A stretch of 64,000 nucleotides of DNA from Nitrososphaerota archaeon (GTDB lineage: Archaea > Thermoproteota > Nitrososphaeria > Nitrososphaerales > Gagatemarchaeaceae). The number at the start of each line of letters is the position of its first letter. Position 1 is the stretch's first letter. The stretch covers positions 1,147,374 through 1,211,373 of the forward strand of contig JAFLYY010000001.1 in the NCBI GenBank assembly GCA_029785825.1. The letters run 5' to 3'. The notes beneath the pieces were generated by a model that saw only the letters and a list, made by a program, of their open reading frames with translations, did not search any database and was not told the DNA's origin. Below, one piece after another: positions 1 through 64,000 of this stretch. The position numbers and the translations under genes were made by a program.

Positions 1-1019
1 TGTCCAGCCGGGACACGCTCTGCCCTGTAGTACCCATGTTCCACGCCAACGCCTGGGGCCTCCCCTTCGCGGCTCCCATGGTGGGGACGAAGCTCGTCTA
101 CCCTGGTCCGTATCTTGACCCTCCGAGCCTCCTGGACCTCTTCGAGCAGGAACGAGTCACTGTGACGGCCGGTGTGCCGAGCATATGGCTTGGGATGATC
201 GGCACTCTTCAGAAGGAGCCGGCCAGGTGGTCTTTGGCGAAGGGGATGAAGATGATAGTCGGGGGGTCCGCCGTGCCGGAGAGCATGATCCGAGCCTACG
301 ATAAGTTCGGCCTACGGGTGATACAAGCCTGGGGGATGACCGAGACGGCGCCTCTGGGCACGCTGAGCTTCCTGAAGGGAGGGATGGACTCCCTGACCGA
401 TGACGAGAAGTATGGTTACAGAGCCAAGCAGGGGATACCCGCCCCCCTGGTGGAGGTCCGCGTGGTCAACGACAGGGGGATGGCCCCCTGGGACGGCAAG
501 ACGACAGGAGAACTGCAGGTCCGTGGGCCCTGGGTCGCGGCCAGATACCACAACCTCCCGGAGGCGGGCGAGAACTGGAGCGAAGATGGGTGGTTCAGGA
601 CAGGTGACGTCGCGGCTATTGACGCAGAAGGCTACGTCAGAATCACGGACAGGATCAAGGACCTCATAAAATCAGGAGGAGAATGGATAAGCTCGGTGGA
701 CGTGGAGAACGCGATCATGGGCCACCCGGCCGTCGCCGAAGCCGCGGTCGTCGCTGTCCCGCATCCGAAGTGGCAGGAAAGGCCGCTGGCCGTGGTAGTC
801 CTGAGGGCAGACTTCAAGGGGAAGGTGCAGCCGGACGAGCTGAGGTCGTTCATCGCCCCGAAGTTCGCGAGCTGGTGGCTCCCCGACGCGATAGTCTTCG
901 CCGACGAGCTCCCCAAGACCGGGACAGGCAAGGTGGCGAAGATACTCCTGCGCGACCAGTACAAGGAATGGAAGTGGGCCGAGCCCCCTGTTCCTCGGGA
1001 CACGGCACCGTCGATGTGA
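1..1019 (+). CDS. Medium/long-chain acyl-CoA ligase, AlkK type (5' end outside window)
   Basis: AMP-binding enzyme that activates a fatty acid with ATP and CoA. The reading frame is open from base 3, so the visible ATG at 36 is internal: the translation runs on through TLCPVVPMFHANAWGLPF, a conserved stretch of AlkK-like ligases. The last ~338 residues are present. They include the A5-type segment QAWGMTETAPLG, the motif GWFRTGDVAAID, the hinge region DRIKDLIKSGGEWIS, and the C-terminal catalytic lysine region PKTGTGKVAK. The N-terminal P-loop-like AMP-binding motif lies before the window. It ends at TGA 1017-1019 and is followed by a gene-poor stretch that leads into the integrated-element scar. 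Substrate chain length cannot be read from the sequence; medium-chain is the best family-level guess. Confidence 0.93.
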   Translation, partial: SSRDTLCPVVPMFHANAWGLPFAAPMVGTKLVYPGPYLDPPSLLDLFEQERVTVTAGVPSIWLGMIGTLQKEPARWSLAKGMKMIVGGSAVPESMIRAYDKFGLRVIQAWGMTETAPLGTLSFLKGGMDSLTDDEKYGYRAKQGIPAPLVEVRVVNDRGMAPWDGKTTGELQVRGPWVAARYHNLPEAGENWSEDGWFRTGDVAAIDAEGYVRITDRIKDLIKSGGEWISSVDVENAIMGHPAVAEAAVVAVPHPKWQERPLAVVVLRADFKGKVQPDELRSFIAPKFASWWLPDAIVFADELPKTGTGKVAKILLRDQYKEWKWAEPPVPRDTAPSM

Positions 1020-1383
1020 CAGACTACCACGCCCGAGCCCAAGGACCTCTGGCCACAAGGATTCTCCAACCTCGGGCCACCACCATCGCAGAAGCACCGG
1101 AGAGGAGATTACGTAGTTCACAGTGTTGGAGCCAGGAGATGATTCCGGACCATTGGGTTCTGCTTCTCGACTCTGACATCTATCATGACGACAACGGTGA
1201 AAGCGCAAGCTGCAGCCAACCATTCCCGATTGACACCGCTAACCTCGCAGGTCGTTGTACCTTGAGGGCCTGGGTGTCACCGCCCCCAGCGCCGGCATTG
1301 GGTTGGCACCCGTTTGACCTGCTGCAGAAGAGGTTGGATCAGGCTATGTCTGTCAAACAGAGTTCGTTCTGAGCTGTGTCATC

Positions 1384-1402
1384 ACGGGCCCGGTGGGGTT
1401 CG
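1384..1402. repeat. Partial copy of the tRNA-Arg 3' end (putative attL/attR of a decayed element)
   Basis: Bases 1384-1402 match bases 4623-4641 in the same orientation with 18 of 19 identical (g at 1398 against a at 4637). The second copy is the 3' end of the tRNA-Arg(CCG) gene: acceptor strand, T-stem and start of the T-loop. A tRNA 3'-end duplicate placed downstream of the tRNA, with recombinase remains between the copies, is the normal scar of tyrosine-recombinase integration. It would make the element about 3.2 kb. Confidence 0.7.
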
Positions 1403-1422
1403 CGACAGAAGTGTAACAAATA

Positions 1423-1440
1423 CCTTCCTTTTTTCTTTCA
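1423..1440 (+). terminator. T-rich tract, possible archaeal terminator
   Basis: A pyrimidine run with six consecutive T residues at about 1429-1434. Archaeal termination often uses such T-runs without a hairpin. It could end plus-strand transcripts from the acyl-CoA ligase side. Position alone supports it. Confidence 0.35.
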
Positions 1441-1459
1441 CATTGCTTGTCATATGAGT

Positions 1460-1475
1460 GAATCGGGTTCGATTC
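1460..1475. repeat. Short perfect inverted repeat (6-bp stem, 4-nt loop)
   Basis: GAATCG at 1460-1465 and CGATTC at 1470-1475 are exact reverse complements separated by GGTT. The loop side resembles a tRNA T-loop, but no tRNA can be folded around it. It lies just inside the outer boundary of the putative element, so it may be a recombinase-arm or replication-related site. No function can be assigned. Confidence 0.35.
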
Positions 1476-1540
1476 CGGAGGGATGCGATCAAGAAATTGA
1501 GTGGGTCCGACGCCAAAGCAGACTCGCATCACTGCGCTGA

Positions 1541-1550
1541 GTAGAAAAAA
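1541..1550 (-). terminator. T-run downstream of the Met-rich secreted peptide gene
   Basis: On the minus strand this A-rich tract reads as a run of seven T residues, about 20 nt after the stop of the gene at 1573-1842. That is the expected place for a simple archaeal terminator. Confidence 0.45.
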
Positions 1551-1572
1551 AGAGGAGAAGATGGTTTGTTCG

Positions 1573-1842
1573 CTACGGACAGGCGGAGTTGCCTACCGCG
1601 GTGAACATGCCCAGATTTCCTTGTAGATGGAAGAAGTCCAGACCGGGGGTCCCGTCGTGAGACATCGGACCCGAATTGAAGTTCATCATTGCGGCAGAAT
1701 TCGACATGTTCATTGCGCCGCAAACCCCGTTGTTGGATGGCGAAGTCGCGAAGGTTGCTGGACTGATGGAGAAGGTCGTCAGGAGCGCGAAGGCTGCAAG
1801 GAGAGTCAGGGCAACTGTTTTTTGGACAGTGATTTTCTTCAT
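1573..1842 (-). CDS. Small secreted Met-rich protein, unknown function
   Basis: An 89-aa protein with a clear Sec signal peptide: MKK start, hydrophobic core VALTLLAAFALLTTFSI, likely cleavage near PATFA. The mature part is about 57 residues and rich in Met and Asn (GAMNMSNSAAMMNF, GPMSHDG, GNLGMF), with two Cys, one near each end, and two His. Such Met/His/Cys content could bind copper or another metal, but that is inference; no family is recognised. A TATA-like box lies about 25 nt upstream of the ATG and a T-run follows the stop, so it looks like a complete monocistronic gene. It sits inside the putative integrated element. Confidence 0.7.
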   Translation of the reverse strand: MKKITVQKTVALTLLAAFALLTTFSISPATFATSPSNNGVCGAMNMSNSAAMMNFNSGPMSHDGTPGLDFFHLQGNLGMFTAVGNSACP

Positions 1843-1861
1843 GCACCAGGAGCGGCGGACG

Positions 1862-1872
1862 AAAAATAGTTA
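1862..1872 (-). promoter_or_regulatory. TATA-like box of the Met-rich secreted peptide
   Basis: On the minus strand it reads TAACTATTTTTC, centred about 25 nt before the ATG at 1842, as expected for a leaderless archaeal mRNA. Confidence 0.6.
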
Positions 1873-2131
1873 CCCATTTTTCCGCTGGTTTGCTACCTCG
1901 GGATTCGCCGGGAGGCGCGGCTCGGGGACCGGAAGAGAGGACCATCCCTTTCAGACCCGTTTCCGGCCCAGACATGCCAAAATCTTGCGCTTTTCAAGAT
2001 CGGGGCGTTTTCCGAAGGGTGGGGGCTCCCGGGAATATTCGCCGGGCTACTGGGCCTCTCTTTGAAGCATTAATTACCGGAACAATGTTCCAGAGGAGTC
2101 TCGGGACTTGAAGCCGCGGAGAGGAAGGACC

Positions 2132-3934
2132 ATGGCGACCAGGTCCGCTCCGGAGGCCGGCGGGGGAGCGGGCCCATTCGGGGACAAGAGGAGGACCGGT
2201 TTCGGGTTCGAGTCGAAGAGGGCCGAACGCCTCTTCGAGTGCATGGTCGACGCCTTCGTGAACGATCACATGAGGAAGAAGCTGTCTTCGGACAGTTCAG
2301 GTTGGAGGGACCTGGCCCAGCTCGCCAGGATGATGAATGTCCCACCGTCGTCCGTCTATGGCAGGCATGGAGGGGTAGGTCCCGAGTTCGGCGAACTGGC
2401 AAGAAGCGGAATGGTCGAGACCAGCGTCGTCACAGGCCAGCGGGGAAGAGGGGGCGCCGTCACGCGCTATCGCATTGCGTACGAGAGGGAGCCGATAAGG
2501 GATTACGTCAACGAGAGGGTAAAGGGAGCGCCTCGTGCCGAGGCGGTCAAAGTGCTGCTCCCGACGAACCACGTGGCAATTCTGCCCTTCGTAAACATGA
2601 GCCCCGAGCAGGCGGACGAATACCTGGCCGATGGCCTTACAGAAGAGCTGATCTCCACGACTTCAAAGGTCTCCGGGCTGAGGGTGGTCTCCCGCACCTC
2701 AGTGATGCAGTATAAGCAGTCTACGAAGTCAGCCGGCCAGATAGGGAGGGAGCTGAACGCGGGAACCCTTCTCGAAGGGAGCGTCAGGAAGGCAGGTGGC
2801 AGAATCAGGGTGAACGTCCAGATGATTGACGCAAACAGGGACCTGCACCTTTGGGCCGAGAGCTACGACAGGAGCCTGCGAAGCCTGTTCGCGATTCAGA
2901 GCGAGATTGCCGAGAAGGTGGCAGGGGAGCTGAAGGTCCAGCTCCTGCCCTCCGAGAAGGAAGCCACAGAGCTGAGAGACACAGACAATATTGAAGCATA
3001 CACATGGTACATCAGAGCGACGCAGCTTCTCCATCAGGGGACGGAAGAAAGCCTCAGAGAGGCGGTCGAGTTGTTCGAGCAAATCATGTCGGTTGATAAC
3101 CAGTTCGCGCGAGCCTATGCTGGTCTCGCGGAGGCTCTAGACGCCTTGACAAGTCAGAACTTTGAGGATTTCGCGACTGCAGTTGGGAGGGCCGAAGCCG
3201 CTGCTTGCAAGGCTTTGGAAATCGGACCGAACCGGCCCGAAGCCCATGCGGCAATGGCCTGGGTCTTTCTTGCTTCCGACAGGATTCAAGAGGCAATCTC
3301 GGAAGCAAAGAAGGCCGTCAGCCTCAACACGAATTTCGCCCGGGCCTACGAGATGTTGGGAAGCGCCTATTCCTCGTTGGGAGACCTGGAGCTCGGAATC
3401 GAGAGCTTGGAGAAAGCAAGTGCGCTGAACCCTCTCTCCTTCCAAATCGGCCACCTCCTTTGTCATGTGTACCTGGCTGCGGGCAGAAGGCGCGATGCCC
3501 TCAGGGAAGTGGAGCGGTTGAACCAGCTGCATCCAAGCAATCCCCTGTCCTTCCATTGCTTGGCTCAATATCACATCGGGAGCAGGGACCTAGAGAACGC
3601 CCAACGGGCTGTTGATGCTGGGATGAAGGTCGATCCCCAGGCGCCCGTACTGATAATCGATCAAGGAATAGTATACGCCTTGGCCCAGAAGAGGCAAGCC
3701 GCAGAGGAGCAGCTGCGAATAGTCGAGAGGAATGACAAGGAATCTGTGCGACTTTTCGGGCAGGTCTGGATTTGCGCCGCCTTGGGTGACTTTGGCAAGG
3801 CCTTTGAGGCACTGATGAAGCAAGCGGAAACGCATTCATGGTATACTCTTATGAAGACGGAGCCTCTGTTCGAAGGGCTCCGGAAGGACCCACGTTTCGC
3901 AGAATTCTGCGCGAAAGTTGGACTGCCCCCTTGA
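2132..3934 (+). CDS. Winged-helix/TolB-like/TPR protein
   Basis: A ~600-aa protein of the adenylate-cyclase-associated/FlgO-like TolB_N plus TPR type. Residues ~25-125 form a predicted winged-helix domain (FESKRAERLFECMVD... ending in a beta-wing near GRGGAVTRYRIAYE). Residues ~140-265 are the TolB N-terminal-like domain (VAILPFVNMSPEQADEYLADG, then SVMQYK and GTLLEGSVRKAGGRIRV). The rest is TPR repeats. No transmembrane segment or catalytic site is visible. The ATG at 2132 is preferred because GAGAGGAAGG lies just upstream; an in-frame TTG at 2108 is the alternative. It is the main cargo-like gene between the element boundaries, although similar proteins are also common on archaeal chromosomes. 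The exact role, signalling or scaffolding, is unknown. Confidence 0.8.
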   Translation: MATRSAPEAGGGAGPFGDKRRTGFGFESKRAERLFECMVDAFVNDHMRKKLSSDSSGWRDLAQLARMMNVPPSSVYGRHGGVGPEFGELARSGMVETSVVTGQRGRGGAVTRYRIAYEREPIRDYVNERVKGAPRAEAVKVLLPTNHVAILPFVNMSPEQADEYLADGLTEELISTTSKVSGLRVVSRTSVMQYKQSTKSAGQIGRELNAGTLLEGSVRKAGGRIRVNVQMIDANRDLHLWAESYDRSLRSLFAIQSEIAEKVAGELKVQLLPSEKEATELRDTDNIEAYTWYIRATQLLHQGTEESLREAVELFEQIMSVDNQFARAYAGLAEALDALTSQNFEDFATAVGRAEAAACKALEIGPNRPEAHAAMAWVFLASDRIQEAISEAKKAVSLNTNFARAYEMLGSAYSSLGDLELGIESLEKASALNPLSFQIGHLLCHVYLAAGRRRDALREVERLNQLHPSNPLSFHCLAQYHIGSRDLENAQRAVDAGMKVDPQAPVLIIDQGIVYALAQKRQAAEEQLRIVERNDKESVRLFGQVWICAALGDFGKAFEALMKQAETHSWYTLMKTEPLFEGLRKDPRFAEFCAKVGLPP

Positions 3935-3964
3935 ATCAGGAAGCTAGGTCGCCTCCGGTCGCCT

Positions 3965-3990
3965 CAAGTCGGCACCTTCTCCCCGACTTG
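3965..3990. terminator. Inverted repeat downstream of the TPR gene, terminator-like
   Basis: CAAGTCGG (3965-3972) and CCGACTTG (3983-3990) are perfect reverse complements with a 10-nt loop. A competing pair also exists: CCTCAAG at 3962-3968 with CTTGAGG at 3995-4001. Placed 30 nt after the stop codon at 3934, it may end or stabilise the TPR transcript. Confidence 0.45.
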
Positions 3991-4210
3991 GAACCTTGAG
4001 GACAGAATCCGGAGGGGGAGGAGCTCACCCTATCCTACTGCTGATCTTGCAGAGGTTGGTTGACTTGGCTTCTATCGTAGTAAGAACCGCCTGGGCTGGG
4101 AGTCCGACTGCTAGCTAACCGTCAGTAGTTTCAGTTCTGCCCCGCCGCCTTATCTTCTTCTAGACTCTGGTCTCGAGCGAGTAGGGATTGGCAGATGGCG
4201 ACATTGCGAC

Positions 4211-4604
4211 GAAGCAGCCGGGGCCAAGGGGTTCGTTTCCCACGACTTCCGCGTCTTCTGGATGGGCCACAAGGGCTCAATCGAAGCCGTATACACAACC
4301 AATCACCGCAGGCTCCCCGAATCGCTCCTCCCAGAGATGAAGGATTCGTTCCTCAGAGCGGAGCCATACCTTGAATCGGAGCTTGACGTGGAGGCGGAGA
4401 AGAAGAGGAGCAGCATCATGGCCAAGGACACCCAGGCCGACGCAGTGACGCTGGGCGGGCTCGCAAAGCTGCTAGAAGTAGCGGCGCGAACAGGCTAGCC
4501 CAGCGCAGACCGTGGCCCTGGCTGAGGCAGCGGAGCAACTGATCAACCAGGGGTGGACCTTCGCGGAGGTCCTCCCGAACGGCAAAGTGGTCCTGAACAG
4601 GGGT
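4211..4604 (+). pseudogene. C-terminal remnant of a tyrosine recombinase (integrase), frameshifted
   Basis: Only the end of an archaeal phage-type integrase survives. The translation contains SHDFRVFWMGHKGSIEAVYT, which supplies the H-x-x-R box, the second conserved His (GH) and the nucleophilic Tyr (codon 4292-4294). It continues with a typical tail (RRLPESLLPEMK...RAEPYLE). The frame is open upstream only to 4115 (TAG at 4112), and the first catalytic Arg and Lys region is missing. A stop at 4496-4498 interrupts it, but one base further the tail continues as LAEAAEQLINQGWTFAEV and GKVVLNR, a plausible recombinase C-terminus. This implies a one-base frameshift near 4480-4500. It ends about 20 bp from the tRNA-Arg 3' end, the expected place of an integrase next to its attachment site. 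Confidence 0.8.
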
Positions 4605-4623
4605 ATTCGTAACAGTTCTGAAA

Positions 4624-4713
4624 CGGGCCCGGTGGGATTCGAACCCACGGTCTCTGAGCTTTCGCACTTCAGCTTCGGAGGCTGACGCCCTATCCGTGCT
4701 GGGCTACGGGCCC
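4624..4713 (-). tRNA. tRNA-Arg(CCG) with a 15-nt intron in the variable loop
   Basis: The minus strand folds as a cloverleaf: acceptor GGGCCCG/CGGGCCC, D-arm GCCC/GGGC, anticodon stem TCAGC/GCTGA with loop CTCCGAA (anticodon CCG at 4676-4678), and T-arm GTGGG-TTCGAAT-CCCAC. The discriminator is G at 4624 and CCA is not encoded. The body matches archaeal tRNA-Arg. The region between anticodon stem and T-stem is 20 nt instead of 5. Removing 15 nt (4652-4666) restores a normal 5-nt variable loop AGACC. A TTTATC box on the minus strand near 4739-4746 is a likely promoter. The 3' end served as the attachment site of the element at 1384-4641. Confidence 0.9.
4652..4666 (-). other. tRNA intron at noncanonical position 45/46 with compact bulge-helix-bulge
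   Basis: Reading the minus strand: exon CTGA, bulge AG|T, GC-GAAA-GC hairpin, TCAG, bulge AG|A, exon CC. CTGA pairs perfectly with TCAG to form the 4-bp central helix, both bulges are 3 nt, and cleavage after the second base of each bulge releases TGCGAAAGCTCAGAG. This is the substrate form of the archaeal splicing endonuclease, with a 2-bp inner helix closed by a GAAA tetraloop and no obvious outer helix (relaxed form). Splicing leaves A44 G45 joined to A46 C47 C48. Confidence 0.8.
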
Positions 4714-4789
4714 AATCGCCCGGCCGTAGGGGGCCCCGGATAAACACTGGCCCCCCGTTCTGCAATTCTCCCGCGCCCCGGACCTGCCG

Positions 4790-6007
4790 CTAGCCGGGCG
4801 CCTTCGTAACACCCGGGGGAGGCTTGTATCTCCTGAAGAACCACCAGTAGAGGCAGAGGTTGGCGGCGAGCACCGCTCCGTAGAGCGCGAAGGGGTAGTC
4901 TATCACCATGGGGTCCGCTTCCAGGGACCCGAACTCGAACCCTGAGAAGTAGGTCCCCCCTGCGGAGAGGGCGAGCCTCGCCGTCTGGTTTATGCCGAAG
5001 GCGGCACCCCTTTCGTCCTCCGCCACCATGTCCATCATAGCCGCCTGCTGGATGGGGAGAGCCATCACCCTGGTCGCAGGCAGGAGGAGATAGATGAAGA
5101 GCGACACGGGGAACAGGCGGACCAGAGGCATCACGACGGAGAGCACCACGGAGGCGCTTCGGGTCGCCGTGATCCCCTTCAGGAACCCGAGCCTCCTCTC
5201 GATCTTCGGCGCCAGGAGCAGCGCGAAGGAAGCGATGAGCCCCGACACCCCGGCGTAGATGTTCATCTCCTGCCTGGTCACCGAGTAGAGCGCGATGAAG
5301 AACGGGATGAGGTAGGGGGTGACCAACCCCTGGCTGAGCCCGTTCAGCATGCCAGTGAGGCTGAACTTGCCTATCGCAGCCCCTGACTTCAGGGTAAGGG
5401 ACCGCCTCACCGACTTCCCCGTCCTCACCATTGGGGTCAGGAGCACCGACGCCACGCCCAGCACGGTCGCCACCGCGAACACGTCCTGTATCGTCCCGAA
5501 CCCTCCGAGATAGGCCCCCGCGGCCGAGGCTATCCCGGAGACGAAGGCAAGGAGGGAGTAGAACCTCGTCCTGTCCTTCCTCGAGGTCAGCTCCGTGGTG
5601 AGGATTGACTGTATCGGCTGGGCTGCGCCACCCACCCCGCCCCCCGGGAGGGACCCCGTCGCCGATATCCCCCCGATGACGGCGGCGAGGAAAAGAGACG
5701 GGACGCTGGTGCTGACCACCACCAGGACTGCGGAAAGCGGCAGGAGCGCCAGCGCCACGACGAAGGTGAGCCTCCTCCCTACCAGGTCGGCGGCGATTCC
5801 TATGCCGAGCCCCAAGACGGCGGTGGCGACGGTGGCGGAGGCGTACATCACGCCGAGTAGGACGTACCCCAAGTGCAGCTCTTCGAGCACGAGGAACGGG
5901 AAGGCGACGTTGATCATCCCCGCCGAGACGCTCCTGAGCACCCTCAGGGCGGCGAGGAAGGTCAGGGAACGGCTGTCTGTCGTATCTGCGGGCCTAGATT
6001 CTTCCAA
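4790..6007 (-). CDS. Major facilitator superfamily transporter
   Basis: A 405-aa integral membrane protein with about 12 hydrophobic segments, the usual MFS size. The loop after helix 2 carries the family motif-A-like sequence GIAADLVGRR, followed by a Gly-rich helix pair. The C-terminus is short and basic (FRRYKPPPG). Substrate is not evident; drug, sugar or organic-acid export are possible. The start is TTG 6007, with a TATA-like box (CTATAAATC at 6038-6046, read on the opposite strand) 35 nt upstream and a GGAGGG stretch between. It is divergent from the ABC exporter genes, and the ~77-bp gap contains promoters for both directions, so shared regulation in a detoxification or export module is possible. 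Confidence 0.88.
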   Translation of the reverse strand: MEESRPADTTDSRSLTFLAALRVLRSVSAGMINVAFPFLVLEELHLGYVLLGVMYASATVATAVLGLGIGIAADLVGRRLTFVVALALLPLSAVLVVVSTSVPSLFLAAVIGGISATGSLPGGGVGGAAQPIQSILTTELTSRKDRTRFYSLLAFVSGIASAAGAYLGGFGTIQDVFAVATVLGVASVLLTPMVRTGKSVRRSLTLKSGAAIGKFSLTGMLNGLSQGLVTPYLIPFFIALYSVTRQEMNIYAGVSGLIASFALLLAPKIERRLGFLKGITATRSASVVLSVVMPLVRLFPVSLFIYLLLPATRVMALPIQQAAMMDMVAEDERGAAFGINQTARLALSAGGTYFSGFEFGSLEADPMVIDYPFALYGAVLAANLCLYWWFFRRYKPPPGVTKAPG

Positions 6008-6037
6008 AACGGGTGTTGAGGGGCCCTCCGGTTGCCG

Positions 6038-6068
6038 CTATAAATCGGGTCCCTGCGCCGATTTAAGA
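6038..6068. promoter_or_regulatory. Divergent promoter region between the MFS and ABC exporter genes
   Basis: Two TATA-like elements are visible: GATTTATAG on the minus strand (about 6038-6046), serving the MFS gene at 6007, and GATTTAAGAA on the plus strand (about 6060-6068), serving the ABC gene at 6085. No operator repeat could be seen. Confidence 0.55.
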
Positions 6069-6084
6069 AGACGCCGGGGCCGGG

Positions 6085-7866
6085 TTGCTTTGCACGGCGG
6101 AGCTGAGGTTGCTAGACAGGTATCTGAGGTTGTTCGGCCTGATGAGGAAGCACTGGCCGATAGCGGCAGTGACGTTCGTCAGCGTCACCGCCCTTACCGG
6201 GTTCCGGGTGCTCGTCCCCTTCCTCACAGGTGGGGCGGTCAACGACATCGTGAGCGGGTCGCCGATATCGTCCATATCCAAGATCGCGGTGGAGGTCGTG
6301 GCTGTCAGCGCTGCGTCTGCGGCGTTCAGCTTCGGGCTCAGCTACGGAGGCCAGGCGCTGGGCCAGAAGATGATCTACGACCTGCGCAACATGATCTTCA
6401 CGTCCATCCAGTCACAGTCCTTCAGCTTCCACGACAGGAACGAGACCGGACAGCTCATGTCGAGGGCCACCGGGGACGTCGAAGCCGTCCGCAGGTTCGT
6501 CGCCTTCGGCTGGGGCCAGCTCCTGTCTAACGTGTTCCTCGTCGGAGGGGTCGTGGTCTCCTTGGTCTACCTCAACCTCTACCTCGCAAGCGTAGTTGCC
6601 GTGGTCTTCCCGCTGATCCTCCTCCTCAGCTGGAGGTTCAGCCGGACCCAGGGCCCCTTCTGGCGGCTCACCAGGAAGAACTACGGCGCCATGAATACGG
6701 TGCTCCAGCAGAACGTCGCGGGGGCCAGGATAGTGAGGTCGTTCTCCGCTGAGGAAAGCGAGGTCTCGCGCTTCGCCACGACCAACCAGGCGTACAGGGA
6801 CGGCATCGTGGGGTCTTCAGCCGTCCGCGCGATCTACACCCCGCTGCTGAGCCTCGTGATCAGCGTCGACCTCGCGGCGCTCTACTACTTCGGCGGGGGA
6901 CCGGTGATCGCCAAGACGATATCGATCGGGGACCTGGTCGCTGCTGCGAACCTCCTTGCCCTGCTGGGGGGACCGAGCAGGTTCCTGGGCCAGCTCATCC
7001 TCATAGGCCAGAACGGCATGGCGGGGTTCGACAGGATCCTGGAGGTCGTCGACGCGGAGGCAGAAGTGAAGGACAGGCTGGGGGCCCTCCCTCTTACAGG
7101 GGTGAGAGGGGACATAAGGTTCGAAGGCGTGAGGTTCGGGTACGGGAAAGGCAGGGAGGTCCTCCAGGGGATAGATCTGGAGATCCCCGCCGGCGAGGTG
7201 GTCGCCTTCGTCGGGGTCTCCGGGTCCGGCAAGACCACCATGGCCAACCTGGTCCCCCGCTTCTACGACGTCGCCTCGGGCTCGGTGAAGATCGACGGGA
7301 AGGACGTCAGGGACATCACCCTGAAGTCTCTCAGGGCTTCCGTCGGCCTGGTCAGCCAGGACATATTCCTCTTTTCTGCCACCATAAGGGAGAACGTCTG
7401 CTATGGGAAGGCGGACGCCAGCCAGGACGAGGTTGAGAGGGTCTGCAGGCTGGCCAACGCCGACGAGTTCATAGAGAGGTATCCCGAAAAGTACGGGACC
7501 AGGGTCGGGGAGCGAGGGGTCACGCTTTCCGGTGGGCAGAAGCAGAGGATAGCCATCGCGAGGACGCTCCTCATGGACCCGCGGATCCTCATCCTCGACG
7601 ACTCCCTCTCGAGCGTCGACGCGGGGACCGAGTACGCCATCGGGGAGGCGCTCAAGGAGGTGATAAGGGGGAGGACCACCATAATCATCACCCAGAGGCT
7701 GGCGACGCTGAGGCTCGCGAAGAGGATAGTCGTCTTCGAAGCCGGGAGGGTGGTCGAACAGGGGACCCACGAAGAGCTTCTGAGGCTGAACGGAGCGTAT
7801 GCGAGGCTCTACCTGTCGCAGTACGCGCCGCAGGCCGTCACGGAAAAGGAGTTGGACCCTCGGTGA
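6085..7866 (+). CDS. ABC exporter half-transporter, degenerate-site subunit
   Basis: A 593-aa type IV (MsbA/MDR-like) half-transporter: six membrane helices (about 20-330), then a nucleotide-binding domain. Walker A is GVSGSGKT (~378-385) and the signature is canonical LSGGQK (~480). The Walker B region reads ILILDDSLSSVD, with Asp where the catalytic Glu should be (~507), and the switch His is Gln (TQRL, ~536). These are hallmarks of the degenerate-site subunit of a heterodimeric exporter such as TM287/288 or BmrCD. Start TTG 6085 lies 20 nt after a TATA-like box; TTG 6109 is an alternative. The stop overlaps the GTG start of the partner gene by 4 bp, so translational coupling is likely. The substrate is unknown, possibly hydrophobic compounds or lipids. 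Confidence 0.92.
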   Translation: MLCTAELRLLDRYLRLFGLMRKHWPIAAVTFVSVTALTGFRVLVPFLTGGAVNDIVSGSPISSISKIAVEVVAVSAASAAFSFGLSYGGQALGQKMIYDLRNMIFTSIQSQSFSFHDRNETGQLMSRATGDVEAVRRFVAFGWGQLLSNVFLVGGVVVSLVYLNLYLASVVAVVFPLILLLSWRFSRTQGPFWRLTRKNYGAMNTVLQQNVAGARIVRSFSAEESEVSRFATTNQAYRDGIVGSSAVRAIYTPLLSLVISVDLAALYYFGGGPVIAKTISIGDLVAAANLLALLGGPSRFLGQLILIGQNGMAGFDRILEVVDAEAEVKDRLGALPLTGVRGDIRFEGVRFGYGKGREVLQGIDLEIPAGEVVAFVGVSGSGKTTMANLVPRFYDVASGSVKIDGKDVRDITLKSLRASVGLVSQDIFLFSATIRENVCYGKADASQDEVERVCRLANADEFIERYPEKYGTRVGERGVTLSGGQKQRIAIARTLLMDPRILILDDSLSSVDAGTEYAIGEALKEVIRGRTTIIITQRLATLRLAKRIVVFEAGRVVEQGTHEELLRLNGAYARLYLSQYAPQAVTEKELDPR

Positions 7867-9659
7867 CGCTGCGGGGGATGTACATCGGGGACGACGACCC
7901 CGACTCGCGGAAAGACCGGAAGTACAGCGATGGGTTCCTCCTGCGCCGACTGGTGGGGTACGTCTTAGGGTACAAGCGGGACTTGGCGGTGAGCCTTGGT
8001 GGCCTTCTTTTCACCGCGGCCGCGGGAATAGTAGGACCCGTCCTGCTGGGGTTCGCCATAGACGCCATGGTGGCTGGGAACCTCGGAGGGGTGGCCACCT
8101 TCGCTGGCTCCTACGCCATCCTTTACCTCGCCAACTACGTCGCAGACAACAGGCGGACATACACCATGCAGCTGGTGGGGCAGAACTCGTTGAGGGACAT
8201 CAGAAGAGACGCTTTCGACCACCTTCAGCGCCTCTCCCAGTCGTACTTCTCGACCAGGGAGACCGGGCGGATCATGTCGTACATAATGAACGACGTCGAC
8301 GCCGTGGAAGACTTCGTGACCTTCCAGCTCCCTCAGGTCCTGTCCGGTTTCCTAACCATAATCTCCATCGTGCTCATCATGCTTTTCTTCAACCTGGAGC
8401 TGAGCCTAGTGTCGTTCGTCGTCATCCCGATACTGGTAGCAGTCACCTTTGTCTTCCAAGGGAAGATCACCCGTAACTTCGTAGAGACCAGGAAGAAGAT
8501 AGCCATGGTGACGGCCAAGCTCCAGGAGGGGATAAGCGGGGTCAGGGTGACCCAGGCTTTCGTCAGCGAGGGGAGGGTCTCGGAGAACTTCGACGCCGTG
8601 AACAACGAGAACATGTTAGCCAACCTGAGGGCGAACAAGTACACGTCGGCGTTCAACTCTGTGGTCCAGGTGATCGAGGCCCTGGGGCTTGCCCTCGTCA
8701 TCTGGTTCGGGGGGACCGAGGTGCTCGCGGGGCACATGCTGGTGGGGACGCTGGTGACGTTCATGCTCTACGTCAACGCGTTCTTCAACCCGATAATCCA
8801 GCTCACGACGTTCTACAACTCATTCCAGTCTGCGGTCACGGGGCTGGACAGGGTCACACAGCTCGTAAACGCCGAGATACAGGTAAAGGAACCCGAAACG
8901 CCCCTCACCCTCGACGGAGGGGTCGGGTGGGGAGTGGAACTGAAGGAGGTCACCTTCGGGTACTCAGACGACCTCCCCGTCCTGAGAGGGGTCAGCCTGA
9001 AAGTTGAGCCCGGGGAAGTGGTGGCGGTGGTGGGGGCCACCGGCGCGGGGAAGTCCAGCATCGTCAACCTGGTCGAGAGGTTCTACGACCCGCAGCGGGG
9101 AGAGGTACTGGTGGGGGGGAAAGACGTGAGGCGCCTCCGGTTCGCTGATTTCAGGTCCAGGATAAGCGCGGTCCCTCAGGACCCGTTCCTCTTCGAGTCG
9201 ACCGTCGCCGACAACATCAGGTACGGGAAGCCCGGAGCATCCCTCGAGCAGGTCAGATTTGTGTCGAAGTCGCTGGGGGTGGACGAGTTCGTCGCGTCTC
9301 TACCGGACGGTTACGACACCATGGTGGCAGAAGGAGCCACCAACCTGTCGATGGGCCAGAAGCAGCTCATCTGCTTCGCCAGGGCGCTCCTGCCGGACCC
9401 CAAGATACTCATCCTGGATGAGGCGACCTCCGGGATCGACCCGTTTACCGAGCTGAGGGTCCAGCGCGCCCTCGCGTCCATGGTGAGGGGGAGGACCACG
9501 ATGATAATCGCCCACAGGCTCTCCACCATAAGGCTGGCCGACAGGATAGTCGTCCTGGACTCCGGGCGGGTGGTCGAAGAGGGGACGTTCGAGCAGCTGA
9601 TGTCCAGGCCGGACGGGACGTTCGCGAAGATGTATGCACTGCAGACGCAGCAGGGCTGA
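7863..9659 (+). CDS. ABC exporter half-transporter, catalytic partner
   Basis: A 598-aa MsbA-like half-transporter with a six-helix membrane domain followed by an ATPase domain. Walker A is GATGAGKS (~392), Walker B ends in DEATS with the catalytic Glu (~520), and the switch His is present (AHRLST, ~550). Its signature, however, is LSMGQK instead of LSGGQ. The two changes in this pair are complementary: the upstream subunit lost the catalytic Glu while this one lost the canonical signature, so both defects fall in the same composite ATP site and the other site stays intact. Start GTG 7863 overlaps the upstream stop (GTGA). Confidence 0.92.
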   Translation: MTLRGMYIGDDDPDSRKDRKYSDGFLLRRLVGYVLGYKRDLAVSLGGLLFTAAAGIVGPVLLGFAIDAMVAGNLGGVATFAGSYAILYLANYVADNRRTYTMQLVGQNSLRDIRRDAFDHLQRLSQSYFSTRETGRIMSYIMNDVDAVEDFVTFQLPQVLSGFLTIISIVLIMLFFNLELSLVSFVVIPILVAVTFVFQGKITRNFVETRKKIAMVTAKLQEGISGVRVTQAFVSEGRVSENFDAVNNENMLANLRANKYTSAFNSVVQVIEALGLALVIWFGGTEVLAGHMLVGTLVTFMLYVNAFFNPIIQLTTFYNSFQSAVTGLDRVTQLVNAEIQVKEPETPLTLDGGVGWGVELKEVTFGYSDDLPVLRGVSLKVEPGEVVAVVGATGAGKSSIVNLVERFYDPQRGEVLVGGKDVRRLRFADFRSRISAVPQDPFLFESTVADNIRYGKPGASLEQVRFVSKSLGVDEFVASLPDGYDTMVAEGATNLSMGQKQLICFARALLPDPKILILDEATSGIDPFTELRVQRALASMVRGRTTMIIAHRLSTIRLADRIVVLDSGRVVEEGTFEQLMSRPDGTFAKMYALQTQQG

Positions 9660-9674
9660 CCCGGGTCCGGCAGC

Positions 9675-9947
9675 TCAGCCCAGGGCCAGGTTAGATACGA
9701 GGAGCACCATCAGTGCGAGATACCCCAGGGCGAGCCAGGTCTGGGACGGGAAGCCGGGACCCTTCTTCGACCTGTAGATGTAGGAGATCATGGCGAAGGC
9801 GAGGAGGTCGACGCTCAGGTAGAGGGCGAAGGTGTCAGTGCCCGCCTGGGTCAGCGGGTTCAGGAGCCATAGTACGGAAGTGGTGACTGCCTGGAGAGCT
9901 ACCAGGAACACCACCTGGAGGGCGGCGAAGGAGGCGGCCACCCTCAT
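9675..9947 (-). CDS. Small membrane protein of the cytochrome b operon
   Basis: A 90-aa protein with three hydrophobic segments (VAASFAALQVVFLVALQAV; the FALYLSVDLLAFAMISYIY region; WLALGYLALMVLLVSNLAL) separated by a basic loop YRSKKGPG. The ATG at 9947 overlaps the cytochrome b stop as ATGA; a GTG four codons upstream is possible but less likely. Last gene of the cupredoxin-Rieske-cytochrome b operon, so it is probably an accessory or assembly subunit of that complex. No family recognised. Confidence 0.75.
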   Translation of the reverse strand: MRVAASFAALQVVFLVALQAVTTSVLWLLNPLTQAGTDTFALYLSVDLLAFAMISYIYRSKKGPGFPSQTWLALGYLALMVLLVSNLALG

Positions 9948-11419
9948 CTTTCCTTCCACCCTACCTCGAGGAACCTGACCCTCCTCTTCACGCTCCCGGT
10001 CCTAAGGTCGAGCCTATAGATCAGGAAGACGCTCCCGAGGACGTCGAGCGTCAGCAATACGGACGAGGCCAGCAGGGACACTGCATCCCCCGCCGTCCAA
10101 CCGGACAGGAACGCCCCGACGGCCCCATTGAGGAGCCATGCCATCGCAAAGGCGCCCGCCGCCACAAGCCCTGCGAACGCAAGGCCTGTCTTCAGCTCGG
10201 AGCGGGGCACCTCATTCGCCGGCCCCAAGGGGAGGCGGTTCCTCGCACGCGAGTACATGAGCCTATAGATCACGAAGGAACCGAGCGTGACTAATAGAGC
10301 AGTCCCGCCTATCACGAGCGCCGCCTGTTCGATGGGGATTATCTCGCCGGGGGTCACGAGCCCCCAGTAGGACAGGACCAACACCTCGGCCACAAACACG
10401 GCGCCCAGGGTGGTATAAACAGGCCGCCTGGACGTCTGGCGGCTCTTTCCTCTGTCTATGAAAGGCAGGAGCACGAGCACGGCGAAGATGATGGTGACGA
10501 CCGTGAGCGCCGCCGCCAGCCCGGTGGTTCCTTCGAAGACCTTGATCTTGAGCACCTGATAGACCCAGAGGAAATACCAGTCTGGCTGCGGGATGTACTG
10601 CGATGCTGCGGCGGGCGAGTACTCGGGAGGGAGCGTGAGCGGGAAGAGGGCCGAAACCAGGAGCATCCCGGCCCCGAAGAGGAGAGAAAGCTCGAAGAGG
10701 TACATCGTGACGTCGGGGAAGATGGGGACCGTCTTCGACTTCTGCTCCTCGGTCGCCCCCGAGGTCGGTTCGCCGACCCCGTGAGTCTCGAGCATGTACA
10801 TCTTCACGACCAGCAGGATGAGGAGGACCGCGGGGAGGAGGACCACGTGCATGTCGAAGAACCTCAGCAGCTCCGCTCCGTCGCCGCCGTTCCCCACTAT
10901 CAGGAAGGTGATGAGCGAAGAGAGAGGCTGAGGGAGGGCGCTCACCATGCCGACGCCGACGTCCGTCGCCGACTTCGAGACCACGGTCCAGGGGAGAAGG
11001 TACCCGGTGAACCCGAACCCTAGGGTGACGAACCCCATGAGCATCCCCACTATCCACATTACCTCCCTTGGCCTCTTCTGGATGGAGACGAAATACCCGC
11101 GCATCATGTGCATGAACGCCAGCATGATCATGGCGTAGGCGGTGTAGAGGTGTATCGTCTCCAGGAACCTCCCGTTGTAGACGCTCTGGAAGATGTACTG
11201 GGTCGACGAATAGGCCTGGGTGGGGCTCGGGACGTAGTAGAGCATCATTATTATCCCGGTGACCCCTTGTATGACGAAGGCCACCACCGTCAGGGCTCCC
11301 AGCCAGTAGAATGGATTGAGGGCGTACTTCGGGACCGGGCGGAGGAGAGGATAGCTCAGCCCCAGGCGTGAATCGAACCATCCCGCGACGCGCTGGAGCA
11401 TCCCCTCTTTCTCAGACAT
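9944..11419 (-). CDS. Cytochrome b of a bc1/b6f-type quinol oxidoreductase
   Basis: A ~491-aa membrane protein. The N-terminal four-helix cytochrome b domain has the helix-B haem ligands H90 and H104 (x13 spacing) and, in helix D, H191. The position that normally holds the fourth ligand, 15 residues later, is Lys206 (KMYMLETHG). The Qo-site motif is PDWY (279-282), the equivalent of PEWY. About 150 C-terminal residues add further helices. The start at ATG 11419 gives MSEKEG and has GGAGG upstream; the open frame further upstream overlaps the Rieske gene and is not used. The protein oxidises quinol (probably menaquinone) and passes electrons to the Rieske protein encoded 11 bp upstream. No cytochrome c1 gene is nearby; a CuA-like protein leads the operon. 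Confidence 0.93.
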   Translation of the reverse strand: MSEKEGMLQRVAGWFDSRLGLSYPLLRPVPKYALNPFYWLGALTVVAFVIQGVTGIIMMLYYVPSPTQAYSSTQYIFQSVYNGRFLETIHLYTAYAMIMLAFMHMMRGYFVSIQKRPREVMWIVGMLMGFVTLGFGFTGYLLPWTVVSKSATDVGVGMVSALPQPLSSLITFLIVGNGGDGAELLRFFDMHVVLLPAVLLILLVVKMYMLETHGVGEPTSGATEEQKSKTVPIFPDVTMYLFELSLLFGAGMLLVSALFPLTLPPEYSPAAASQYIPQPDWYFLWVYQVLKIKVFEGTTGLAAALTVVTIIFAVLVLLPFIDRGKSRQTSRRPVYTTLGAVFVAEVLVLSYWGLVTPGEIIPIEQAALVIGGTALLVTLGSFVIYRLMYSRARNRLPLGPANEVPRSELKTGLAFAGLVAAGAFAMAWLLNGAVGAFLSGWTAGDAVSLLASSVLLTLDVLGSVFLIYRLDLRTGSVKRRVRFLEVGWKER

Positions 11420-11430
11420 CACAATGCCTC

Positions 11431-12063
11431 CTACGAGGAAGCCACAGGGGTCCCCCCCTGCAGGTCGTAGTTCACGTCGTTCGACCCTGTGTTGTGGTTG
11501 AATATGGTCGGCGGCCACATCCCCACCGCGTAGATGTCCCCAGAGCCGTCCACCTCCAGCTGGACCTGAGGGACGGGCCTCGGCGTCGGCCCGCTTACCA
11601 CCTTTGCCTCTTCGGTCAGATCATAGACGCTGCCGTGGCAGGGGCAGTAGGCTACCGGGGCTGTCGCTACATAGGACGGGTCGACCTTGGGGGAGGTCCC
11701 CGAGGCGACATACCCCCAGATGCACCCGAGGTGCTGGCAGACCTGGCTGAAAGCGACTATGTCTCCGTCAGGCCCAACCCCTCTCTCGGCCTTTTCGCCC
11801 ACCTTGACGAGTACGTTCGGTTCGTTGTCGAGCGGGTAGTTGAAGAGGACGGCCACGTTGGTCGAAAGCGCGCTGACGCTCGAGACCTTTACCCTGGGGA
11901 AGCCGCCGCCAGTGGTCTGGGTCTGCGCGGGGACGGCCGGTATGATGACCGCCTTCATCACCGAGGCGATCCCGGTCACGGCGAGGACCCCTGATACGGC
12001 CGCGGCCGCCTTCAGGAACTCGCGCCTGGACCCGTCCTTCTCCCCGGACTCTTGGTCCGACAT
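11431..12063 (-). CDS. Rieske iron-sulfur protein
   Basis: A 210-aa protein with a Tat-like N-terminus (SRREFLKA, then a hydrophobic stretch serving as membrane anchor) and a C-terminal Rieske fold. Box I is CQHLGC (C109, H111, C114) and box II is CPCHGS (C140, C142, H143): all four [2Fe-2S] ligands plus the disulfide pair. It is the high-potential quinol-oxidising subunit working with the cytochrome b encoded next. Second gene in the operon, 42 bp after the CuA-like gene. The head domain would face outside the cell membrane. Confidence 0.95.
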   Translation of the reverse strand: MSDQESGEKDGSRREFLKAAAAVSGVLAVTGIASVMKAVIIPAVPAQTQTTGGGFPRVKVSSVSALSTNVAVLFNYPLDNEPNVLVKVGEKAERGVGPDGDIVAFSQVCQHLGCIWGYVASGTSPKVDPSYVATAPVAYCPCHGSVYDLTEEAKVVSGPTPRPVPQVQLEVDGSGDIYAVGMWPPTIFNHNTGSNDVNYDLQGGTPVASS

Positions 12064-12105
12064 CAGCGACCGACCACCGCCGGAGAGGATGGCCGACTCA
12101 GTTTG

Positions 12106-12792
12106 TCAGCTCGCCACCAGGTTTCCGGTCATCCAGCCGGGGGACGACATGGCGCACTGGGCCCCCGTCAGCCCACAGCCGCATAAGGTCTCGCAGAACC
12201 AGATGAAGGTCCCCGGGCTGGCGAGAGTGAAGTACGCCACCACCGTAGAGCTCAAGGGGACGGGGATGTTGAGGTTGATCGAAGGGACCGTGAAAGTGTG
12301 GGCTACTTCAGAAGCCGGGACCGTAGACAGCGTCACTCCGCCTGTCGGGACAATCCCTGACGGGCCCTGAGAGGAGTTCACGTTGTCGTTGGAAGCCACG
12401 AAGATGGTCCCGTTAGTCGTACCGGAGACCACGTTGTCGCTCGGGATGGCGAGCGAGGCGTTGCCGTCGTCATAGTTCACTATCACCAGTTTGATCAGGC
12501 GGTTCGCCGGGAGGCTGATGTCGGCCGCCGACTGCAGCCCCGCCGGCCCGAGGACGTAGTAAGCCGGCTGGTCTCCCGCGCTCGCGTTGAACATGTTGTT
12601 GGTGGTTATCACAAGGGTGACGACGTAAGGAGAAGACGTCGACGAGTTGATCGCCGTGGTCGTGCTCGTGACCGTGGTCACCGAGCCTGTCTTCGGGCCC
12701 AGCGCGACCGCCGCGCCGTATCCGGAGAGTATCAGTGCGGCAGCGAGAACTGCGACGGTGAATCCGCCGGCCAGTGACGTCTTAGCGCTCAA
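12106..12792 (-). CDS. Membrane-anchored CuA/cupredoxin-like protein
   Basis: A 228-aa protein: N-terminal anchor or signal (~8-32), a Thr/Ser-rich linker (~36-54), and a cupredoxin domain. The end aligns with the CuA region of cytochrome oxidase subunit II: HTFTVPSINLNI (H165) corresponds to the first His-ligand segment, and PGTFIWFCETLCGCG to the C-x3-C loop (C200, C204). The second His ligand position is occupied by Gln212 (QCAM), while M215 is kept, and two additional Cys occur (C206, C213). It therefore probably binds copper but not as a textbook CuA. It heads the Rieske/cytochrome b operon and may carry electrons from Rieske in place of cytochrome c1. The TTG start is 28 nt after a strong TATA-like box. 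Confidence 0.8.
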   Translation of the reverse strand: MSAKTSLAGGFTVAVLAAALILSGYGAAVALGPKTGSVTTVTSTTTAINSSTSSPYVVTLVITTNNMFNASAGDQPAYYVLGPAGLQSAADISLPANRLIKLVIVNYDDGNASLAIPSDNVVSGTTNGTIFVASNDNVNSSQGPSGIVPTGGVTLSTVPASEVAHTFTVPSINLNIPVPLSSTVVAYFTLASPGTFIWFCETLCGCGLTGAQCAMSSPGWMTGNLVAS

Positions 12793-12814
12793 CTAACTGG
12801 TTCGGTTGCGGAAC

Positions 12815-12824
12815 TGATATAAGC
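12815..12824 (-). promoter_or_regulatory. Promoter of the cupredoxin-Rieske-cytochrome b operon
   Basis: The minus strand reads GCTTATATCAG, centred 28 nt before the TTG at 12792. The spacing selects TTG as a leaderless start. No other promoter is seen inside the four-gene operon. Confidence 0.7.
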
Positions 12825-13022
12825 AGTCTGACCTTTCTCACTTTTGAAAACGAGTGGCATGACGGCGGCTCGGATGCAGCGTCACACGGCTGCGACCGAC
12901 GTGCGGGCGCATGCGAAGCGGCCGCGGAAAGAAGGCGGGCCGCAGGGGCGTCGAGATTTCCAGGAGATCCACTTACTGCTGACGTCGGGCCTTCGCCCGA
13001 CGCCTCGGACTTTCGCGAACAG

Positions 13023-13030
13023 ATATTAAC
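13023..13030 (+). promoter_or_regulatory. Promoter of the PurD-like/intein gene
   Basis: GATATTAACG centred about 30 nt before the ATG at 13056, typical archaeal TATA placement. The 190 bp between here and the divergent operon promoter hold nothing else recognisable. Confidence 0.6.
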
Positions 13031-13055
13031 GGCTGAGAGGATGACGGCCCACTAG

Positions 13056-15392
13056 ATGAAATTTCTTTTCGTGACTGAGGAAAGTCTGTCCGCGGATCTT
13101 GCATGGCAGCTGAAGAAGGAAGGACACGAAGTGAAGATGTACTGCCACGGGCAGGGAGAGAAGGACGTAGGTCTGGGCTTCTTCGAAAAAGTCGACGAGT
13201 GGGACTCGCTGAAGGACTGGGCAGACGTGTTCGTATTCGATGACATAGGCTTCGGGAACAAAGCGGACCAGCTGCGCGCAGAGGGCAGGTTCGTAGTTGG
13301 CGGCACGCCGTACACGGACAAGCTTGAGCTCGACAGGGAGTTCGGCCAGTCGGAGTTGAACTCTGTCGGCGTTGACGTCCTGCCGAGCTGGAATTTCACG
13401 TCGTTCGATGACGCCATCGACTTCGTCAAGAAGAACCCGGACAGATACGTCCTGAAACCCAGCGGGAAGGCGCAGAGCGAAAAGGAACTCCTGTTCATCG
13501 GCCAGGAGCCGGACGGAAAGGACGTCCTGCAGGTGCTCGAGCACTACAAGGCGAACTGGTCCAAGAAGATCAAAGAGTTTCAGATGCAGAAGTTCGCCGA
13601 AGGTGTGGAGATAGCCGTGGGAGCCTTCTTTAACGGAAAGGAGTTCGTAATGCCTGTCTGCGTCAATTTTGAGCACAAACGTCTCTTTCCTGGCGAATTG
13701 GGGCCGAGCACGGGCGAGATGGGGACCGCCACGTTCTACACCAAGGACAGCCCCGTCTTCGAGCGGACACTGCAGAGAGCAAAGGAGAAGCTGGCCGCCA
13801 GCAAGTACGTCGGATACGTCGACATCAACTGCATCGCCAACTCGAAAGGCATCTGGCCCCTCGAATGGACCTGCTACGACGAGACGACGGAGATACTCAC
13901 GAAGTCCGGATGGAAGAAGTACTTCGAGGTCGAGATGGGAGACGAGACGCTGGCGATCGAGCCGAAGACGCGGGAGATGAGCTGGAAACGCATCACCGGG
14001 CTTCTGGTCAAAACATATCGGGGAGAGATGGTTCACTTGGGAGCCGCCGGCAAGGCACACTCCGGTCTCGACGCGCTGGTCACGCCAGACCACAACCTCT
14101 TGGTGAGCCGGTCCGGGAGGGTGGAGTTCGCGAAGGCCGGAGGGTTCCCAGCCTACGGCGCACGCGTGGTCAGAAGCGGGTCTTTCGCTGGGAAGCGCGT
14201 GAAGAGCATAGAGATCCCAGGCTACGTCGAACAGAATCAGGCGGGAAAGGACGGGAGGACGACGGAGACTCTCCATCAGCCTGTCCTAGTTCCGGCTGGG
14301 GCGTTCATGGGGCTGCTGGGGCTGTATCTGGCAGGAGGATCTGTGACGGGCGACCGTCGCATCGTCGACTTCTCTCAGAGCAAGGAGAGCCGCAGGCGAG
14401 ACGAGACAGAAATGATACTGAAGGCGACGGGACTGAGCTACACCTTCCAAGAGGACAGAGGCTTCCAGATCCCCTCGGCCCAGCTCGTCAGGTTCCTGGA
14501 CGAGTTGGGGCTCTCGGCTTTGAGCGCCGACGGAAGGTTCGTCCCAAGTCGGTTCAAGGACCTTGCACCTGAGCTGCTTAGCTCGCTTTGGCGCGGCTAT
14601 TCGCTCGGCGAGGGGGACAACCGCAGAGGCGCTCGGGGACAGAGCGTGGCCACCGCTTCGCGCAGGCTGGCCGACGACCTCCAAGAGATCATCATAAAGT
14701 GCGGGAGCATCGCCAACATCAGCGCAGGAGAACAGGAAGAGACAGTCTCCATCGGAGGGGGTCCCCGGAGCTGGGACCTGAACGGGCTCCCGGTCCGGAC
14801 TCGAAACATCGACTGCCCCCTGGACGATCGGACGGTCTCAAGGGAGGAGTACTCTGGCGTCGTATGGGACGTCGAAGTGGAGGACTGGCACACGATGCTA
14901 GTGAGAAGGAACGGCAGGCCCTACTTCGCCGGGAACTGTCGGTTCGGGTATCCCACGATAAGCATCCAGATGGAGGGGATTACAAGCGAGTGGGGCCAGT
15001 TTCTGTTCGACATAGCGCACGGGAACGACGCCCAGTTGAAAACGAAGAAGGGATACCAGGTGGGAGTCGTGGTGGCAATCCCGCCCTGGCCCTTCGAAGA
15101 CGAGAAGGCGTTCAAGAAGTACTCAGAGGGGGCGACGATACTCTTCAGGCGCCAGGCACATGACGGCGTGCACATAGGGGAGGTAAAGCAGGAGAACGGA
15201 GACTGGCGCATCGCCGGAAACTCCGGGTACGCGCTCGTGGTCACAGGGTCTGGGGCGACCATGGCAGACGCGATAGACAAAGCCTACCAGAACGTGAAGA
15301 ACGTCATGATCCCGAACATGTTCTACAGGAGCGACATCGGCCAGAGGTGGACCCACGACAGCGACATGCTCATCAGCTGGGGCTACATCTGA
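13056..15392 (+). CDS. PurD/GARS-like ATP-grasp protein with an intein
   Basis: The 778-aa precursor consists of a 423-aa extein split by a 355-aa intein (residues 273-627). The extein resembles phosphoribosylamine-glycine ligase: N-terminal nucleotide-binding-like half, ATP-grasp segment (RYVLKPSGKAQSEKEL), GPSTGEMGTATF (compare GPNTGGMG in PurD) and, after splicing, PLEWTCRFGYPTISIQ, matching the PurD motif LEFNxRFGDPE. Extein length equals that of PurD (~420-430), but the N-terminus and several motifs diverge. It may be a paralogue that ligates another amine and acid rather than the purine enzyme. No other purine genes are adjacent. Start ATG 13056. Confidence 0.85.
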   Translation: MKFLFVTEESLSADLAWQLKKEGHEVKMYCHGQGEKDVGLGFFEKVDEWDSLKDWADVFVFDDIGFGNKADQLRAEGRFVVGGTPYTDKLELDREFGQSELNSVGVDVLPSWNFTSFDDAIDFVKKNPDRYVLKPSGKAQSEKELLFIGQEPDGKDVLQVLEHYKANWSKKIKEFQMQKFAEGVEIAVGAFFNGKEFVMPVCVNFEHKRLFPGELGPSTGEMGTATFYTKDSPVFERTLQRAKEKLAASKYVGYVDINCIANSKGIWPLEWTCYDETTEILTKSGWKKYFEVEMGDETLAIEPKTREMSWKRITGLLVKTYRGEMVHLGAAGKAHSGLDALVTPDHNLLVSRSGRVEFAKAGGFPAYGARVVRSGSFAGKRVKSIEIPGYVEQNQAGKDGRTTETLHQPVLVPAGAFMGLLGLYLAGGSVTGDRRIVDFSQSKESRRRDETEMILKATGLSYTFQEDRGFQIPSAQLVRFLDELGLSALSADGRFVPSRFKDLAPELLSSLWRGYSLGEGDNRRGARGQSVATASRRLADDLQEIIIKCGSIANISAGEQEETVSIGGGPRSWDLNGLPVRTRNIDCPLDDRTVSREEYSGVVWDVEVEDWHTMLVRRNGRPYFAGNCRFGYPTISIQMEGITSEWGQFLFDIAHGNDAQLKTKKGYQVGVVVAIPPWPFEDEKAFKKYSEGATILFRRQAHDGVHIGEVKQENGDWRIAGNSGYALVVTGSGATMADAIDKAYQNVKNVMIPNMFYRSDIGQRWTHDSDMLISWGYI
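13872..14936 (+). other. Intein in the PurD-like protein, with a LAGLIDADG-like endonuclease domain
   Basis: 355 codons in frame. Block A starts with Cys1 (CYDETTEILTKSGWKKYFEV, residues 273 on). Block B has TPDH (T343, H346). The C-terminal splice region reads SGVVWDVEVEDWHTMLV and ends YFAGN before Cys+1 (codon 14937-14939), so the terminal Asn is kept and the penultimate residue is Gly instead of the usual His. The middle holds two DOD-like helices: LLGLYLAGG (420-428), in which the catalytic acid position is Gly, and LWRGYSLGEGD (511-521), in which Glu519 is kept. Splicing looks possible; DNA cleavage is probably lost or weakened. Confidence 0.9.
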
Positions 15393-15465
15393 GAGCGTGA
15401 GACACGGGCGCGCGTCCCCGATGCCTGGCAACCGCTCCCGATGCCAATGGGGTCAGAGGGTGCTT

Positions 15466-15873
15466 CTAGTCTTCGCGCTTCCCAGGCCAGGCCCACGGGT
15501 CTTTCCTGCTCCCCGACGCTAGGAAGTAGGCGGTGAGGCCGATGATAGCGACCTCGGCGATCGTCCCTATGACGATGGTGGCGGCGGCCACCAGGTCTCC
15601 GCCCTCTATCAGACGCAGATGCTCAGGCTGCGACCAGGTCACCAGGAGAGCTACGGCGGCGAGGACAAGCCCCAGGTAGTAGGACGCCCTTGGCCTTACG
15701 AAGGTCAGGGCGCTGTCCGCGACGAAAAGGACCCAGCCGAAAGCGACGGAGTCGAAGACGAAGGCAGGGAGGACCGGGTAGACCTCCACGAGGAACGGGA
15801 CCCCGAACAGGGTGGCGAAGAGTATCGAGACCTGGATGGCCCTCTGAATCGATGCCAACAGACCGCCCGACAC
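15466..15873 (-). CDS. Small four-helix membrane protein, unknown function
   Basis: A 135-aa (GTG 15873) or ~130-aa (TTG 15858) protein with four predicted membrane helices (VSILFATLFGVPFLV; LPAFVFDSVAFGWVLFVA; YLGLVLAAVALLVTW; AATIVIGTIAEVAIIGLTAYF) and a basic tail. A TATA-like box (GTTGAAATAA on the minus strand, ~15881-15890) is 28 nt before TTG 15858 but only 13 nt before GTG 15873, so TTG may be the real start. Divergent from the M1 aminopeptidase gene. Not recognised. Confidence 0.65.
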   Translation of the reverse strand: MSGGLLASIQRAIQVSILFATLFGVPFLVEVYPVLPAFVFDSVAFGWVLFVADSALTFVRPRASYYLGLVLAAVALLVTWSQPEHLRLIEGGDLVAAATIVIGTIAEVAIIGLTAYFLASGSRKDPWAWPGKRED

Positions 15874-15938
15874 CCGTACCTTATTTCAACTATGCCGCTC
15901 ACGAAACTCTTTTGAGCCCTGCGGCGGGCGGGCGAACT

Positions 15939-18431
15939 GTGGACACAGGGGTCCGAAAGACGTTCCACCTCCCTGAGTCGAGCGTTCACTACCCTCGCCC
16001 GCTCGAATACAGGACCAGGCACGTAAAGGTCGAGCTCGACGTCGACTTCCAGAAGAAGCGTATCACAGGCTCCGCGACCCTCGACATCGATCCGATCAGA
16101 GGGGAGCTCGGGCTCGCCCACTTCGACGCGGTAGGTCTCGAGATATCGAAGGTGTCGGTCGACGGCGCCCCCGCGGAGTACGAGCATGACGGCTCCATCC
16201 TCGCGGTGAGCATGCACCCGAAGGCAGGGAAGCGCTCGGTAAGGGTCGAGTACTCCGCTTCCCCCAAGATGGGGCTGTACTTCACCGGCCCCGACAAGGA
16301 GCACCCGGAGAAGGAGGTCCAGGCATGGACTCACTCCGAGACTGAAGAGGCGAGATTCTGGTTCCCCTGCCACGACCATCCGGCCGACAAGTCGAGCAGC
16401 GAGCTCGTCCTCACCGTGCCTTCCGAGTTCCGGGTGATTTCTAACGGGAAACTGCTTTCGACCAAGGTCGAAGGAGGGAGAGCCACTTTCCACTGGCTGG
16501 AGGAGATCCCCCATTCGTGCTATCTCACGTCTTTCGTCGCCGGGAAGTTCGGGGTGGTCACTCAGGAGGCCCGGGGAGTCAAGCTGAACTACAACTTCCC
16601 GGAGTCCAAGAGAGAGGACGTGCTCAGGTACTTCGGGGAGACCCCGAAGATACTGGAGGTCTTCGAAGACATCATCGGTGTGAAGTACCCGTACCTGAAG
16701 TACGACCAGACCACGGTCGAGGACTTCGTGGCCGGAGGCGAGGAGAACCTCAACGCGACGACCCTCGCCACAAACTACTACGCGGACGCCGCCTCGGAGG
16801 AGGACTTCTCGGCCACCTACGCGTCCCCCTACCAGCGGGCGGTGGACCTGGTCGCCCACGAGTTCGCCCACCAGTGGTTCGGAGACTACGTCACATGCGC
16901 CGACTGGCCCCACGCCTGGCTGAACGAGGGGTTCGCGTCATACTTCCAGGTGCTGTACCTGGAGAAGACGAGAGGGGTGGACGAGATGACGTGGGCCCTG
17001 GCCGCGAGGATGGAGCTCTACTTCGAGGAAGACGGGAAGGAATACAGGCGCCCGATCGTGGAGAGGGACTACATCCGGCCCGACGACATCTTCGACATGC
17101 ACCTCTACCCCAAGGGGGCCGCGAGGCTGCATGAGCTGAGGTTCCTGATGGGGGACGGCGCCTTCTTCGACGGCATATCGCTGTACCTGAGGTCGTTCGC
17201 CCTGTCCGGGGCCGACACCGACGACTTCCGGAAGGCGATGGAGAAGGCAAGCGGGCTGCAGCTCCAGGAGTTCTTCGAGCAGTCGTTCTACAAGGCAGGG
17301 CACCCCGAGTTCGAGGTGGGATACTCTTGGGACGAGGCTGGGAAGCTGGCGACGCTCAGGGTCAGACAGACCCAGAGGACCGAAGATGGGACCCCGGTGT
17401 TCAAGCTCCCCTGTGAGGTGGTATTCTACGTGGGGGGCGAGAGGAGGAGCTTCAGGGTCGGCCTGGACTCGGCCGACCAGACATTCACCTTCACCCTTCC
17501 CTCGAAGCCGGCCATCACGGAGTTCGACCCGAAGGGGTGGCTCCTCAAGAGGGTGAAGTTTGACAAGATGACCAACCTCCTCCTAAACCAACTGAAGGGC
17601 AGCCAGGACGCATCCAGCAGGGCGGAGGCAGCGAAGGAGCTCGGGAAGCTGAAGGACGGGGGGACGATAGAAGGGCTAGCGCAGGCGGCCGAGACGGAGC
17701 AGTTCTGGTACGTGAGGGCGTGCGCCCTGAAGGCCCTGGGGGGGATAGGGACGGACGGCGCGCTTCAGGCGGTCCTCCGGTCCGGGGCGCCGAAGGACAG
17801 GAAGGTGAGGAGGGCAGTGGCGGCGGCCCTCGGCTCGTTCAAGCAAGAGGAAGCGAGGAAGGCGCTGATGGAGATGTTGGAAGCGGACCCGAGCCCCTTC
17901 GTGAGGTGCGAAGCCGCCCTCGGACTCGCGAAGTCGTGGCCCGAAGGGGCCCTCCCGCACCTGAAGAAAGCGATGGTGGTGCACACGGTCAACGAGGTGC
18001 TGGGGGAGGCATCGGTGGAGGCCATGGGGAAGCTGAAGAGCCCTGAAGCCGATGCCGTGATCAGAGAGTCTCTGGCCTACGGTAAGCCGACCAGGGTGCG
18101 GGTCGGCGCGCTCAAGGCGATAGACGCGAGGGGGTTCGTCCTGGAAGCGGAGGTCCCGATACTCAGGGAGATGCTCAGGCACGACAAGGAGTACAGGGTC
18201 AGGCAGATTCTGGTGAGCCTGGTCCTCATGAACGTGCTTGACAAGAGGTTCCTTGACGACCTGAAGGAGGCTGGTCGGTCAGACCCTCAGCTCGGGATCA
18301 GGAGGAAGGCGCTGGATGTCTACCACAGGACTGCCGAAGCGGCGGAGACCTCAGGCGAGATCTCCAGGCTCAGGGCGGAAGTGGAGCAGCTCAGGGAACA
18401 GAACAGGAAGCAGGCCGCCTCCCCCGTCTAG
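15939..18431 (+). CDS. M1-family zinc aminopeptidase with HEAT-like C-terminus
   Basis: A ~830-aa cytosolic metallopeptidase. The N-terminal beta domain leads to the catalytic domain with the exopeptidase signature GGEENLNAT (usual form GAMEN or GGMEN; Glu replaces Met) and the zinc site HEFAHQW...NEGFA (two His plus distal Glu). After residue ~540 a helical repeat region of HEAT type follows (repeats such as EAAKELGKLKDGG, LKALGGIGTDGAL, RRAVAAALGSFK), as in large M1 proteins and TAF2. The last residues form a short coiled coil (ISRLRAEVEQLREQNRK). It releases N-terminal residues from peptides. Start GTG 15939 is chosen because it begins the conserved domain; the open frame extends ~80 codons further upstream over the divergent gene. 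Confidence 0.9.
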   Translation: MDTGVRKTFHLPESSVHYPRPLEYRTRHVKVELDVDFQKKRITGSATLDIDPIRGELGLAHFDAVGLEISKVSVDGAPAEYEHDGSILAVSMHPKAGKRSVRVEYSASPKMGLYFTGPDKEHPEKEVQAWTHSETEEARFWFPCHDHPADKSSSELVLTVPSEFRVISNGKLLSTKVEGGRATFHWLEEIPHSCYLTSFVAGKFGVVTQEARGVKLNYNFPESKREDVLRYFGETPKILEVFEDIIGVKYPYLKYDQTTVEDFVAGGEENLNATTLATNYYADAASEEDFSATYASPYQRAVDLVAHEFAHQWFGDYVTCADWPHAWLNEGFASYFQVLYLEKTRGVDEMTWALAARMELYFEEDGKEYRRPIVERDYIRPDDIFDMHLYPKGAARLHELRFLMGDGAFFDGISLYLRSFALSGADTDDFRKAMEKASGLQLQEFFEQSFYKAGHPEFEVGYSWDEAGKLATLRVRQTQRTEDGTPVFKLPCEVVFYVGGERRSFRVGLDSADQTFTFTLPSKPAITEFDPKGWLLKRVKFDKMTNLLLNQLKGSQDASSRAEAAKELGKLKDGGTIEGLAQAAETEQFWYVRACALKALGGIGTDGALQAVLRSGAPKDRKVRRAVAAALGSFKQEEARKALMEMLEADPSPFVRCEAALGLAKSWPEGALPHLKKAMVVHTVNEVLGEASVEAMGKLKSPEADAVIRESLAYGKPTRVRVGALKAIDARGFVLEAEVPILREMLRHDKEYRVRQILVSLVLMNVLDKRFLDDLKEAGRSDPQLGIRRKALDVYHRTAEAAETSGEISRLRAEVEQLREQNRKQAASPV

Positions 18432-18787
18432 GGGGCGTCCTTCCTGAAGCTGTCTCCCCCGGTCGAGGTGACCCTGGACTGCTTGGACGAGAGGAGCCGC
18501 TTCATCTTGGGCCCCATGACGTCGAAGACCTTGGCAATGTTGTACCCCGACTCTTCGAAGGCGTGCCTGTCACGGGGGGTGTAGATCTCCACGGAGACCT
18601 CGTAACGGGCGTGGGACTTCGACGGCTTCTTCGACTTCACCACCGCCCTGATCTCCTCGATGGACGGGTAGACCCTGCAGAGCTCGTCCGAGAGCCTCTC
18701 GAACTTCGCTCTCGCCTCGGCGGCCTCCGTTGGCTCCTCGGGGAGGCCGACTATGTAGTACGGCGCGTCATGCTTGGCTGAAGTCAT
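18428..18787 (-). CDS. Conserved hypothetical protein, 119 aa
   Basis: Soluble alpha/beta protein, Lys-rich, with a region VEIYTPRDRHAFEESGYN and then DVMGPKMKRLL that is loosely reminiscent of the ribosome-hibernation (HPF) fold; this is a weak impression only. It lies 6 bp downstream of the GMC oxidoreductase gene, so it is probably the last gene of the operon starting at 21637. Its end overlaps the convergent aminopeptidase gene by 4 bp. ATG start at 18787. Confidence 0.65.
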   Translation of the reverse strand: MTSAKHDAPYYIVGLPEEPTEAAEARAKFERLSDELCRVYPSIEEIRAVVKSKKPSKSHARYEVSVEIYTPRDRHAFEESGYNIAKVFDVMGPKMKRLLSSKQSRVTSTGGDSFRKDAP

Positions 18788-18793
18788 TCTGGG

Positions 18794-20824
18794 TCATCGG
18801 CGTCCACCCAGGGAGCGCTTTATGGATTCTGCGGTCCTCAGGGCCATGGCCATGATCGAGATCATGGGATTGACCGCGGGGGTGGTGGGGAAGACGCACG
18901 AGTCTCCCACGAAGAGGTTCTTCACGGAGTGGAGCTCCCCAGACGGGGACGTCGGCCCCAGAGACGGATTAGAGCTCATCCTGCACGACCCCATCAGATG
19001 GGCGCTGTAGAGCATCATCCTGTTGGGCCGGACCCCTTGCCTTCGCAGGGCCGCGGAGAACGAGTCCAGGTCGGAAGGACCGACCTTGGACGTCCCGTCT
19101 CCAGCGAAGACCTCCGAGTTGTGGGTCGTCCAGATCCCGACGGCGCCGGCCGCAGAGAGTATGCGGGCCGTCTCCTCCATCCCCCTCACCAGGGTGTCCT
19201 TGTCGGCCCTCTCCATGTCGTAGGTCACCTTGGCGTAACCGTCCCTGCCGACCTCGACCCTCCCTGAACTCCTCTCCCTCAGGAGCACTATGGCAGAGGA
19301 GGAGCGGGCGTAATACCTCTGCATGAACTCCTTGTGGCGGCGCCCGTTTATCCAGGGGATTGACATCGCGAAAAGACCCGGGTGGGCGGGAGCGGCCTCG
19401 ACCCAGAACCCGTGGTAGGTCCCGTCCAGGTCGATGAACTTCCAGACGGCGACCGTCTGCGGGGGGCCTTTCCAGGGGTCGACCGGGTCTTCGAACACCC
19501 CACCGACCGCGACCGTGGGGTCGAGCCTCAGGTAGGCCCCGACGTTCCTGTCATTCACGCCTGACCTCAGGAGCAGGGCCGGTGTCTCGATCCCCCCGCA
19601 GGCGGCCACCACCGCCCTGGCGGATATGTCGAGCCTGAACTCTCTCCCCCCTGACCTGCAGGTGGCCACCGCTCCCTTGGCGGCCCCTCCTTCGATGACC
19701 ACCCTCTCGACCCTGGCGTCGAAGACGAACCTCGCCCCCTTCGACTGGGCTGACGGAAGATAGGTCAGCGCCGTCGACTGCTTCGCCGCGTAGATGCACC
19801 CGTAGGTGCAGAAGTCGCACCTCTGCCTGCACCCTACGGCGTTACGCTCGATGACGTGGTAGTCTGTCCCGTCCTTGTATCCGAGGGCCTTGCACCCGTC
19901 GCGAAGGACCCCGTTGTTCCTGTTGAGCTGGCTTTCGGAGGCGCTGACATTGATCCCCTTCCAGACGGAGTCGAGCATGGACGCGAAGCCGGGGCCAGCG
20001 ACCCCGTCGATCCCGAACTCGCTCTCCCACTCGGAGAGGACCCGGAGAGGGGGCTTCAGGCAGGTGTTCCAGTTCACCGTCGTCCCCCCGCCCGCTCCCC
20101 TTCCGGCGAGGAGGACGAAGGAGAGATCCGTGGTGGCTGCGGTCCCGCTCTGCTGGAAGAGCTTCTGCATCATCCTCATCTCGTCCTGTCTGAACGTCTC
20201 CGAGGTCTCGTACGGCCCCTGCTCGACCACTATCACGCTGTATCCTGCTGAAGCGAGCGAATCCGCGATGACGCTCCCACCCGCGCCTGAACCCGCGACC
20301 ACCACGTCGCAGGTCAGCTTCGTGTCCTGTTCCACCCTGATGGGCATCAGCCTGAGATGTTCGGGGGTCGGGACGGGGGCGTCGTGCGACGGGCCGGGGT
20401 ACCCGATCGCCTCCCAGTTGGGGTTGAGCCCGTCTGGGCCGGCCGACGCGTATGCTAGGAAGAGAGCCAGCCTCTTGATCGCCTGGAACGCGGTCCGCTT
20501 CAGGGGGAGAGCGCTGTCCCTCCACGACTCGAGGTACGACTCCCTGGCTTCGGGGGAGAGCGAAGAGAACCTGGAGGGACGGCCGCTGAGGAGCAGGTTG
20601 TAGACGGGGCTCTCGACGACGGAGAGCACCCTACGGAAATCCCTGGCGTTCCCAGGCTGCATGGAGGTCTCCGCCGCCTCCGCGAGGAGCGAGTCGACGG
20701 ACATGTCAGACGCTCCCCGCCCGAGGAGGCCTGACTCCCCGGGGATCGCTGGAAAGAGGGTGTCGCAGAGGGCCCTGAGGGCGCCCCTCTCGGAGGCGGT
20801 GAACTCCAACGGCACCGCCTCCAT
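18794..20824 (-). CDS. GMC-family oxidoreductase, long-chain alcohol oxidase-like
   Basis: A 676-aa FAD enzyme. Residues ~1-160 form a helical extension like that of fatty-alcohol oxidases. The FAD-binding core begins with VVVAGSGAGGSVIADSL, and EQGPYE provides the ribose-binding acid. GAGGGTTVNWNTCLKPP is the GMC motif. The C-terminal region has SAHLMGSCRMSSNP and NLFVGDSCVFPTTPAVNPM, typical of the family. A Cys-rich stretch RQRCDFCTYGCIYAAKQS is present, as in alcohol oxidases of the FAO type. It likely oxidises a long-chain alcohol or another hydrophobic hydroxyl compound and would feed the acyl-CoA ligases elsewhere in the window. It sits 17 bp after the HAD gene in one operon. Confidence 0.88.
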   Translation of the reverse strand: MEAVPLEFTASERGALRALCDTLFPAIPGESGLLGRGASDMSVDSLLAEAAETSMQPGNARDFRRVLSVVESPVYNLLLSGRPSRFSSLSPEARESYLESWRDSALPLKRTAFQAIKRLALFLAYASAGPDGLNPNWEAIGYPGPSHDAPVPTPEHLRLMPIRVEQDTKLTCDVVVAGSGAGGSVIADSLASAGYSVIVVEQGPYETSETFRQDEMRMMQKLFQQSGTAATTDLSFVLLAGRGAGGGTTVNWNTCLKPPLRVLSEWESEFGIDGVAGPGFASMLDSVWKGINVSASESQLNRNNGVLRDGCKALGYKDGTDYHVIERNAVGCRQRCDFCTYGCIYAAKQSTALTYLPSAQSKGARFVFDARVERVVIEGGAAKGAVATCRSGGREFRLDISARAVVAACGGIETPALLLRSGVNDRNVGAYLRLDPTVAVGGVFEDPVDPWKGPPQTVAVWKFIDLDGTYHGFWVEAAPAHPGLFAMSIPWINGRRHKEFMQRYYARSSSAIVLLRERSSGRVEVGRDGYAKVTYDMERADKDTLVRGMEETARILSAAGAVGIWTTHNSEVFAGDGTSKVGPSDLDSFSAALRRQGVRPNRMMLYSAHLMGSCRMSSNPSLGPTSPSGELHSVKNLFVGDSCVFPTTPAVNPMISIMAMALRTAESIKRSLGGRR

Positions 20825-20841
20825 CCTGGCTCCTTTTCTGT

Positions 20842-21501
20842 TTAGACCCCTAGGACCACCGGGACGTCGGCTACGGAAGCCACCACGAGGTCGGCACCCT
20901 CGCTCCTGAGCCTCTCGGCGGAGTAGCTCCCTGTGGCCACCGCGACCATCTTCACGCCGGCCCCTCTGGCGGCCGCGATGTCATAGGGGCTGTCCCCCAC
21001 ATAGTAGACGGACTCCACCGTCGGGCCGAATCTCGACGCTGCCATGGCGAGCCCCCCGGGGTTAGGCTTCATCACTATGGTCTCGTCCCTGGTGAGGACG
21101 AACTCGAAGAGGTCCGTCAGCCCGGCCCGCCTGAGGGACACAGAAGCTGCGTTCCGTCCGCTGTTGGTAAGGACGGCGATCCTCACCCCTCTCGACTTCA
21201 GGCGCTCGAGGGCTCCCCTGACCCCCGCGATGGGCGCCGTGGTAGAGGCGCTCACCGCCTCGAATCTGTCGAGGAGGTCGAACGCGGCCGTCCTGAGGCC
21301 TTCGTAGCGCCCCTGCTCGTCGGTCGACGTCTGCGAGCGCGCGGCGTCGAGAATCGTCTGCGTCGGGGTCTTGAGGTCGATCCCGGCCGGATCGTACCCC
21401 CTCCTGGCCAGCTCTTCTATGAGCGCCTGCCTGGTCCCCTTCATGTCGAACTGGAACGTGACGAGGGTGCCATCGACGTCGAAGATGGCTGCGACTGTCA
21501 T
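20842..21501 (-). CDS. HAD-superfamily phosphatase, phosphoglycolate phosphatase-like
   Basis: A 219-aa HAD subfamily IA protein. Motif I is FDVDGTLV (both Asp present), a helical cap follows, motif II is AVLTNSG, the motif III Lys lies in VMKPNP, and motif IV is YVGDSPYDIAAA. Similar to Gph/phosphoglycolate phosphatases, but the substrate cannot be set from sequence. It starts 7 bp after the 42-aa membrane peptide gene and is followed by the GMC oxidoreductase gene, so it is the second gene of that operon. Confidence 0.88.
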   Translation of the reverse strand: MTVAAIFDVDGTLVTFQFDMKGTRQALIEELARRGYDPAGIDLKTPTQTILDAARSQTSTDEQGRYEGLRTAAFDLLDRFEAVSASTTAPIAGVRGALERLKSRGVRIAVLTNSGRNAASVSLRRAGLTDLFEFVLTRDETIVMKPNPGGLAMAASRFGPTVESVYYVGDSPYDIAAARGAGVKMVAVATGSYSAERLRSEGADLVVASVADVPVVLGV

Positions 21502-21508
21502 GTTAGCA

Positions 21509-21637
21509 CTAGATCTTTCTTTTCGAGAAGAGGATGAGGATGGCGACCCCGACGAGGCCTATTGCGACGACGAGCACCGCGATGGCGCCTAGTGTGTCGG
21601 AGTCTGAGCCCGCCTGGAGAAGCGGCAGGAGGAGCAC
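21509..21637 (-). CDS. Single-span membrane peptide, 42 aa
   Basis: A short gene with GTG start at 21637 and TAG stop at 21509-21511. The product has a short N-terminal part (MLLLPLLQAGSDSDTLG), one strong membrane helix (AIAVLVVAIGLVGVAILILF) and a basic end SKRKI. The GTG is exactly 27 nt downstream of a TATA-like box (GGATAAATACG on the minus strand), fitting leaderless transcription. It ends 7 bp before the ATG of the HAD phosphatase and so leads a four-gene operon. A membrane anchor or regulatory microprotein is possible; no homologue is known to me. Confidence 0.65.
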   Translation of the reverse strand: MLLLPLLQAGSDSDTLGAIAVLVVAIGLVGVAILILFSKRKI

Positions 21638-21660
21638 GGTCTCCTCCGAGACCGCGTTCG

Positions 21661-21703
21661 TATTTATCCGTTCCCGGGCCCGAGGCGGTCGAACCGTTAA
21701 GTA
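21661..21703. promoter_or_regulatory. Back-to-back promoters of the HAD/GMC operon and the RNase J-like gene
   Basis: The minus-strand box GGATAAATA (21661-21669) lies 27 nt before GTG 21637. The plus-strand box CCGTTAAGTA (21694-21703) lies 27 nt before GTG 21726. The two boxes are only ~35 bp apart. Confidence 0.7.
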
Positions 21704-21725
21704 GGTTGCACCAGGTCTCCCTCAC

Positions 21726-23090
21726 GTGTACCCGAGGCTTACCTGCTACGGCGGAGTGGGGGAGATCGGAGGGAACAAGTTCCTGCTAGAGGACAGGGGC
21801 GCCAGGGTCCTCCTCGACTTCGGCACCGGATTCTCGGACGGCTCGGACTACTTCGGCGGAGGGATAGAGCCGCGGCTTGTCAACGGGGCGGGCGACCTGT
21901 TCGAGTTCGGGCTCCTCCCCGAGATTCCCGGGCTCTACTCGGAGAAGGCGCTTCAGAACACTCGCCTGAAGCACTCCGATCCCGAAGTGGACGCCATAGT
22001 CCTGAGCCACTACCATTCGGACCACATGGGGAGGATCGGATACACTGACCCGAAGATCCCTGTGTACTGCGGCGAGACCACTTCCCTGGTTCACTCAGCC
22101 TACAGCGACTCTTCCTCGTCCCCGCTCGACGACCATGACATCAGGAAGTTCAGGACCGGAGACAGGTTCAGGGTAGGTTCGATGGAGTTCATCCCGGTCC
22201 ACGTGGACCATTCGATCCCGGGCGCCTACGGGTTCGTGATACACTGCGGCGACGCGACCCTGGCCTACACGGGAGACTTCAGATTCCACGGGCCCGCCGG
22301 TTCCATGACCCGAGACTTCGTCGAGACGGCCGCCAAGGAAGGACCAGGGACATTGCTCACGGAAGGGACGAGGGTTAGGGAGAACGACGACGGGGCCAAC
22401 ACCAGCGAGGGTCAGGTCATGGAGGAAGCAATGAGGCTCGTGGGCCGAACCAGGGCCCTGGTCTTCTCTTCGTTCAGGGGGAACGACTTGGACAGGATCA
22501 ACACGTTCCACGCGGCGGCGGAGGCATCTGGGAGGAGGCTCGTGGTGTCCATGAAGATGGCCATCCTGCTGGAGAAGCTCAGGGCCGACCGGAAGCTGAA
22601 GGTCCCCAGGGTCGGGAAGGACGTGGGGGTGTACGTGCGCAGGAAGAGGACCGGGAGGCTGGACGACTCCGATTACTTCTCTTGGGAGAGGCAGTTCCTC
22701 GGGGACGGGGTCAGCGCCGCCGAAGTGAGGGCAAAGCAGCGCGAGGTCTTCCTACACCTGGAGGCATGGAACTTCCCGGAGCTCATCGACATCAAGCCGG
22801 AGAGGGGAGGGACGTACATACACGCAGCCACGGAAGCGTTCAACGAGGAAGGAGAAAGGGAAGAGTCGGTCATCAAGAACTGGGTGGACCACGTGGGGTT
22901 CACCTACACCCAGCTGCACGCGTCGGGGCACGCCCCCATGCGGGAGGTGAAGGCTCTCGTGGACGGCGTAGGAGCCAGGAAGGTGATACCCGTCCACACT
23001 GAGCACCCGGAGATGTTCGCAGAGTTCAGGAAGGGGAAGAAGTGGAAGCTAGCCCCGCCCTCGAAAGGGAAGCCGCTTCCCCTGGCCTGA
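21726..23090 (+). CDS. Metallo-beta-lactamase-fold hydrolase, RNase J-like
   Basis: A 454-aa protein with N-terminal GGVGEIGGNKF, the metal motif SHYHSDHMG, a second His region (VHVDHSIPGAYGFVI), the acidic strand YTGDFRFHG, and the C-terminal SGHAPMREVKALVDG ending in VIPVHTEHPE. This order matches beta-CASP enzymes of the RNase J type, which act on RNA 5' ends or internal sites. It is shorter than bacterial RNase J (~555 aa) and has no separate C-terminal domain. Alternatively it is a general MBL hydrolase. Start GTG 21726 is set by the TATA spacing. It is followed 39 bp later by the TldD gene, which has its own promoter. Confidence 0.82.
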   Translation: MYPRLTCYGGVGEIGGNKFLLEDRGARVLLDFGTGFSDGSDYFGGGIEPRLVNGAGDLFEFGLLPEIPGLYSEKALQNTRLKHSDPEVDAIVLSHYHSDHMGRIGYTDPKIPVYCGETTSLVHSAYSDSSSSPLDDHDIRKFRTGDRFRVGSMEFIPVHVDHSIPGAYGFVIHCGDATLAYTGDFRFHGPAGSMTRDFVETAAKEGPGTLLTEGTRVRENDDGANTSEGQVMEEAMRLVGRTRALVFSSFRGNDLDRINTFHAAAEASGRRLVVSMKMAILLEKLRADRKLKVPRVGKDVGVYVRRKRTGRLDDSDYFSWERQFLGDGVSAAEVRAKQREVFLHLEAWNFPELIDIKPERGGTYIHAATEAFNEEGEREESVIKNWVDHVGFTYTQLHASGHAPMREVKALVDGVGARKVIPVHTEHPEMFAEFRKGKKWKLAPPSKGKPLPLA

Positions 23091-23129
23091 GGACTCAACC
23101 TTAGAAGATGGCCCCGCAGACCCCGGTCC

Positions 23130-24569
23130 ATGAGGACCGAGGAAGGGAGGGACCTCGCTGAGGCCGCCGTCTCGGTCGCGCTGAAAGAGGGAGCGTCCTA
23201 CGCCGAGGCCAGGGTCCAGACGACATGGGAGAGGGAGTTCGGGCTGAAGAACGGGGAGCCGCAGCCGTCATTCTTCGTAGAGGGGTTCGGGATAGGCATA
23301 AGGGTGATTTCGCGGGGCGCCCTCGGGTTCTCCGCAACCAACGACATGAGCGTCCGCGCTGTGAAGGAGGTGGCGGCGAGGGCGGTAAGGCTCGCACGGG
23401 CCTCGGCCCAAGTCCTCAGCGAGCCCGTGCTGCTGGACGGCACGAAGGGGGCCAGGAGGAGCTGGGCAGCCCCAGAGACGAGACGGGTCGAGAACGCCGA
23501 CCCGGCCTGGCTCCGGGGGGTGCTCCAGGACGTGGAAGGGAGGATCGCGGAAGACAGGGCGGGGGTGAAGATCCCCGGGCGGCTACTCTACGCTGCTGCC
23601 GAGCTCCAGGAGAGGTACTACGTGAACAGCGACGGGGCGCGCGTCACAGGACGGGTCCCGCGGGTCGGGTTCTTCGGCTCCCTGACGGCTGTGGACGGCG
23701 GGAGCACAGCTCAGAGGTACATCCAGCAGGCGGAGACGGGAGGGCTCGAGGTCATGGAGCGGCTCAGGATCTCCGACCTCGTCGAAGAGGAAGCCAGGGC
23801 GCTGGGGAAGGTCCTGAAGGCGAGGTCGGCGCCTCCGACAGACGTGGTCGACGTCGTGCTGAGCCCTGAGCTGTCCGGGATAGCCGCGCACGAGTCAGTG
23901 GGACATCCGCAGGAGGCGGACAGGGTCCTCGGGAGGGAGGGCGCCCAGGCCGGGGAGTCCTACCTGAAGGCTGACAGCCTGGGGATGAAGATAGGGAGCC
24001 CCGAAGCGAACATCAGCGACGACCCTACCCTGCTCCGCTCGAACGGGTACGTGCCTGTGGACGACGAGGGGGTCCCGGGGAAGAAGAGGAGGCTAATCAA
24101 GGACGGGGTGATCAGCGAGTTCCTTCACAACAGGACGACGGCGAAGAAGTTCGGGTTGAAAAGCAACGGGGCGGCGAGGAGCGTGTCCTTCGACAGAGAG
24201 CCGATCATCAGGATGTCCAACACGTTCGTGGAGCCCGGAGACTACACCACTGAGGAGATATTCAAGGAGGTGAAGCACGGAGTCTACTTCAAGTCCTACA
24301 CCGAGTGGAACATAGACGACAAGAGGCTCAACCAGAGGTACGTCGGCCTCGAGGCCTACCTCATCGAGAGGGGAGAGCTGAAGGGGCTGGTGAGGTCACC
24401 CGTCCTGGAGATAACCACCCCCAAGCTTTGGGGGAGCGTGAAGGCCAGGAGCAGGCACATGGAGTTTGAAGCGGCGACCTGCGGCAAGGGGGACCCCCAG
24501 CAAGGGGCGCCCGTATGGACAGGGGGACCGGAGACGCTCCTGGCCGGGATAAAGCTCGGGTCGAGATGA
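23130..24569 (+). CDS. tldD: TldD-family metalloprotease subunit
   Basis: A 479-aa protein with the TldD zinc motif HESVGH (HExxxH) in SGIAAHESVGHPQEADR, followed by the typical GVPGKKRRLIKDGVISEFLHNRTTA segment and the family C-terminus. TldD pairs with TldE (PmbA) into a heterodimer that cleaves unfolded or modified peptides; here the partner follows with an ATGA overlap. A TATA-like box (ACCTTAGAAG, ~23098-23106) lies 28 nt before the ATG, supporting this start. Confidence 0.93.
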   Translation: MRTEEGRDLAEAAVSVALKEGASYAEARVQTTWEREFGLKNGEPQPSFFVEGFGIGIRVISRGALGFSATNDMSVRAVKEVAARAVRLARASAQVLSEPVLLDGTKGARRSWAAPETRRVENADPAWLRGVLQDVEGRIAEDRAGVKIPGRLLYAAAELQERYYVNSDGARVTGRVPRVGFFGSLTAVDGGSTAQRYIQQAETGGLEVMERLRISDLVEEEARALGKVLKARSAPPTDVVDVVLSPELSGIAAHESVGHPQEADRVLGREGAQAGESYLKADSLGMKIGSPEANISDDPTLLRSNGYVPVDDEGVPGKKRRLIKDGVISEFLHNRTTAKKFGLKSNGAARSVSFDREPIIRMSNTFVEPGDYTTEEIFKEVKHGVYFKSYTEWNIDDKRLNQRYVGLEAYLIERGELKGLVRSPVLEITTPKLWGSVKARSRHMEFEAATCGKGDPQQGAPVWTGGPETLLAGIKLGSR

Positions 24570-25900
24570 TGGATCTAGAGGAGCTGAACGAGGTCGCGGT
24601 GGGGGCGGCGAAAGCCCTCGGGGTGGACGACGCGGTGGCGATAAGCGCGGAATCCGCCGACAGCATGATCAGGTTCGCCAACAACTCGGTGACGGTGGTG
24701 AACAGGGTGCAGGAGGCCGAGCTGGTGGTCTGCCTGGCCAGGGACAGACGGAAGGCGATCGCTTCCACGTCGAACCTCAGGCCTGAGGCGGTCAGGAAGT
24801 TCGTCAGGGACCTGTTCGCGTCACTGAAGGGGCTCCCCGAGTCGGAGTACGTCCCTCTTTCCAACGCGAAGGTGAAGTTCGCGCCGAGCAAGCTCGGCTA
24901 CGACAGGAGGCTGGAGGATGTGGACCGGGAACTCCCCGCCATGGCGAAGTCGGCCATCGACTCTTCCCTCGGGGCGGGAGGGAAGCGTTCCGCGGGGGTC
25001 ATAGACGCTTCCAAGGCGACCGTCGCCATACTCACTTCGGCCGGGACGAGCGGGAGGGACTCGAAGACGGCCATCACGCTCAACATACGAAGCTTCGCCG
25101 AAGGGGAGGCGAGCGGGCACGGGCTCTCCTGCTCGTCCGCTCTGAAGAGGTTCGACCCCGAAGGGGCCGGGCGGCGCGCCGGCGAAGGGGCGAAGAGCAT
25201 GCGCGGAGCCAAGGAACCCGAGGCCGGAAAGTATGAAGTCCTCCTCAGCCCGACGGTGGCGTCCAACCTCGTCGAGACGGTCGCCGGCGCTGCCTCGGCA
25301 TTCTCTGTGGACGCCGGGACCTCCTACCTCGCTGAGAAGCTTGGGAGGAAGGTCGCATCGGCAGCCTTCAGTCTCACGGACCACGGGGTGGTTGAAGGCG
25401 GTCTGGGCGGGAGGGTCTTCGACGACGAGGGGACCCCGACGAGGACGAACAAGATAGTCGAGAAGGGGACGCTCAGGGGATACCTGCACAACCTCACCAC
25501 AGCGAAGAAGCGGGGGGTCGGGAGCACGGGGAACGCCGGCTTCGTCTCGCCTCATCCATGGAACCTCGAGGTCGGGGAGGGCGACGCCTCCTATGGCGAG
25601 ATGGTGAAGGAGATGAAGAGGGGGATCGTCCTTACGAGCAACTGGTACACCCGGTTCAAGAACTACAGGAGTGGGGAGTTCTCGACCGTGCCGAGGGACG
25701 GGGCGTACATGGTAGAGGGAGGGAGGGTCTCAGGGCCGCTCAAGGGGATGAGGGTCGGCGACGACCTCCTCAGGCTCTTCTCTTCCGTCAGGCTCCTCTC
25801 CAAGGAGAGGGAGTGGATACAGTGGTGGGAGGTGGACACCCCCACCCTCTGCCCCTGGATCCTGGTGGACGGCGTAACTGTCACGAGGGCCTACGGATAG
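24566..25900 (+). CDS. tldE: TldE/PmbA-family protein
   Basis: A ~444-aa partner of TldD. It has the common fold and the GTPTRTNKIVEKGTLRGYLHN segment but no HExxxH motif, as is usual for TldE. It starts at ATG 24566, overlapping the TldD stop (ATGA); a second ATG three bases later is possible. In other organisms the pair degrades peptides such as microcin precursors or antitoxins; the substrate here is unknown. Confidence 0.92.
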   Translation: MMDLEELNEVAVGAAKALGVDDAVAISAESADSMIRFANNSVTVVNRVQEAELVVCLARDRRKAIASTSNLRPEAVRKFVRDLFASLKGLPESEYVPLSNAKVKFAPSKLGYDRRLEDVDRELPAMAKSAIDSSLGAGGKRSAGVIDASKATVAILTSAGTSGRDSKTAITLNIRSFAEGEASGHGLSCSSALKRFDPEGAGRRAGEGAKSMRGAKEPEAGKYEVLLSPTVASNLVETVAGAASAFSVDAGTSYLAEKLGRKVASAAFSLTDHGVVEGGLGGRVFDDEGTPTRTNKIVEKGTLRGYLHNLTTAKKRGVGSTGNAGFVSPHPWNLEVGEGDASYGEMVKEMKRGIVLTSNWYTRFKNYRSGEFSTVPRDGAYMVEGGRVSGPLKGMRVGDDLLRLFSSVRLLSKEREWIQWWEVDTPTLCPWILVDGVTVTRAYG

Positions 25901-25917
25901 GAAGCCGCGCCGGGCGG

Positions 25918-27285
25918 CTACCCGACAGCCGGGAGTGCTTCCAAGGCCCTGCCGAGGTCGGCGGCCGCGGGCTCGTAGTCGACCAGCCTGTCGGCCAGCT
26001 TGTCCTCGTAGGCCTTCAGGTCGAGGAGCCCGTGCCCGCTCAGGTTGAACAGTATCGTCTTCGGCTGGTTCTTCCTCTTGCACTCCAGCGCGATGTCGAT
26101 GGCCGCCTTCACGGCGTGGTTCGACTCCGGGGCCGGGACTATTCCCTCCGTCTGGGCGAAGAGCAGTCCCGCGTCCATGACCTCGTTCTGGCTGTAAGCC
26201 ACGCTTCTCATGAACCCCTTGTCTATCAGCATGCACATGGACGGGGCCTTTCCGTGGTATCTGAGCCCTCCGGCGTGTATCGGAGGGCACTGGTAGGAGT
26301 GGCCGACGGTGTGCATCTTGATGAGCGGAGTGGTCTCCCCGGCGTCGGCGAAGTCATACCTGTAGGACCCCCGGGTCGTGGACGGTACGGCCTTGGGCTC
26401 TGACGCGACGAACTCGGCCCTGCTCTTCCCTCGCAGCTTGTCCCGCATGAACGGGTACGCGAGCCCTGCGTAGTTGCTCCCCCCGCCGATGCATCCGACT
26501 ATGTAGTCTGGGTCGGCGTCGAACTCCTCCATCTGCAGCTTCGCCTCCTGCCCGATCACGGACTGGTGCGTCAGGACATGGTTCAGGACGCTCCCAAGGG
26601 CGTACTTCGTGTTGTCGTGCGTGACGCAGTCCTCGACGGCCTCACTGATGGCTATCCCCAGGCTCCCCGGGTGGTCGGGGTCCTTCTCCAGGAACTTCCT
26701 CCCTGCGTCCGTCCTCGCGCTGGGGGACGAGTGGACCTCGGCCCCGTACACCTCCATCAGGGTCCTCCTGTAGGGCTTCTGGTTGTAGCTGCTCCTGGTC
26801 ATGTACACCGTCAGGTCGATGTCGAAGAGGGCCGTCGCGAGGGCCAGGGCGGTCCCCCACTGGCCGGCGCCGGTCTCTGTCGCGAGCCGCTCCGTCCCCT
26901 CCTTGCGGTGGTAGTACGCCTGGGCTATCGCCGTGTTGGGTTTGTGGCTCCCGGCCGGGTTGAGGTCCTCTCTCTTGTAGAATATCTTGGCAGGCGTCCC
27001 GAGCCGCGCCTCGAGTCGGGTCGCGCGCTGCAGGGGGGTCGGTCTGCCCAGCCTGAGGTACGCCTCGCGGACCTCTTCGGGGATGGGGATGTACTCCTCG
27101 GTGGAGACCTCCTGCATGACGCACTCCTTCGCGAAGAGCCGCAGGAGAGGCTCGGGGGCCATCGGCTTCAGGGTCCCAGGGTCCAGGGGAGGTGGGAGCG
27201 GCTCCGGGAGGTCGTGCTGTATGTTATAGTAGTTCGCGGGAAGCTTGTCCTCGGAGAGGACCGCCTTAAGCTGGGTTCTGCTCAT
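25918..27285 (-). CDS. trpB2: Tryptophan synthase beta chain, TrpB2 type
   Basis: A ~455-aa PLP enzyme. It has a long N-terminal extension typical of TrpB2 (YYNIQHDLPEPLPPPLDPGT), the PLP lysine in NPAGSHKPNTAIAQA, substrate-handling ETGAGQWG, and the phosphate loop IGGGSNYAG. It joins indole and serine to form tryptophan. No trpA or other trp genes are beside it, in keeping with TrpB2 acting alone or on free indole. A TATA-like box (GATTTAATC, minus strand, ~27305-27315) is 26 nt before ATG 27285, so that start is chosen over the ATG at 27330, which lies upstream of the box. Confidence 0.93.
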   Translation of the reverse strand: MSRTQLKAVLSEDKLPANYYNIQHDLPEPLPPPLDPGTLKPMAPEPLLRLFAKECVMQEVSTEEYIPIPEEVREAYLRLGRPTPLQRATRLEARLGTPAKIFYKREDLNPAGSHKPNTAIAQAYYHRKEGTERLATETGAGQWGTALALATALFDIDLTVYMTRSSYNQKPYRRTLMEVYGAEVHSSPSARTDAGRKFLEKDPDHPGSLGIAISEAVEDCVTHDNTKYALGSVLNHVLTHQSVIGQEAKLQMEEFDADPDYIVGCIGGGSNYAGLAYPFMRDKLRGKSRAEFVASEPKAVPSTTRGSYRYDFADAGETTPLIKMHTVGHSYQCPPIHAGGLRYHGKAPSMCMLIDKGFMRSVAYSQNEVMDAGLLFAQTEGIVPAPESNHAVKAAIDIALECKRKNQPKTILFNLSGHGLLDLKAYEDKLADRLVDYEPAAADLGRALEALPAVG

Positions 27286-27399
27286 GGACGAGGCCGCCCC
27301 TCCGGAGATTAAATCAACTCCTGCGCACATCTGTACATCCGAATCCTGCTTACGCAGGGCCGGAAACGCTCAATAGCGCACACTTCCGGACATGATTTC

Positions 27400-27906
27400 G
27401 TGTGGGCCAACGTAAGGAAGCAGTTCGAGAGGCAGGTCGTGCGGCCAGACGTCGTCAAGAAGATGATCGCGTGCGGGATGAGGGTGTCCGATGACGAGAA
27501 GATCTATGTCGACGACGTCGAGGTGGACTACTCCGCGGTCGCTCGGGCCGTTGACGTGGACAGGCGCGTGGTGAAGCAGACCGTAGAGCAGATCCGGAGG
27601 AACGGGTACCTGTACTCCCTCTTTTCGAAGACAAAGCCCCTGGGGACCAGCCTGGTCGACCTGGTAAGGGAGCTCGGCTACACCGGCATCGTGGTCCAGG
27701 CCGACCCGAAGTCCGCAGGGATCATGGCCGCGGTCGCGGAGATCCTTTCACGGCACGGGATGGTGGTGAGGCAGGCGGTCGCCGAGGACCCCGAGATGGT
27801 CCCGGACGCGACGATGACGCTCGTGGTGGAGGGTGAGCTCACCGGTCAGGCGATGGAAGAGCTCCACTCGCTGAAGGTCGTCAGGAGCATCAAGATCCTG
27901 AAGTAA
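27400..27906 (+). CDS. ACT-domain regulator of amino-acid metabolism (archaeal)
   Basis: A 168-aa protein with an N-terminal helical or winged-helix part (~1-85, including VDYSAVARAVDVDRRVVKQ, an HTH-like stretch) and a C-terminal ACT domain (~92-168: GIVVQADPKSAGIMAAVAEI ... MTLVVEGELTGQAMEELH). Such archaeal proteins are thought to sense amino acids. It sits divergently from trpB2, with the start codons ~115 bp apart, and is followed 1 bp later by a PfkB kinase gene, so it is probably cotranscribed. A role in controlling trpB2 is plausible but unproven. GTG start. Confidence 0.82.
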   Translation: MWANVRKQFERQVVRPDVVKKMIACGMRVSDDEKIYVDDVEVDYSAVARAVDVDRRVVKQTVEQIRRNGYLYSLFSKTKPLGTSLVDLVRELGYTGIVVQADPKSAGIMAAVAEILSRHGMVVRQAVAEDPEMVPDATMTLVVEGELTGQAMEELHSLKVVRSIKILK

Positions 27907-27907
27907 G

Positions 27908-28864
27908 ATGCCGCCCAAGTTCGACGTAGCGGTGATGCACGACTACTTCGTCGACAGGCTTGTCCACGTGAAGGGGATAGACGGCCTCATGGGCGAGGTC
28001 ACACGCAAGGCGGCAGAGGGGGGCGGAGGCATCCATGGAGTCGTGCAGGAGGAAGTGAGGGGCGGGAACGCAGTCAACTTGGCCCACGCCCTCTGCAGGC
28101 TGGGGCTCAGGACCCTGCTGATAACCCACTGCGAAAAGGTCCACGAGCACCTCCTGAGGAAGAGCTTCCAGGGGCTGAAGGCGGTGGTCAAGGTGAAGCC
28201 GCTCCCCGCGGGGCTCACCGTGGCCATCGAGGAAGACGTCAACGTGATGCTTGGAGACGGGAGAGGGGCTTCGGACTTCGGTCCTTCCCTCCTGGACGAG
28301 TCTGACTGGAGAGGGCTGGCTGGCTCCCGGGTGGTCTGCTCCGTCAACTGGGCGGCCAACAGAAGGGGGACGGAGCTTCTTTCGGCCCTCAGAAGGCGGC
28401 TGGGGACAGAGAAGACCATCTTCGTGGACCTCGCGGACTTCCGCGACCAGCCTGAGAGGTTCGCAGCGCTGCTAGCGTCGATGAGGCGGCGACGGCTGGC
28501 AGACTGGGTCAGCATGAACGAGTACGAGGCGAGGGCGGCGGCAGCCGCTTCGGGGATATACGAGCCTGACAGGGCCGAGGCTTGCATGCGGCTTGCCAGG
28601 AAGCTGGGGGTCGTGCTGGACGTGCACTGCGTGGACTCGTCCTTCACGAGCGAAGGGACCCGCGTCACGGCCAGGAGGACGAAGGTAATCCGGACGAAGC
28701 GGCTGACGGGCGCAGGGGACGTGTGGGACGCGGCTTCGATATTCGGACGGCTTGACGGGATGGAAGAGGGTAAGCGCCTAGAGTTCGCCAACAGGGCGGC
28801 GAGGCTGTATCTCGAAAGCCCTGACCCGGTCCCCCCGACCCTGGCCCAGGTAAAGGGACCATAG
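27908..28864 (+). CDS. PfkB-family sugar/nucleoside kinase
   Basis: A 318-aa ribokinase-like protein. The N-terminal glycine motif is EVRGGNAVNLAHAL, and the C-terminal PfkB signature is RLTGAGDVWDAASI with the catalytic Asp. The fold is complete but the substrate is not clear from sequence. The start lies 1 bp after the stop of the ACT-domain gene. Confidence 0.85.
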   Translation: MPPKFDVAVMHDYFVDRLVHVKGIDGLMGEVTRKAAEGGGGIHGVVQEEVRGGNAVNLAHALCRLGLRTLLITHCEKVHEHLLRKSFQGLKAVVKVKPLPAGLTVAIEEDVNVMLGDGRGASDFGPSLLDESDWRGLAGSRVVCSVNWAANRRGTELLSALRRRLGTEKTIFVDLADFRDQPERFAALLASMRRRRLADWVSMNEYEARAAAAASGIYEPDRAEACMRLARKLGVVLDVHCVDSSFTSEGTRVTARRTKVIRTKRLTGAGDVWDAASIFGRLDGMEEGKRLEFANRAARLYLESPDPVPPTLAQVKGP

Positions 28865-28934
28865 CGCTGGGCTCCTCACTCCCCACTGCGCCATCGTCGG
28901 ACGCAGGCAGAGACGCTGCCGCCGTGACGGAGGT

Positions 28935-29462
28935 CTACTTCTCGAGCATCCTGGAGAAGGTCCAGGCCACCGTGCTGAGGATTTCGTTGAGGCGCGCGTT
29001 TTCCCTGTAGTTCTCGATGATTAGCTTCCCGATGGAGCCGTTGGACTCTTCGACGTCGAAGCGCAGCTCCGACCCCTTGGGGAGCTTGCCGCCCTTCACG
29101 AGCTCGTCGTCCTTGGCCTTCATCCCCTGCAGAATCTTCCCCAGCAGGAACGACTTGAAGGGAGGGGTCGCGCTCTTCAAGACGACCCCGGAGGGCTCCA
29201 CCGACACGGCATCCGAGGTGATCGAAGCGGTCGCTATCACGTCTCCTCCCTTGTCTCGCTTGAGGGTCCTGACTTCAGGGGCTTCCTTCGACTCCGCGAG
29301 CATCTCGATGGCGGGCCTGAAGGTCGATGCCCTCAGGGTGGCGTCGACGTACTCCAGGGTCTCGTTGAGCCTGTCGATCTCTTCCCGCAGGTGCGCTATC
29401 CTCCCCTCCAGCCAGAGCTTGAGCTCGGCGGCCTTCTTCACGTCGGAGTCCGGGGCGGACAT
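28935..29462 (-). CDS. Conserved hypothetical protein with N-terminal coiled coil
   Basis: A 175-aa soluble protein. Residues ~8-45 form a coiled coil (KKAAELKLWLEGRIAHLREE ...). The middle is a beta-rich region with TASITSDAVSVEPSG, and the C-terminus is ELRFDVEESNGSIGKLII followed by a helix ending in WTFSRMLEK. No membrane helix and no catalytic motif. I believe this belongs to an archaeal (thaumarchaeal-type) family of unknown function. Divergent from the ECF-like gene at 29569. Confidence 0.7.
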   Translation of the reverse strand: MSAPDSDVKKAAELKLWLEGRIAHLREEIDRLNETLEYVDATLRASTFRPAIEMLAESKEAPEVRTLKRDKGGDVIATASITSDAVSVEPSGVVLKSATPPFKSFLLGKILQGMKAKDDELVKGGKLPKGSELRFDVEESNGSIGKLIIENYRENARLNEILSTVAWTFSRMLEK

Positions 29463-29536
29463 AGTTCTGAGTCTCCTGGGTTTCCGCTAAAAACCTTGGC
29501 AGAGGAGGTGCGCCTTGAGAGGGACGGCCGTGAAAG

Positions 29537-29544
29537 TGTTAAGA
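29537..29544 (+). promoter_or_regulatory. Promoter that decides the start of the ECF-like gene
   Basis: TGTTAAGA centred 28 nt before TTG 29569 and downstream of the alternative TTG at 29515, which it would exclude from the mRNA. Confidence 0.55.
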
Positions 29545-29568
29545 CCGCACCCCCACGAGCCCCGCTGT

Positions 29569-30294
29569 TTGCTGAGCGTCAAGCGCAGGAGCGCTTTGGT
29601 GGCTTCTGCGTCCGTATTCGCCGCCCTCTACGCGGTGTTGGGCGCCATCCCCGTCTCCAGGCTGATCCTCGGCTCAGGGAACTTCCTCACGGCCAGCAAC
29701 TTCACCACTCCCCTGGCGGGGATGGTCTTCGGGCCCTTTGTGGGGGGGTTCGCTGTGCTGGTGGGGGACATCCTCGACGTATACGCGGGGATAATCGTCT
29801 TCCCCACGGGGATTTCCATCATCGTCGCCGACCTAGCAACGGTCGCGGTCGCAGGACTAGCCTACACCGGGAGGAGGAAGGCGGCCCTCGCCCTCCCGGT
29901 CGCCGTCATAGCCCTCTACTGGGCGGACCCCATCTCGCGCCTCTTCGTCGACGGCGTTCCCTTCACCTGGCTCCACATGGCGTCACTGGTCCCTCTGGCA
30001 GGTGTCCTACTTCTTGAAGGGAGGGGGAGGATCTCGAGGCTCAACCCGGCGTTCGTGGTAGGCGTGACGTTCGGCGCCCTCCTCTGCGGCCAGCTGGCCG
30101 GGACCCTGGTAGGCCAAGAACTCTCGGTCAGGATCTTCAGGACGTTGTCCGAGCAGGACTGGCGGAACATCGTCCCGCTGTTCTTCTCCCTGTACCCGGT
30201 CGAAAGGACTTTCTTCACCGCGGTGGGGTCCCTGGTGTCCATCCCTGTCCTCCGGGCCCTCTGGCGGAGGCAGCACCGCGGCCAAGGTCCCTGA
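29569..30294 (+). CDS. ECF-type S-component-like membrane protein
   Basis: A ~241-aa protein with about six membrane helices. The N-terminal part (RSALVASASVFAALYAVLGA, then NFTTPLAGMVFGPFVGGFAV) resembles substrate-binding S components of energy-coupling-factor vitamin importers. No T or A component is nearby, and the ligand is unknown. The TTG at 29569 is selected because a TATA-like box (TGTTAAGA, 29537-29544) lies 28 nt upstream; an earlier TTG at 29515 precedes the box. The next gene, isocitrate dehydrogenase, has its own promoter. Confidence 0.75.
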   Translation: MLSVKRRSALVASASVFAALYAVLGAIPVSRLILGSGNFLTASNFTTPLAGMVFGPFVGGFAVLVGDILDVYAGIIVFPTGISIIVADLATVAVAGLAYTGRRKAALALPVAVIALYWADPISRLFVDGVPFTWLHMASLVPLAGVLLLEGRGRISRLNPAFVVGVTFGALLCGQLAGTLVGQELSVRIFRTLSEQDWRNIVPLFFSLYPVERTFFTAVGSLVSIPVLRALWRRQHRGQGP

Positions 30295-30311
30295 GCTGGC
30301 TTCGGGAGCAG

Positions 30312-30320
30312 GCTTTAATG
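30312..30320 (+). promoter_or_regulatory. Promoter that decides the start of isocitrate dehydrogenase
   Basis: GCTTTAATG is centred about 29 nt before GTG 30345. The ATG at 30318 is part of the box itself and so cannot be the start of a leaderless message. Confidence 0.6.
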
Positions 30321-30344
30321 GAGTTGCAGCAGGGCGGAGCTGCC

Positions 30345-31550
30345 GTGCCTGAGCGAGACCTGCCTTTCGAAGCGGCCGTAGACCGGTTCCGGGGGCTCCT
30401 GAAAGAGCAGGCAGAGCGGGCGGAGAGGATAGGCAAGCCCACGGAGTGGCTGGACTACGCCACCCTGGACAGGCTCGTCATAGGGGTGATCGGAGGCGAC
30501 GGCATCGGGCCAACGATAGCGAAGGAGGCGAAGAAGACCCTCGAGGTCCTCCTTTCGGCTGAGCTGAAATCGGGGAGGGTGGAGATACGCGAGATCCAGG
30601 GACTGACCATCGAGAATAGGGCGAAGCAGTCGAAGGCTGTCCCGGACGAGGTCCTCGAGGAGATCAAAAAGTGCCATGTCCTGCTGAAGGGGCCGACCAC
30701 CACCCCTGATGAGGGGAGCGGCCTCCCCAACCTCGAGAGCGCCAACATTGCCATCAGGAAGGCGTTCGACCTCTTCGCCAACGTGAGGCCCGTAAAGGTC
30801 CCGTCCCAGGGGATAGACTGGGTCTTTTTCAGGGAGAACACCGAAGGAGAATACGTCCTTGGAAGCAAAGGGGTCATGGTCACTCCGGACCTGGCGGTGG
30901 ACTTCAAGGTCATCACACGCCCCGGGAGCCAGAGGATCATCCGACTGGCCTTCGAGCACGCCAGGAAGACCGGGAGGAGGAAGGTGACGGTCGTCACCAA
31001 AGCCAACGTCATAAAGACAACCGACGGACTCTTCTTGGAGACCGCGAAGAGGGTGGCCAAGGATTTCCCAGAGATCAGCTGGGACGGGTGGTACGTAGAC
31101 GTCTTCACCGCGAAGCTGATCGACGAGAAGAGGCGGAGGGAGTTCGAGGTGGTGGTGCTTCCGAACCTGTACGGCGACATCGTCACCGACGAGGCGGCCG
31201 AGCTTCAGGGCGGGGTGGGGACGGCGGGGAGCGCGAACATCGGCGCGAGGTTCGGCATGTTCGAAGCGATACACGGGTCTGCCCCGAGGATGGTGGCAGA
31301 AGGAAGAGAAGAGTACGCCGACCCCCTGAGCCTGATGAGGGCCGGGGTGATGCTGCTCGAGCACGTGGGGATGCTGGAGAAGAGCAGGAGGCTCTCCATG
31401 GCGCTCGACGTCTGCGGGGTCTACGAGCAGAAGCTGAAGATAACCGGCCGCTCCGACGGAGCGAAAGCGTCCCAGTTCGGAGACTACGTCGTCTCCGCGC
31501 TGTCCGACCCGCACCTCGAAGAGAGGTGGAAGGCATACCAGAAGAGCTGA
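30345..31550 (+). CDS. icd: Isocitrate dehydrogenase (NADP-type, IDH/IPMDH family)
   Basis: A ~401-aa enzyme of the beta-decarboxylating dehydrogenase family. It has GVIGGDGIGP at the N-terminal nucleotide region, the isocitrate phosphate-switch motif ESANIAIRK (SxNxxxR, favouring isocitrate over isopropylmalate), catalytic Lys in VVTKANVIK, and the metal-binding loop NLYGDIVTDEAAELQGG. The nucleotide loop is HGSAPRM. It converts isocitrate to 2-oxoglutarate in the citric acid cycle. GTG 30345 follows a TATA-like box by 29 nt and replaces the more upstream ATG. Confidence 0.92.
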   Translation: MPERDLPFEAAVDRFRGLLKEQAERAERIGKPTEWLDYATLDRLVIGVIGGDGIGPTIAKEAKKTLEVLLSAELKSGRVEIREIQGLTIENRAKQSKAVPDEVLEEIKKCHVLLKGPTTTPDEGSGLPNLESANIAIRKAFDLFANVRPVKVPSQGIDWVFFRENTEGEYVLGSKGVMVTPDLAVDFKVITRPGSQRIIRLAFEHARKTGRRKVTVVTKANVIKTTDGLFLETAKRVAKDFPEISWDGWYVDVFTAKLIDEKRRREFEVVVLPNLYGDIVTDEAAELQGGVGTAGSANIGARFGMFEAIHGSAPRMVAEGREEYADPLSLMRAGVMLLEHVGMLEKSRRLSMALDVCGVYEQKLKITGRSDGAKASQFGDYVVSALSDPHLEERWKAYQKS

Positions 31551-31559
31551 CCGCTCGCT

Positions 31560-31838
31560 TCAGCGGATGCGGAAGTCCCTGTAGTTCCTGATAGCCGCGT
31601 CCTGCGTGTCCACGCCGTCGACCCTTGCCCGTGGTGGGCCGACCCTCGCCCAGTCGATGACGCGCCTGACGTTCCTGTCGTCTCCTTCCAGAAACGCCTC
31701 CACGGAGCCGTCCGGGAGGTTCTTCACCCAACCGCGGACCCCCAGGTCCGTCGCCATCCTGGCCATGTTCGCGCGGAACGACACCCCGTGGACTATCCCG
31801 CGTATCTTCACCCTCGCCGCGCGGGGCACCTGCACCAC
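31560..31838 (-). CDS. acyP: Acylphosphatase
   Basis: A 92-aa alpha/beta protein with the full family pattern: substrate loop GIVHGVSFRANM (catalytic Arg) and GWVKNLPDGSVEAF (catalytic Asn). It hydrolyses acyl phosphates such as acetyl or carbamoyl phosphate. Its GTG start touches the MarC stop codon directly (no gap), so the two are cotranscribed. Converges with the isocitrate dehydrogenase gene, 9 bp apart. Confidence 0.93.
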   Translation of the reverse strand: MVQVPRAARVKIRGIVHGVSFRANMARMATDLGVRGWVKNLPDGSVEAFLEGDDRNVRRVIDWARVGPPRARVDGVDTQDAAIRNYRDFRIR

Positions 31839-32456
31839 CTACAAGCCGGGGAAGAGGCCCTTCAGCCCTACCGACACGAAAGAGACCGCCAGGGCGGCGA
31901 TCAGGAGGGCTGTTATCCGCGACAGGGCCACGGTCCCGTTCTGGCCGAGAAACTTCCTCACCCAGTCCGAGCTCGAAAGCACGGCGTAGCTGAGGGCAGC
32001 GTTGGCGGCCACCACCAGCAGGGCGACCAAGGGGCTGTATGGGGGCGCGGAGATTATGACCACCGTGGAGATGGCGCCGGGGCCGGCAAGCAGTGGGGTC
32101 GCCAGAGGGAAGGCAGCGATGTCCGAAGGCTCCAGCCCCCTTGAGCGGTCCCCGTCCCCCTTCAGGTGGTCCACCGCGACGGCGAAGAGGATGATCCCTC
32201 CGGCCACCCGGAAGTCGTTTATGTTGATCCCGAAGATGTCGAAGATGAGCCATCCGAAAAGAGCAAACAGCGCCAGGATCACCGTGGAGATGACCACCGC
32301 CTGCTTCACAATCTTCCTCCTCGACCCTGAGTACCCCTCCGTCAGCCCGATGAAGATGGGGACGGTCCCGACGGCGTCCACGACCGCGAACAGGAGCACG
32401 AACGCCTCCAGGAAAAGCGCGGTGTCGAAAGCGAAGAAAGAGGCTATCCCTGACAT
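31839..32456 (-). CDS. MarC-family integral membrane protein
   Basis: A 205-aa protein with six predicted membrane helices and the family features near the N-terminus (FVLLFAVVDAVGTVPIFIGL) and the second repeat (FPLATPLLAGPGAISTVVI, a highly conserved MarC motif). Function in archaea is unknown; NAAT/MarC proteins have been proposed to be amino-acid carriers. First gene of a two-gene unit with acylphosphatase. Confidence 0.92.
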   Translation of the reverse strand: MSGIASFFAFDTALFLEAFVLLFAVVDAVGTVPIFIGLTEGYSGSRRKIVKQAVVISTVILALFALFGWLIFDIFGININDFRVAGGIILFAVAVDHLKGDGDRSRGLEPSDIAAFPLATPLLAGPGAISTVVIISAPPYSPLVALLVVAANAALSYAVLSSSDWVRKFLGQNGTVALSRITALLIAALAVSFVSVGLKGLFPGL

Positions 32457-32516
32457 CGTCGCGACGCCTCAGGTGCTGAAACGGATAAATAAGAAGTTGA
32501 GAGCCTTGGGAAAGGC

Positions 32517-32843
32517 TTGTCCCAGGTCGAACAGTCAGCCATAGACCAGGCCATGTCCAAGATCATGGACCCTGAACTCGGCAAGCCGATCACAGATCTC
32601 AAGCTGATAGACAAGCTCTCTGTCTCGGGGACATCCGTGGACCTCGAGTTCCACCTGACCGCCCCCTTCTGCCCTCCGATGTTCGCGCTCCAGATAGCCG
32701 CCGACATAAAGGCGGGACTCCTCTCGGTTCCGGGGGTGACTGACGCGAAGGTGACGCTCCGAGGCCACTACCTGGCCGACGCGGTCAACAAACAGGTGAA
32801 CAAGCCGGCCGCCCCCAGCCCCGTTAGCGGGCCCGTCCCTTAG
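32517..32843 (+). CDS. SufT/MIP18-like (DUF59) iron-sulfur assembly protein
   Basis: A 108-aa protein with the DUF59 pattern: IMDPELGKPITDLKLIDKL and LTAPFCPPMFALQIAADI, with the conserved Thr/Cys pair, then a Pro-rich tail. These proteins help assemble or deliver Fe-S clusters. TTG start 30 nt after the box GGATAAATAA (32483-32492). It stands as a single gene before the PhoU regulator, which has its own TATA-like box. Confidence 0.88.
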   Translation: MSQVEQSAIDQAMSKIMDPELGKPITDLKLIDKLSVSGTSVDLEFHLTAPFCPPMFALQIAADIKAGLLSVPGVTDAKVTLRGHYLADAVNKQVNKPAAPSPVSGPVP

Positions 32844-32898
32844 GCCCCGCCCGCTCACCTCTAGAAGGGTTATAGAGAGCGAGAGGTCCCGCACGCTC

Positions 32899-33888
32899 GT
32901 GCCGGCCAGGAAAGCGATCGAGATGGGAGAGAGCACCATCCTCGTCTCGCTCCCGAAGGAGTGGGTGAAGAAGAACGGGATAAGGAAGGGGGACGACATC
33001 TCTGTGGAGGAGATATCGCCACGGAAGCTGATGGTGAAGCCCTACGGGGGGCGGGAGGAGGAGCAGAAGCAGGTGGTCATCGAATATGCGGGGGGAGACA
33101 TCGACCGGGTCGCCAACGACGTGACCGGGGCCTACCTGCTCGGGTTCGACCTGATCAAGGTAGCCGGCGACAGGGCGATATCGAGAGAGGACAGGCAGGT
33201 CATAAGAGACACGATGAAGAGGCTGGTCGGGCTGGAGATCCTCGACGAGGAGCCCAGGAGCATCACGCTGCAGTTCCTCCTCGAGCCTACGGTCATCACC
33301 CCGGACAACATCGTCAGGAGGATGTCGGGGCTGCTTGACGGGATGCTGGCCGACGCAGCCGAAGCGCTCTGGAAGGGGGACGCCAAGCTCCTCGGGCAGG
33401 TGAACGAAAGGGACGACGAGGTCGACAGGCTCTACTTCCTCCTGGTGAGGGCGACCCGGGCGGCGGTGGTCAGACCGGAGGTCGCCGAGAGGTACGGGCT
33501 GACTCCCGTGGACCTGCTGGACTACCGGGTCCTGGCCAGCTTCCTTGAGAGCGCCGGGGACGCGGTGAGCGAGCTCTCGCTGAAGCTCAGGGAGAGGAGG
33601 GTGCCAAGGCAGGCCGCCAGGGAGTACGTCTCATGCATCAGGAAGCTGAGGGAGATGAACGGGCTTGCCACCCAGGGGTTCCTGTCGAGGCGGGCAGGGA
33701 AGCCCAGAACCGTCAACAGGAAGATGGACGCTCTTTCCAGGGAAGTCACCACACAGCTCGCGGCGGCGGCCAAGGTCTGGGGAACCGACGGGGCCGACGC
33801 AGCCGCGGTCCTCGCGACCCTCGAGAGGGTGAGCCGGTTGCTGGTGGATGTTTCCGACCTGGCTGTGATCACACAGCAGGTCCAATGA
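32899..33888 (+). CDS. AbrB-PhoU-type phosphate uptake regulator
   Basis: A 329-aa protein: an N-terminal SpoVT/AbrB-like DNA-binding domain (~1-50; STILVSLPKEWVKKNGIRKG) followed by tandem PhoU-type helical domains with metal-type helices (DDEVDRLYFLLVRATRAAV). Archaea use such fusions to regulate phosphate transport genes. No pst genes are in the window. GTG start 27 nt after GGTTATAGAG (32868-32877), so it has its own leaderless promoter. Confidence 0.88.
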   Translation: MPARKAIEMGESTILVSLPKEWVKKNGIRKGDDISVEEISPRKLMVKPYGGREEEQKQVVIEYAGGDIDRVANDVTGAYLLGFDLIKVAGDRAISREDRQVIRDTMKRLVGLEILDEEPRSITLQFLLEPTVITPDNIVRRMSGLLDGMLADAAEALWKGDAKLLGQVNERDDEVDRLYFLLVRATRAAVVRPEVAERYGLTPVDLLDYRVLASFLESAGDAVSELSLKLRERRVPRQAAREYVSCIRKLREMNGLATQGFLSRRAGKPRTVNRKMDALSREVTTQLAAAAKVWGTDGADAAAVLATLERVSRLLVDVSDLAVITQQVQ

Positions 33889-33934
33889 CAGAATCGCTCG
33901 TAACCCTTAACTATCGAATCCGAGCCGTCGGTAT

Positions 33935-35578
33935 ATGCCGAAGTATCTCTTTGTGACCGGAGGGGTCATGTCAGGCCTTGGGAAGGGGATAATCACGTCC
34001 TCGGTGGCGAAGCTCCTCCAGCTCTCCGGCATCCGCGTGTCCTGCCTCAAGATAGACCCGTATCTCAACTTCGACGCGGGGACCATGAACCCCTACACCC
34101 ACGGGGAGGTGTTCGTCACCGACGACGGCGGGGAGACTGACATGGACATCGGCAACTACGAGCGGTTCCTCAACAGGGACATGACCAGGGCCAACAATAT
34201 CACGACGGGGCAAGTGTACAAGAAGGTCATCGACGACGAGAGGAGGGGGAGGTTCCTCGGCAAGTCGGTGCAGATCATCCCCCATGTGACAGACGAGATC
34301 AAGAGGATGATACGCGAGCTGGCGGCCAAGGAGAGGGTGGACGTCCTCGTCGTAGAGTGCGGAGGTACCGTGGGGGACATCGAAAGCCTCCCGTTCCTGG
34401 AGGCGTTCAGACAGATGAGGATGGAGGACGGGCCCGCGAAGACCCTTTTCCTACACGTGAGCCTGGCCCCCGAGCTCTCTGTCGTGGGGGAGATGAAGAC
34501 GAAGCCCACGCAGCACAGCGTCCAGGAGATGAGGAGGATAGGGGTCCAGCCTGACATCATAGTCATCCGCGGAAGCCGTGCGCTCCCGGCGGACGCGAAG
34601 GAGAAGATCGCCCTGTTCACCAGCGTCCCCGCCGAGAGCGTCGTTTCAGACCCGGATGTGGGCTCGATCTACCTGGTGCCGCGGCTCTTGGAGAAGGGAG
34701 GCGTGCTGAAGCCCATCCGGAGGCAGCTGGGCCTCCGAGGGAGGGCCGTGATGCACGGGTGGAACTCCGTCGCCGACGCCTTCGGGGAGCACGGCTCCGC
34801 TGTGAGGATAGCCATGGTGGGGAAGTACGCCAACCTGGCTGACAGCTACGTCAGCGTGAACCAGGCCCTAGCACACGCCGGGGCGGCTAACGGAGTAGAC
34901 GTGCGGATATCGTGGATCGAGTCGGAGGAGATTGAGAGGGACGGCTCGAAGCTCGGCCTCATCGACGCCTACGACGGCGTGGTCATCCCACAGGGGTTCG
35001 GGGGGAGAGGGATCGAGGGGAAGATCGCAGCCGCCGACAGGGCGAGGGTAGCCGGCGTCCCGTTCCTCGGGCTCTGCTACGGGTTCCAGCTGGCGAGCGT
35101 CTCCTTCGCCCGAAATGTCCTAGGGCTGAAGGGGGCCAACACCACGGAGGTGGACCCGCGGACTCCGTACCCCGTCATCGACCTTCTGCCCGAACAGAGG
35201 AAGGTCACCGACCTCGGGGGGACGATGAGGCTGGGTGGGCACGACGTCCACATCGAGAAGCCCAGCAGCGCCTTCGACATCTACGGCAAGGAGAAGATCA
35301 GGGAGCGGCACAGGCACAGGTTCGAGCTCAACCAGGACTACCTGAAGAGGTTCGAGGAGAACGGCATGAGGTACACCGCGTTCAGCGACAACCACAGGCG
35401 CGCCGAGATAATGGAGCTCGAGGGGCACCCCTTCTACATGGGGACCCAATATCACCCCGAATATGTGAGCAGACCGGAGGAGCCCGAGCCGATCTACGTC
35501 GCCTTCGTGAAGGCCTGTGCGGGGAGGGCCGAGGAGCATGGAAGACGGAAGGAGAAGGCCAGGCACCTAGCCCGCTGA
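33935..35578 (+). CDS. pyrG: CTP synthase
   Basis: A 547-aa enzyme with both domains. The N-terminal amidoligase has the P-loop VTGGVMSGLGKGI and the EVECGGTVGDIES-like segment VVECGGTVGDIES. The C-terminal glutaminase has nucleophile Cys in FLGLCYGFQLA and the His-Glu pair in QYHPEY. It makes CTP from UTP, ATP and glutamine. ATG 33935 lies 26 nt after the box CCTTAACTA (~33905-33913). Its last 12 bp overlap the end of the convergent ThiR gene. Confidence 0.96.
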   Translation: MPKYLFVTGGVMSGLGKGIITSSVAKLLQLSGIRVSCLKIDPYLNFDAGTMNPYTHGEVFVTDDGGETDMDIGNYERFLNRDMTRANNITTGQVYKKVIDDERRGRFLGKSVQIIPHVTDEIKRMIRELAAKERVDVLVVECGGTVGDIESLPFLEAFRQMRMEDGPAKTLFLHVSLAPELSVVGEMKTKPTQHSVQEMRRIGVQPDIIVIRGSRALPADAKEKIALFTSVPAESVVSDPDVGSIYLVPRLLEKGGVLKPIRRQLGLRGRAVMHGWNSVADAFGEHGSAVRIAMVGKYANLADSYVSVNQALAHAGAANGVDVRISWIESEEIERDGSKLGLIDAYDGVVIPQGFGGRGIEGKIAAADRARVAGVPFLGLCYGFQLASVSFARNVLGLKGANTTEVDPRTPYPVIDLLPEQRKVTDLGGTMRLGGHDVHIEKPSSAFDIYGKEKIRERHRHRFELNQDYLKRFEENGMRYTAFSDNHRRAEIMELEGHPFYMGTQYHPEYVSRPEEPEPIYVAFVKACAGRAEEHGRRKEKARHLAR

Positions 35579-36481
35579 ATATCCCTTCGCCAGCCTGATG
35601 GCCAGCTCCGCCACCTCGCGAGCGCCCCCGGAGAAAAGGTAGACGTTCGGCTCTATCCCGGCTCCGCCCTCGTCGACCACCGCGTCGAACGCCCCTCGCC
35701 GCGACCCCAGCTTCTTCGCCAGCGCCTCGACCGTGGGGTCGTCGTGACCCGCGGCGCGATCGCCCCCCAGGACGACCGCCTTCAGGCCGGCTTTCTTCAT
35801 CACCGCCGCCATGGCGCCGTCGTAACGGAGGTTGATGCACGCGCGGAAGGCCGGCCGCCTTGCCCTGGCGAGCAGCAGTACCTTAGCCATGTGGGCCGAC
35901 GCGCCGGCTTCGGGGGGGAGCATCCCCTTGGCCCGGTCTCTGACCCTCACTATCCTCCCGGGGACGGCTACCACGTCGGAGGGGCTCTCCGCGTCGTCCG
36001 GGGCGCAGGCGACGTTCACTGAGACCTCTGGCATGACGGCGACGAACCAGGGAGACGCCTCTAGCATTTTCACAGCCTCCTTGACCTCCGCGACGGCCTG
36101 CGCCCTGGAGCTCCTGGACCCGCCGTACTCCCGGAGGCACACGTCGCACCCGGAGAGGTCGGGGTACATCTCGCGGTGGGCGGGGCATGCCCACCCTCTC
36201 GCAAGAAGCGAGTCCCATATGTCCGCCAGCGCCCGGACGCCGTCGACCGGGCTCAGGACCGCCGCCTCGGCCAGGAGGTCAGCGTACCTGTCGGCTTCCG
36301 CCTTAGAGACCGAGAGCCGGGAAAGGAGCGAGTAGGCCCTCCCCTGGTCTGAGGAGAGATAGACGCTGACCGAGGCCTGGGTCGTCCCCAGGAGGGACCC
36401 TATCCTGTTCTGGGAGTAACCCCGGGAACGGAGCCGGGCGGCCACCAGCTGCCTTACTGACGGGAGGAAGACCTCGGACAT
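35567..36481 (-). CDS. ThiR-like regulator: HTH plus ThiN domain
   Basis: A ~304-aa protein. Residues ~5-50 contain a helix-turn-helix (SQNRIGSLLGTTQASVSVYL). A Cys/His cluster follows (CPAHREMYPDLSGCDVC, ~98-114), possibly a metal site. The C-terminal ~170 residues form a ThiN domain (thiamine-phosphate synthase-like), with CINLRYDGAMAAVMKKAGL and the DPTVEALAKKLGS region. HTH-ThiN fusions act in archaea as repressors that sense thiamine phosphate (ThiR). Start ATG 36481 is chosen because the TATA-like box centred near 36507 lies 26 nt upstream; ATG 36505 overlaps the box. Divergent from an ECF S component, with a perfect palindrome between. Confidence 0.88.
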   Translation of the reverse strand: MSEVFLPSVRQLVAARLRSRGYSQNRIGSLLGTTQASVSVYLSSDQGRAYSLLSRLSVSKAEADRYADLLAEAAVLSPVDGVRALADIWDSLLARGWACPAHREMYPDLSGCDVCLREYGGSRSSRAQAVAEVKEAVKMLEASPWFVAVMPEVSVNVACAPDDAESPSDVVAVPGRIVRVRDRAKGMLPPEAGASAHMAKVLLLARARRPAFRACINLRYDGAMAAVMKKAGLKAVVLGGDRAAGHDDPTVEALAKKLGSRRGAFDAVVDEGGAGIEPNVYLFSGGAREVAELAIRLAKGYSAG

Positions 36482-36503
36482 CAGCTCGTCGGGAGGGTGC
36501 AAC

Positions 36504-36534
36504 ATATAAGTGACTTATTTGGCCATTTATAACC
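36504..36534. promoter_or_regulatory. Divergent thiR/ECF promoters with a palindromic operator
   Basis: The minus-strand box (CACTTATAT, ~36504-36512) is 26 nt before thiR ATG 36481. The plus-strand box (CATTTATAACC, 36524-36534) is 26 nt before the ECF gene ATG 36555. ATAAGTGACTTAT at 36506-36518 is a perfect 6-1-6 palindrome that overlaps the thiR box and lies just upstream of the other. Binding there would block both promoters, as expected for a ThiR operator. Confidence 0.7.
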
Positions 36535-36554
36535 TTCCCCGTCCGCGCCCCGCC

Positions 36555-37139
36555 ATGAGCGCCACGGAAGGGAAGCAGGAGAATGGGTCCCCCGGCGAGA
36601 GCACCAAGCTCGCCGTCGTGGCGGTCTTCACCGCCCTGGTGGCGATGGGTACTTTCTTCTCGGTCCCGATCCCGCCCCCCGTGTTCGAGATCATCTGGTC
36701 TCCCATCGTCTTCCTGGCGCTCGCCTACTTCACCGACCCCGCGACGTCGTTCACGGCCACTGCGTTGGGGGGTTTCCTGGGGGAGGCGCTCAACGTCGCC
36801 TACAAAGCCGGCGGGTCCCCCGTCTATCCGTTCGGGATGGTGTGGGCGACGGGCCCCGAGATACTGTTCGTCTACTGGGCGAGGAAGAAAGGGACGAGGA
36901 CGCTCGCGCTCGCGATGGTAGCGGCGACGGTCTACGAGACCCTTGGGTTCTTCCTCTCCGACTGGGCGTTCTACGCCTACGGGCTCTTCGGGTACGGGTC
37001 GCCGACCGATGCCGTCACCTCGTTCTGGGCGGCGTTCCCCGACATACCTTCCACCATGTTCCAGGTGGTCTACGTGCCTGTGGTGCTCTACGTCATCAAG
37101 ACGGCTGCCCCCGCGTTCAAGAGGCTGGGGTTCGGATAG
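36555..37139 (+). CDS. ECF transporter S component, probably for thiamine or a precursor
   Basis: A ~194-aa membrane protein with five to six helices (LAVVAVFTALVAMGTFFSV; EIIWSPIVFLALAYF; ATALGGFLGEALNVAY; MVAATVYETLGFFLS; FQVVYVPVVLYVIK). The size and the pattern of a helix followed by the PIPPPVFE loop fit substrate-binding subunits of vitamin importers. Neither T nor A components are in the window. Its divergent, operator-sharing arrangement with a ThiN-domain regulator is the reason to propose thiamine, HMP or thiazole as ligand; this is inference. ATG chosen from the 26-nt TATA spacing; an upstream GTG at 36510 is excluded by the box. Confidence 0.78.
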   Translation: MSATEGKQENGSPGESTKLAVVAVFTALVAMGTFFSVPIPPPVFEIIWSPIVFLALAYFTDPATSFTATALGGFLGEALNVAYKAGGSPVYPFGMVWATGPEILFVYWARKKGTRTLALAMVAATVYETLGFFLSDWAFYAYGLFGYGSPTDAVTSFWAAFPDIPSTMFQVVYVPVVLYVIKTAAPAFKRLGFG

Positions 37140-37206
37140 TACCATGGCCTGGAAAACGGGTGCGCCGTCGGTGGTTTAATTGGCTCGGCCCGGCGCGCCC
37201 CCGCGG

Positions 37207-38250
37207 ATGGATTCTCCAGGGAAGGAAGGTCTGCGCTTCATGGAGCGCGCGGTCTACGGACATCTCGGCAGGCCGACGCGCAGGCTCAGGGTCGGCCCCG
37301 GGAGGGGGCTCGACAACGCCGTCATCGAGGCGGGGAGGGGAAGGGCGCTCGTCGTCACGGTCGACCCGATATCAGCCGTCCCGGCTTTCGGGATGGAGCT
37401 CTCGGCCTGGCTCAGCGTCCACCTCGTCGCCTCCGACTTCACTGCTTCCGGGGTCGACCCCCAGTTTTCGGTCTTCTCCTACAACTTCCCCAGGGAGATG
37501 GCGGAGCCGGACAGGGAGCTGTACGTGGCCTCGGTAGGAGACGAGTGCCGCAGGCTCGGGGTCACCGTCGCCGCAGGCCATACGGGGAGCTATCCCGGAG
37601 GAGGATACACTGTGATAGGTTCCGGGTCGATGCTGGGTTTCGCGTCTGAGGGGTCCTACGTGACACCGTCCATGGCTCGGGAAGGCGACGCGATACTGGT
37701 CACCAAGCACGCCGGCATAGAGGCGACCGCATCCCTCGCCCTGTCGTTCCCGGCGTTCACTGCCGAGAGGGTCGGAGCGGCAGCAGCGGGGCGCGCCGCC
37801 GGGCTCGCCCGCCAGTGTACCACCGTCGAGGACGCCAGGTCTGCTAGGAGGGCCGGGATCGGGAGGCATGGGGTGACGTCCATGCACGACGCGACCGAGG
37901 GGGGCGTCCTGGGCGCCCTCGAAGAGATGGCCTGGGCATCGGGCCGAGGCTTCAAGGTTGACGCTGAGGAGATTCCGGTGGCGGCCGAGGCGGAGGCCGT
38001 CTGCGGCGCGTTCGGGATCGACCCCCTCAGGACCATGGGGGAAGGGGCGCTTCTCATCACCTGTTCTCCTTCGAAGGTCCGGGAGCTCGAGAGGGCGATG
38101 TCGAAAGCGAGGATAGACCTCGCCGAGATAGGGACTGTCGAGCGTAGCGGAGGGCTGCTGCTCAGAGGGTCTCGAAAGAGGGCCGCGGCCGGAGGATCGG
38201 ACCCATACTGGGCGGCCTATGACCGCGCTGTGCGGCGCGGCCTGAAGTGA
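37207..38250 (+). CDS. AIR synthase-related (HypE/ThiL-like) protein
   Basis: A ~347-aa PurM-superfamily protein: the N-terminal domain has VVTVDPISAVPAFG and a Gly-rich loop GHTGSYPGGGYTVIG, and the C-terminal domain has HDATEGGVLGALEEMAW, a typical PurM/HypE signature. Members include HypE, SelD, ThiL and archaeal proteins of unknown substrate. No hydrogenase genes are present, so HypE proper is unlikely. Placement after the thiamine transporter could hint at a ThiL-like role, but ThiL signatures are not clear. Start ATG 37207, 29 nt after GGTTTAATTG (37173-37182). Confidence 0.82.
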   Translation: MDSPGKEGLRFMERAVYGHLGRPTRRLRVGPGRGLDNAVIEAGRGRALVVTVDPISAVPAFGMELSAWLSVHLVASDFTASGVDPQFSVFSYNFPREMAEPDRELYVASVGDECRRLGVTVAAGHTGSYPGGGYTVIGSGSMLGFASEGSYVTPSMAREGDAILVTKHAGIEATASLALSFPAFTAERVGAAAAGRAAGLARQCTTVEDARSARRAGIGRHGVTSMHDATEGGVLGALEEMAWASGRGFKVDAEEIPVAAEAEAVCGAFGIDPLRTMGEGALLITCSPSKVRELERAMSKARIDLAEIGTVERSGGLLLRGSRKRAAAGGSDPYWAAYDRAVRRGLK

Positions 38251-38305
38251 CCGGCGCATCCTCAGGCGGGTCCATGGCGGCGGCTCCGGAGACCTCCTGA
38301 TAGGC

Positions 38306-39232
38306 TTGATTAGAGGGAGCGAGGGGCGCGAGCCGGAGATCAAGCTGTCCACCACGGAGAACGCGGCCAGAGTCCTGAAGTCGGTCAAGGATGAGGAGTG
38401 GAGGACGCTCGCGGGGTTGGAACGTTCCACGTCAGGGTACGGCACCGCCGACGTCGGGAGGGTCGCCCGCATGAGCCGCCTCCCCCTCGAGCGGGTCCTG
38501 TTCGCCACAGACGCCCTGGAGAAGAAAGGGCTGGCCATGCGGAAGGGCCGCGGGTTCGCGCTGACGAGGGAGGGGGTGGAGGTCATGGCCCTCAAAGACT
38601 ACGTGAAAAAAGACCTCATCTTCGCTCTAGGGGCCGTCATAGCCAAGGGGAAGGAGTCGGACGTCTACGAAGCGCTGACTGAGGAGGGGACCGTCTACGC
38701 CCTCAAGCTCTACAAGATAGGCAGGGTGAGCTTCACGAGCGTCAGGAAGAAGAGGGTCAAGGAGGCAGCCGAGTTCAGGAGCTGGATCACTGCCAACTAC
38801 GGCGCGGCCAGGAGAGAGTATCAGGCGCTGCGGAAGCTCGAGGGCCTGTCCTCCTCGTTCCCCCGGGCCGTGGCGTACAGCAGGAGCACCGTCCTCCTAG
38901 AGGAGGTGTCAGGGGTGAGGCTCTCTCAGCGGCCCTACCTGCAGGACCCGGAGGAGATGCTGAAGACGACGCTGGGCCTCATGAGGAAGGCTTACCTCGA
39001 CGCCGGGCTGGTCAACGCGGACCTGAGCGAGTACAACATATTGACGGACGGCGCCGCCGTATGGCTCATCGACTGGCCACAGGCGGTCGGGACGTCCCAT
39101 CCGAACGCCAAGGAGCTCCTGATGCACGACGTGAAGGCGGTGGGGACGTTCTTCAGGAGGGCTTATGGTGTCGAATCGGAAGCAGAGAAGGAGTTCGACT
39201 ATGTGGTGGGCGCTGCGGAGAGCCCCGACTAG
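38306..39232 (+). CDS. rio2: RIO2-type serine kinase
   Basis: A 308-aa protein: N-terminal winged helix (~15-95), then RIO kinase core with the flexible loop region GKESDVYEA, nucleotide-binding Lys in YALKLYK, catalytic loop NADLSEYNIL and metal-binding Asp in LIDWPQ. RIO2 acts in small-subunit ribosome maturation in archaea and eukaryotes. The start is uncertain: TTG 38306 is the first plausible codon and no ATG or GTG lies between it and the conserved winged helix. It lies 55 bp after the AIR-synthase-like gene. Confidence 0.92.
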   Translation: MIRGSEGREPEIKLSTTENAARVLKSVKDEEWRTLAGLERSTSGYGTADVGRVARMSRLPLERVLFATDALEKKGLAMRKGRGFALTREGVEVMALKDYVKKDLIFALGAVIAKGKESDVYEALTEEGTVYALKLYKIGRVSFTSVRKKRVKEAAEFRSWITANYGAARREYQALRKLEGLSSSFPRAVAYSRSTVLLEEVSGVRLSQRPYLQDPEEMLKTTLGLMRKAYLDAGLVNADLSEYNILTDGAAVWLIDWPQAVGTSHPNAKELLMHDVKAVGTFFRRAYGVESEAEKEFDYVVGAAESPD

Positions 39233-39238
39233 GTTCCT

Positions 39239-39499
39239 CTACAGCCTGTCTTCTATCCTGACGTAGAGGACGTTGTTCCCCCTGATCACAACCTTGCCGT
39301 AGTTGGCCACTTTGTTGCCGTTCTCCGACTCCTCGGCGTCGACCAGTATGACGTTCATGTATGGGTCGACGTTGGACATCTTCCCTCTGTACTCGATCTC
39401 GTTCTTGAGCCTGACCGAGACCTGCTTGTTCACCGCCTTCTGGAGGTAGGTGAGCGGCCGCCGTGTCTGCTGCGGAGGCGGGGGTAGCTGAGGGCTCAC
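39239..39499 (-). CDS. Sm-like archaeal protein (LSm)
   Basis: An 86-aa protein with Sm1 (KQVSVRLKNEIEYRGKMSNV, then DPYMNVILVDAEE) and Sm2 (YGKVVIRGNNVLYVRIED) motifs; the RGNN segment is the RNA-binding signature. It forms a heptameric ring in RNA metabolism. GTG start; the minus-strand box (CCTTTTAACC, 39525-39534) is 30 nt upstream and is shared in position with the divergent RadB-like gene. Confidence 0.93.
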   Translation of the reverse strand: MSPQLPPPPQQTRRPLTYLQKAVNKQVSVRLKNEIEYRGKMSNVDPYMNVILVDAEESENGNKVANYGKVVIRGNNVLYVRIEDRL

Positions 39500-39524
39500 T
39501 GCGATAGTTTGGGCTCCGAATCAC

Positions 39525-39534
39525 GGTTAAAAGG
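39525..39534. promoter_or_regulatory. TATA-like box between LSm and RadB-like genes
   Basis: GGTTAAAAGG. It is 30 nt from the LSm start on the minus strand. For the RadB-like gene (GTG 39541) it is too close (about 12 nt), so that gene's promoter or start is unclear. Confidence 0.5.
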
Positions 39535-39540
39535 ACATCG

Positions 39541-40281
39541 GTGCGGAAAGGAGATGAGACGGGGCGGAGAGCGACGGCAGGTCATTTAGAGGGGGCAGAC
39601 ATCGCGATCAGGAGGTCCGCTTCGTCCAGATACTTCAGTTCGGGGTCATCCGGGCTAGACCAGCTGCTCGGCGGAGGATACAGGACGGGGACGATGACCG
39701 AGTTCTTCGGGAGGAGCAACAGCGGGAAGTCGCAGCTTGCGATGCAGGCCGCACTCGAGGCGGCAGTGAAGGGGGACGGCGTCCTGTACGTTGACACGGA
39801 AGGGGGTTTCAGGCCTGAGAGGCTCGAGCAGATCGCCCGTGCTCGCGGGTGGCAGACGGACGGCGCTTTGCAGCGCGTGATCTTCGTGCGGTCGGACTCC
39901 GCCGCCGAGCAGGTCGAAACCGTGCGCAGGATGCAATCGAGGAGCGTCACGGCCGGCTGTAGGCTCGTGATTGTGGACACCCTCACCCGCAACTTCTCTT
40001 TGGACCTCCCTGGTAAGGCGAACCTCCCGAGCAGGCAGGGGTCCCTCGGCGTCCACCTCAGCGAGATGGCGAGGGACGCCTATCTCAACGAGAGGGCATA
40101 CCTACTGACTAACAGGGTCACATTCGGCCCGACGAAGGACGTCGGCGTGGGGGGGAAGACCGTGGAACAGCTGGTCCACGCCTCAGTGCTGCTCGAGAGG
40201 CAGGGGACGGCAGTGAAGGCGACGGCGTTGGGCTCGGGGAGCCAGGCTGTCCTTCAGATGGGGGCGGCAGGGGTCATCTGA
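39541..40281 (+). CDS. radB: RadB-like RecA/Rad51-family ATPase
   Basis: A 246-aa single-domain RecA-fold protein without the N-terminal helix-hairpin-helix domain of RadA, as in RadB. It has the entry motif SSGLDQLLGGGYRTG, Walker A GRSNSGKSQLA, and Walker B CRLVIVDTLTR. The Walker A departs from the strict GPxxxGKT form but keeps GKS. It is likely a recombination mediator. The N-terminus is unusually long and charged (MRKGDETGRRATAGHLEG), and the GTG lies close to the divergent promoter, so the start is uncertain. Confidence 0.85.
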   Translation: MRKGDETGRRATAGHLEGADIAIRRSASSRYFSSGSSGLDQLLGGGYRTGTMTEFFGRSNSGKSQLAMQAALEAAVKGDGVLYVDTEGGFRPERLEQIARARGWQTDGALQRVIFVRSDSAAEQVETVRRMQSRSVTAGCRLVIVDTLTRNFSLDLPGKANLPSRQGSLGVHLSEMARDAYLNERAYLLTNRVTFGPTKDVGVGGKTVEQLVHASVLLERQGTAVKATALGSGSQAVLQMGAAGVI

Positions 40282-40446
40282 CTACGCTCCGCGCGAGCCC
40301 GCGCGGGGCCGCATCCGATGGGGCAGACGGTGTGTAGTCCCTGGTCGGTGCCTGCCGGTGACCAGGTCTTGTCAAAGGCGTTGGACACCAAGGTGTAGCA
40401 ATGTAAATCACCTGATTAAGGAAGGTTAAATATCGTCACAACGGTC

Positions 40447-40782
40447 GTGCTCACGGCTAAGGTCGTGCAGGCGAACATAGCGTCCATACTCGAGTCGATC
40501 GCGAAGTCTGACCTGGAGGACGCCAAGAGGAAGATACAGGCGCTGATGCCGGAGGTCAGGACGGAGAAGGAGCGAGGGGGCCTCCTTGCGGCTTCGGGCA
40601 TTCTGACGAGCATATCAAAAGGGAAGGAAGGGACCATGCAGACCTGGGACGGCCCCAGGCTGGAGAGGGCGGCGAGGACGATTTCGGGGAGCCAGATGGC
40701 AGACGACTTCGACCAGGGGTACGCCGAGGCCTTGGTGAGCTATTCGAGGTTAGTCGCTAGTAGCCAGCGTTCTGCAGCGTGA
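40447..40782 (+). CDS. Conserved hypothetical protein, 111 aa
   Basis: Small, all-helical, soluble protein (AKVVQANIASILESIAK, DLEDAKRKIQALMPEV, QGYAEALVSYSRLVAS). No domain recognised. A TATA-like tract (GGTTAAATATC, ~40424-40434) is 17 nt before GTG 40447; an in-frame GTG at 40465 would give a more usual spacing of 35 nt. Its last 26 bp overlap the convergent membrane-protein gene. Confidence 0.65.
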   Translation: MLTAKVVQANIASILESIAKSDLEDAKRKIQALMPEVRTEKERGGLLAASGILTSISKGKEGTMQTWDGPRLERAARTISGSQMADDFDQGYAEALVSYSRLVASSQRSAA

Positions 40783-41086
40783 AGAATATCATCCACGTGA
40801 ACAGGAACACCATCACGAACCCTCCTATGCCGGTGGTGTAGATCTTCCCCTGCTGCTCCTTCGGGAGGCCTCTGTACCACCCGAACCAGGCGGCGTAGTA
40901 GGACAGCAGATAGAAGGCCATCCCGATGCTGACACCGGTGAGCCAGTCGGTCCCGACTAGGAACTCGGTCAGAACACCCCCGACGGCCGCCAGCCCGATT
41001 CTCATCCAGTACAGCCTGTCAAAGGCAGGCGTAGGGTTGGCTTTCGTCGCTGGACCCTCCAGCTTGGGCGTCTTGGCGCTGACCAA
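40757..41086 (-). CDS. Small membrane protein, possibly EMC6-like
   Basis: A 109-aa protein with three membrane helices (MRIGLAAVGGVLTEFLVG; SIGMAFYLLSYYAAWF; IGGFVMVFLFTWMIFFTL) after a short cytosolic leader. The pattern DRLYWMRIG ... KIYTTGIGGF ... FLFTWMIFFTL resembles archaeal relatives of EMC6, a membrane-protein insertion subunit; I give this as a tentative match. TTG start, with a TATA-like box (CATTATAAAC, minus strand, ~41118-41127) 36 nt upstream. Confidence 0.7.
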   Translation of the reverse strand: MVSAKTPKLEGPATKANPTPAFDRLYWMRIGLAAVGGVLTEFLVGTDWLTGVSIGMAFYLLSYYAAWFGWYRGLPKEQQGKIYTTGIGGFVMVFLFTWMIFFTLQNAGY

Positions 41087-41310
41087 AGAAAAGACTCGAC
41101 CGCTCCGCGGTAACTGCGTTTATAATGTTTCAGACCCGAAATGAGAAACGTTCGGTCCCCTTAAGCGGTCAGGCGGAGCCTGAGGCAGGCGTCGTCGGCT
41201 GAAGCGCTCTGTTTCCCGGCTCGCATCCCGCTTTCCCGCAGAGGAGAGAGCTGCGAGGAGCTCAACCTTAAGACCGGCGCTGGCCTCGACGGCCCAGAAG
41301 GGACCCGCAC

Positions 41311-43101
41311 GTGGCTGAGCTCTCAGGTATCGAAGTGGCAGTCTTGGTCAAGGAGCTGCAGGAGAGGCTCATAGGGTGCTATGTGAACAACATCTACAGT
41401 GCAGGAGGGTCGCAGGTCTTCCGGCTCAGGAAGCCGGGAGGCGAGGAAACCTGGCTCGTCGCATCTCCGAAGAAGGGAGTCTGGATCTCTTCCGACGTCA
41501 GCGAGCGCGCGGAGACTTCCAGTTTCACCTCGAGGCTGAGGTCGGAACTCGAAAGGGCGAGGTTCGTGGGATCCTCTCAGCTCGGCCTGGACAGGGTCTT
41601 CGAGCTGGACTTTCAGGGGAGGGAGAGTCGGAGGCTGATGGTCGAGATGATGCCGCCTGGCAACATCGTCGTCCTCAACTCCGAGGGGAAGGTCACTCTG
41701 GCACAGCACGACGTCCGGGCGAAGTCGAGGGTCGTGGCGAAGGGGGTCGACTACGCCCCGCCGAAACAGGGGAGGGTCAGCCCCCTTGGCGTCGGCCCGG
41801 TCGAGGCCAGGGAGATCCTCGCCAAAGAGCCTACCCTGGGGAAGGCGATCGGGAGGCACGTGGCGCTTCCGAGAAAGTACGTCGCCGAGGCGCTCCGGAG
41901 GCTGGGGGCCGAGGAAGGCGCGCCTTCCTCCTCGCTTGCAGGCAGAGAAGAAGAGATGGCGGCGGTCCTGACAGAGATGGTCTTGGAGGCTCGCGACTCG
42001 CCCAGGCCATGCGTCTGCACGACCCCCGACGGCGATGAAATCTACGCCTTCCCTCCCCAGGGGCTGAGCGTGAAGACCCGGGCGGGCACTATGTCGGAGC
42101 TCTGCGACTCCCTCCTCCTCAGGGAAGCGACGGAGGCCACCCTTGAGCCTGGACCTGAGGAGTCTAAGCGAGCGGAACTCCTTGCAACCGCCGCCAAACT
42201 GAGGCACGAATCAGATACTCTGCTGGCCGACGCTGCGAGGGCTAGGGCCGCCGCCGTGGCTGCAAGGTCAGCCGCGGTAGAAGAAGCGGCAAGGCACCTG
42301 GAAGGCGCCGGTCTGAAGCCAGCGAAGCCTCCGTCGTCTCCTGCCGCCGCCTCGTCCGCCCTCTACGACTGGGCGAAGGAGCTCGAAGCGAGGTCCGCCA
42401 ATGACCTCGAAGCGGCGGCAAAGCTCCAGAAGAGAGCGGCCAGGGCGGCCCCTGTCAGGAAGCCTGCTGCGAGGCAGTTGTCTAGGGCGAGGGGTGAGTG
42501 GTACGAGAGATTCAGGTGGTTCGTTACCAGCGGAGGGAAGCTGGCGGTCGGCGGGAGGGACGCGCAGACCAACGCCTACCTACTCGGCAGGCACATGGAG
42601 GAGAAGGACACTGTGTTCCATGCCGACCTTTTCGGGTCCCCTTTCTTCATCCTGAAGGGCGGGGCGGCGCAGACGGACGAGGAAGTCAAGGAGGTCGCCC
42701 AGGCCACGGTCGCTTTCAGCAGTGCCTGGAAGACGGGGCTGGGGTCCGCGGACGCCTACTGGGTCGGGCCCGGCCAGGTCAGCTCGTCGGCGCCGAGCGG
42801 GGAGTATCTCCCCAGAGGCAGCTTCGCGATCAAGGGGAAGAAGAACTTCGTCTCCAAGGTCCTGGTCGAAGTCGCCTTGGGGCTGGACGGAGACGGGCGG
42901 GTCATGGGAGGGCCCGAGGGGGCGGTGAAACTGAGGTGCCCCCACTACGTAGTCCTAAGGCCGCACAACGAGAAGGGGTCGGAGACCGCAAAGAAGGTGC
43001 TCAAGAAGTTCGAGGGCCAGGAAGGGCCGCGGACCGTGACCATCGAGGAGGTGCAGAGGGCGCTACCAGCGGGAGGGGGCAAGGTGCTCAGGAGCGCCTA
43101 G
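41311..43101 (+). CDS. rqcH: RqcH/NEMF-type ribosome quality-control protein
   Basis: A 596-aa archaeal member of the NFACT/FbpA-Rqc2 family. The N-terminal NFACT-N domain contains VEMMPPGNIVVLN; an Ala/Arg-rich coiled coil spans ~280-390; the NFACT-R domain follows with WYERFRWFVTSGGKLAVGGR and GRDAQTNAYLL. These proteins bind stalled large ribosomal subunits and support C-terminal tailing. Start GTG 41311; a TATA-like CCTTAAGACC near 41265-41274 is about 41 nt upstream, leaving a short leader. The ~220 bp before it contain no gene. Confidence 0.92.
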   Translation: MAELSGIEVAVLVKELQERLIGCYVNNIYSAGGSQVFRLRKPGGEETWLVASPKKGVWISSDVSERAETSSFTSRLRSELERARFVGSSQLGLDRVFELDFQGRESRRLMVEMMPPGNIVVLNSEGKVTLAQHDVRAKSRVVAKGVDYAPPKQGRVSPLGVGPVEAREILAKEPTLGKAIGRHVALPRKYVAEALRRLGAEEGAPSSSLAGREEEMAAVLTEMVLEARDSPRPCVCTTPDGDEIYAFPPQGLSVKTRAGTMSELCDSLLLREATEATLEPGPEESKRAELLATAAKLRHESDTLLADAARARAAAVAARSAAVEEAARHLEGAGLKPAKPPSSPAAASSALYDWAKELEARSANDLEAAAKLQKRAARAAPVRKPAARQLSRARGEWYERFRWFVTSGGKLAVGGRDAQTNAYLLGRHMEEKDTVFHADLFGSPFFILKGGAAQTDEEVKEVAQATVAFSSAWKTGLGSADAYWVGPGQVSSSAPSGEYLPRGSFAIKGKKNFVSKVLVEVALGLDGDGRVMGGPEGAVKLRCPHYVVLRPHNEKGSETAKKVLKKFEGQEGPRTVTIEEVQRALPAGGGKVLRSA

Positions 43102-43110
43102 CCTTGCAGG

Positions 43111-44931
43111 TCAGGGGATGCAGTCGGCCACTATCTCTGCCACGTCGCGCACGTCCATCCCTGTGTCTGCCACCTTAGTGGCGTCGTCCAGCATGGAGAG
43201 GCAGAACGGGCACTCGGTCGCCACCGTCTTCGCGCCGGTCTCGGAGGCTTCCTCCGTCCTTATCCCGGCTATCGACTTCTGTTGGGGGACCTTGTACCAG
43301 TAGTTGGAGCCCCCTGCCCCGCAGCAGAAAGTTTTCTCTTTCCTCCGACCCATCTCTCTGACGTCTGAGACGGCCGCCCGCAGCATCTCTCTGGGTTCGT
43401 CGAACACGTTGTTGTACCTCGAAGCATAGCAGGCGTCATGCAGGGTAACGGAGATGCTCTGGACCTTCTCGGGGGGGACCTTCACCTTCCCCTCCCGTAT
43501 GAGGTCGGAGATGAGCTGCGTGTGGTACACGACCTCGTAGTTTCCGCCGAACTGGGGATACTCGTTCTTGAGCGTGTTGTAGCAGTGGGGGCAGGTGGCG
43601 ATTATCTTTCTCACGCCATAGGAGTTGAGCTTCTCGATGTTCTGCAGCGCCAGCTCCTGATACCTCCCCTCTTCCCCCAGACGGCGGGCTGGGTCCCCCA
43701 CACACATCTCCTCCCCCCCGAGTATCGCGAAGGAGACACCAGCCTGCCTGAGTATCTTCGAAAGCGCCCTGGCTATCCTCTGTGCCCTCTGGTCGAAGGA
43801 CGAGATGCACCCGACCCAGTAGAGGTACTCCACCCCTGGTTTCGAAGCAAGCGTGTCGATCCCAAGGTCCCGGGCCCAATCCCCCCTGCTCGCGTTCTTC
43901 AACCCGTAGGGGTTCTGGCTCTGGGCCAGGTTCTCCAGCAGGGCGGCCTTCTCCTTGTCCACCTTCCCTTTCGCTACCAGGTCCCGCCTTAGCTCGTAGA
44001 CTATGTCGAGGTGCTTGACGCTTACGGGGCAGCTGGCCACGCAGGCGCCGCAGGAAGTGCAGGACCAGAGCTCGTCCTCCCCCACGACGCTGAAGGGGCT
44101 GGCTCCGGCATCCGGACCGCGGGCAAGCAGGCTTACCTTCCTCACGAGCACCCGAGGCGACAGGGGGCGGCCGGCGGCCGTTGCCGGGCAGGCGGCTTCG
44201 CACGCTCCGATCTCGACGCATGAATCGAAGGCGAGGCGCTGGGAGCCGTCGAAGTCGGAGACTTTGCTCACCCCCACGCTGACCTGGGAAGCGTCCGTCT
44301 TCCCCGACATCACGTCGGCCAGGTTGAACGGCGTCTTGAGAGCCGACAGGGGCCTGTCGAACCCCCCCACCAGGTTGACGCTCGGCCTGCTATAGTAAAC
44401 AGCTACCAGGGAGTTCCGGAGCGCGCCCAACAGCAGGTCCGCATAGACCAGCGACGGGAACCAGATGAGGACGAGCTCCGAGGTGGTCAGGCCGATGGCG
44501 AGCATGAGGACGACCTGGAGGAGGGTGGAAGCAGACGTGAACTGCGCTGACGTCCCCAGCTTCTCCTCTTCCTTCTTGCTTCTGGAGTACACCTGGACCC
44601 GCCAGACGAAGGACGCCACCAGCCCCGCGGTCAGAGGGACAGAGACCACCAAGAACAGGACCTTCAGGGGGTAGAGGTATCCCATCCCCGGGTCCAAGAC
44701 CGCGTTGGCCATCGTCACACCGATTCCCAGGGCTATCGAAAGGTGCATCAGGAAGACAGGGTCCCCGGACCTCAGCCTGCGGGTCTCGTCTTCGGCGAGG
44801 CCGAGAAGCCTCCTGGGGCCGATGCTGGTAGAAGTCGCCTTGGAGCGGCGCAGCACCATGAGGCCTGCGAAGACGACGCTCGCCAGAGAGACGAGGTAGA
44901 CAGCCACGTATCCGAGGTCGAGCCCCGCCAT
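43111..44931 (-). CDS. etfD: Membrane Fe-S oxidoreductase, EtfD/ETF-menaquinone oxidoreductase-like
   Basis: A 606-aa protein: five to six N-terminal helices (to ~185), a two-cluster ferredoxin domain, then two CCG domains. The second cluster motif is complete (CTSCGACVASCP, C291-C301). The first is CVEIGACEAACP, with Ile241 where the second Cys would be, which is the pattern of the 3Fe-4S site of SdhB. The CCG-type Cys motifs include CPHCYN, CCGAGG and ECPFC. Proteins of this build, encoded with EtfAB, pass electrons from ETF to menaquinone. Here it is the last gene of the acyl-CoA dehydrogenase-EtfB-EtfA unit, 53 bp after EtfA. Confidence 0.88.
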   Translation of the reverse strand: MAGLDLGYVAVYLVSLASVVFAGLMVLRRSKATSTSIGPRRLLGLAEDETRRLRSGDPVFLMHLSIALGIGVTMANAVLDPGMGYLYPLKVLFLVVSVPLTAGLVASFVWRVQVYSRSKKEEEKLGTSAQFTSASTLLQVVLMLAIGLTTSELVLIWFPSLVYADLLLGALRNSLVAVYYSRPSVNLVGGFDRPLSALKTPFNLADVMSGKTDASQVSVGVSKVSDFDGSQRLAFDSCVEIGACEAACPATAAGRPLSPRVLVRKVSLLARGPDAGASPFSVVGEDELWSCTSCGACVASCPVSVKHLDIVYELRRDLVAKGKVDKEKAALLENLAQSQNPYGLKNASRGDWARDLGIDTLASKPGVEYLYWVGCISSFDQRAQRIARALSKILRQAGVSFAILGGEEMCVGDPARRLGEEGRYQELALQNIEKLNSYGVRKIIATCPHCYNTLKNEYPQFGGNYEVVYHTQLISDLIREGKVKVPPEKVQSISVTLHDACYASRYNNVFDEPREMLRAAVSDVREMGRRKEKTFCCGAGGSNYWYKVPQQKSIAGIRTEEASETGAKTVATECPFCLSMLDDATKVADTGMDVRDVAEIVADCIP

Positions 44932-44984
44932 GTGTCACAGCCGGGTCCTTCGGGCACTAAAGGATGTCTCTCGGCTGCAGGACC

Positions 44985-45917
44985 TCATCGTCGGGCGGCC
45001 AGCGCCTTCCGCAGGGCGGGGACCAGCTGGTACAGGTCCCCGACAATCCCGTAGTCCGAGGCCTGGAAGATGGGGGCGTCCTTGTCCGTGTTGATGGCCG
45101 CCACTATCTTGGAGTCCTTGATCCCGGCGATGTGCTGGAGCTGTCCCGAGATCCCCACGGCGAGGTAGAGGTCAGGCTTGACGGTGACCCCGGTCAGGCC
45201 TATGTGGTACTCCTCCGGCAACCAGCCCAGGTCGGACGAAAGGGGCCTCGAGCAGCCGAGGGCGCCGTGCATCTCCTTCGCGAGATCTTCGAGCAGCGGG
45301 AGGTCTTCCTTCTTCTTCACCCCCCTCCCCGCGGAAACTATAATCTTCGCCGACCTCAGGTCCACTGCGCCGGCCGCCTTCTTCTCCCTGCCGACAACCT
45401 TCACCAACGGCTGGATCGGGCCGACGTCGACCTCCCTTGTCTCCCCAGGCGCTGCGTCCGTCCTGGCGTAGTGCCCCACTTTGACCGTCGCGACTGCGGG
45501 GAAGGGGCAGCTCAGCTTCGCCACGACCTTCCCGGCGAAGACGTTGCGCTCGGCGGTCAGGGTGCTGCCTTCGGTGCCTAGCCTCGACGCATCTGAAAGA
45601 CACCCCACAGAGAGCTTCGCGGCGAGCCTCGACGCCACCTCTCGGCCGTTCCTCGTCGCGCCGATCAGGATCGCCACCGGTGCCGCCTGCTTCGCCGCCC
45701 TCGCGAGCGCTTCGGCAGCCACCTCAGGGGATATTTCCGGGGACGCTGGCACTTTCAGGAGGAGCTTTGGCCCCGGAGACCGCACACCCTCCCGGAGGGC
45801 GCCTATCTCGACCACCACGGCTTCGGCTGAAGGCCCCTTCGCCACCTCCGCCGCCGCAGAAGCGACCTCGTTCGAGACCCCTTCGTTCTCGGAGTAGGCC
45901 CAGACCGCAGGGCTCAC
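44985..45917 (-). CDS. etfA: Electron transfer flavoprotein alpha subunit
   Basis: A 310-aa ETF alpha subunit with an N-terminal Rossmann-like domain and a C-terminal FAD domain carrying IIVSAGRGVKKKEDLPLL, YHIGLTGVTVKPDLYLAVG, ISGQLQHIAGIKDSK and INTDKDAPIF, all standard FAD-contact segments. Works with EtfB to take electrons from acyl-CoA dehydrogenase. GTG start at 45917 overlaps the EtfB stop by 4 bp. Confidence 0.95.
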   Translation of the reverse strand: MSPAVWAYSENEGVSNEVASAAAEVAKGPSAEAVVVEIGALREGVRSPGPKLLLKVPASPEISPEVAAEALARAAKQAAPVAILIGATRNGREVASRLAAKLSVGCLSDASRLGTEGSTLTAERNVFAGKVVAKLSCPFPAVATVKVGHYARTDAAPGETREVDVGPIQPLVKVVGREKKAAGAVDLRSAKIIVSAGRGVKKKEDLPLLEDLAKEMHGALGCSRPLSSDLGWLPEEYHIGLTGVTVKPDLYLAVGISGQLQHIAGIKDSKIVAAINTDKDAPIFQASDYGIVGDLYQLVPALRKALAARR

Positions 45918-46681
45918 TTCGCGAGCACCCCCTCCTTGGTAAGGGCGTCGACGAGCTTGGCCGCAGCTTCGTCCGGGCTCCCTTCGATGAGCACGCGCTT
46001 CCTCGCCGACTGCTGCGCGGACATGGACACGACAGACGCCTGTCTGTACTCTCCCGGGGGGAGGAGCTGGTTTCCGTCGAGCTCTTCCAGGGGCTTCTTT
46101 CCCGCCTGCATGATCTGTATGAGAGTCGGGTAGCGCGGCTCGTTAATCTCGCTGACCACGGACGCGACCAGGGGGAGGGGCGCTTCCACCCTCTCGACGC
46201 TGTCTTCGAGCGAACGCTCCACCTTCGCCAGCGGGCCATCGATCTCGAACTTTCTGGCATACCCCACGAAGGCAGCCCCCAGAAGCTCCCCCAGCATCGG
46301 TGGGACCTGTCCGCTGTAGGTGTCAGACGACCCTTCCGAGCAGAGGACCAGGTCGAATGGGCCCGCCCTCCTGATGGCGGCTGCGAGGAGGCCGGCGGTC
46401 CGTATCGTGTCGGTGGCGGCCGTGTCAGAGACCGCCAGGACCCCCCGGTCCGCCCCCATGGCCAGCGCCTCCTTCATCGTCTTCTTCGACTCGGCGGTCC
46501 CTACGGTGAACACCACCACCTCCCCCTGATGGGCCGTCCTCAGCCGGAGCCCCTCCTCCACGGCGTTCTTGTCGAATGCGCTCATGCGGCTCACCGCCCC
46601 GGCAAGGACGGGCCTTCCGGAGGGATCCGTCTTCAGCTCTGCCTCGTCGACAGCATGCTTGACGCAGACTGCTATCTTCAC
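45914..46681 (-). CDS. etfB: Electron transfer flavoprotein beta subunit
   Basis: A 255-aa ETF beta subunit beginning with KIAVCVKHAVDEAELKTD. It has the AMP/FAD-type loop ALAMGADRGVLAVSD and the conserved VASVVSEINEPRYPTL segment. GTG start overlaps the acyl-CoA dehydrogenase stop by 4 bp, and its own stop overlaps the EtfA start by 4 bp, so the three genes are tightly coupled. Confidence 0.95.
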   Translation of the reverse strand: MKIAVCVKHAVDEAELKTDPSGRPVLAGAVSRMSAFDKNAVEEGLRLRTAHQGEVVVFTVGTAESKKTMKEALAMGADRGVLAVSDTAATDTIRTAGLLAAAIRRAGPFDLVLCSEGSSDTYSGQVPPMLGELLGAAFVGYARKFEIDGPLAKVERSLEDSVERVEAPLPLVASVVSEINEPRYPTLIQIMQAGKKPLEELDGNQLLPPGEYRQASVVSMSAQQSARKRVLIEGSPDEAAAKLVDALTKEGVLAK

Positions 46682-47847
46682 GGTCCCCTCGCCATCTCCC
46701 GTCTCGCTATCAGCATGCGGAGCACCTCGGACGTGCCCTCGCCTATGGTAAGAAGCCTTGCGTCCCTCCAGTGCCGGTGAAGGTCATCGGTGGTGTATCC
46801 ATAGCCGCCGTGAATCTGGATGGCCTCGTCGCAGATCCTCAGCGACGTCTCGGTCGCGAAGACCTTGGCCTGGGACGCCTCCGAGGCGAAGTCGTCGCCC
46901 ATCTCCTTGACCCTCGAGGCGTAGAGATAGAGGAGCCTCGCGGCGTCTATCCCTGTCTTCATGTCTGCTATCTTCGCCCTGACGAGCTGGAACTCCGAGA
47001 TCGGCCTGCCGAAGGCCTTCCTCTGCTTGGCGTAGGCCAGCGACTTGTCGTAGGCGAGCCTAGAGATCCCGACGTTGAGCGCCGCCACCACTATCCTGGC
47101 GCCGTGGAGGATCTCCTTCGCGTAGTCGGCCCCCCTTCCCTCCTCGCCGACCAAGTTCTCCTCCGGCACAGTGCAGCCGCTGAATATCACTTCGTGGGTC
47201 TTCGAGCCCTTCATCCCCAGTTTCTTGAGCTCCCGGCCGAACGTCAGCCCCTTCGCTGGCGCGTCGAGGATAAAGCAGGACGGCCCCTTCTTGGTCTTCG
47301 CGAAGACGAGGTAGACGTCCGCCTCGCCGGCGTTAGTGATGAACATCTTGGATCCGTTGATGACGAACTCCCCGGCCTTCCTCTCGGCGCTGGTGGCCAT
47401 CGTCCCTGCGTCGGACCCGGAGGCGGGCTCGGTGAGGGCGAAGGACGCCAGCTTCTTCCCCGTGAGCAGGCCCTCCAGCCTCTCCTCCTTCTGGCTCTTG
47501 TTTCCGAACTTCAGCACTCCCTCGGCCACGGCGTTGTGTATCTCGACACTTAGGGCCATGGAGGCGTCCGCCGTGCCCAAGAGTTCGACGGCCATGGCAT
47601 AGATAGAGAATGGAAGCCCGAGCCCACCGTACTCAGCAGGGAAGGGGATCCGACTCATCCCCTGCTCGAGCAGCGCCCTCCGAGGCGCCGCGATGGACGC
47701 CTCTCCGCTGTCGAGCTTCGGGGAGAGGGGAAGGATCTCCCTCTCCATGAAGGCGCCCAGGGACGAAAGGACTTCGGAGCAGTTCTGATGGTCCGCCTGG
47801 TGCAGCATGCGAATGAGCCTCCTGTGTTCGGCGCTGTAGATCGCCAA
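46678..47847 (-). CDS. Acyl-CoA dehydrogenase
   Basis: A 389-aa flavoenzyme with all family marks: FALTEPASGSDAG for FAD/substrate, MFITNAGEADVYLVF, FGRPISEFQLVRAKIADM, IHGGYGYTTDDLHRHWRD, and the catalytic-base region IGEGTSEVLRML. It makes the first oxidation of beta-oxidation and gives electrons to EtfAB encoded immediately downstream. The chain-length preference is unknown. TTG start 47847; a TATA-like box on the minus strand (CCATTAAATC, ~47881-47890) is ~38 nt upstream. Divergent from the MmgE/PrpD gene. Confidence 0.94.
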   Translation of the reverse strand: MAIYSAEHRRLIRMLHQADHQNCSEVLSSLGAFMEREILPLSPKLDSGEASIAAPRRALLEQGMSRIPFPAEYGGLGLPFSIYAMAVELLGTADASMALSVEIHNAVAEGVLKFGNKSQKEERLEGLLTGKKLASFALTEPASGSDAGTMATSAERKAGEFVINGSKMFITNAGEADVYLVFAKTKKGPSCFILDAPAKGLTFGRELKKLGMKGSKTHEVIFSGCTVPEENLVGEEGRGADYAKEILHGARIVVAALNVGISRLAYDKSLAYAKQRKAFGRPISEFQLVRAKIADMKTGIDAARLLYLYASRVKEMGDDFASEASQAKVFATETSLRICDEAIQIHGGYGYTTDDLHRHWRDARLLTIGEGTSEVLRMLIARREMARGP

Positions 47848-47880
47848 AAGGGAACGCCTGACGGCGCCGACTTTCGGCGA

Positions 47881-47920
47881 GATTTAATGGTTAGTCCGAA
47901 TATATGAGAATTCCTAAAAG
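47881..47920. promoter_or_regulatory. Divergent promoters of the acyl-CoA dehydrogenase operon and the MmgE/PrpD gene
   Basis: Minus-strand box CCATTAAATC (47881-47890) for the operon, and plus-strand box TTCCTAAAAG (~47911-47920) 27 nt before ATG 47943. The second box decides the start of the PrpD-family gene. Confidence 0.55.
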
Positions 47921-47942
47921 CTCACACGACCGGCCGGTCCCC

Positions 47943-49310
47943 ATGGACCTGGCTGGCCGGCTGGCGAAGTATGCCCTCTCGACAGAGTTCAGGAATCTCG
48001 ACTCCACGACCGTGAAAGAGATGAAGGCGAGGGTCGTGGACGCGCTCGGCTGTGCCCTGGGGGCGTTCATGGAGAGGCCAGTCGAGATGGCTAGACGCTC
48101 CGCGCTCAAACTGAGGAGCGGAGGAAAGTCCAGGATCCTGGGGACCGGGAGCAGGTCGTCTCCAGACTTGGCCACGTTCGTGAACGGCTTCATGATCCGC
48201 TACTTCGACTACAACGACACATACCTTTCGAAGGAACCGGCGCACCCCAGCGACAACCTGGCGCCTAGCTTCGCCGTCGCGGAAGCCGAAGGGTCGACCG
48301 GGAGAGAACTCCTGGCCGCGGCCGTCGCGGCCTACGAAGTGCAGTGCAGGCTCTGCGACGCGGCGGACATAAGGCACAGGGGGTGGGACCACGTGAACTA
48401 CGGCCTGGTCTCCTCGTCACTGGCCGCGTCGAAGCTGATGAACCTTCCCTTGGCGAAGGCGACCCAAGCAGTCAACCTCGCCCTCAACGGGCACATAGCG
48501 ATGAGGCAGGTAAGGGCAGGGGAGCTCTCCATGTGGAAGGGAGCGTCCTTCGCCAACGCGGCAAGGAACGGGGTCTTCGCCGCCTCCCTCGCCAGAGAGG
48601 GAGTCACAGGCCCTTCGCCCATCTTCGAAGGAGAGATGGGGTTCTTCCGGCAGGTGTCGGGACCCTTCGAAGTCGATACCGACGAGTTCGGCGGGAGAAA
48701 AGGGAAGTACAAAGTCAACGGGACGTATGTGAAATATTGGCCCGCCGAGTACCATGCCCAGTCCGCCATCTGGGCCGCCCTGGAGGTCAGGAAGAGGGCG
48801 GAGGACGTGCGGAGGGCAGAGTCGGTCGTGGTCCAGACCCACGAAGCGGCGTACACCATCCTCGGGAAGGACCCCGAGAAGTGGGCCCCGAAGACGAAGG
48901 AGACCGCAGACCACAGCCTCCCCTACATGGTGGCCATGGCCCTGCTGGACGGGAAGGTCGACAACTCGACCTACTCCTCGGCCAACCTGAGGGACCCCCG
49001 GAACCTCGCCCTTGTGGCGAAGGTCAAGGTGGTGGAGGACCCCGCGTTGACTTCGTTTTACCCGGACAGGGGGATGCCGAACAGGGTCACGGTGTCTTTC
49101 GCCGGAGGCAGGAAGGAGACAGCTCAGGTCGACCTGCCCAAGGGGCACCCGGCTAACCCCATGACGAGGGACGACATCGAAGCGAAGTTCTTGAGGCTGG
49201 TGGGGAGGTACATGGATGAGTACCACGCAAAGAGGGTCCTGAAGCGCCTCTGGGCACTGGAAGAGGAGAAGGAGGTCGGGAGCGTCCTTGGACTGCTCCG
49301 CGTCAGCTAA
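47943..49310 (+). CDS. MmgE/PrpD-family protein
   Basis: A ~455-aa protein of the 2-methylcitrate dehydratase family. It has the helical MmgE/PrpD core with VVDALGCALGAFMERP, the conserved NGFMIRYFDYNDTYL, HPSDNLAPSFAVAEA, and WKGASFANAARNGVFAA, and the C-terminal lid YWPAEYHAQSAIWAALEV. Family members dehydrate 2-methylcitrate, isomerise aconitates or act on itaconate-type compounds. No methylcitrate synthase is nearby. Divergent from the acyl-CoA dehydrogenase operon, in keeping with organic-acid breakdown. Start ATG 47943 by promoter spacing. Confidence 0.9.
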   Translation: MDLAGRLAKYALSTEFRNLDSTTVKEMKARVVDALGCALGAFMERPVEMARRSALKLRSGGKSRILGTGSRSSPDLATFVNGFMIRYFDYNDTYLSKEPAHPSDNLAPSFAVAEAEGSTGRELLAAAVAAYEVQCRLCDAADIRHRGWDHVNYGLVSSSLAASKLMNLPLAKATQAVNLALNGHIAMRQVRAGELSMWKGASFANAARNGVFAASLAREGVTGPSPIFEGEMGFFRQVSGPFEVDTDEFGGRKGKYKVNGTYVKYWPAEYHAQSAIWAALEVRKRAEDVRRAESVVVQTHEAAYTILGKDPEKWAPKTKETADHSLPYMVAMALLDGKVDNSTYSSANLRDPRNLALVAKVKVVEDPALTSFYPDRGMPNRVTVSFAGGRKETAQVDLPKGHPANPMTRDDIEAKFLRLVGRYMDEYHAKRVLKRLWALEEEKEVGSVLGLLRVS

Positions 49311-49352
49311 GGCTGCAACGCTTAAAGCGTCTCACGGGGAGCGACCTCGGAA

Positions 49353-50360
49353 ATGAGACTGGGGCTGGGTTTCAACCCCGTGCTCACCCTCCAGGACGCG
49401 GTTGCCACGGCCGTCAAGGCGGAAGCCCTCGGATTCGACTCGATTTGGATGCACGAGACCCTCTACCAGCGAGACGTGGTGACATATCTCTCCTGCATGG
49501 CGTCAGGGACGAAGAGGGTCGGCCTCGGGTCAGGCGTGATTAACACGTTCACTAGGCACCCGGTTACCGCCGCGACCACCTTCGCTACGCTGTCCGAATC
49601 CTCGGGGGGGAGGGTGACCCTCGGCCTGGGCTTGGGGAGCTTCCCCACGATCCCCCTCATAGGCCAGCAGATATTCCCGGTGGAGAAGACCAGGCCCCTT
49701 CAGAGGATCAAGGAGTACGTCGAGGTGGTGAAGCTCGTCTGGTCTGGGGGCAGGGTGGACTTCGACGGCGAGTTCTTCCAGGTCCATGGCCTTACCCTGG
49801 GGTTCAAGCCCAGCGGGAGAGTCCCCATATTCATAGCGTCACTTTCTCCGAAGATTCAGGCACTCGCGGCCACCGTGGCGGACGGGGCGATCCTTTCCCC
49901 GGCTCTGAACACCGCCTGGGGGACGGAGCGGATGGTCGACAACGTCAAGCGTGGAGAGGCCAGGAGCGGGAAGCGGGTCGAGCGCGCTTCCTACATGCTC
50001 ACCTCCCTCGCCTCCGACCCTGCCAAGGCGGTCCAGGTCGTGAGGGACTACTACTTCTTCGCATATCAGCTGGCCGAGGTCGTCAGGCCCGAGGTTCTCG
50101 CCCCCTACGGGATCGGGGAGGAGAGGCTGTCCCCGATGAAAGACGCCTGGAAGAAGGGAGACATAGCAGAGGCAAAGAGGTTGATACCTGAGGAAGCCAT
50201 CAAGGCGCTCACCATCACGGGCACGGGTGACCAGGCCCTGGACAGGCTGAGGGAGTACGAGAGGTCCGGTGTCACCCTTCCCATCGTCATGCCCATAGGA
50301 GACGTGGGGTACGCGATGGGGGAACTTGCGGCTGCCCTCCCTGCTAGGCCTGCAGGGTGA
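49353..50360 (+). CDS. LLM-class F420-dependent oxidoreductase
   Basis: A 335-aa TIM-barrel protein of the luciferase-like family: KAEALGFDSIWMHE, GLGSGVINTFTRHPVTAA, LGLGLGSFPTIP, and the KPSGRVPIFIASLSPKIQALA segment resemble methylene-tetrahydromethanopterin reductase and glucose-6-phosphate dehydrogenases using F420. The substrate is unclear. ATG 49353 is 29 nt after CGCTTAAAGC (49319-49328). Ends overlapping the convergent MenA-like gene by 17 bp. Confidence 0.88.
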   Translation: MRLGLGFNPVLTLQDAVATAVKAEALGFDSIWMHETLYQRDVVTYLSCMASGTKRVGLGSGVINTFTRHPVTAATTFATLSESSGGRVTLGLGLGSFPTIPLIGQQIFPVEKTRPLQRIKEYVEVVKLVWSGGRVDFDGEFFQVHGLTLGFKPSGRVPIFIASLSPKIQALAATVADGAILSPALNTAWGTERMVDNVKRGEARSGKRVERASYMLTSLASDPAKAVQVVRDYYFFAYQLAEVVRPEVLAPYGIGEERLSPMKDAWKKGDIAEAKRLIPEEAIKALTITGTGDQALDRLREYERSGVTLPIVMPIGDVGYAMGELAAALPARPAG

Positions 50361-51246
50361 ACGGGAAGAAGATGGCCAAGACCAACGACGCCATGTAGAT
50401 GAGCGAGAACTGGAGAGCCAGCGCGGCCGTCCTAGGGTCCGCGTTGTCAGGGACGTCGCCTTTGAGCATCGCGACAAGCCCCCTCGCTCCAGGTACTGTG
50501 AGGAAGACCAGTACGGACCATAGAGGGAGCAGCCGGACCGCGACCCCCGAGGCCACCGCCACGTAGGCAAGCCCGAGGAGGACGGCGTAGAGCCTCTCGC
50601 CTCTCTTCGCCCCCAAGACCACGGCCAAGGTTCTGGTCTTCACCGAACCGTCGTAGCCGATGTCCCTTATGTTGTTGGCGAGGAGGACGAGGGCGACGAA
50701 GATCCCGATGGGGACCGAGGCGGCCACCGGCGCCAAGGAGAATGTCCCGGTCTGGACCATGTAGGAGCCGAGCGGGATCAGGAGCCCCCACATTGCGAAC
50801 ACCGTGGCTTCCCCCAGGGCCCGGGCCTTGAGGACGACAGGGTCTGCGGTGTAGAGGACGCTCCCCGCCATGCCTATCCCCACTACGACGAGTATCCATA
50901 GGTTCGTGGCCAGGGCGAGGTATGAGGCCGCTGCCAGGGTGACCAAGTAGAGGGTCAGAGAGAGGGCCAGTATGCTGGAGAGGGGAGCCTGGCCAAGGGC
51001 CGCCGGGTGGAGCCTGTACTTGGTGGTGGGAGCGCCTCCCCTGTCTACTCCGTGCTTCACGTCGAAGAAGTCGTTCAGGATGTTTGTCGCCCCGTGGAAC
51101 GCCACCATGCCGCCGAGCGCGACCAGATAGTACAGCGGATTGAACCGGCCGGCGAGCGCCGCCACGAGGGTCCCCATGGTCACCGAAGAGAACGTCATTG
51201 TGAAAGACCAGGGCCTCATGGAGATGAAGGCGGTCTTGGCGTCCAT
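50344..51246 (-). CDS. menA: UbiA-family prenyltransferase, MenA-like
   Basis: A ~300-aa membrane protein with eight to nine helices. The first Asp-rich motif is NILNDFFDVKHGVD (NDxxDxxxD), and the second is NNIRDIGYDGSVKTRTLAV (DxxxD), with the KTRTLAV segment typical of MenA. It likely attaches a polyprenyl chain to 1,4-dihydroxy-2-naphthoate to make menaquinone, matching the EtfD-like and cytochrome b proteins. Start ATG 51246 is set by the box GTAAATACC (minus strand, centred ~51271), 25 nt upstream; the longer upstream frame is rejected. Confidence 0.88.
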   Translation of the reverse strand: MDAKTAFISMRPWSFTMTFSSVTMGTLVAALAGRFNPLYYLVALGGMVAFHGATNILNDFFDVKHGVDRGGAPTTKYRLHPAALGQAPLSSILALSLTLYLVTLAAASYLALATNLWILVVVGIGMAGSVLYTADPVVLKARALGEATVFAMWGLLIPLGSYMVQTGTFSLAPVAASVPIGIFVALVLLANNIRDIGYDGSVKTRTLAVVLGAKRGERLYAVLLGLAYVAVASGVAVRLLPLWSVLVFLTVPGARGLVAMLKGDVPDNADPRTAALALQFSLIYMASLVLAIFFPFTLQA

Positions 51247-51266
51247 GAAATCGCGTTGCCAACTCA

Positions 51267-51302
51267 GGTATTTACGGTAGCACTCGCCGAACGGCTTTAA
51301 CG
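51267..51302. promoter_or_regulatory. Divergent promoters of menA-like and CPBP genes
   Basis: Minus-strand box GTAAATACC (51267-51275), 25 nt before ATG 51246. Plus-strand box GCTTTAACG (51294-51302), 26 nt before TTG 51324. Both fit leaderless starts. Confidence 0.65.
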
Positions 51303-51323
51303 GGAGCCCCGGCGGCGCAGGGG

Positions 51324-51941
51324 TTGGCCCTGACATCCAGGCTCGTCGTCGGGACGGCCGCGGTGGTGCTCTCCATGGCGGTCCTCTTCATGGTTCCGCC
51401 CGGGTACTTCGTCGCCGCCACCTTCCTGGCCACCGGGTGCATGATCGCCTCTGCCTACTCCCTCGGCGCGCTCGGGACATCCAGGAAAGCAAGCGCCAGG
51501 GCGGCTGCGGTAGGGCTCCTGTCGGCGCTGTTGCTGTACCTGGTATTCGTCGCCGCCGCCGCAGGCGTCTCTGCCTTCCACCCCTTCGGCATGACGGCCG
51601 CAGACGAGACTTCGATATACTCCCTCATCGCCTCGTCGTCCACTCCGTCGTACCTGCAGGTCGTCGTCCTCTTCTTCGACGCCGCGGGGTTCGAGTCGTT
51701 CTTCAGGGGGGTGCTTCAGCAGAAGCTCACCCCCAGGTTCGGGACGGCCAGCGCCTTCGTCGTGGCGCTCGCCGATGCGGGGCTCCATGCGATCAGTCTG
51801 AACCCGCTCTGGGTCGGGGCGACTTTCGTCACAGACCTTGCCTGGGGGCTCACGTTCCGTTACGGCGGAGGGAAGCAGGCGAGCTTCGTCAGCCACCTCG
51901 TCTGGGACATCGCGATATTCATCGTGAGGCCTGTGACATAG
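51324..51941 (+). CDS. CPBP-family (Rce1-like) membrane protein
   Basis: A 205-aa membrane protein with about six helices. The signature region reads GFESFFRGVLQQKL; in active CPBP proteases this is EExxxFRG-like, and here the first Glu is Phe while the second Glu and the FRG are kept. The later motifs are present: ADAGLHAISLNPLW (His) and SFVSHLVWDIAIF (His and Asp). It may be a changed or inactive CAAX-type protease. TTG start by promoter spacing. Confidence 0.78.
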   Translation: MALTSRLVVGTAAVVLSMAVLFMVPPGYFVAATFLATGCMIASAYSLGALGTSRKASARAAAVGLLSALLLYLVFVAAAAGVSAFHPFGMTAADETSIYSLIASSSTPSYLQVVVLFFDAAGFESFFRGVLQQKLTPRFGTASAFVVALADAGLHAISLNPLWVGATFVTDLAWGLTFRYGGGKQASFVSHLVWDIAIFIVRPVT

Positions 51942-52020
51942 ACGCCGACAACATCGGAGGCAGCGTCAGACCGGCCGGGTCGCCGCTTATATCGGCCCTC
52001 ACGCTCGGGGCGCGTCGCCT

Positions 52021-54006
52021 ATGGCAGAAGGGGACCTTCTCTGGGAGCCGGATCCGTCCTCAGCGAGGAGGACGAACATGTACTCCTACCTCAAGTGGCT
52101 GGAGAAGAAGGGGCACACCTTCCAGGGGTATGGGGACCTCTGGCGGTGGTCGGTGGAGGACCTGGAGGGGTTCTGGGGTTCGGTCTGGAAGTACTTCGAG
52201 GTGGCCGACGCGGACTATCCCGTGCTCCCCGAGAGGAAGCTGCCGGGCGCGAAGTGGTTCGAAGGCGCCGAAGTGAACTTCACTGAGAGGGTCTTCGCGA
52301 AGAAACGGGAAGGCGATGCGCTAGTCTTCATGGTGGAAAGAGGGTCGGCGAAGTCGTTGGGGTGGGCCGACCTCGAAAGGAAGGCTGGCTCCCTTGCGGC
52401 GAAGCTGGTGGAGCTTGGCGTGGGGAGAGGCGACAGGGTCGCCGCGTACGTCCAGAACGGCCCCGAGGCGGTCATAGGCTTGCTGGCTTCGGCGAGCATA
52501 GGGGCGGTCTGGTCGAGCTGTCCGCTGGAGTTCGGACCGCAGTCTGTCATCGACAGGTTCGGCCAGATAGGGCCGAAAGTGCTCATCGCCGCGGACGGAT
52601 ATGGCTACGGAGGGAAGTGGATAGATAGGGCCGAGGAGGTGGCGGCGGTCAGGAAGGCGGTCCCAAGCATACGGGAGGTCGTAGGAGTGTCCGGGGGGAG
52701 CAGGGGGAAAGGGATCCCCGGGGCCATAGGCTGGGACGGGGCGGTGGAAGGAAGGTCGGAGTTCGAGTACGAGTTCGTCCCCTTCGACCATCCGCTTTGG
52801 GTGCTGTACTCCTCGGGGACCACGGGCCTTCCCAAGGCGCTGGTGCACTCCCAGGGCGGGATCCTGGTCGAGCTCCTGAAGTCCCTGGCCCTGCACAACG
52901 ACGTCAGGGAGGGGGACCGTTTCTTCTGGTACACGACGACAGGGTGGATGATGTGGAACTATCTGATGGGCGGCCTCCTCCTGGGAGCGACGCTGGTGCT
53001 CTATTCGGGGCACCCTTCGTGGCCCCGCCCCGACTCCCTCTGGAAGGTCATGGAGGAGACAGGGACGACATACATGGGGACGAGCGCCGCCTACCTGTCG
53101 GCAAGCATGAGGGCCGGGGTCGAGCCACGAAGCGCGTTCTCCCTCAAATCGCTCAGAGGCATAGGGTCCACCGGATCCCCGCTCTCCCCGGACTCCTTCG
53201 AGTGGGTCTACTCCAAGGTCAAGGACGACGTCTGGCTCGAGTCTCTTAGCGGGGGGACCGACCTCTGCACGGCCTTCGTCACAGGCTCCCCAACCCTCCC
53301 GGTCTACTCAGGGGAGCTGCAGTGCAGGGCGCTCGGCGCCAGCGTCCAGGCGTTCGACCAAGGGGGGAACCCCGTCGTCGGGAAGGTGGGGGAGCTGGTG
53401 ATAACCGAGCCGATGCCGAGCATGCCCGTCTCCTTCTGGGGAGATGACGACGGAACCAAGTATCGGGAGAGCTACTTCGGGATGTTTCCAGGCGTCTGGA
53501 GGCACGGCGACTGGATCAAGATCACGGGGAGGGGGACCTGCGTGATCTATGGGCGCTCGGACGCCACCATCAAGAAGCTCGGCGTCAGAATCGGGACGAG
53601 CGAGATCTACAGGGCGGTTGAGAAGGTACACGAGGTCTCGGACTCGCTCGTGGTTGACGCCCCTGGGGGAGGCTCCGAGGAGATGGTCCTCTTCGTCTCG
53701 CTCAGGGGAGGGGCAGTACTCGACGACGCCCTCCTTTCCAGGATAAAGAACCAGATCAGGACCGACCTCTCGCCCAGGTACCTTCCCGACAGGGTGGTCG
53801 CCGTCCCAGCCATCCCGAAGACGCTCAACGGAAAGAAGCTCGAGGTCCCTGTAAAGAGGATCCTGGCCGGGGCGCGCCCTGACGACGTCCTCAGCAAGGG
53901 CTCGTTGGCAGACCCCGCTTCGGTGGACCGCTTCCTGGAGCTCGCGAGAGAGAAAGGGGTCGGTATGGGAGCCCGGAAGGACAGGCCGGCCTCGGCGGAA
54001 AATTAA
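52021..54006 (+). CDS. aacS: Acetoacetyl-CoA synthetase
   Basis: A 661-aa AMP-binding enzyme of the acetyl/acetoacetyl-CoA synthetase type: N-terminal ACS segment (EDLEGFWGSVWKYFEV, KWFEGAEVNFTERV), P-loop VLYSSGTTGLPKALVHS, TTTGWMMWNYLMGGL, FGMFPGVWRHGDWIKI, YGRSDATIKKLGVRIGTSEI, and C-terminal Lys in LNGKKLEVPVK. The GTDLCTAFVTGSPTLPVYSG segment and length fit acetoacetate rather than acetate. ATG 52021 is 31 nt after GCTTATATCG (51985-51994). It leads a group with a thiolase-fold protein and a DUF35 protein, but that next gene has its own promoter. Confidence 0.9.
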   Translation: MAEGDLLWEPDPSSARRTNMYSYLKWLEKKGHTFQGYGDLWRWSVEDLEGFWGSVWKYFEVADADYPVLPERKLPGAKWFEGAEVNFTERVFAKKREGDALVFMVERGSAKSLGWADLERKAGSLAAKLVELGVGRGDRVAAYVQNGPEAVIGLLASASIGAVWSSCPLEFGPQSVIDRFGQIGPKVLIAADGYGYGGKWIDRAEEVAAVRKAVPSIREVVGVSGGSRGKGIPGAIGWDGAVEGRSEFEYEFVPFDHPLWVLYSSGTTGLPKALVHSQGGILVELLKSLALHNDVREGDRFFWYTTTGWMMWNYLMGGLLLGATLVLYSGHPSWPRPDSLWKVMEETGTTYMGTSAAYLSASMRAGVEPRSAFSLKSLRGIGSTGSPLSPDSFEWVYSKVKDDVWLESLSGGTDLCTAFVTGSPTLPVYSGELQCRALGASVQAFDQGGNPVVGKVGELVITEPMPSMPVSFWGDDDGTKYRESYFGMFPGVWRHGDWIKITGRGTCVIYGRSDATIKKLGVRIGTSEIYRAVEKVHEVSDSLVVDAPGGGSEEMVLFVSLRGGAVLDDALLSRIKNQIRTDLSPRYLPDRVVAVPAIPKTLNGKKLEVPVKRILAGARPDDVLSKGSLADPASVDRFLELAREKGVGMGARKDRPASAEN

Positions 54007-54009
54007 TAC
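54001..54009 (+). promoter_or_regulatory. TATA-like box of the thiolase-fold/DUF35 unit, overlapping the aacS stop
   Basis: AATTAATAC is 28 nt before GTG 54033 and includes the TAA stop of the upstream gene, so the two units are packed tightly but can be transcribed separately. Confidence 0.55.
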
Positions 54010-54032
54010 CCAGCCTTCAGGGGGGAAGATGC

Positions 54033-55385
54033 GTGACTAGCCAGAGGAAGGTCTACGTCATCTCAGGCGGGGTCACGAAGTTCGCCAAAGCCCACCCGGA
54101 CATGGACTTCCGACTGATGGTGAAGCGGGCCTTCGACTACGCCATGAAGGACGTCCCTGACCTGAAGGCGTCAGACATCGAGAGCAGCAGGATATCATAC
54201 TTCTCCGACCACTTTGCGAGACAGCTGAAGGCCGCGTCCATGGTGCAGGACTACCTTGGCCTGAACCCCAAAGACTCGAGGAGGGTCGAGTGGGGAGGAG
54301 CGACAGGGGGCCAGGCAATACAGGCGGGGTGGGAGACGGTCGCGAGCGGCAGGAACGACGTCTGCCTGGTCGCAGGGTTCGAGACGATGTCGCACGTGGA
54401 GACCTGGAAGGGGAACGAGTTCATCGCCCTGGCTTCAGACACCAACTTCGACTATCCGGTGGGAGGATTCTACACGGGGTACTACGCGCTGATGGTCCAG
54501 AGGCACATCTACGAATACCTCAGGAGGGGAAAGTTTGCTGACATAAAGGACGAGAGGAAGGCGCAGAGAGTCGCCACCGAGGAGGCGAAGAGGCTGATGG
54601 CGATGGTGTCTGTGAAGAACCATGTGAACGCACTTCACAACCCCTACTCTCAGTACCCCGAAAAGCTGGCCATGAAGGAGGCGATGGGGAGGGAGATGAT
54701 CGCGTTCCCTCTGAACAGGCCTTCCATCTGCACCATGAGCGACGGCGCGGCCGTTGTGATCCTGGCGTCTGAGGACGTCGCTTCCAAATACACCGACAGG
54801 CCCGTCCTGATAAAAGGGGTCGGCTGCGGCACTGACACGATGAGGCTCGCCGACAGGCCCCATGGGAAGGTCCCCCTCTTCTCCTGGGAAAGGGCGGACG
54901 ACTACGGGACGCTGAAGTATCCTGGCGTCCACTCGTTCAGGGCCGGCAGGGCCGCCGCCCTGGAGGCATACAAGAACGCCGGGATCACCAACCCGAAAGA
55001 AGAGCTCGACTTCGTCGAGCTCCACGACGCCTACGCGAGCTCTGAGATTCAGACCTACGAGGACATAGGGCTCTGCAGGTACGGCGAAGGTTACGACTTC
55101 GTCGACCAAGGGCACCCGTTCCTCGAAGGGATGGACTACGGATTCAACCTCCCCCACAAGGGTACCATGCCTGTCAACCCGTCCGGAGGGCTGATCGCCT
55201 GCGGCCACCCGGTCGGCGCCACGGGGATCATGCAGGGCGTGTTCGCCCTCTGGCAGCTGCAGGGTACCATAGGGAAGCACTTCGGGGACGACACCCTCCA
55301 GATCAAGGACGCGAAGAGGGGGCTCATCCACTCGCACGCGGGGACAGGGAGCTCGGTGACAGCCACGATAATGGAGAGGGCGTAA
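54033..55385 (+). CDS. Thiolase-fold protein lacking the nucleophilic Cys (SCP2/Ltp-like)
   Basis: A 450-aa thiolase-superfamily protein close to lipid-transfer/SCP-x thiolases. The position of the acyl-accepting Cys reads VEWGGATGGQAI, with Gly89 where Cys is expected. The other conserved parts are kept: ELHDAYASSEIQTYEDIGL (His region, with Tyr residues) and LIACGHPVGATGIMQG. It forms an ATG-coupled pair with the next DUF35 gene (1-bp gap). Enzymes of this build with DUF35 partners include Ltp-type retro-aldolases acting on acyl-CoA thioesters and archaeal thiolase-HMG-CoA-synthase complexes; the missing Cys favours an aldolase or non-thiolytic role. Confidence 0.85.
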   Translation: MTSQRKVYVISGGVTKFAKAHPDMDFRLMVKRAFDYAMKDVPDLKASDIESSRISYFSDHFARQLKAASMVQDYLGLNPKDSRRVEWGGATGGQAIQAGWETVASGRNDVCLVAGFETMSHVETWKGNEFIALASDTNFDYPVGGFYTGYYALMVQRHIYEYLRRGKFADIKDERKAQRVATEEAKRLMAMVSVKNHVNALHNPYSQYPEKLAMKEAMGREMIAFPLNRPSICTMSDGAAVVILASEDVASKYTDRPVLIKGVGCGTDTMRLADRPHGKVPLFSWERADDYGTLKYPGVHSFRAGRAAALEAYKNAGITNPKEELDFVELHDAYASSEIQTYEDIGLCRYGEGYDFVDQGHPFLEGMDYGFNLPHKGTMPVNPSGGLIACGHPVGATGIMQGVFALWQLQGTIGKHFGDDTLQIKDAKRGLIHSHAGTGSSVTATIMERA

Positions 55386-55386
55386 G

Positions 55387-55923
55387 ATGCCGGAGCCAAA
55401 GAAGTTCAGGAAGTTCAGGGACGTGATGAAGGAGGTCAACAAGAAAGGCGCCGCCATCTATGAGAACCCGGCGGGGACACACGACCTGGTCGTCCTCTCA
55501 CCATACAGCATCAACTACATCCACAGCTATGCGGAGGACACCCCTTTCTTCCTCGGGCTGGCAGAGGGGAAGCTCATGGGGAGCGAGTGCAAGAAGTGTC
55601 ATTACAGGTACGCCACCCCCCGCAGCCACTGCATGGAGTGCGGGTCGGAGACGGAGTGGTCCGAACTACCGCTCGAGGGAAGGGTGCATTCGTGGACCAC
55701 CTGCTACTTCGGGAGCGAAGAGTTCTTGAAAGAGACGCCATTCAACCTGGCCCTCGTAGAGTTCGACGGGGTGGACACTCTCTTCCTCTCGAGGCTGAAG
55801 GGGGCGGAGGAGAAGGACATCTACATCGGCATGAAGGTCAAGGCTGTGTTCAGGAAGGCGCCGAAGTACCTGGTCTCAGACGTGCACTTCGTGCCTGCAG
55901 AGCCGAGACCCGGGAAGAAGTGA
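55387..55923 (+). CDS. DUF35 OB-fold zinc protein, partner of the thiolase-fold protein
   Basis: A 178-aa protein: N-terminal helical part, then a rubredoxin-like zinc knuckle (CKKCHYRYATPRSHCMECG, four Cys) and an OB-fold (GRVHSWTTCYF ... FNLALVEFDGVDTLFLSRL). DUF35 proteins bind acyl-CoA or channel thioesters between thiolase-fold enzymes. It starts 1 bp after the thiolase-fold gene and surely forms a complex with it. Confidence 0.92.
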   Translation: MPEPKKFRKFRDVMKEVNKKGAAIYENPAGTHDLVVLSPYSINYIHSYAEDTPFFLGLAEGKLMGSECKKCHYRYATPRSHCMECGSETEWSELPLEGRVHSWTTCYFGSEEFLKETPFNLALVEFDGVDTLFLSRLKGAEEKDIYIGMKVKAVFRKAPKYLVSDVHFVPAEPRPGKK

Positions 55924-55932
55924 CGTGAGCCT

Positions 55933-56847
55933 CTAGGGGTTCACGGGGGTAAGCCACTTCGAGTAGCGCTTTATCCTTCCGTGGACGGCTCCGTCGTAGA
56001 GCTTGGCAAGCCGGTCTGTTATCGGGGTCCCGTTGTCTCCGATCTTCCTGCCGTCTACCTCGCTCACCCTCGCTATCCCGGCCGCAGTCCCGCTGAAGAA
56101 CACCTCGTCTGAGGTGTAGAGCTCCTCCTTTGTGGCGTCGTTTCTGTAGAACTGAATCTTTTCGTCCTTGGCGAACTGGATCACCGTGTCCCTCGTGATC
56201 CCCCTGAGTATCCCCGAGCTCGCCGGGGGTGTGCTCAGGACCCCGTCCTTCACCCTGAATATGTTCTCCCCGGGCCCCTCGGCCACCATCCCGTTGGTGT
56301 TCAGGAGAATCGCTTCGTCGTACCCGGCGGAGAGCGCCTGCATCTTCGCCAGGGCGGAGTTGGCATAGTTGGCCGCGCACTTCGCTTGGACAGGCATGGC
56401 CCTCGAGTCGATTCTTACCCAGCTCGAGATTGTCGCCCTGACCCCATTCTTCGACGTGTCGCCCAGGTAGGCACCCCACTCGAATGACGCAATGGCCACG
56501 GAGATCTTGCTGGTCAGGGGGTTGAGCCCCATCTCGCCGTAAGCGGTGAAAGCGATGGGACGGATATAGCACTCCTTCGCCGGGTTGCTCCTGACGAGCT
56601 CGACGCACGCCTCCGTGATCTCTTTCGCCGAGTACCCCAGGTCCATCCTGTAGATTTTGGCGCTGTTCAAGAAGCGCTCGACGTGCCCCCCGAGTCTGAA
56701 GATGGCCGTGCCGTTGGGGGTGTTGAAGGCCCTGATGCCTTCAAAGATGGCCATCCCGTAGTGCAGCCCGTGGGTCAGGACGTGTATCTTGGCGTCGTCC
56801 CAGGGGACAAGCTTCCCGTCCATCCAAATCTTGCTCTGGGCATTCAT
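55933..56847 (-). CDS. ilvE: Branched-chain amino-acid aminotransferase
   Basis: A ~304-aa fold-type IV PLP enzyme beginning IWMDGKLVPWDDAKIHVLTH. It contains the usual YGMAIFEGIRAF, the catalytic Lys region QAKCAANYANS, NTNGMVAEGPGENIF and GILRGITRDTVI. It interconverts Leu/Ile/Val and their 2-oxo acids. Start ATG 56847 is chosen since a box (CTAAATAC on the minus strand, ~56873-56881) lies 30 nt upstream; the 24-codon longer frame is not used. Divergent from the acetyl-CoA acetyltransferase gene. Confidence 0.95.
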   Translation of the reverse strand: MNAQSKIWMDGKLVPWDDAKIHVLTHGLHYGMAIFEGIRAFNTPNGTAIFRLGGHVERFLNSAKIYRMDLGYSAKEITEACVELVRSNPAKECYIRPIAFTAYGEMGLNPLTSKISVAIASFEWGAYLGDTSKNGVRATISSWVRIDSRAMPVQAKCAANYANSALAKMQALSAGYDEAILLNTNGMVAEGPGENIFRVKDGVLSTPPASSGILRGITRDTVIQFAKDEKIQFYRNDATKEELYTSDEVFFSGTAAGIARVSEVDGRKIGDNGTPITDRLAKLYDGAVHGRIKRYSKWLTPVNP

Positions 56848-56940
56848 TATGAACCCGGGCCCTTCTCCGACTGTATTTAGGGAAAGCGCTTTCCCCGACG
56901 GGCGTCGTTTATTACCCAACCTTGCCGGAGCGTTGGGGGT

Positions 56941-58119
56941 ATGGCCGACCCTGTGATACTCTCCGCCTGCAGGACCCCGATAGGGAAGTTCGGGAGGAGC
57001 CTAGTCGGCGTTGCGGCTACCGAACTTGGCGCCCTCGCAATCGAGGAGGCCATGAAGAGGGCGAAAGTCGCCCCCGACGAGGTGGACGAAGTCGTGATGG
57101 GGAACGTGGTCTCGGCGGGGCTGGGCCAGAACCCAGCGAGGCAGGCTGCGGTCCATGCCAAGGTACCTTTCGGCGTCGGGTCGTTCACGGTGAACAAGGT
57201 GTGCGGCTCAGGGCTGAAGGCGGTGATGCTCGCCGCGCAGTCCGTGAAGGCAGGGGACTGCGAAGTGGTGGTGGCGGGCGGGATGGAGAACATGAGCAAC
57301 GCCCCCTACCTAGCCAAGGGGGTCCGCTGGGGGACGAAGTTCGGGGACGCGAGGCTCCTCGACGGCATGATAACGGACGGGCTCTGGGACGCTTACCATA
57401 ACTACCACATGGGGATCACTGGGGAGCTCGTAGCCAAGCGGTTCAGAATCGGCAGGAAAGAGGCAGACGAGTTCGCGCTGTCGAGCCACATGAAAGCCGC
57501 GAGGGCGTCGCGGACCGGAGACTTCGAAGATGAGATAGTGAAGGTGAAGATAAAGAGAGAGGATGGAGAGATAGCGGAGTTCTCCAAGGACGAGTGCATC
57601 CGCGGGGACACGACGATCGAGAAGCTCTCCGGTCTGAAGCCGGTGTTCAAGCCGGGCGGAGTCCTCACCGCGGGGAACTCGTCTCAGCTCAGCGACGGCG
57701 CCTCCGCCCTCGTCGTCGCTTCGGAAGAGGCGGCGGACAGGCTGGGAGTGAAGCCTCTCGCGAGGATCACCGGGTACGCCACCGGTGGGCTGGAGCCCGC
57801 CAGGGTGATGGAGGCGCCCATCCCCACCACCAAGGCGCTGCTCAAGAAGGTCGGACTTGGGGTGGGCGACATAGACGTCTTCGAGCACAACGAGGCCTAT
57901 TCGACCGCTTCGATCGCGGTCCGAAGCGCGCTCGGGGTGGACGAATCGAAGTTCAACGTCTGGGGGGGCGCCGTGGCCCTGGGCCACCCCATAGGGGCGA
58001 GCGGGGCGAGGGTGCTGACGACTTTGATATACGGGCTGAAGAGGAGAGGAGAGAAGACAGGGCTGGCGACGCTCTGCCTCGGCGGCGGGAACGCGGTCTC
58101 TATGGTTGTGGAGGGCTGA
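56941..58119 (+). CDS. Acetyl-CoA C-acetyltransferase (thiolase)
   Basis: A 392-aa canonical thiolase: nucleophile Cys in VNKVCGSGLKAVMLAA, GGMENMSNAPYL, His in EHNEAYSTASIAV, GGAVALGHPIGASGARVL and the second Cys in GLATLCLGGGNA. It cleaves acetoacetyl-CoA (or longer 3-oxoacyl-CoA) to acetyl-CoA, or runs in reverse at the start of the mevalonate route. ATG 56941 is 30 nt after GTTTATTACC (56907-56916). Its last 20 bp overlap the convergent acyl-CoA ligase gene. It is a contrast to the Cys-less relative at 54033. Confidence 0.95.
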   Translation: MADPVILSACRTPIGKFGRSLVGVAATELGALAIEEAMKRAKVAPDEVDEVVMGNVVSAGLGQNPARQAAVHAKVPFGVGSFTVNKVCGSGLKAVMLAAQSVKAGDCEVVVAGGMENMSNAPYLAKGVRWGTKFGDARLLDGMITDGLWDAYHNYHMGITGELVAKRFRIGRKEADEFALSSHMKAARASRTGDFEDEIVKVKIKREDGEIAEFSKDECIRGDTTIEKLSGLKPVFKPGGVLTAGNSSQLSDGASALVVASEEAADRLGVKPLARITGYATGGLEPARVMEAPIPTTKALLKKVGLGVGDIDVFEHNEAYSTASIAVRSALGVDESKFNVWGGAVALGHPIGASGARVLTTLIYGLKRRGEKTGLATLCLGGGNAVSMVVEG

Positions 58120-59782
58120 GCTCCCGGAGCTTCCTCCGGAGCACCTTCCCTATGAGCGTCTTCGGGAGTTCCTGGACGAACTCCACTTCCTTCGGGACCT
58201 TGAACCTGGCCAGCTTCCCCTGACAGAACTCGACCACATCCTCTTGGGTCGTCTTCTTCGACGGGTCCTTCAGCACAACGAACGCCTTGACAGCCTCTCC
58301 GCTGAAAGCGTCAGGGATGCCCACGACCCCCGCCTCCTTTATGTCCGGGTGCTCGAAGAGGACGTCCTCCACTTCCCTGGGATAGACCTTGAGGCCCCCG
58401 ACGTTAACCATGTCCTTCTTCCTGTCCACGATGTAGAAGTATCCGTCAGGGTCCATCTTCGCGATGTCCCCGGTCAGGAACCAGCCGTCCTTCAGGACCG
58501 CTTCAGTCTCGGCCTTCTGGTTCCAATACCCCTTCATCACCTGCGGCCCCCTGACCGCCAGCTCGCCGACCTCCCCTGTGCCGAGCACCTTGTTCCTGTC
58601 GGCCAAGTCTACTATCTTCGCGTCTGTCTCCATGAACGGGGGCCCGATGGAACCGTCCTTCACTTCGCCTCCGCTCACCGGGTTACAGTGGGTTACAGGG
58701 CTGGTCTCGGAGAGCCCGTACCCCTCCACCAGGCTCGCGCCGGTCAGCTCGATGAATTTCTTCCTGACCGCGGGAGGGAGGGCGGCCCCTCCGGAAAGGC
58801 AGGCGCGGATCGATCTTAAGTTGTATTTCCCTGCCTCGGGCTTGCTGTTGATCGCTATGTACATGGCCGGGGCCCCCGAGAAGATCGTCACCTTCTGATT
58901 CTGTATCGTCTTCATGACTTCCTCCACATGGAAGCTGGGGAGGAGGACCAGGGAGGCCCCGGCGGCGATCGGGGCGAGCATGGTCACGGTGAGTCCATAG
59001 ATGTGGTAGAGCGGGAGGACGCAGAGCGAAACGTCTTGCTCGCCTATCGGGAACAGGTTCATTCCGTAAATCGCGTTGGACACGAGGTTGTAGTGGGTGA
59101 GCATGGCGCCCTTGGAGACCCCTGTGGTCCCTCCCGTGTACTGAAGCACCGCGACGTCGTTGACGGGGTCGACCTTCGCGTACCCGACGATGGGCCGGTT
59201 GGAGCGGACAAGCTGGACGAAGTCCACGGTGTCCGGCCGCTGGACGTCCTTCACCCCCGCCAGCCCTGCCAGCCTCCTCTTCAGCGGAGGGAGGTAGTCC
59301 CCGACTCCCGTAGCGACGACCGTCCTGAGGCTGAGCCTCCCCCTACACCCTTCCAGGCTCTTGAACAGGTCCATCCCCTTCGCTATGGTCCTGCTCGCGA
59401 CCACCACTTCTGCCCCGGAGTCCCGGAGTTGGAATTCAAGCTCCCTCTCTTTGTACACCGGGTTGCACATGACTGCGACCGCCCCAGCCTTCAGCACGCC
59501 GAAGTAGGCGAACACGAGCTGCGGGATGTTGGGGAGGAAGATGGCGACCCTGTCGCCCTGCTTGACCCCGAGTGACTGCAGGGCTGACGCGAACCGGGAG
59601 GAGATGTCGTCAACCTCCGCATAGGTGAAGTCCCTCCCCTGATAGTGGAGGCACCGGTTCGCTGGGTGGAGCTTCGCGGAGTCCGTCAACAGAGAGTAGA
59701 GTGGCCTGACCTCAGGGCGGGGGGCGGAGTACCTGGTCCCGACCTTTGCATTCATCCAGGGACGTGCGGGCGTCGCCTGCAA
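58100..59782 (-). CDS. fadD: Long-chain fatty acid-CoA ligase
   Basis: A 560-aa AMP-binding enzyme: P-loop YTGGTTGVSKGAMLTH, GYGLSETSPVTHCNP, GWFLTGDIAKMDPDGYFYIVD, DRKKDMVNVGGLKVYPREVE, and the C-terminal catalytic Lys in LPKTLIGKVLRR. All motifs are intact. It activates fatty acids for the beta-oxidation enzymes encoded at 46678-47847. TTG 59782 is 30 nt after CGCTTAAGTC (minus strand, ~59807-59816); ATG 59755 nine codons later is the alternative. Confidence 0.93.
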   Translation of the reverse strand: MQATPARPWMNAKVGTRYSAPRPEVRPLYSLLTDSAKLHPANRCLHYQGRDFTYAEVDDISSRFASALQSLGVKQGDRVAIFLPNIPQLVFAYFGVLKAGAVAVMCNPVYKERELEFQLRDSGAEVVVASRTIAKGMDLFKSLEGCRGRLSLRTVVATGVGDYLPPLKRRLAGLAGVKDVQRPDTVDFVQLVRSNRPIVGYAKVDPVNDVAVLQYTGGTTGVSKGAMLTHYNLVSNAIYGMNLFPIGEQDVSLCVLPLYHIYGLTVTMLAPIAAGASLVLLPSFHVEEVMKTIQNQKVTIFSGAPAMYIAINSKPEAGKYNLRSIRACLSGGAALPPAVRKKFIELTGASLVEGYGLSETSPVTHCNPVSGGEVKDGSIGPPFMETDAKIVDLADRNKVLGTGEVGELAVRGPQVMKGYWNQKAETEAVLKDGWFLTGDIAKMDPDGYFYIVDRKKDMVNVGGLKVYPREVEDVLFEHPDIKEAGVVGIPDAFSGEAVKAFVVLKDPSKKTTQEDVVEFCQGKLARFKVPKEVEFVQELPKTLIGKVLRRKLRELSPPQP

Positions 59783-60031
59783 CGGCTCCCTTCGGCCGCT
59801 CTGCTTGACTTAAGCGTATCCCCTACACAGTCGGTGCTGCTCGATGGACGCGCGCCGGTGAGGCTGCGGGAGCGCGTTCGGGCTTGCAGTGACGCACGGT
59901 CGGCATAGGCAGGAAGACACCGAGCCCCGTCTGCCTCGCAACGCGAAGGCTCAGAAGGTGCAGGAGCGCTCGGAGGGCGTGGCGCGGGCGGGCTTACATA
60001 GGCCGAGCAGCCCACCACTGGAGATAAGGGC

Positions 60032-60592
60032 TTGAAGCCGCAGACTTGGCTTTTGATTGAAGTTCTCAACCGTCTCGCCAGTCGAGGGATGCAGATGGTG
60101 GGCCTCAGGGCTCTAGAAGAGATTGCTGCGTCCTACCCCCTCCGAGGCATAGACCTAGAGGGGAAGACGGTGATTGACGTCGGCTGTGACTGGGGAAACT
60201 CCCCTCTTTACTGGCGTATGCGGGGGGCTTCGAAGGTCGTTGGTTTCGAAGCTGACCGCAAGAGGATAGCTTGGATGAAAGCTCTCCGCTCGGAGCCTTG
60301 GTTCGACTTCAGGGGACCGTGGAGGGGAGAGACGCCCCCCGGTGACGTCTTCAAGATCGACTGTGAAGGGTGCGAGACGAACCTGGACATAGAAGCGCTC
60401 CGACAGTACTCCCTCTGGTTCGTAGCAATCCACCCATCGTCAGTCACGGCCAAGCTGGGCCTTCCTGAGACTGTCGGCCTCGCTCCTAGACTGGAGGCCA
60501 TCGGTGGGGAAAAGGTCTACGCGGTTCCTGGCGAGACCATGTACCGCGGAGGTGACCTTGCCAGGTCTCTGCCGCCCCATCGCGCCAGGTAG
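60032..60592 (+). CDS. FkbM-like SAM-dependent methyltransferase
   Basis: A 186-aa protein with a SAM-binding motif VIDVGCDWGNSPLYW, the acidic end of strand 2 in VVGFEADRKRIAW, and VFKIDCEGCETNLD, which matches the KIDCEGAE motif of FkbM methyltransferases. It is shorter than most family members and its C-terminus is Arg-rich. Codon usage is less GC-extreme than that of the neighbours (for example CTT, TCT, GCT codons are frequent), suggesting recent transfer. TTG start; upstream signals are weak, so the start is uncertain. Confidence 0.7.
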   Translation: MKPQTWLLIEVLNRLASRGMQMVGLRALEEIAASYPLRGIDLEGKTVIDVGCDWGNSPLYWRMRGASKVVGFEADRKRIAWMKALRSEPWFDFRGPWRGETPPGDVFKIDCEGCETNLDIEALRQYSLWFVAIHPSSVTAKLGLPETVGLAPRLEAIGGEKVYAVPGETMYRGGDLARSLPPHRAR

Positions 60593-60856
60593 CATCTGAC
60601 CGGGCTCCGACAAAGTTCGACCGTGACCCGCGCCCAGCTGGAGAGCGTGGCGCGTTACTTTTCTGGTCACTGGGCGCGACGCTCAGTCCGAACAGCCCCG
60701 TCGAGGACGAATGTCTACGCCACGAAGCCGGACGGCCGACATCTGGACGAGAGGATGTCAGTCCTCGTAGATTTTCAGAGGAGCGTGGATTGTGACGCGA
60801 GCCACCGCCCAATCTAGCCTTAAGTATGAACATGGAAGGTGCCGAATCTGGGCGAA
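60593..60856. other. Intergenic stretch before the DUF373 gene
   Basis: No supported gene. A 64-codon open frame at 60623-60817 is Arg/Ser-rich, has no domain and no start signals. The only feature is a TATA-like box GCCTTAAGTA at 60817-60826 belonging to the DUF373 gene. Confidence 0.5.
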
Positions 60857-61972
60857 ATGTCTCAGGCGGAAGAGAAGTACCTCGTCCTCTGCGTCGACAG
60901 AGACGACGACCTCGGGACCAAGGCCAAGGTGAGGTCTCCGGTGGTAGGCAGAGATGCCGCACTAGGTGCGGCTTCCAAGCTCGCGCTCGCCGATCCAGAG
61001 GAAGCCGACGCCAATGCGATATTCGCAGCCGTCAAGAAGTACGACGAGCTCACGCACGCGAAGATCCGTTGCGAGGTCGCCGTCGTCTGCGGAGACCCCA
61101 ACAGGGGGTTCGAAGCGGACAGGAGACTAGGGAAGCAGATCTCGTTCCTGCTCCAGGGGTCTGACTACTCGGGGGTGGTGCTGGTCTCCGACGGGGGGGA
61201 GGACGAGCACGTAATGCCCATCATACAGAGCATCAAGCCCATCGTCTCCGTCCAGAGGGTGACGGTGAAACACAGTCAGACCGTCGAAGAGACATACGAA
61301 GTCCTGGGGAGATACGTAAGGATGCTTGTTTACGACCCGCACTACTCGAAGTACGCCCTCGGGGTCCCTGGCCTTGTCCTTGTCCTGGCGGGGATACTGA
61401 TAGTCGCGAACAGGACCCTCGAAGCGGGCATCGCCAGCCTGCTCGTCATCGGCGGCGCGTTTTTAGTCCGGGGCTTCGGGATAGACAGGACCGTCACAGG
61501 GCTCCTCCACAGAGGGCCGACAGGGTTCCTCCGCTTCTTCTCGCTGGTAGCCGGCGTCATCGTCGCCATCGCAGGCCTGTTCACAGGGTATGTGACTATG
61601 CCCGTCAGCATGGTCAACCTCGTTACCACCCAGCCGAGTGAGATACTGGTGTACGGCGGCGTACTTGCGGGATACTACCTCGGAGGGAGCCTGGACCTGG
61701 TGTGGGCCGGCATTGCCATCTACACCGCGGGCGCCCTCCTTTCTCACGTCGCCCGCGAGAGCGCCCGGTGGACCAGGGACGCATTCGTCCTCGTGATGCT
61801 CGGGATCCTCTACCTCCCGCTGCAGACCTTCTCGGTCTTCCTGGTAAGCGGGACGGCCAGGTCCACTTTCCTCCTGGTCTCCGCGGTTCTCATAGGGCTG
61901 GCCGCCATATTCGCCCTGACAAGCGTGATATATCCGCGGATGCGGACGAGGGGCGCAGCCGAAAACGAGTAG
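60857..61972 (+). CDS. DUF373 family archaeal membrane protein
   Basis: A ~371-aa protein: an N-terminal soluble alpha/beta domain beginning KYLVLCVDRDDDLG (family signature) with VAVVCGDPNRGFEADRRLG and VLVSDGGEDEHVMP, followed by about seven C-terminal membrane helices. Widespread in archaea, function unknown; the Asp-rich start suggests nucleotide or metal binding. ATG 60857 gives the usual family N-terminus and a 35-nt distance to the TATA-like box; GTG 60839 is possible. The cis-prenyltransferase gene follows after 3 bp, implying a link to membrane lipid or dolichol metabolism. Confidence 0.88.
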   Translation: MSQAEEKYLVLCVDRDDDLGTKAKVRSPVVGRDAALGAASKLALADPEEADANAIFAAVKKYDELTHAKIRCEVAVVCGDPNRGFEADRRLGKQISFLLQGSDYSGVVLVSDGGEDEHVMPIIQSIKPIVSVQRVTVKHSQTVEETYEVLGRYVRMLVYDPHYSKYALGVPGLVLVLAGILIVANRTLEAGIASLLVIGGAFLVRGFGIDRTVTGLLHRGPTGFLRFFSLVAGVIVAIAGLFTGYVTMPVSMVNLVTTQPSEILVYGGVLAGYYLGGSLDLVWAGIAIYTAGALLSHVARESARWTRDAFVLVMLGILYLPLQTFSVFLVSGTARSTFLLVSAVLIGLAAIFALTSVIYPRMRTRGAAENE

Positions 61973-61975
61973 CAC

Positions 61976-62758
61976 ATGTTGGAGTCAGCGCTCAGGTATC
62001 TGGGAGCCTACAAGGTCTACGAGAAGAGGCTCAAAGCCCAAGTCAAAGGGGAAGAGATTCCGGGCCACATCGGCATCATCCTTGACGGGAACAGGCGCTG
62101 GGCCCAGTTCCAGGGAGTCTCCCAGGGATTGGGGCATGAAGAGGGGGCGAACCGGGCGGAGGAGCTGCTTGACTGGTGCCATGAGCTTGGCATCAAGACG
62201 GTGACCCTCTACGTCCTCTCGACCGAGAACCTGGACCGGACCCCCGATGAGCTGAGGGAGCTCTTTGTGCTCATCGAAGCCAGGCTGAGACGGCTGCTCA
62301 GCGACCCCCGGATAGTCAGGTACAGGGTCAACGTCAGGGCGATAGGGCACCTGGACCTCCTCCCCGGCTCCATAGTTGACCTCCTGCGGGAGATAGAGAG
62401 GAAGACGGCCGAGTACAGCGACCACTACCTGAACATCGCGGTCGCCTACGGAGGGCGCGCGGAGATAACCGACGTGGTGAGGTCGGTTGCACTGGACGTG
62501 AAAGAGGGGAGGCTGAGTCCCAGGTCGATAACGGAGGAGACCGTTTCGAAGAGGCTCTACACCGCCTATCTGCCTAACCAGGAACCCGACCTGATAATCA
62601 GGACGTCAGGGGAGGAGAGGATGAGCGGCTTCCTGCTCTGGCAGGGGGCGTACTCTGAACTGGTCTTCGTCGACGTCTTCTGGCCTGCGTTCCGATACAT
62701 CGACCTTCTGAGGGCGGTCCGTACCTATCAGAAGCGCAGGAGAAGGCACGGGAAGTAA
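61976..62758 (+). CDS. uppS: Cis-prenyltransferase (undecaprenyl/dolichyl diphosphate synthase)
   Basis: A 260-aa enzyme with the conserved IGIILDGNRRWAQ (catalytic Asp and diphosphate-binding Asn/Arg), YVLSTENLDRTPDE, LNIAVAYGGRAEI, and the C-terminal RTSGEERMSGFLLWQGAYSE. It elongates isoprenoid diphosphates in cis to form the lipid carrier for glycans. It starts 3 bp after the DUF373 stop, so the pair is an operon. Confidence 0.95.
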   Translation: MLESALRYLGAYKVYEKRLKAQVKGEEIPGHIGIILDGNRRWAQFQGVSQGLGHEEGANRAEELLDWCHELGIKTVTLYVLSTENLDRTPDELRELFVLIEARLRRLLSDPRIVRYRVNVRAIGHLDLLPGSIVDLLREIERKTAEYSDHYLNIAVAYGGRAEITDVVRSVALDVKEGRLSPRSITEETVSKRLYTAYLPNQEPDLIIRTSGEERMSGFLLWQGAYSELVFVDVFWPAFRYIDLLRAVRTYQKRRRRHGK

Positions 62759-62798
62759 GGGAAAGATTATAGCCTGACTTCACGAGAGGGATTCTGAG

Positions 62799-63263
62799 AT
62801 GAAGGTAACCCTGGGCACGTTCAAGGACAGCGGGGACGACCTCGCCGCGTTCCTGGAACCAAGGGTCGGCGCCAAGCCGTCGCTTTCCGGAGGGGTCATG
62901 GAGATCGACGATGGGGGTCTCAGAGAAGGGGTGAAGCCACGTCATGTGAAGACGTACATTAAGCGGTTCCTCTACATGAAGGGGGCCAGAAAGAAGTACA
63001 GGGTCTTCGTGTCAGGGAAGGAACTCACCATACAAGAGATAGTGGTGGGAGAAGAGGCCGAGGAGGAGAAGGAGAAGAAGGAACCTAAGAAGGAGGTAGA
63101 AGAGGAAAAGGAGGTAACCGACGAGAAACAGGAGGAGGCGGAGGCCCCTGCCGACGCGGAGGCGGAGGAGCCTTCCAAGGAAGAGGCAGAAGAGCCGAAA
63201 GCGAAGCCGAAGAAGGCCGCACCAAAGAAGCCTCGGGCCGCCAAGAAGAAGTCGGAAGACTAG
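62799..63263 (+). CDS. eL22-like ribosomal protein with charged C-terminal tail
   Basis: A 154-aa protein. Residues ~1-80 line up with eukaryotic ribosomal protein eL22: a KVTL start, a FLEPRVG segment against FLQERIK, LSGGVMEI against GGGVVTI, then KPRHVKTYIKRFLYMKG followed by ARKKYRVFV, matching the SKRYLKYLTKKYLKKN ... LRDWLRVV region. Residues ~84-154 are a low-complexity Glu/Lys-rich tail ending in KPRAAKKKSED, which recalls the acidic end of eL22. It has its own TATA-like box (GATTATAGCC, 62765-62774) 30 nt before the ATG. The match is by eye; other small RNA-binding folds cannot be excluded. It overlaps the convergent gene by 4 bp. Confidence 0.7.
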   Translation: MKVTLGTFKDSGDDLAAFLEPRVGAKPSLSGGVMEIDDGGLREGVKPRHVKTYIKRFLYMKGARKKYRVFVSGKELTIQEIVVGEEAEEEKEKKEPKKEVEEEKEVTDEKQEEAEAPADAEAEEPSKEEAEEPKAKPKKAAPKKPRAAKKKSED

Positions 63264-63655
63264 CCTCTTACCCTACCCTTCCTCACCCGCTTCAGCCTTT
63301 CTCTCCTGAGGAAAGCTCTCAGATAGTTCCTCGCGTCCCTTAGGTCCCTGAGCGCGAGTCGGAAGTCCCCAAGCGTGAAGCTGTCTGCCCCCTTCGACAG
63401 GCTCTTCAGAGCGAACTGCATGGCCTGCCTCTCGTCGGGAACGGCGTATCTCCCCAGGGGGATGAACCGGCCTGGGTTCTCCTCCTCGATCTCGAGCCTG
63501 ATGAACGCGATGCTCTTCTCTATCCTGGCGTAGGCGGCCCAGACCGACCTGACCTGCGCGGCTGTCGCCTCTCCCGATAGAGACCTTGCAACAGACTCCA
63601 AGGCTGCCTTCGCTTCGCCGAGGTCTCCTGCGGTCTCGGCTCTCCACTCGCTCAC
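63260..63655 (-). CDS. Conserved hypothetical helical protein, about 131 aa
   Basis: An all-helical, soluble, basic protein (AKAALESVARSLSGEATAAQ, YARIEKSIAFIRLEIEEEN, RQAMQFALKSLSKGADSF, ending in a very Arg/Lys-rich RERLKRVRKGRVRG). The tail suggests nucleic-acid contact. The likely start is GTG 63655, the first start codon in frame downstream of the TATA-like box at 63710-63722, leaving a leader of ~35 nt. The open frame further upstream would run through the promoter and the divergent gene. Not recognised. Confidence 0.6.
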   Translation of the reverse strand: MSEWRAETAGDLGEAKAALESVARSLSGEATAAQVRSVWAAYARIEKSIAFIRLEIEEENPGRFIPLGRYAVPDERQAMQFALKSLSKGADSFTLGDFRLALRDLRDARNYLRAFLRRERLKRVRKGRVRG

Positions 63656-63709
63656 GGCCCTCTCGTCGACTCCCGCGGAGAATCCAAGGAGAGTCGCGTT
63701 TGGTCTCCG

Positions 63710-63722
63710 ATTATTTATAACC
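63710..63722. promoter_or_regulatory. Bidirectional TATA-like box
   Basis: GATTATTTATAACC is close to palindromic. On the plus strand its centre is 28-29 nt before TTG 63745; on the minus strand it serves the gene at 63655 with a short leader. Confidence 0.6.
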
Positions 63723-63744
63723 AAGACGGAGGCGGCGGTCTTGT

Positions 63745-64000
63745 TTGCCGAAGAAAGACGAAGCAAGAATCGGCGGCGCTTGCTATGTGGGCCTCGATTC
63801 GATCCTAGACCTCGGAAGGCTGTCCTGTGCCCTCGAGAGGGCGCCATTTCCCCTCTTCGCTTTCAAACAGGGGAAGACAACGAGGATCGCGGCTCAGGCA
63901 GACCTGTTCATGGGGACCCCCATCTTCTACTACTTCGACAACGGGACGGTCGACGAGTTCCTGGCCTACAGGACTGCAGGTGACGGCGAAGAGGTCGTGT
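63745..64000 (+). CDS. Unidentified protein, 3' end outside window
   Basis: The first 85 codons of a gene that runs off the window. It begins MPKKDEARIGGACYVGLDSI and continues with segments APFPLFAFKQGKTTRI and MGTPIFYYFDNGTVDEFL. It is alpha/beta-like and soluble so far. TTG 63745 is chosen as a leaderless start from the bidirectional box upstream. No family can be named from this part. Confidence 0.6.
   Translation, partial: MPKKDEARIGGACYVGLDSILDLGRLSCALERAPFPLFAFKQGKTTRIAAQADLFMGTPIFYYFDNGTVDEFLAYRTAGDGEEVV

What the first reader, a model, noticed from the sequence alone, without database searches (positions are those of the whole stretch)
4624..4713. tRNA-Arg(CCG) with a 15-nt intron at noncanonical position 45/46 and a minimal bulge-helix-bulge
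The variable region is 20 nt long, which at first looks like a class II tRNA, but the anticodon and body are tRNA-Arg. Excision of TGCGAAAGCTCAGAG (4652-4666, minus strand) restores AGACC. The precursor folds with a perfect 4-bp central helix (CTGA/TCAG), two 3-nt bulges (AGT and AGA), and a 2-bp GAAA-closed hairpin. Such a compact intron away from 37/38 normally requires a broad-specificity splicing endonuclease, otherwise typical of Crenarchaeota/TACK and some other archaea.
Basis: partly seen in the sequence, partly recalled or inferred. Interest (0 to 1): 0.75.

Follow-up and report, generated by a model that had tools for sequence, protein, structure and literature searches.

The report
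Small spliced intron in archaeal tRNA
An arginine tRNA gene of an uncultivated archaeon carries a 15-letter intron in its variable loop that the cell's splicing enzyme almost certainly removes; this is a known kind of archaeal intron, and the new point is that this genus has very many of them and that close relatives show the same gene with and without it.

Summary
Window 4713-4624 (minus strand) is a single-copy tRNA-Arg(CCG) gene whose 20-nt variable region contains a 15-nt intron, TGCGAAAGCTCAGAG (4666-4652), at position 45/46 in a textbook bulge-helix-bulge. Three genomes of the same genus carry the gene without the insert, two of them with exactly the predicted product (GCTGA-AGACC). Twenty-five carry a 15-16-nt insert. 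Across 20 distinct inserts in tRNA-Arg CCG, TCG and GCG the central helix is paired in 97.5% of cells while the intron body varies in sequence and length (13-18 nt), with compensatory changes. The genome encodes a catalytic alpha EndA (Tyr/His/Lys, Lys-Pro-Lys loop signature), a beta EndA lacking the catalytic His, and RtcB ligase. The organism belongs to Nitrososphaerota (Thaumarchaeota), where (alpha-beta)2 EndA and 45/46 introns are already described. It is therefore a new member of a known kind. Beyond the finding: 20 of 22 class-I tRNA genes examined in this genome are enlarged, and tRNA-Arg(GCG) appears to hold three introns. Expression and splicing were not observed; the conclusion rests on sequence comparison.

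The parts
4624..4713 (-). tRNA-Arg(CCG) precursor gene, 90 nt, no encoded CCA
   Evidence: only one match to the Arg(CCG) pattern in the whole genome
4667..4713 (-). exon 1 (tRNA positions 1-45; anticodon CCG in loop CTCCGAA)
4652..4666 (-). 15-nt intron TGCGAAAGCTCAGAG at position 45/46
   Evidence: absent in G003, G005, G025
4624..4651 (-). exon 2 (positions 46-73)
4669..4672 (-). 5' strand CTGA of the central BHB helix (tRNA positions 40-43, shared with the anticodon stem)
4654..4657 (-). 3' strand TCAG of the central BHB helix (in the intron; repeats the TCAG of the 5' anticodon strand)
4666..4668 (-). 5' bulge AGT; predicted cut after AG
   Evidence: cut rule from established knowledge of EndA
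4651..4653 (-). 3' bulge AGA; predicted cut after AG
4658..4665 (-). intron hairpin GC-GAAA-GC (2 bp)
4740..4745 (-). GTTTAT, a possible archaeal TATA box ending 26 bases upstream of the gene
   Evidence: read from sequence; inference only

Best explanation
The insert is an archaeal bulge-helix-bulge tRNA intron at position 45/46. In the precursor, the intron's TCAG displaces the 5' strand of the anticodon stem and pairs with CTGA (positions 40-43), giving a 4-bp helix flanked by two 3-nt bulges. An (alpha-beta)2 EndA cuts each bulge after its second base, and RtcB joins exon 1 to exon 2, restoring a class-I tRNA-Arg(CCG) with variable region AGACC and letting the anticodon stem form. Shown here: gene, insert, helix with compensatory changes, insert-free relatives, and the genes for alpha, beta and ligase. 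Inferred: transcription, the strand exchange, the cuts and the joining.
For: Real tRNA. Insert-free relatives: G003 and G005 have GCTGA-AGACC exactly, G025 has AGATC; Arg(CCG) of several other genera and families also lacks a 45/46 insert (G034, G036, G061, G096). Twenty-five genomes of the genus carry a 15-16-nt insert, all but one with the TCAG strand intact. Covariation: exon CTGA with intron TCAG or TCGG in Arg(CCG/TCG), exon CTGG with intron CCAG in Arg(GCG); Val(TAC) and Val(CAC) of the same genome show GGCG/CGCC and GGCG/CGCT. EndA alpha and beta and RtcB are encoded.
Against: No transcript data. In the nearest-neighbour model the BHB form (-34.3 kcal/mol) is less stable than the cloverleaf with an intron hairpin (-37.5), because both compete for CTGA, so the enzyme or folding order must favour the BHB. 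There is at most one outer base pair. One relative (G012) has only 3 of 4 central pairs, and G020 Arg(TCG) likewise.
Confidence: 0.95

Rival explanations
1. The 20-nt variable region is kept in the mature molecule, a class-II-like tRNA-Arg with a long variable arm.
For: ARAGORN and Infernal score the unspliced gene well; the cloverleaf with a small hairpin in the variable region is the more stable of the two designed folds.
Against: Congeners and outgroups have a 5-nt variable region. Few inserts offer more than 2-3 bp of arm, the body varies from 13 to 18 nt, and what is best conserved is complementarity to the anticodon stem. Similar inserts occur in Arg and Val isoacceptors, each matching its own stem.
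Confidence: 0.02
2. The intron is real but is cut in another register (43/44 or 44/45), giving the same mature sequence.
For: Exon 1 and the intron both end in AG, so the three registers give one product.
Against: Only the 45/46 reading puts both cuts after the second base of 3-nt bulges beside a perfect 4-bp helix.
Confidence: 0.05
3. The gene is a decayed pseudogene with a chance insertion.
For: It departs from standard length.
Against: It is the only Arg(CCG) pattern match in a genome rated 100% complete, its exons form all four stems, and exons are nearly invariant across the genus while inserts vary.
Confidence: 0.01

Closest known systems
Archaeal noncanonical BHB tRNA introns at 45/46 (e.g. 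tRNA-Thr(GGU) of Caldiarchaeum subterraneum, PMC3293823)
   Same: Same position, BHB motif, tRNA host; variation in intron content between close relatives is described there too.
   Different: Here in tRNA-Arg(CCG) of another Nitrososphaerota lineage; the intron is only 15 nt with a 2-bp inner hairpin.
Thaumarchaeota noncanonical tRNA introns catalogued by tRNAscan-SE 2.0 (PMC8450103)
   Same: Same phylum; 107 noncanonical introns reported and a dedicated BHB model built.
   Different: That set came from 217 archaeal genomes; I could not test whether this genus was included.
Intron-rich tRNA genes of Thermoproteales (PMC4033280, PMC8450103)
   Same: Many tRNAs interrupted, several introns per gene, noncanonical positions.
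   Different: Different phylum; whether introns here moved between tRNAs was not tested.
Crenarchaeal (alpha-beta)2 EndA with crenarchaea-specific loop (Aeropyrum pernix 3p1z/3ajv; PMC12397907)
   Same: Alpha is closest to the Aeropyrum chain; catalytic Tyr, His, Lys and the K-P-[KR] loop signature kept.
   Different: Nitrososphaerota sequence; assembly and specificity unmeasured.

Membership tests
Archaeal BHB tRNA intron | 4-bp central helix between exon and intron flanked by two 3-nt bulges | tested here: met
   97.5% of cells paired in helix 1 over 20 sequences
Archaeal BHB tRNA intron | Removal restores a standard tRNA | tested here: met
   AGACC variable region restored; identical variable region in insert-free G003 and G005
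Archaeal BHB tRNA intron | Body free to vary while the helix is maintained by compensation | tested here: met
   11 cells with both-side changes against 3.9 in shuffles, 0/500 reach it
Archaeal BHB tRNA intron | Cut by EndA and joined by RtcB in the cell | not testable with these tools
   genes present; no RNA or enzyme data
Position 45/46 subclass | Cuts between nucleotides 45 and 46 | tested here: inconclusive
   favoured by BHB geometry, but three registers give the same product
(alpha-beta)2 EndA | A catalytic subunit plus a paralogue lacking a catalytic residue | tested here: met
   alpha Tyr/His/Lys kept; beta has Pro or Ala where the aligned His stands
(alpha-beta)2 EndA | Heterotetramer with broad specificity | not testable with these tools
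   inferred from sequence; loop signature K-P-[KR] in 30 of 30 homologues
Class II tRNA (long variable arm) | Conserved base-paired variable arm kept in relatives | tested here: not met

The most novel reading that the evidence does not exclude
This genus is a second hot spot of tRNA intron accumulation, comparable to Thermoproteales but in Nitrososphaerota, with recent gain and loss of 45/46 introns in sibling species, so that the same tRNA-Arg gene can be compared with and without its intron.
Probability: 0.5. Interest if true: 0.45.

Novelty: new member of a known kind. Interest (0 to 1): 0.28.

Why it matters
By itself it adds one more noncanonical archaeal tRNA intron. Its value is comparative: sibling species carry the same tRNA with or without an insert, and sister isoacceptors carry inserts of 13-18 nt, which offers a natural series for how tRNA introns are gained, lost and kept compatible with a splicing enzyme of presumed broad specificity. 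It also warns that tRNA finders can miss or mislabel genes in this lineage.

Tried and rejected
(1) Long variable arm: rejected, see rivals. (2) Split (trans-spliced) tRNA-Arg(GCG): the fetched stretch of the own genome lacked the 5' half, but the missing GGGCCCGTAGCC lies just upstream, so it is one gene of 166 nt read best as three introns; likewise G020 Arg(CCG) has a D-loop insert. (3) Origin of the intron by tandem duplication of the anticodon 3' half: a resemblance by eye, not shared by the other inserts; dropped. (4) Gain versus loss: on a single-gene RtcB tree presence/absence needs 4 changes, but one clade of carriers is not rejected (p-AU 0.22), so polarity within the genus stays open; outgroup genera lack the insert, which favours gain. 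(5) Synteny: the MFS neighbour is shared by 14 insert-carrying loci but not found beside the insert-free genes, so those are matched by exon sequence, not by place.

Full report
What is there. The minus strand at 4713-4624 is a tRNA-Arg(CCG) gene by two independent programs. Its stems are GGGCCCG/CGGGCCC, GCCC/GGGC, TCAGC/GCTGA and GTGGG/CCCAC; the variable region is AGTGCGAAAGCTCAGAGACC. The finding's coordinates, intron sequence, helix and bulges are all correct. A scorer of cloverleaf plus BHB, run over all single-intron readings, ranks the 15-nt intron 4666-4652 first.

Organism. The window lies in a 1.97-Mb genome in 8 contigs. Relatives found through the beta EndA gene are metagenome-assembled genomes titled Thaumarchaeota, Nitrososphaerota or Nitrososphaerales archaeon, the nearest (94% identity) being isolate WH2.bin77, titled only 'archaeon'.

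Comparative test. A pattern for tRNA-Arg(CCG) with an open variable region matched 27 of 31 genomes of the genus. Twenty-five have an insert of 15 or 16 nt. Two, G003 and G005, have CTCCGAAGCTGAAGACCGAGGG, i.e. exactly the spliced variable region predicted for the window's gene. A covariance-model search of the order found a third insert-free congener, G025 (AGATC), and insert-free Arg(CCG) in G036, G034, G061 and G096 from other genera or families. In families f4 and f9 the same tRNA appears instead to be interrupted near 29/30 (G039, G055, G099, read by eye).

Covariation. Twenty distinct inserts from Arg(CCG), Arg(TCG) and Arg(GCG) were aligned. The central helix is paired in 97.5% of cells: C-G and G-C never vary, U-A changes to U-G in two, A-U changes to G-C in both Arg(GCG) genes, whose anticodon stem ends in G. 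The inner two pairs vary on both sides. The whole structure reaches a covariation score of 0.225 against 0.089 +/- 0.017 in shuffles and at most 0.058 when slid. The alignment was not fitted to the structure, but the structure was derived from one of its sequences, and the sequences are related, so the shuffle control is not a probability. Val(TAC) and Val(CAC) of the same genome give GGCG/CGCC and GGCG/CGCT.

Machinery. The genome has two EndA genes. The alpha protein (185 aa) is closest among solved structures to Aeropyrum pernix EndA (3p1z, E 1.6e-42), and keeps the catalytic Tyr, His and Lys (the species of 3p1z is from my own knowledge). Its loop reads GIPKPKD; K-P-[KR] fits the signature reported for the crenarchaea-specific loop linked to broad specificity (PMC12397907), and it is present in 30 of 30 homologues of the order, including genomes without this intron. 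The beta protein (238 aa) has Pro or Ala in place of the aligned catalytic His. RtcB is present. All this is the equipment expected, not proof of activity.

Mechanism and its weak point. The intron's TCAG is a copy of the first four bases of the anticodon stem's 5' strand (TCAGC). The precursor can therefore pair CTGA with either. In isolation the cloverleaf is favoured by about 3 kcal/mol over the BHB (-37.5 against -34.3), so strand exchange must be driven by the enzyme, by modification or by folding order. This step is inferred.

Known or new. Position 45/46 is listed among noncanonical archaeal intron positions (PMC4090602), is described in Caldiarchaeum tRNA-Thr(GGU) (PMC3293823), and Thaumarchaeota are stated to have alpha2-beta2 enzymes (PMC4090602) and 107 noncanonical introns (PMC8450103). 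The finding is a new member of a known kind. What may deserve a second look is the load: of 22 class-I tRNA genes examined from the threshold search, 20 are 87 nt or longer, the exceptions being the two tRNA-Gln, and tRNA-Arg(GCG) is 166 nt. At one fixed cut-off the Arg model finds 4 tRNAs in this genome against 29 in G034 of the same family, which is consistent with a lineage-specific rise, though that count also depends on sequence divergence.

Noticed in passing
G000:C1:635829-635994 (L188): tRNA-Arg(GCG) of the own genome is 166 nt long, best read as three introns: D-arm (about 58 nt), 29/30 (18 nt) and 45/46 (13 nt, CTGG/CCAG helix). The D-arm register is uncertain.
   Followed up: partly
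own genome, loci L001-L030, L051, L170: 20 of 22 class-I tRNA genes examined are 87-113 nt long; Asn and Ile appear to have D-loop introns, Lys(CTT) a T-arm and an anticodon-loop intron.
   Followed up: partly
L004 and L008 (own genome): tRNA-Ala(TGC) and Ala(CGC) have 22-23-nt variable regions with a GGGA/TCCC helix, but the standard cut would leave 7 nt; register unexplained.
   Followed up: no
L174 (G000:C1:1530650-1530950): A 162-nt probable tRNA-Trp with large insertions, missed by the tRNA search at normal threshold.
   Followed up: no
G000:C2:150895-151549: A tight cluster of Leu and Ser tRNA genes on the 154-kb contig C2, additional to Leu genes on the main contig; possibly a mobile element.
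   Followed up: no
L009 and L032; similar spacing in G001, G002, G003, G005, G008, G013, G019, G022: tRNA-Arg(TCG) lies about 1.4-1.7 kb from the beta EndA gene in nine genomes.
   Followed up: partly
RtcB loci L139-L143 (G023, G026, G012, G002, G025): RtcB lies in an open frame of about 800-1100 aa with the match starting at residue 62-85, suggesting an in-frame insertion such as an intein.
   Followed up: no
window 13056-15392 (+): 778-aa frame resembling an ATP-grasp enzyme interrupted by an intein-like stretch (CYDETTEILTKSGW ... FAGNC).
   Followed up: no
L148 (G025:C22:218087-218196): tRNA-Arg(GCG) with a 45/46-like insert and an abnormal T arm; may be decayed or misassembled.
   Followed up: no
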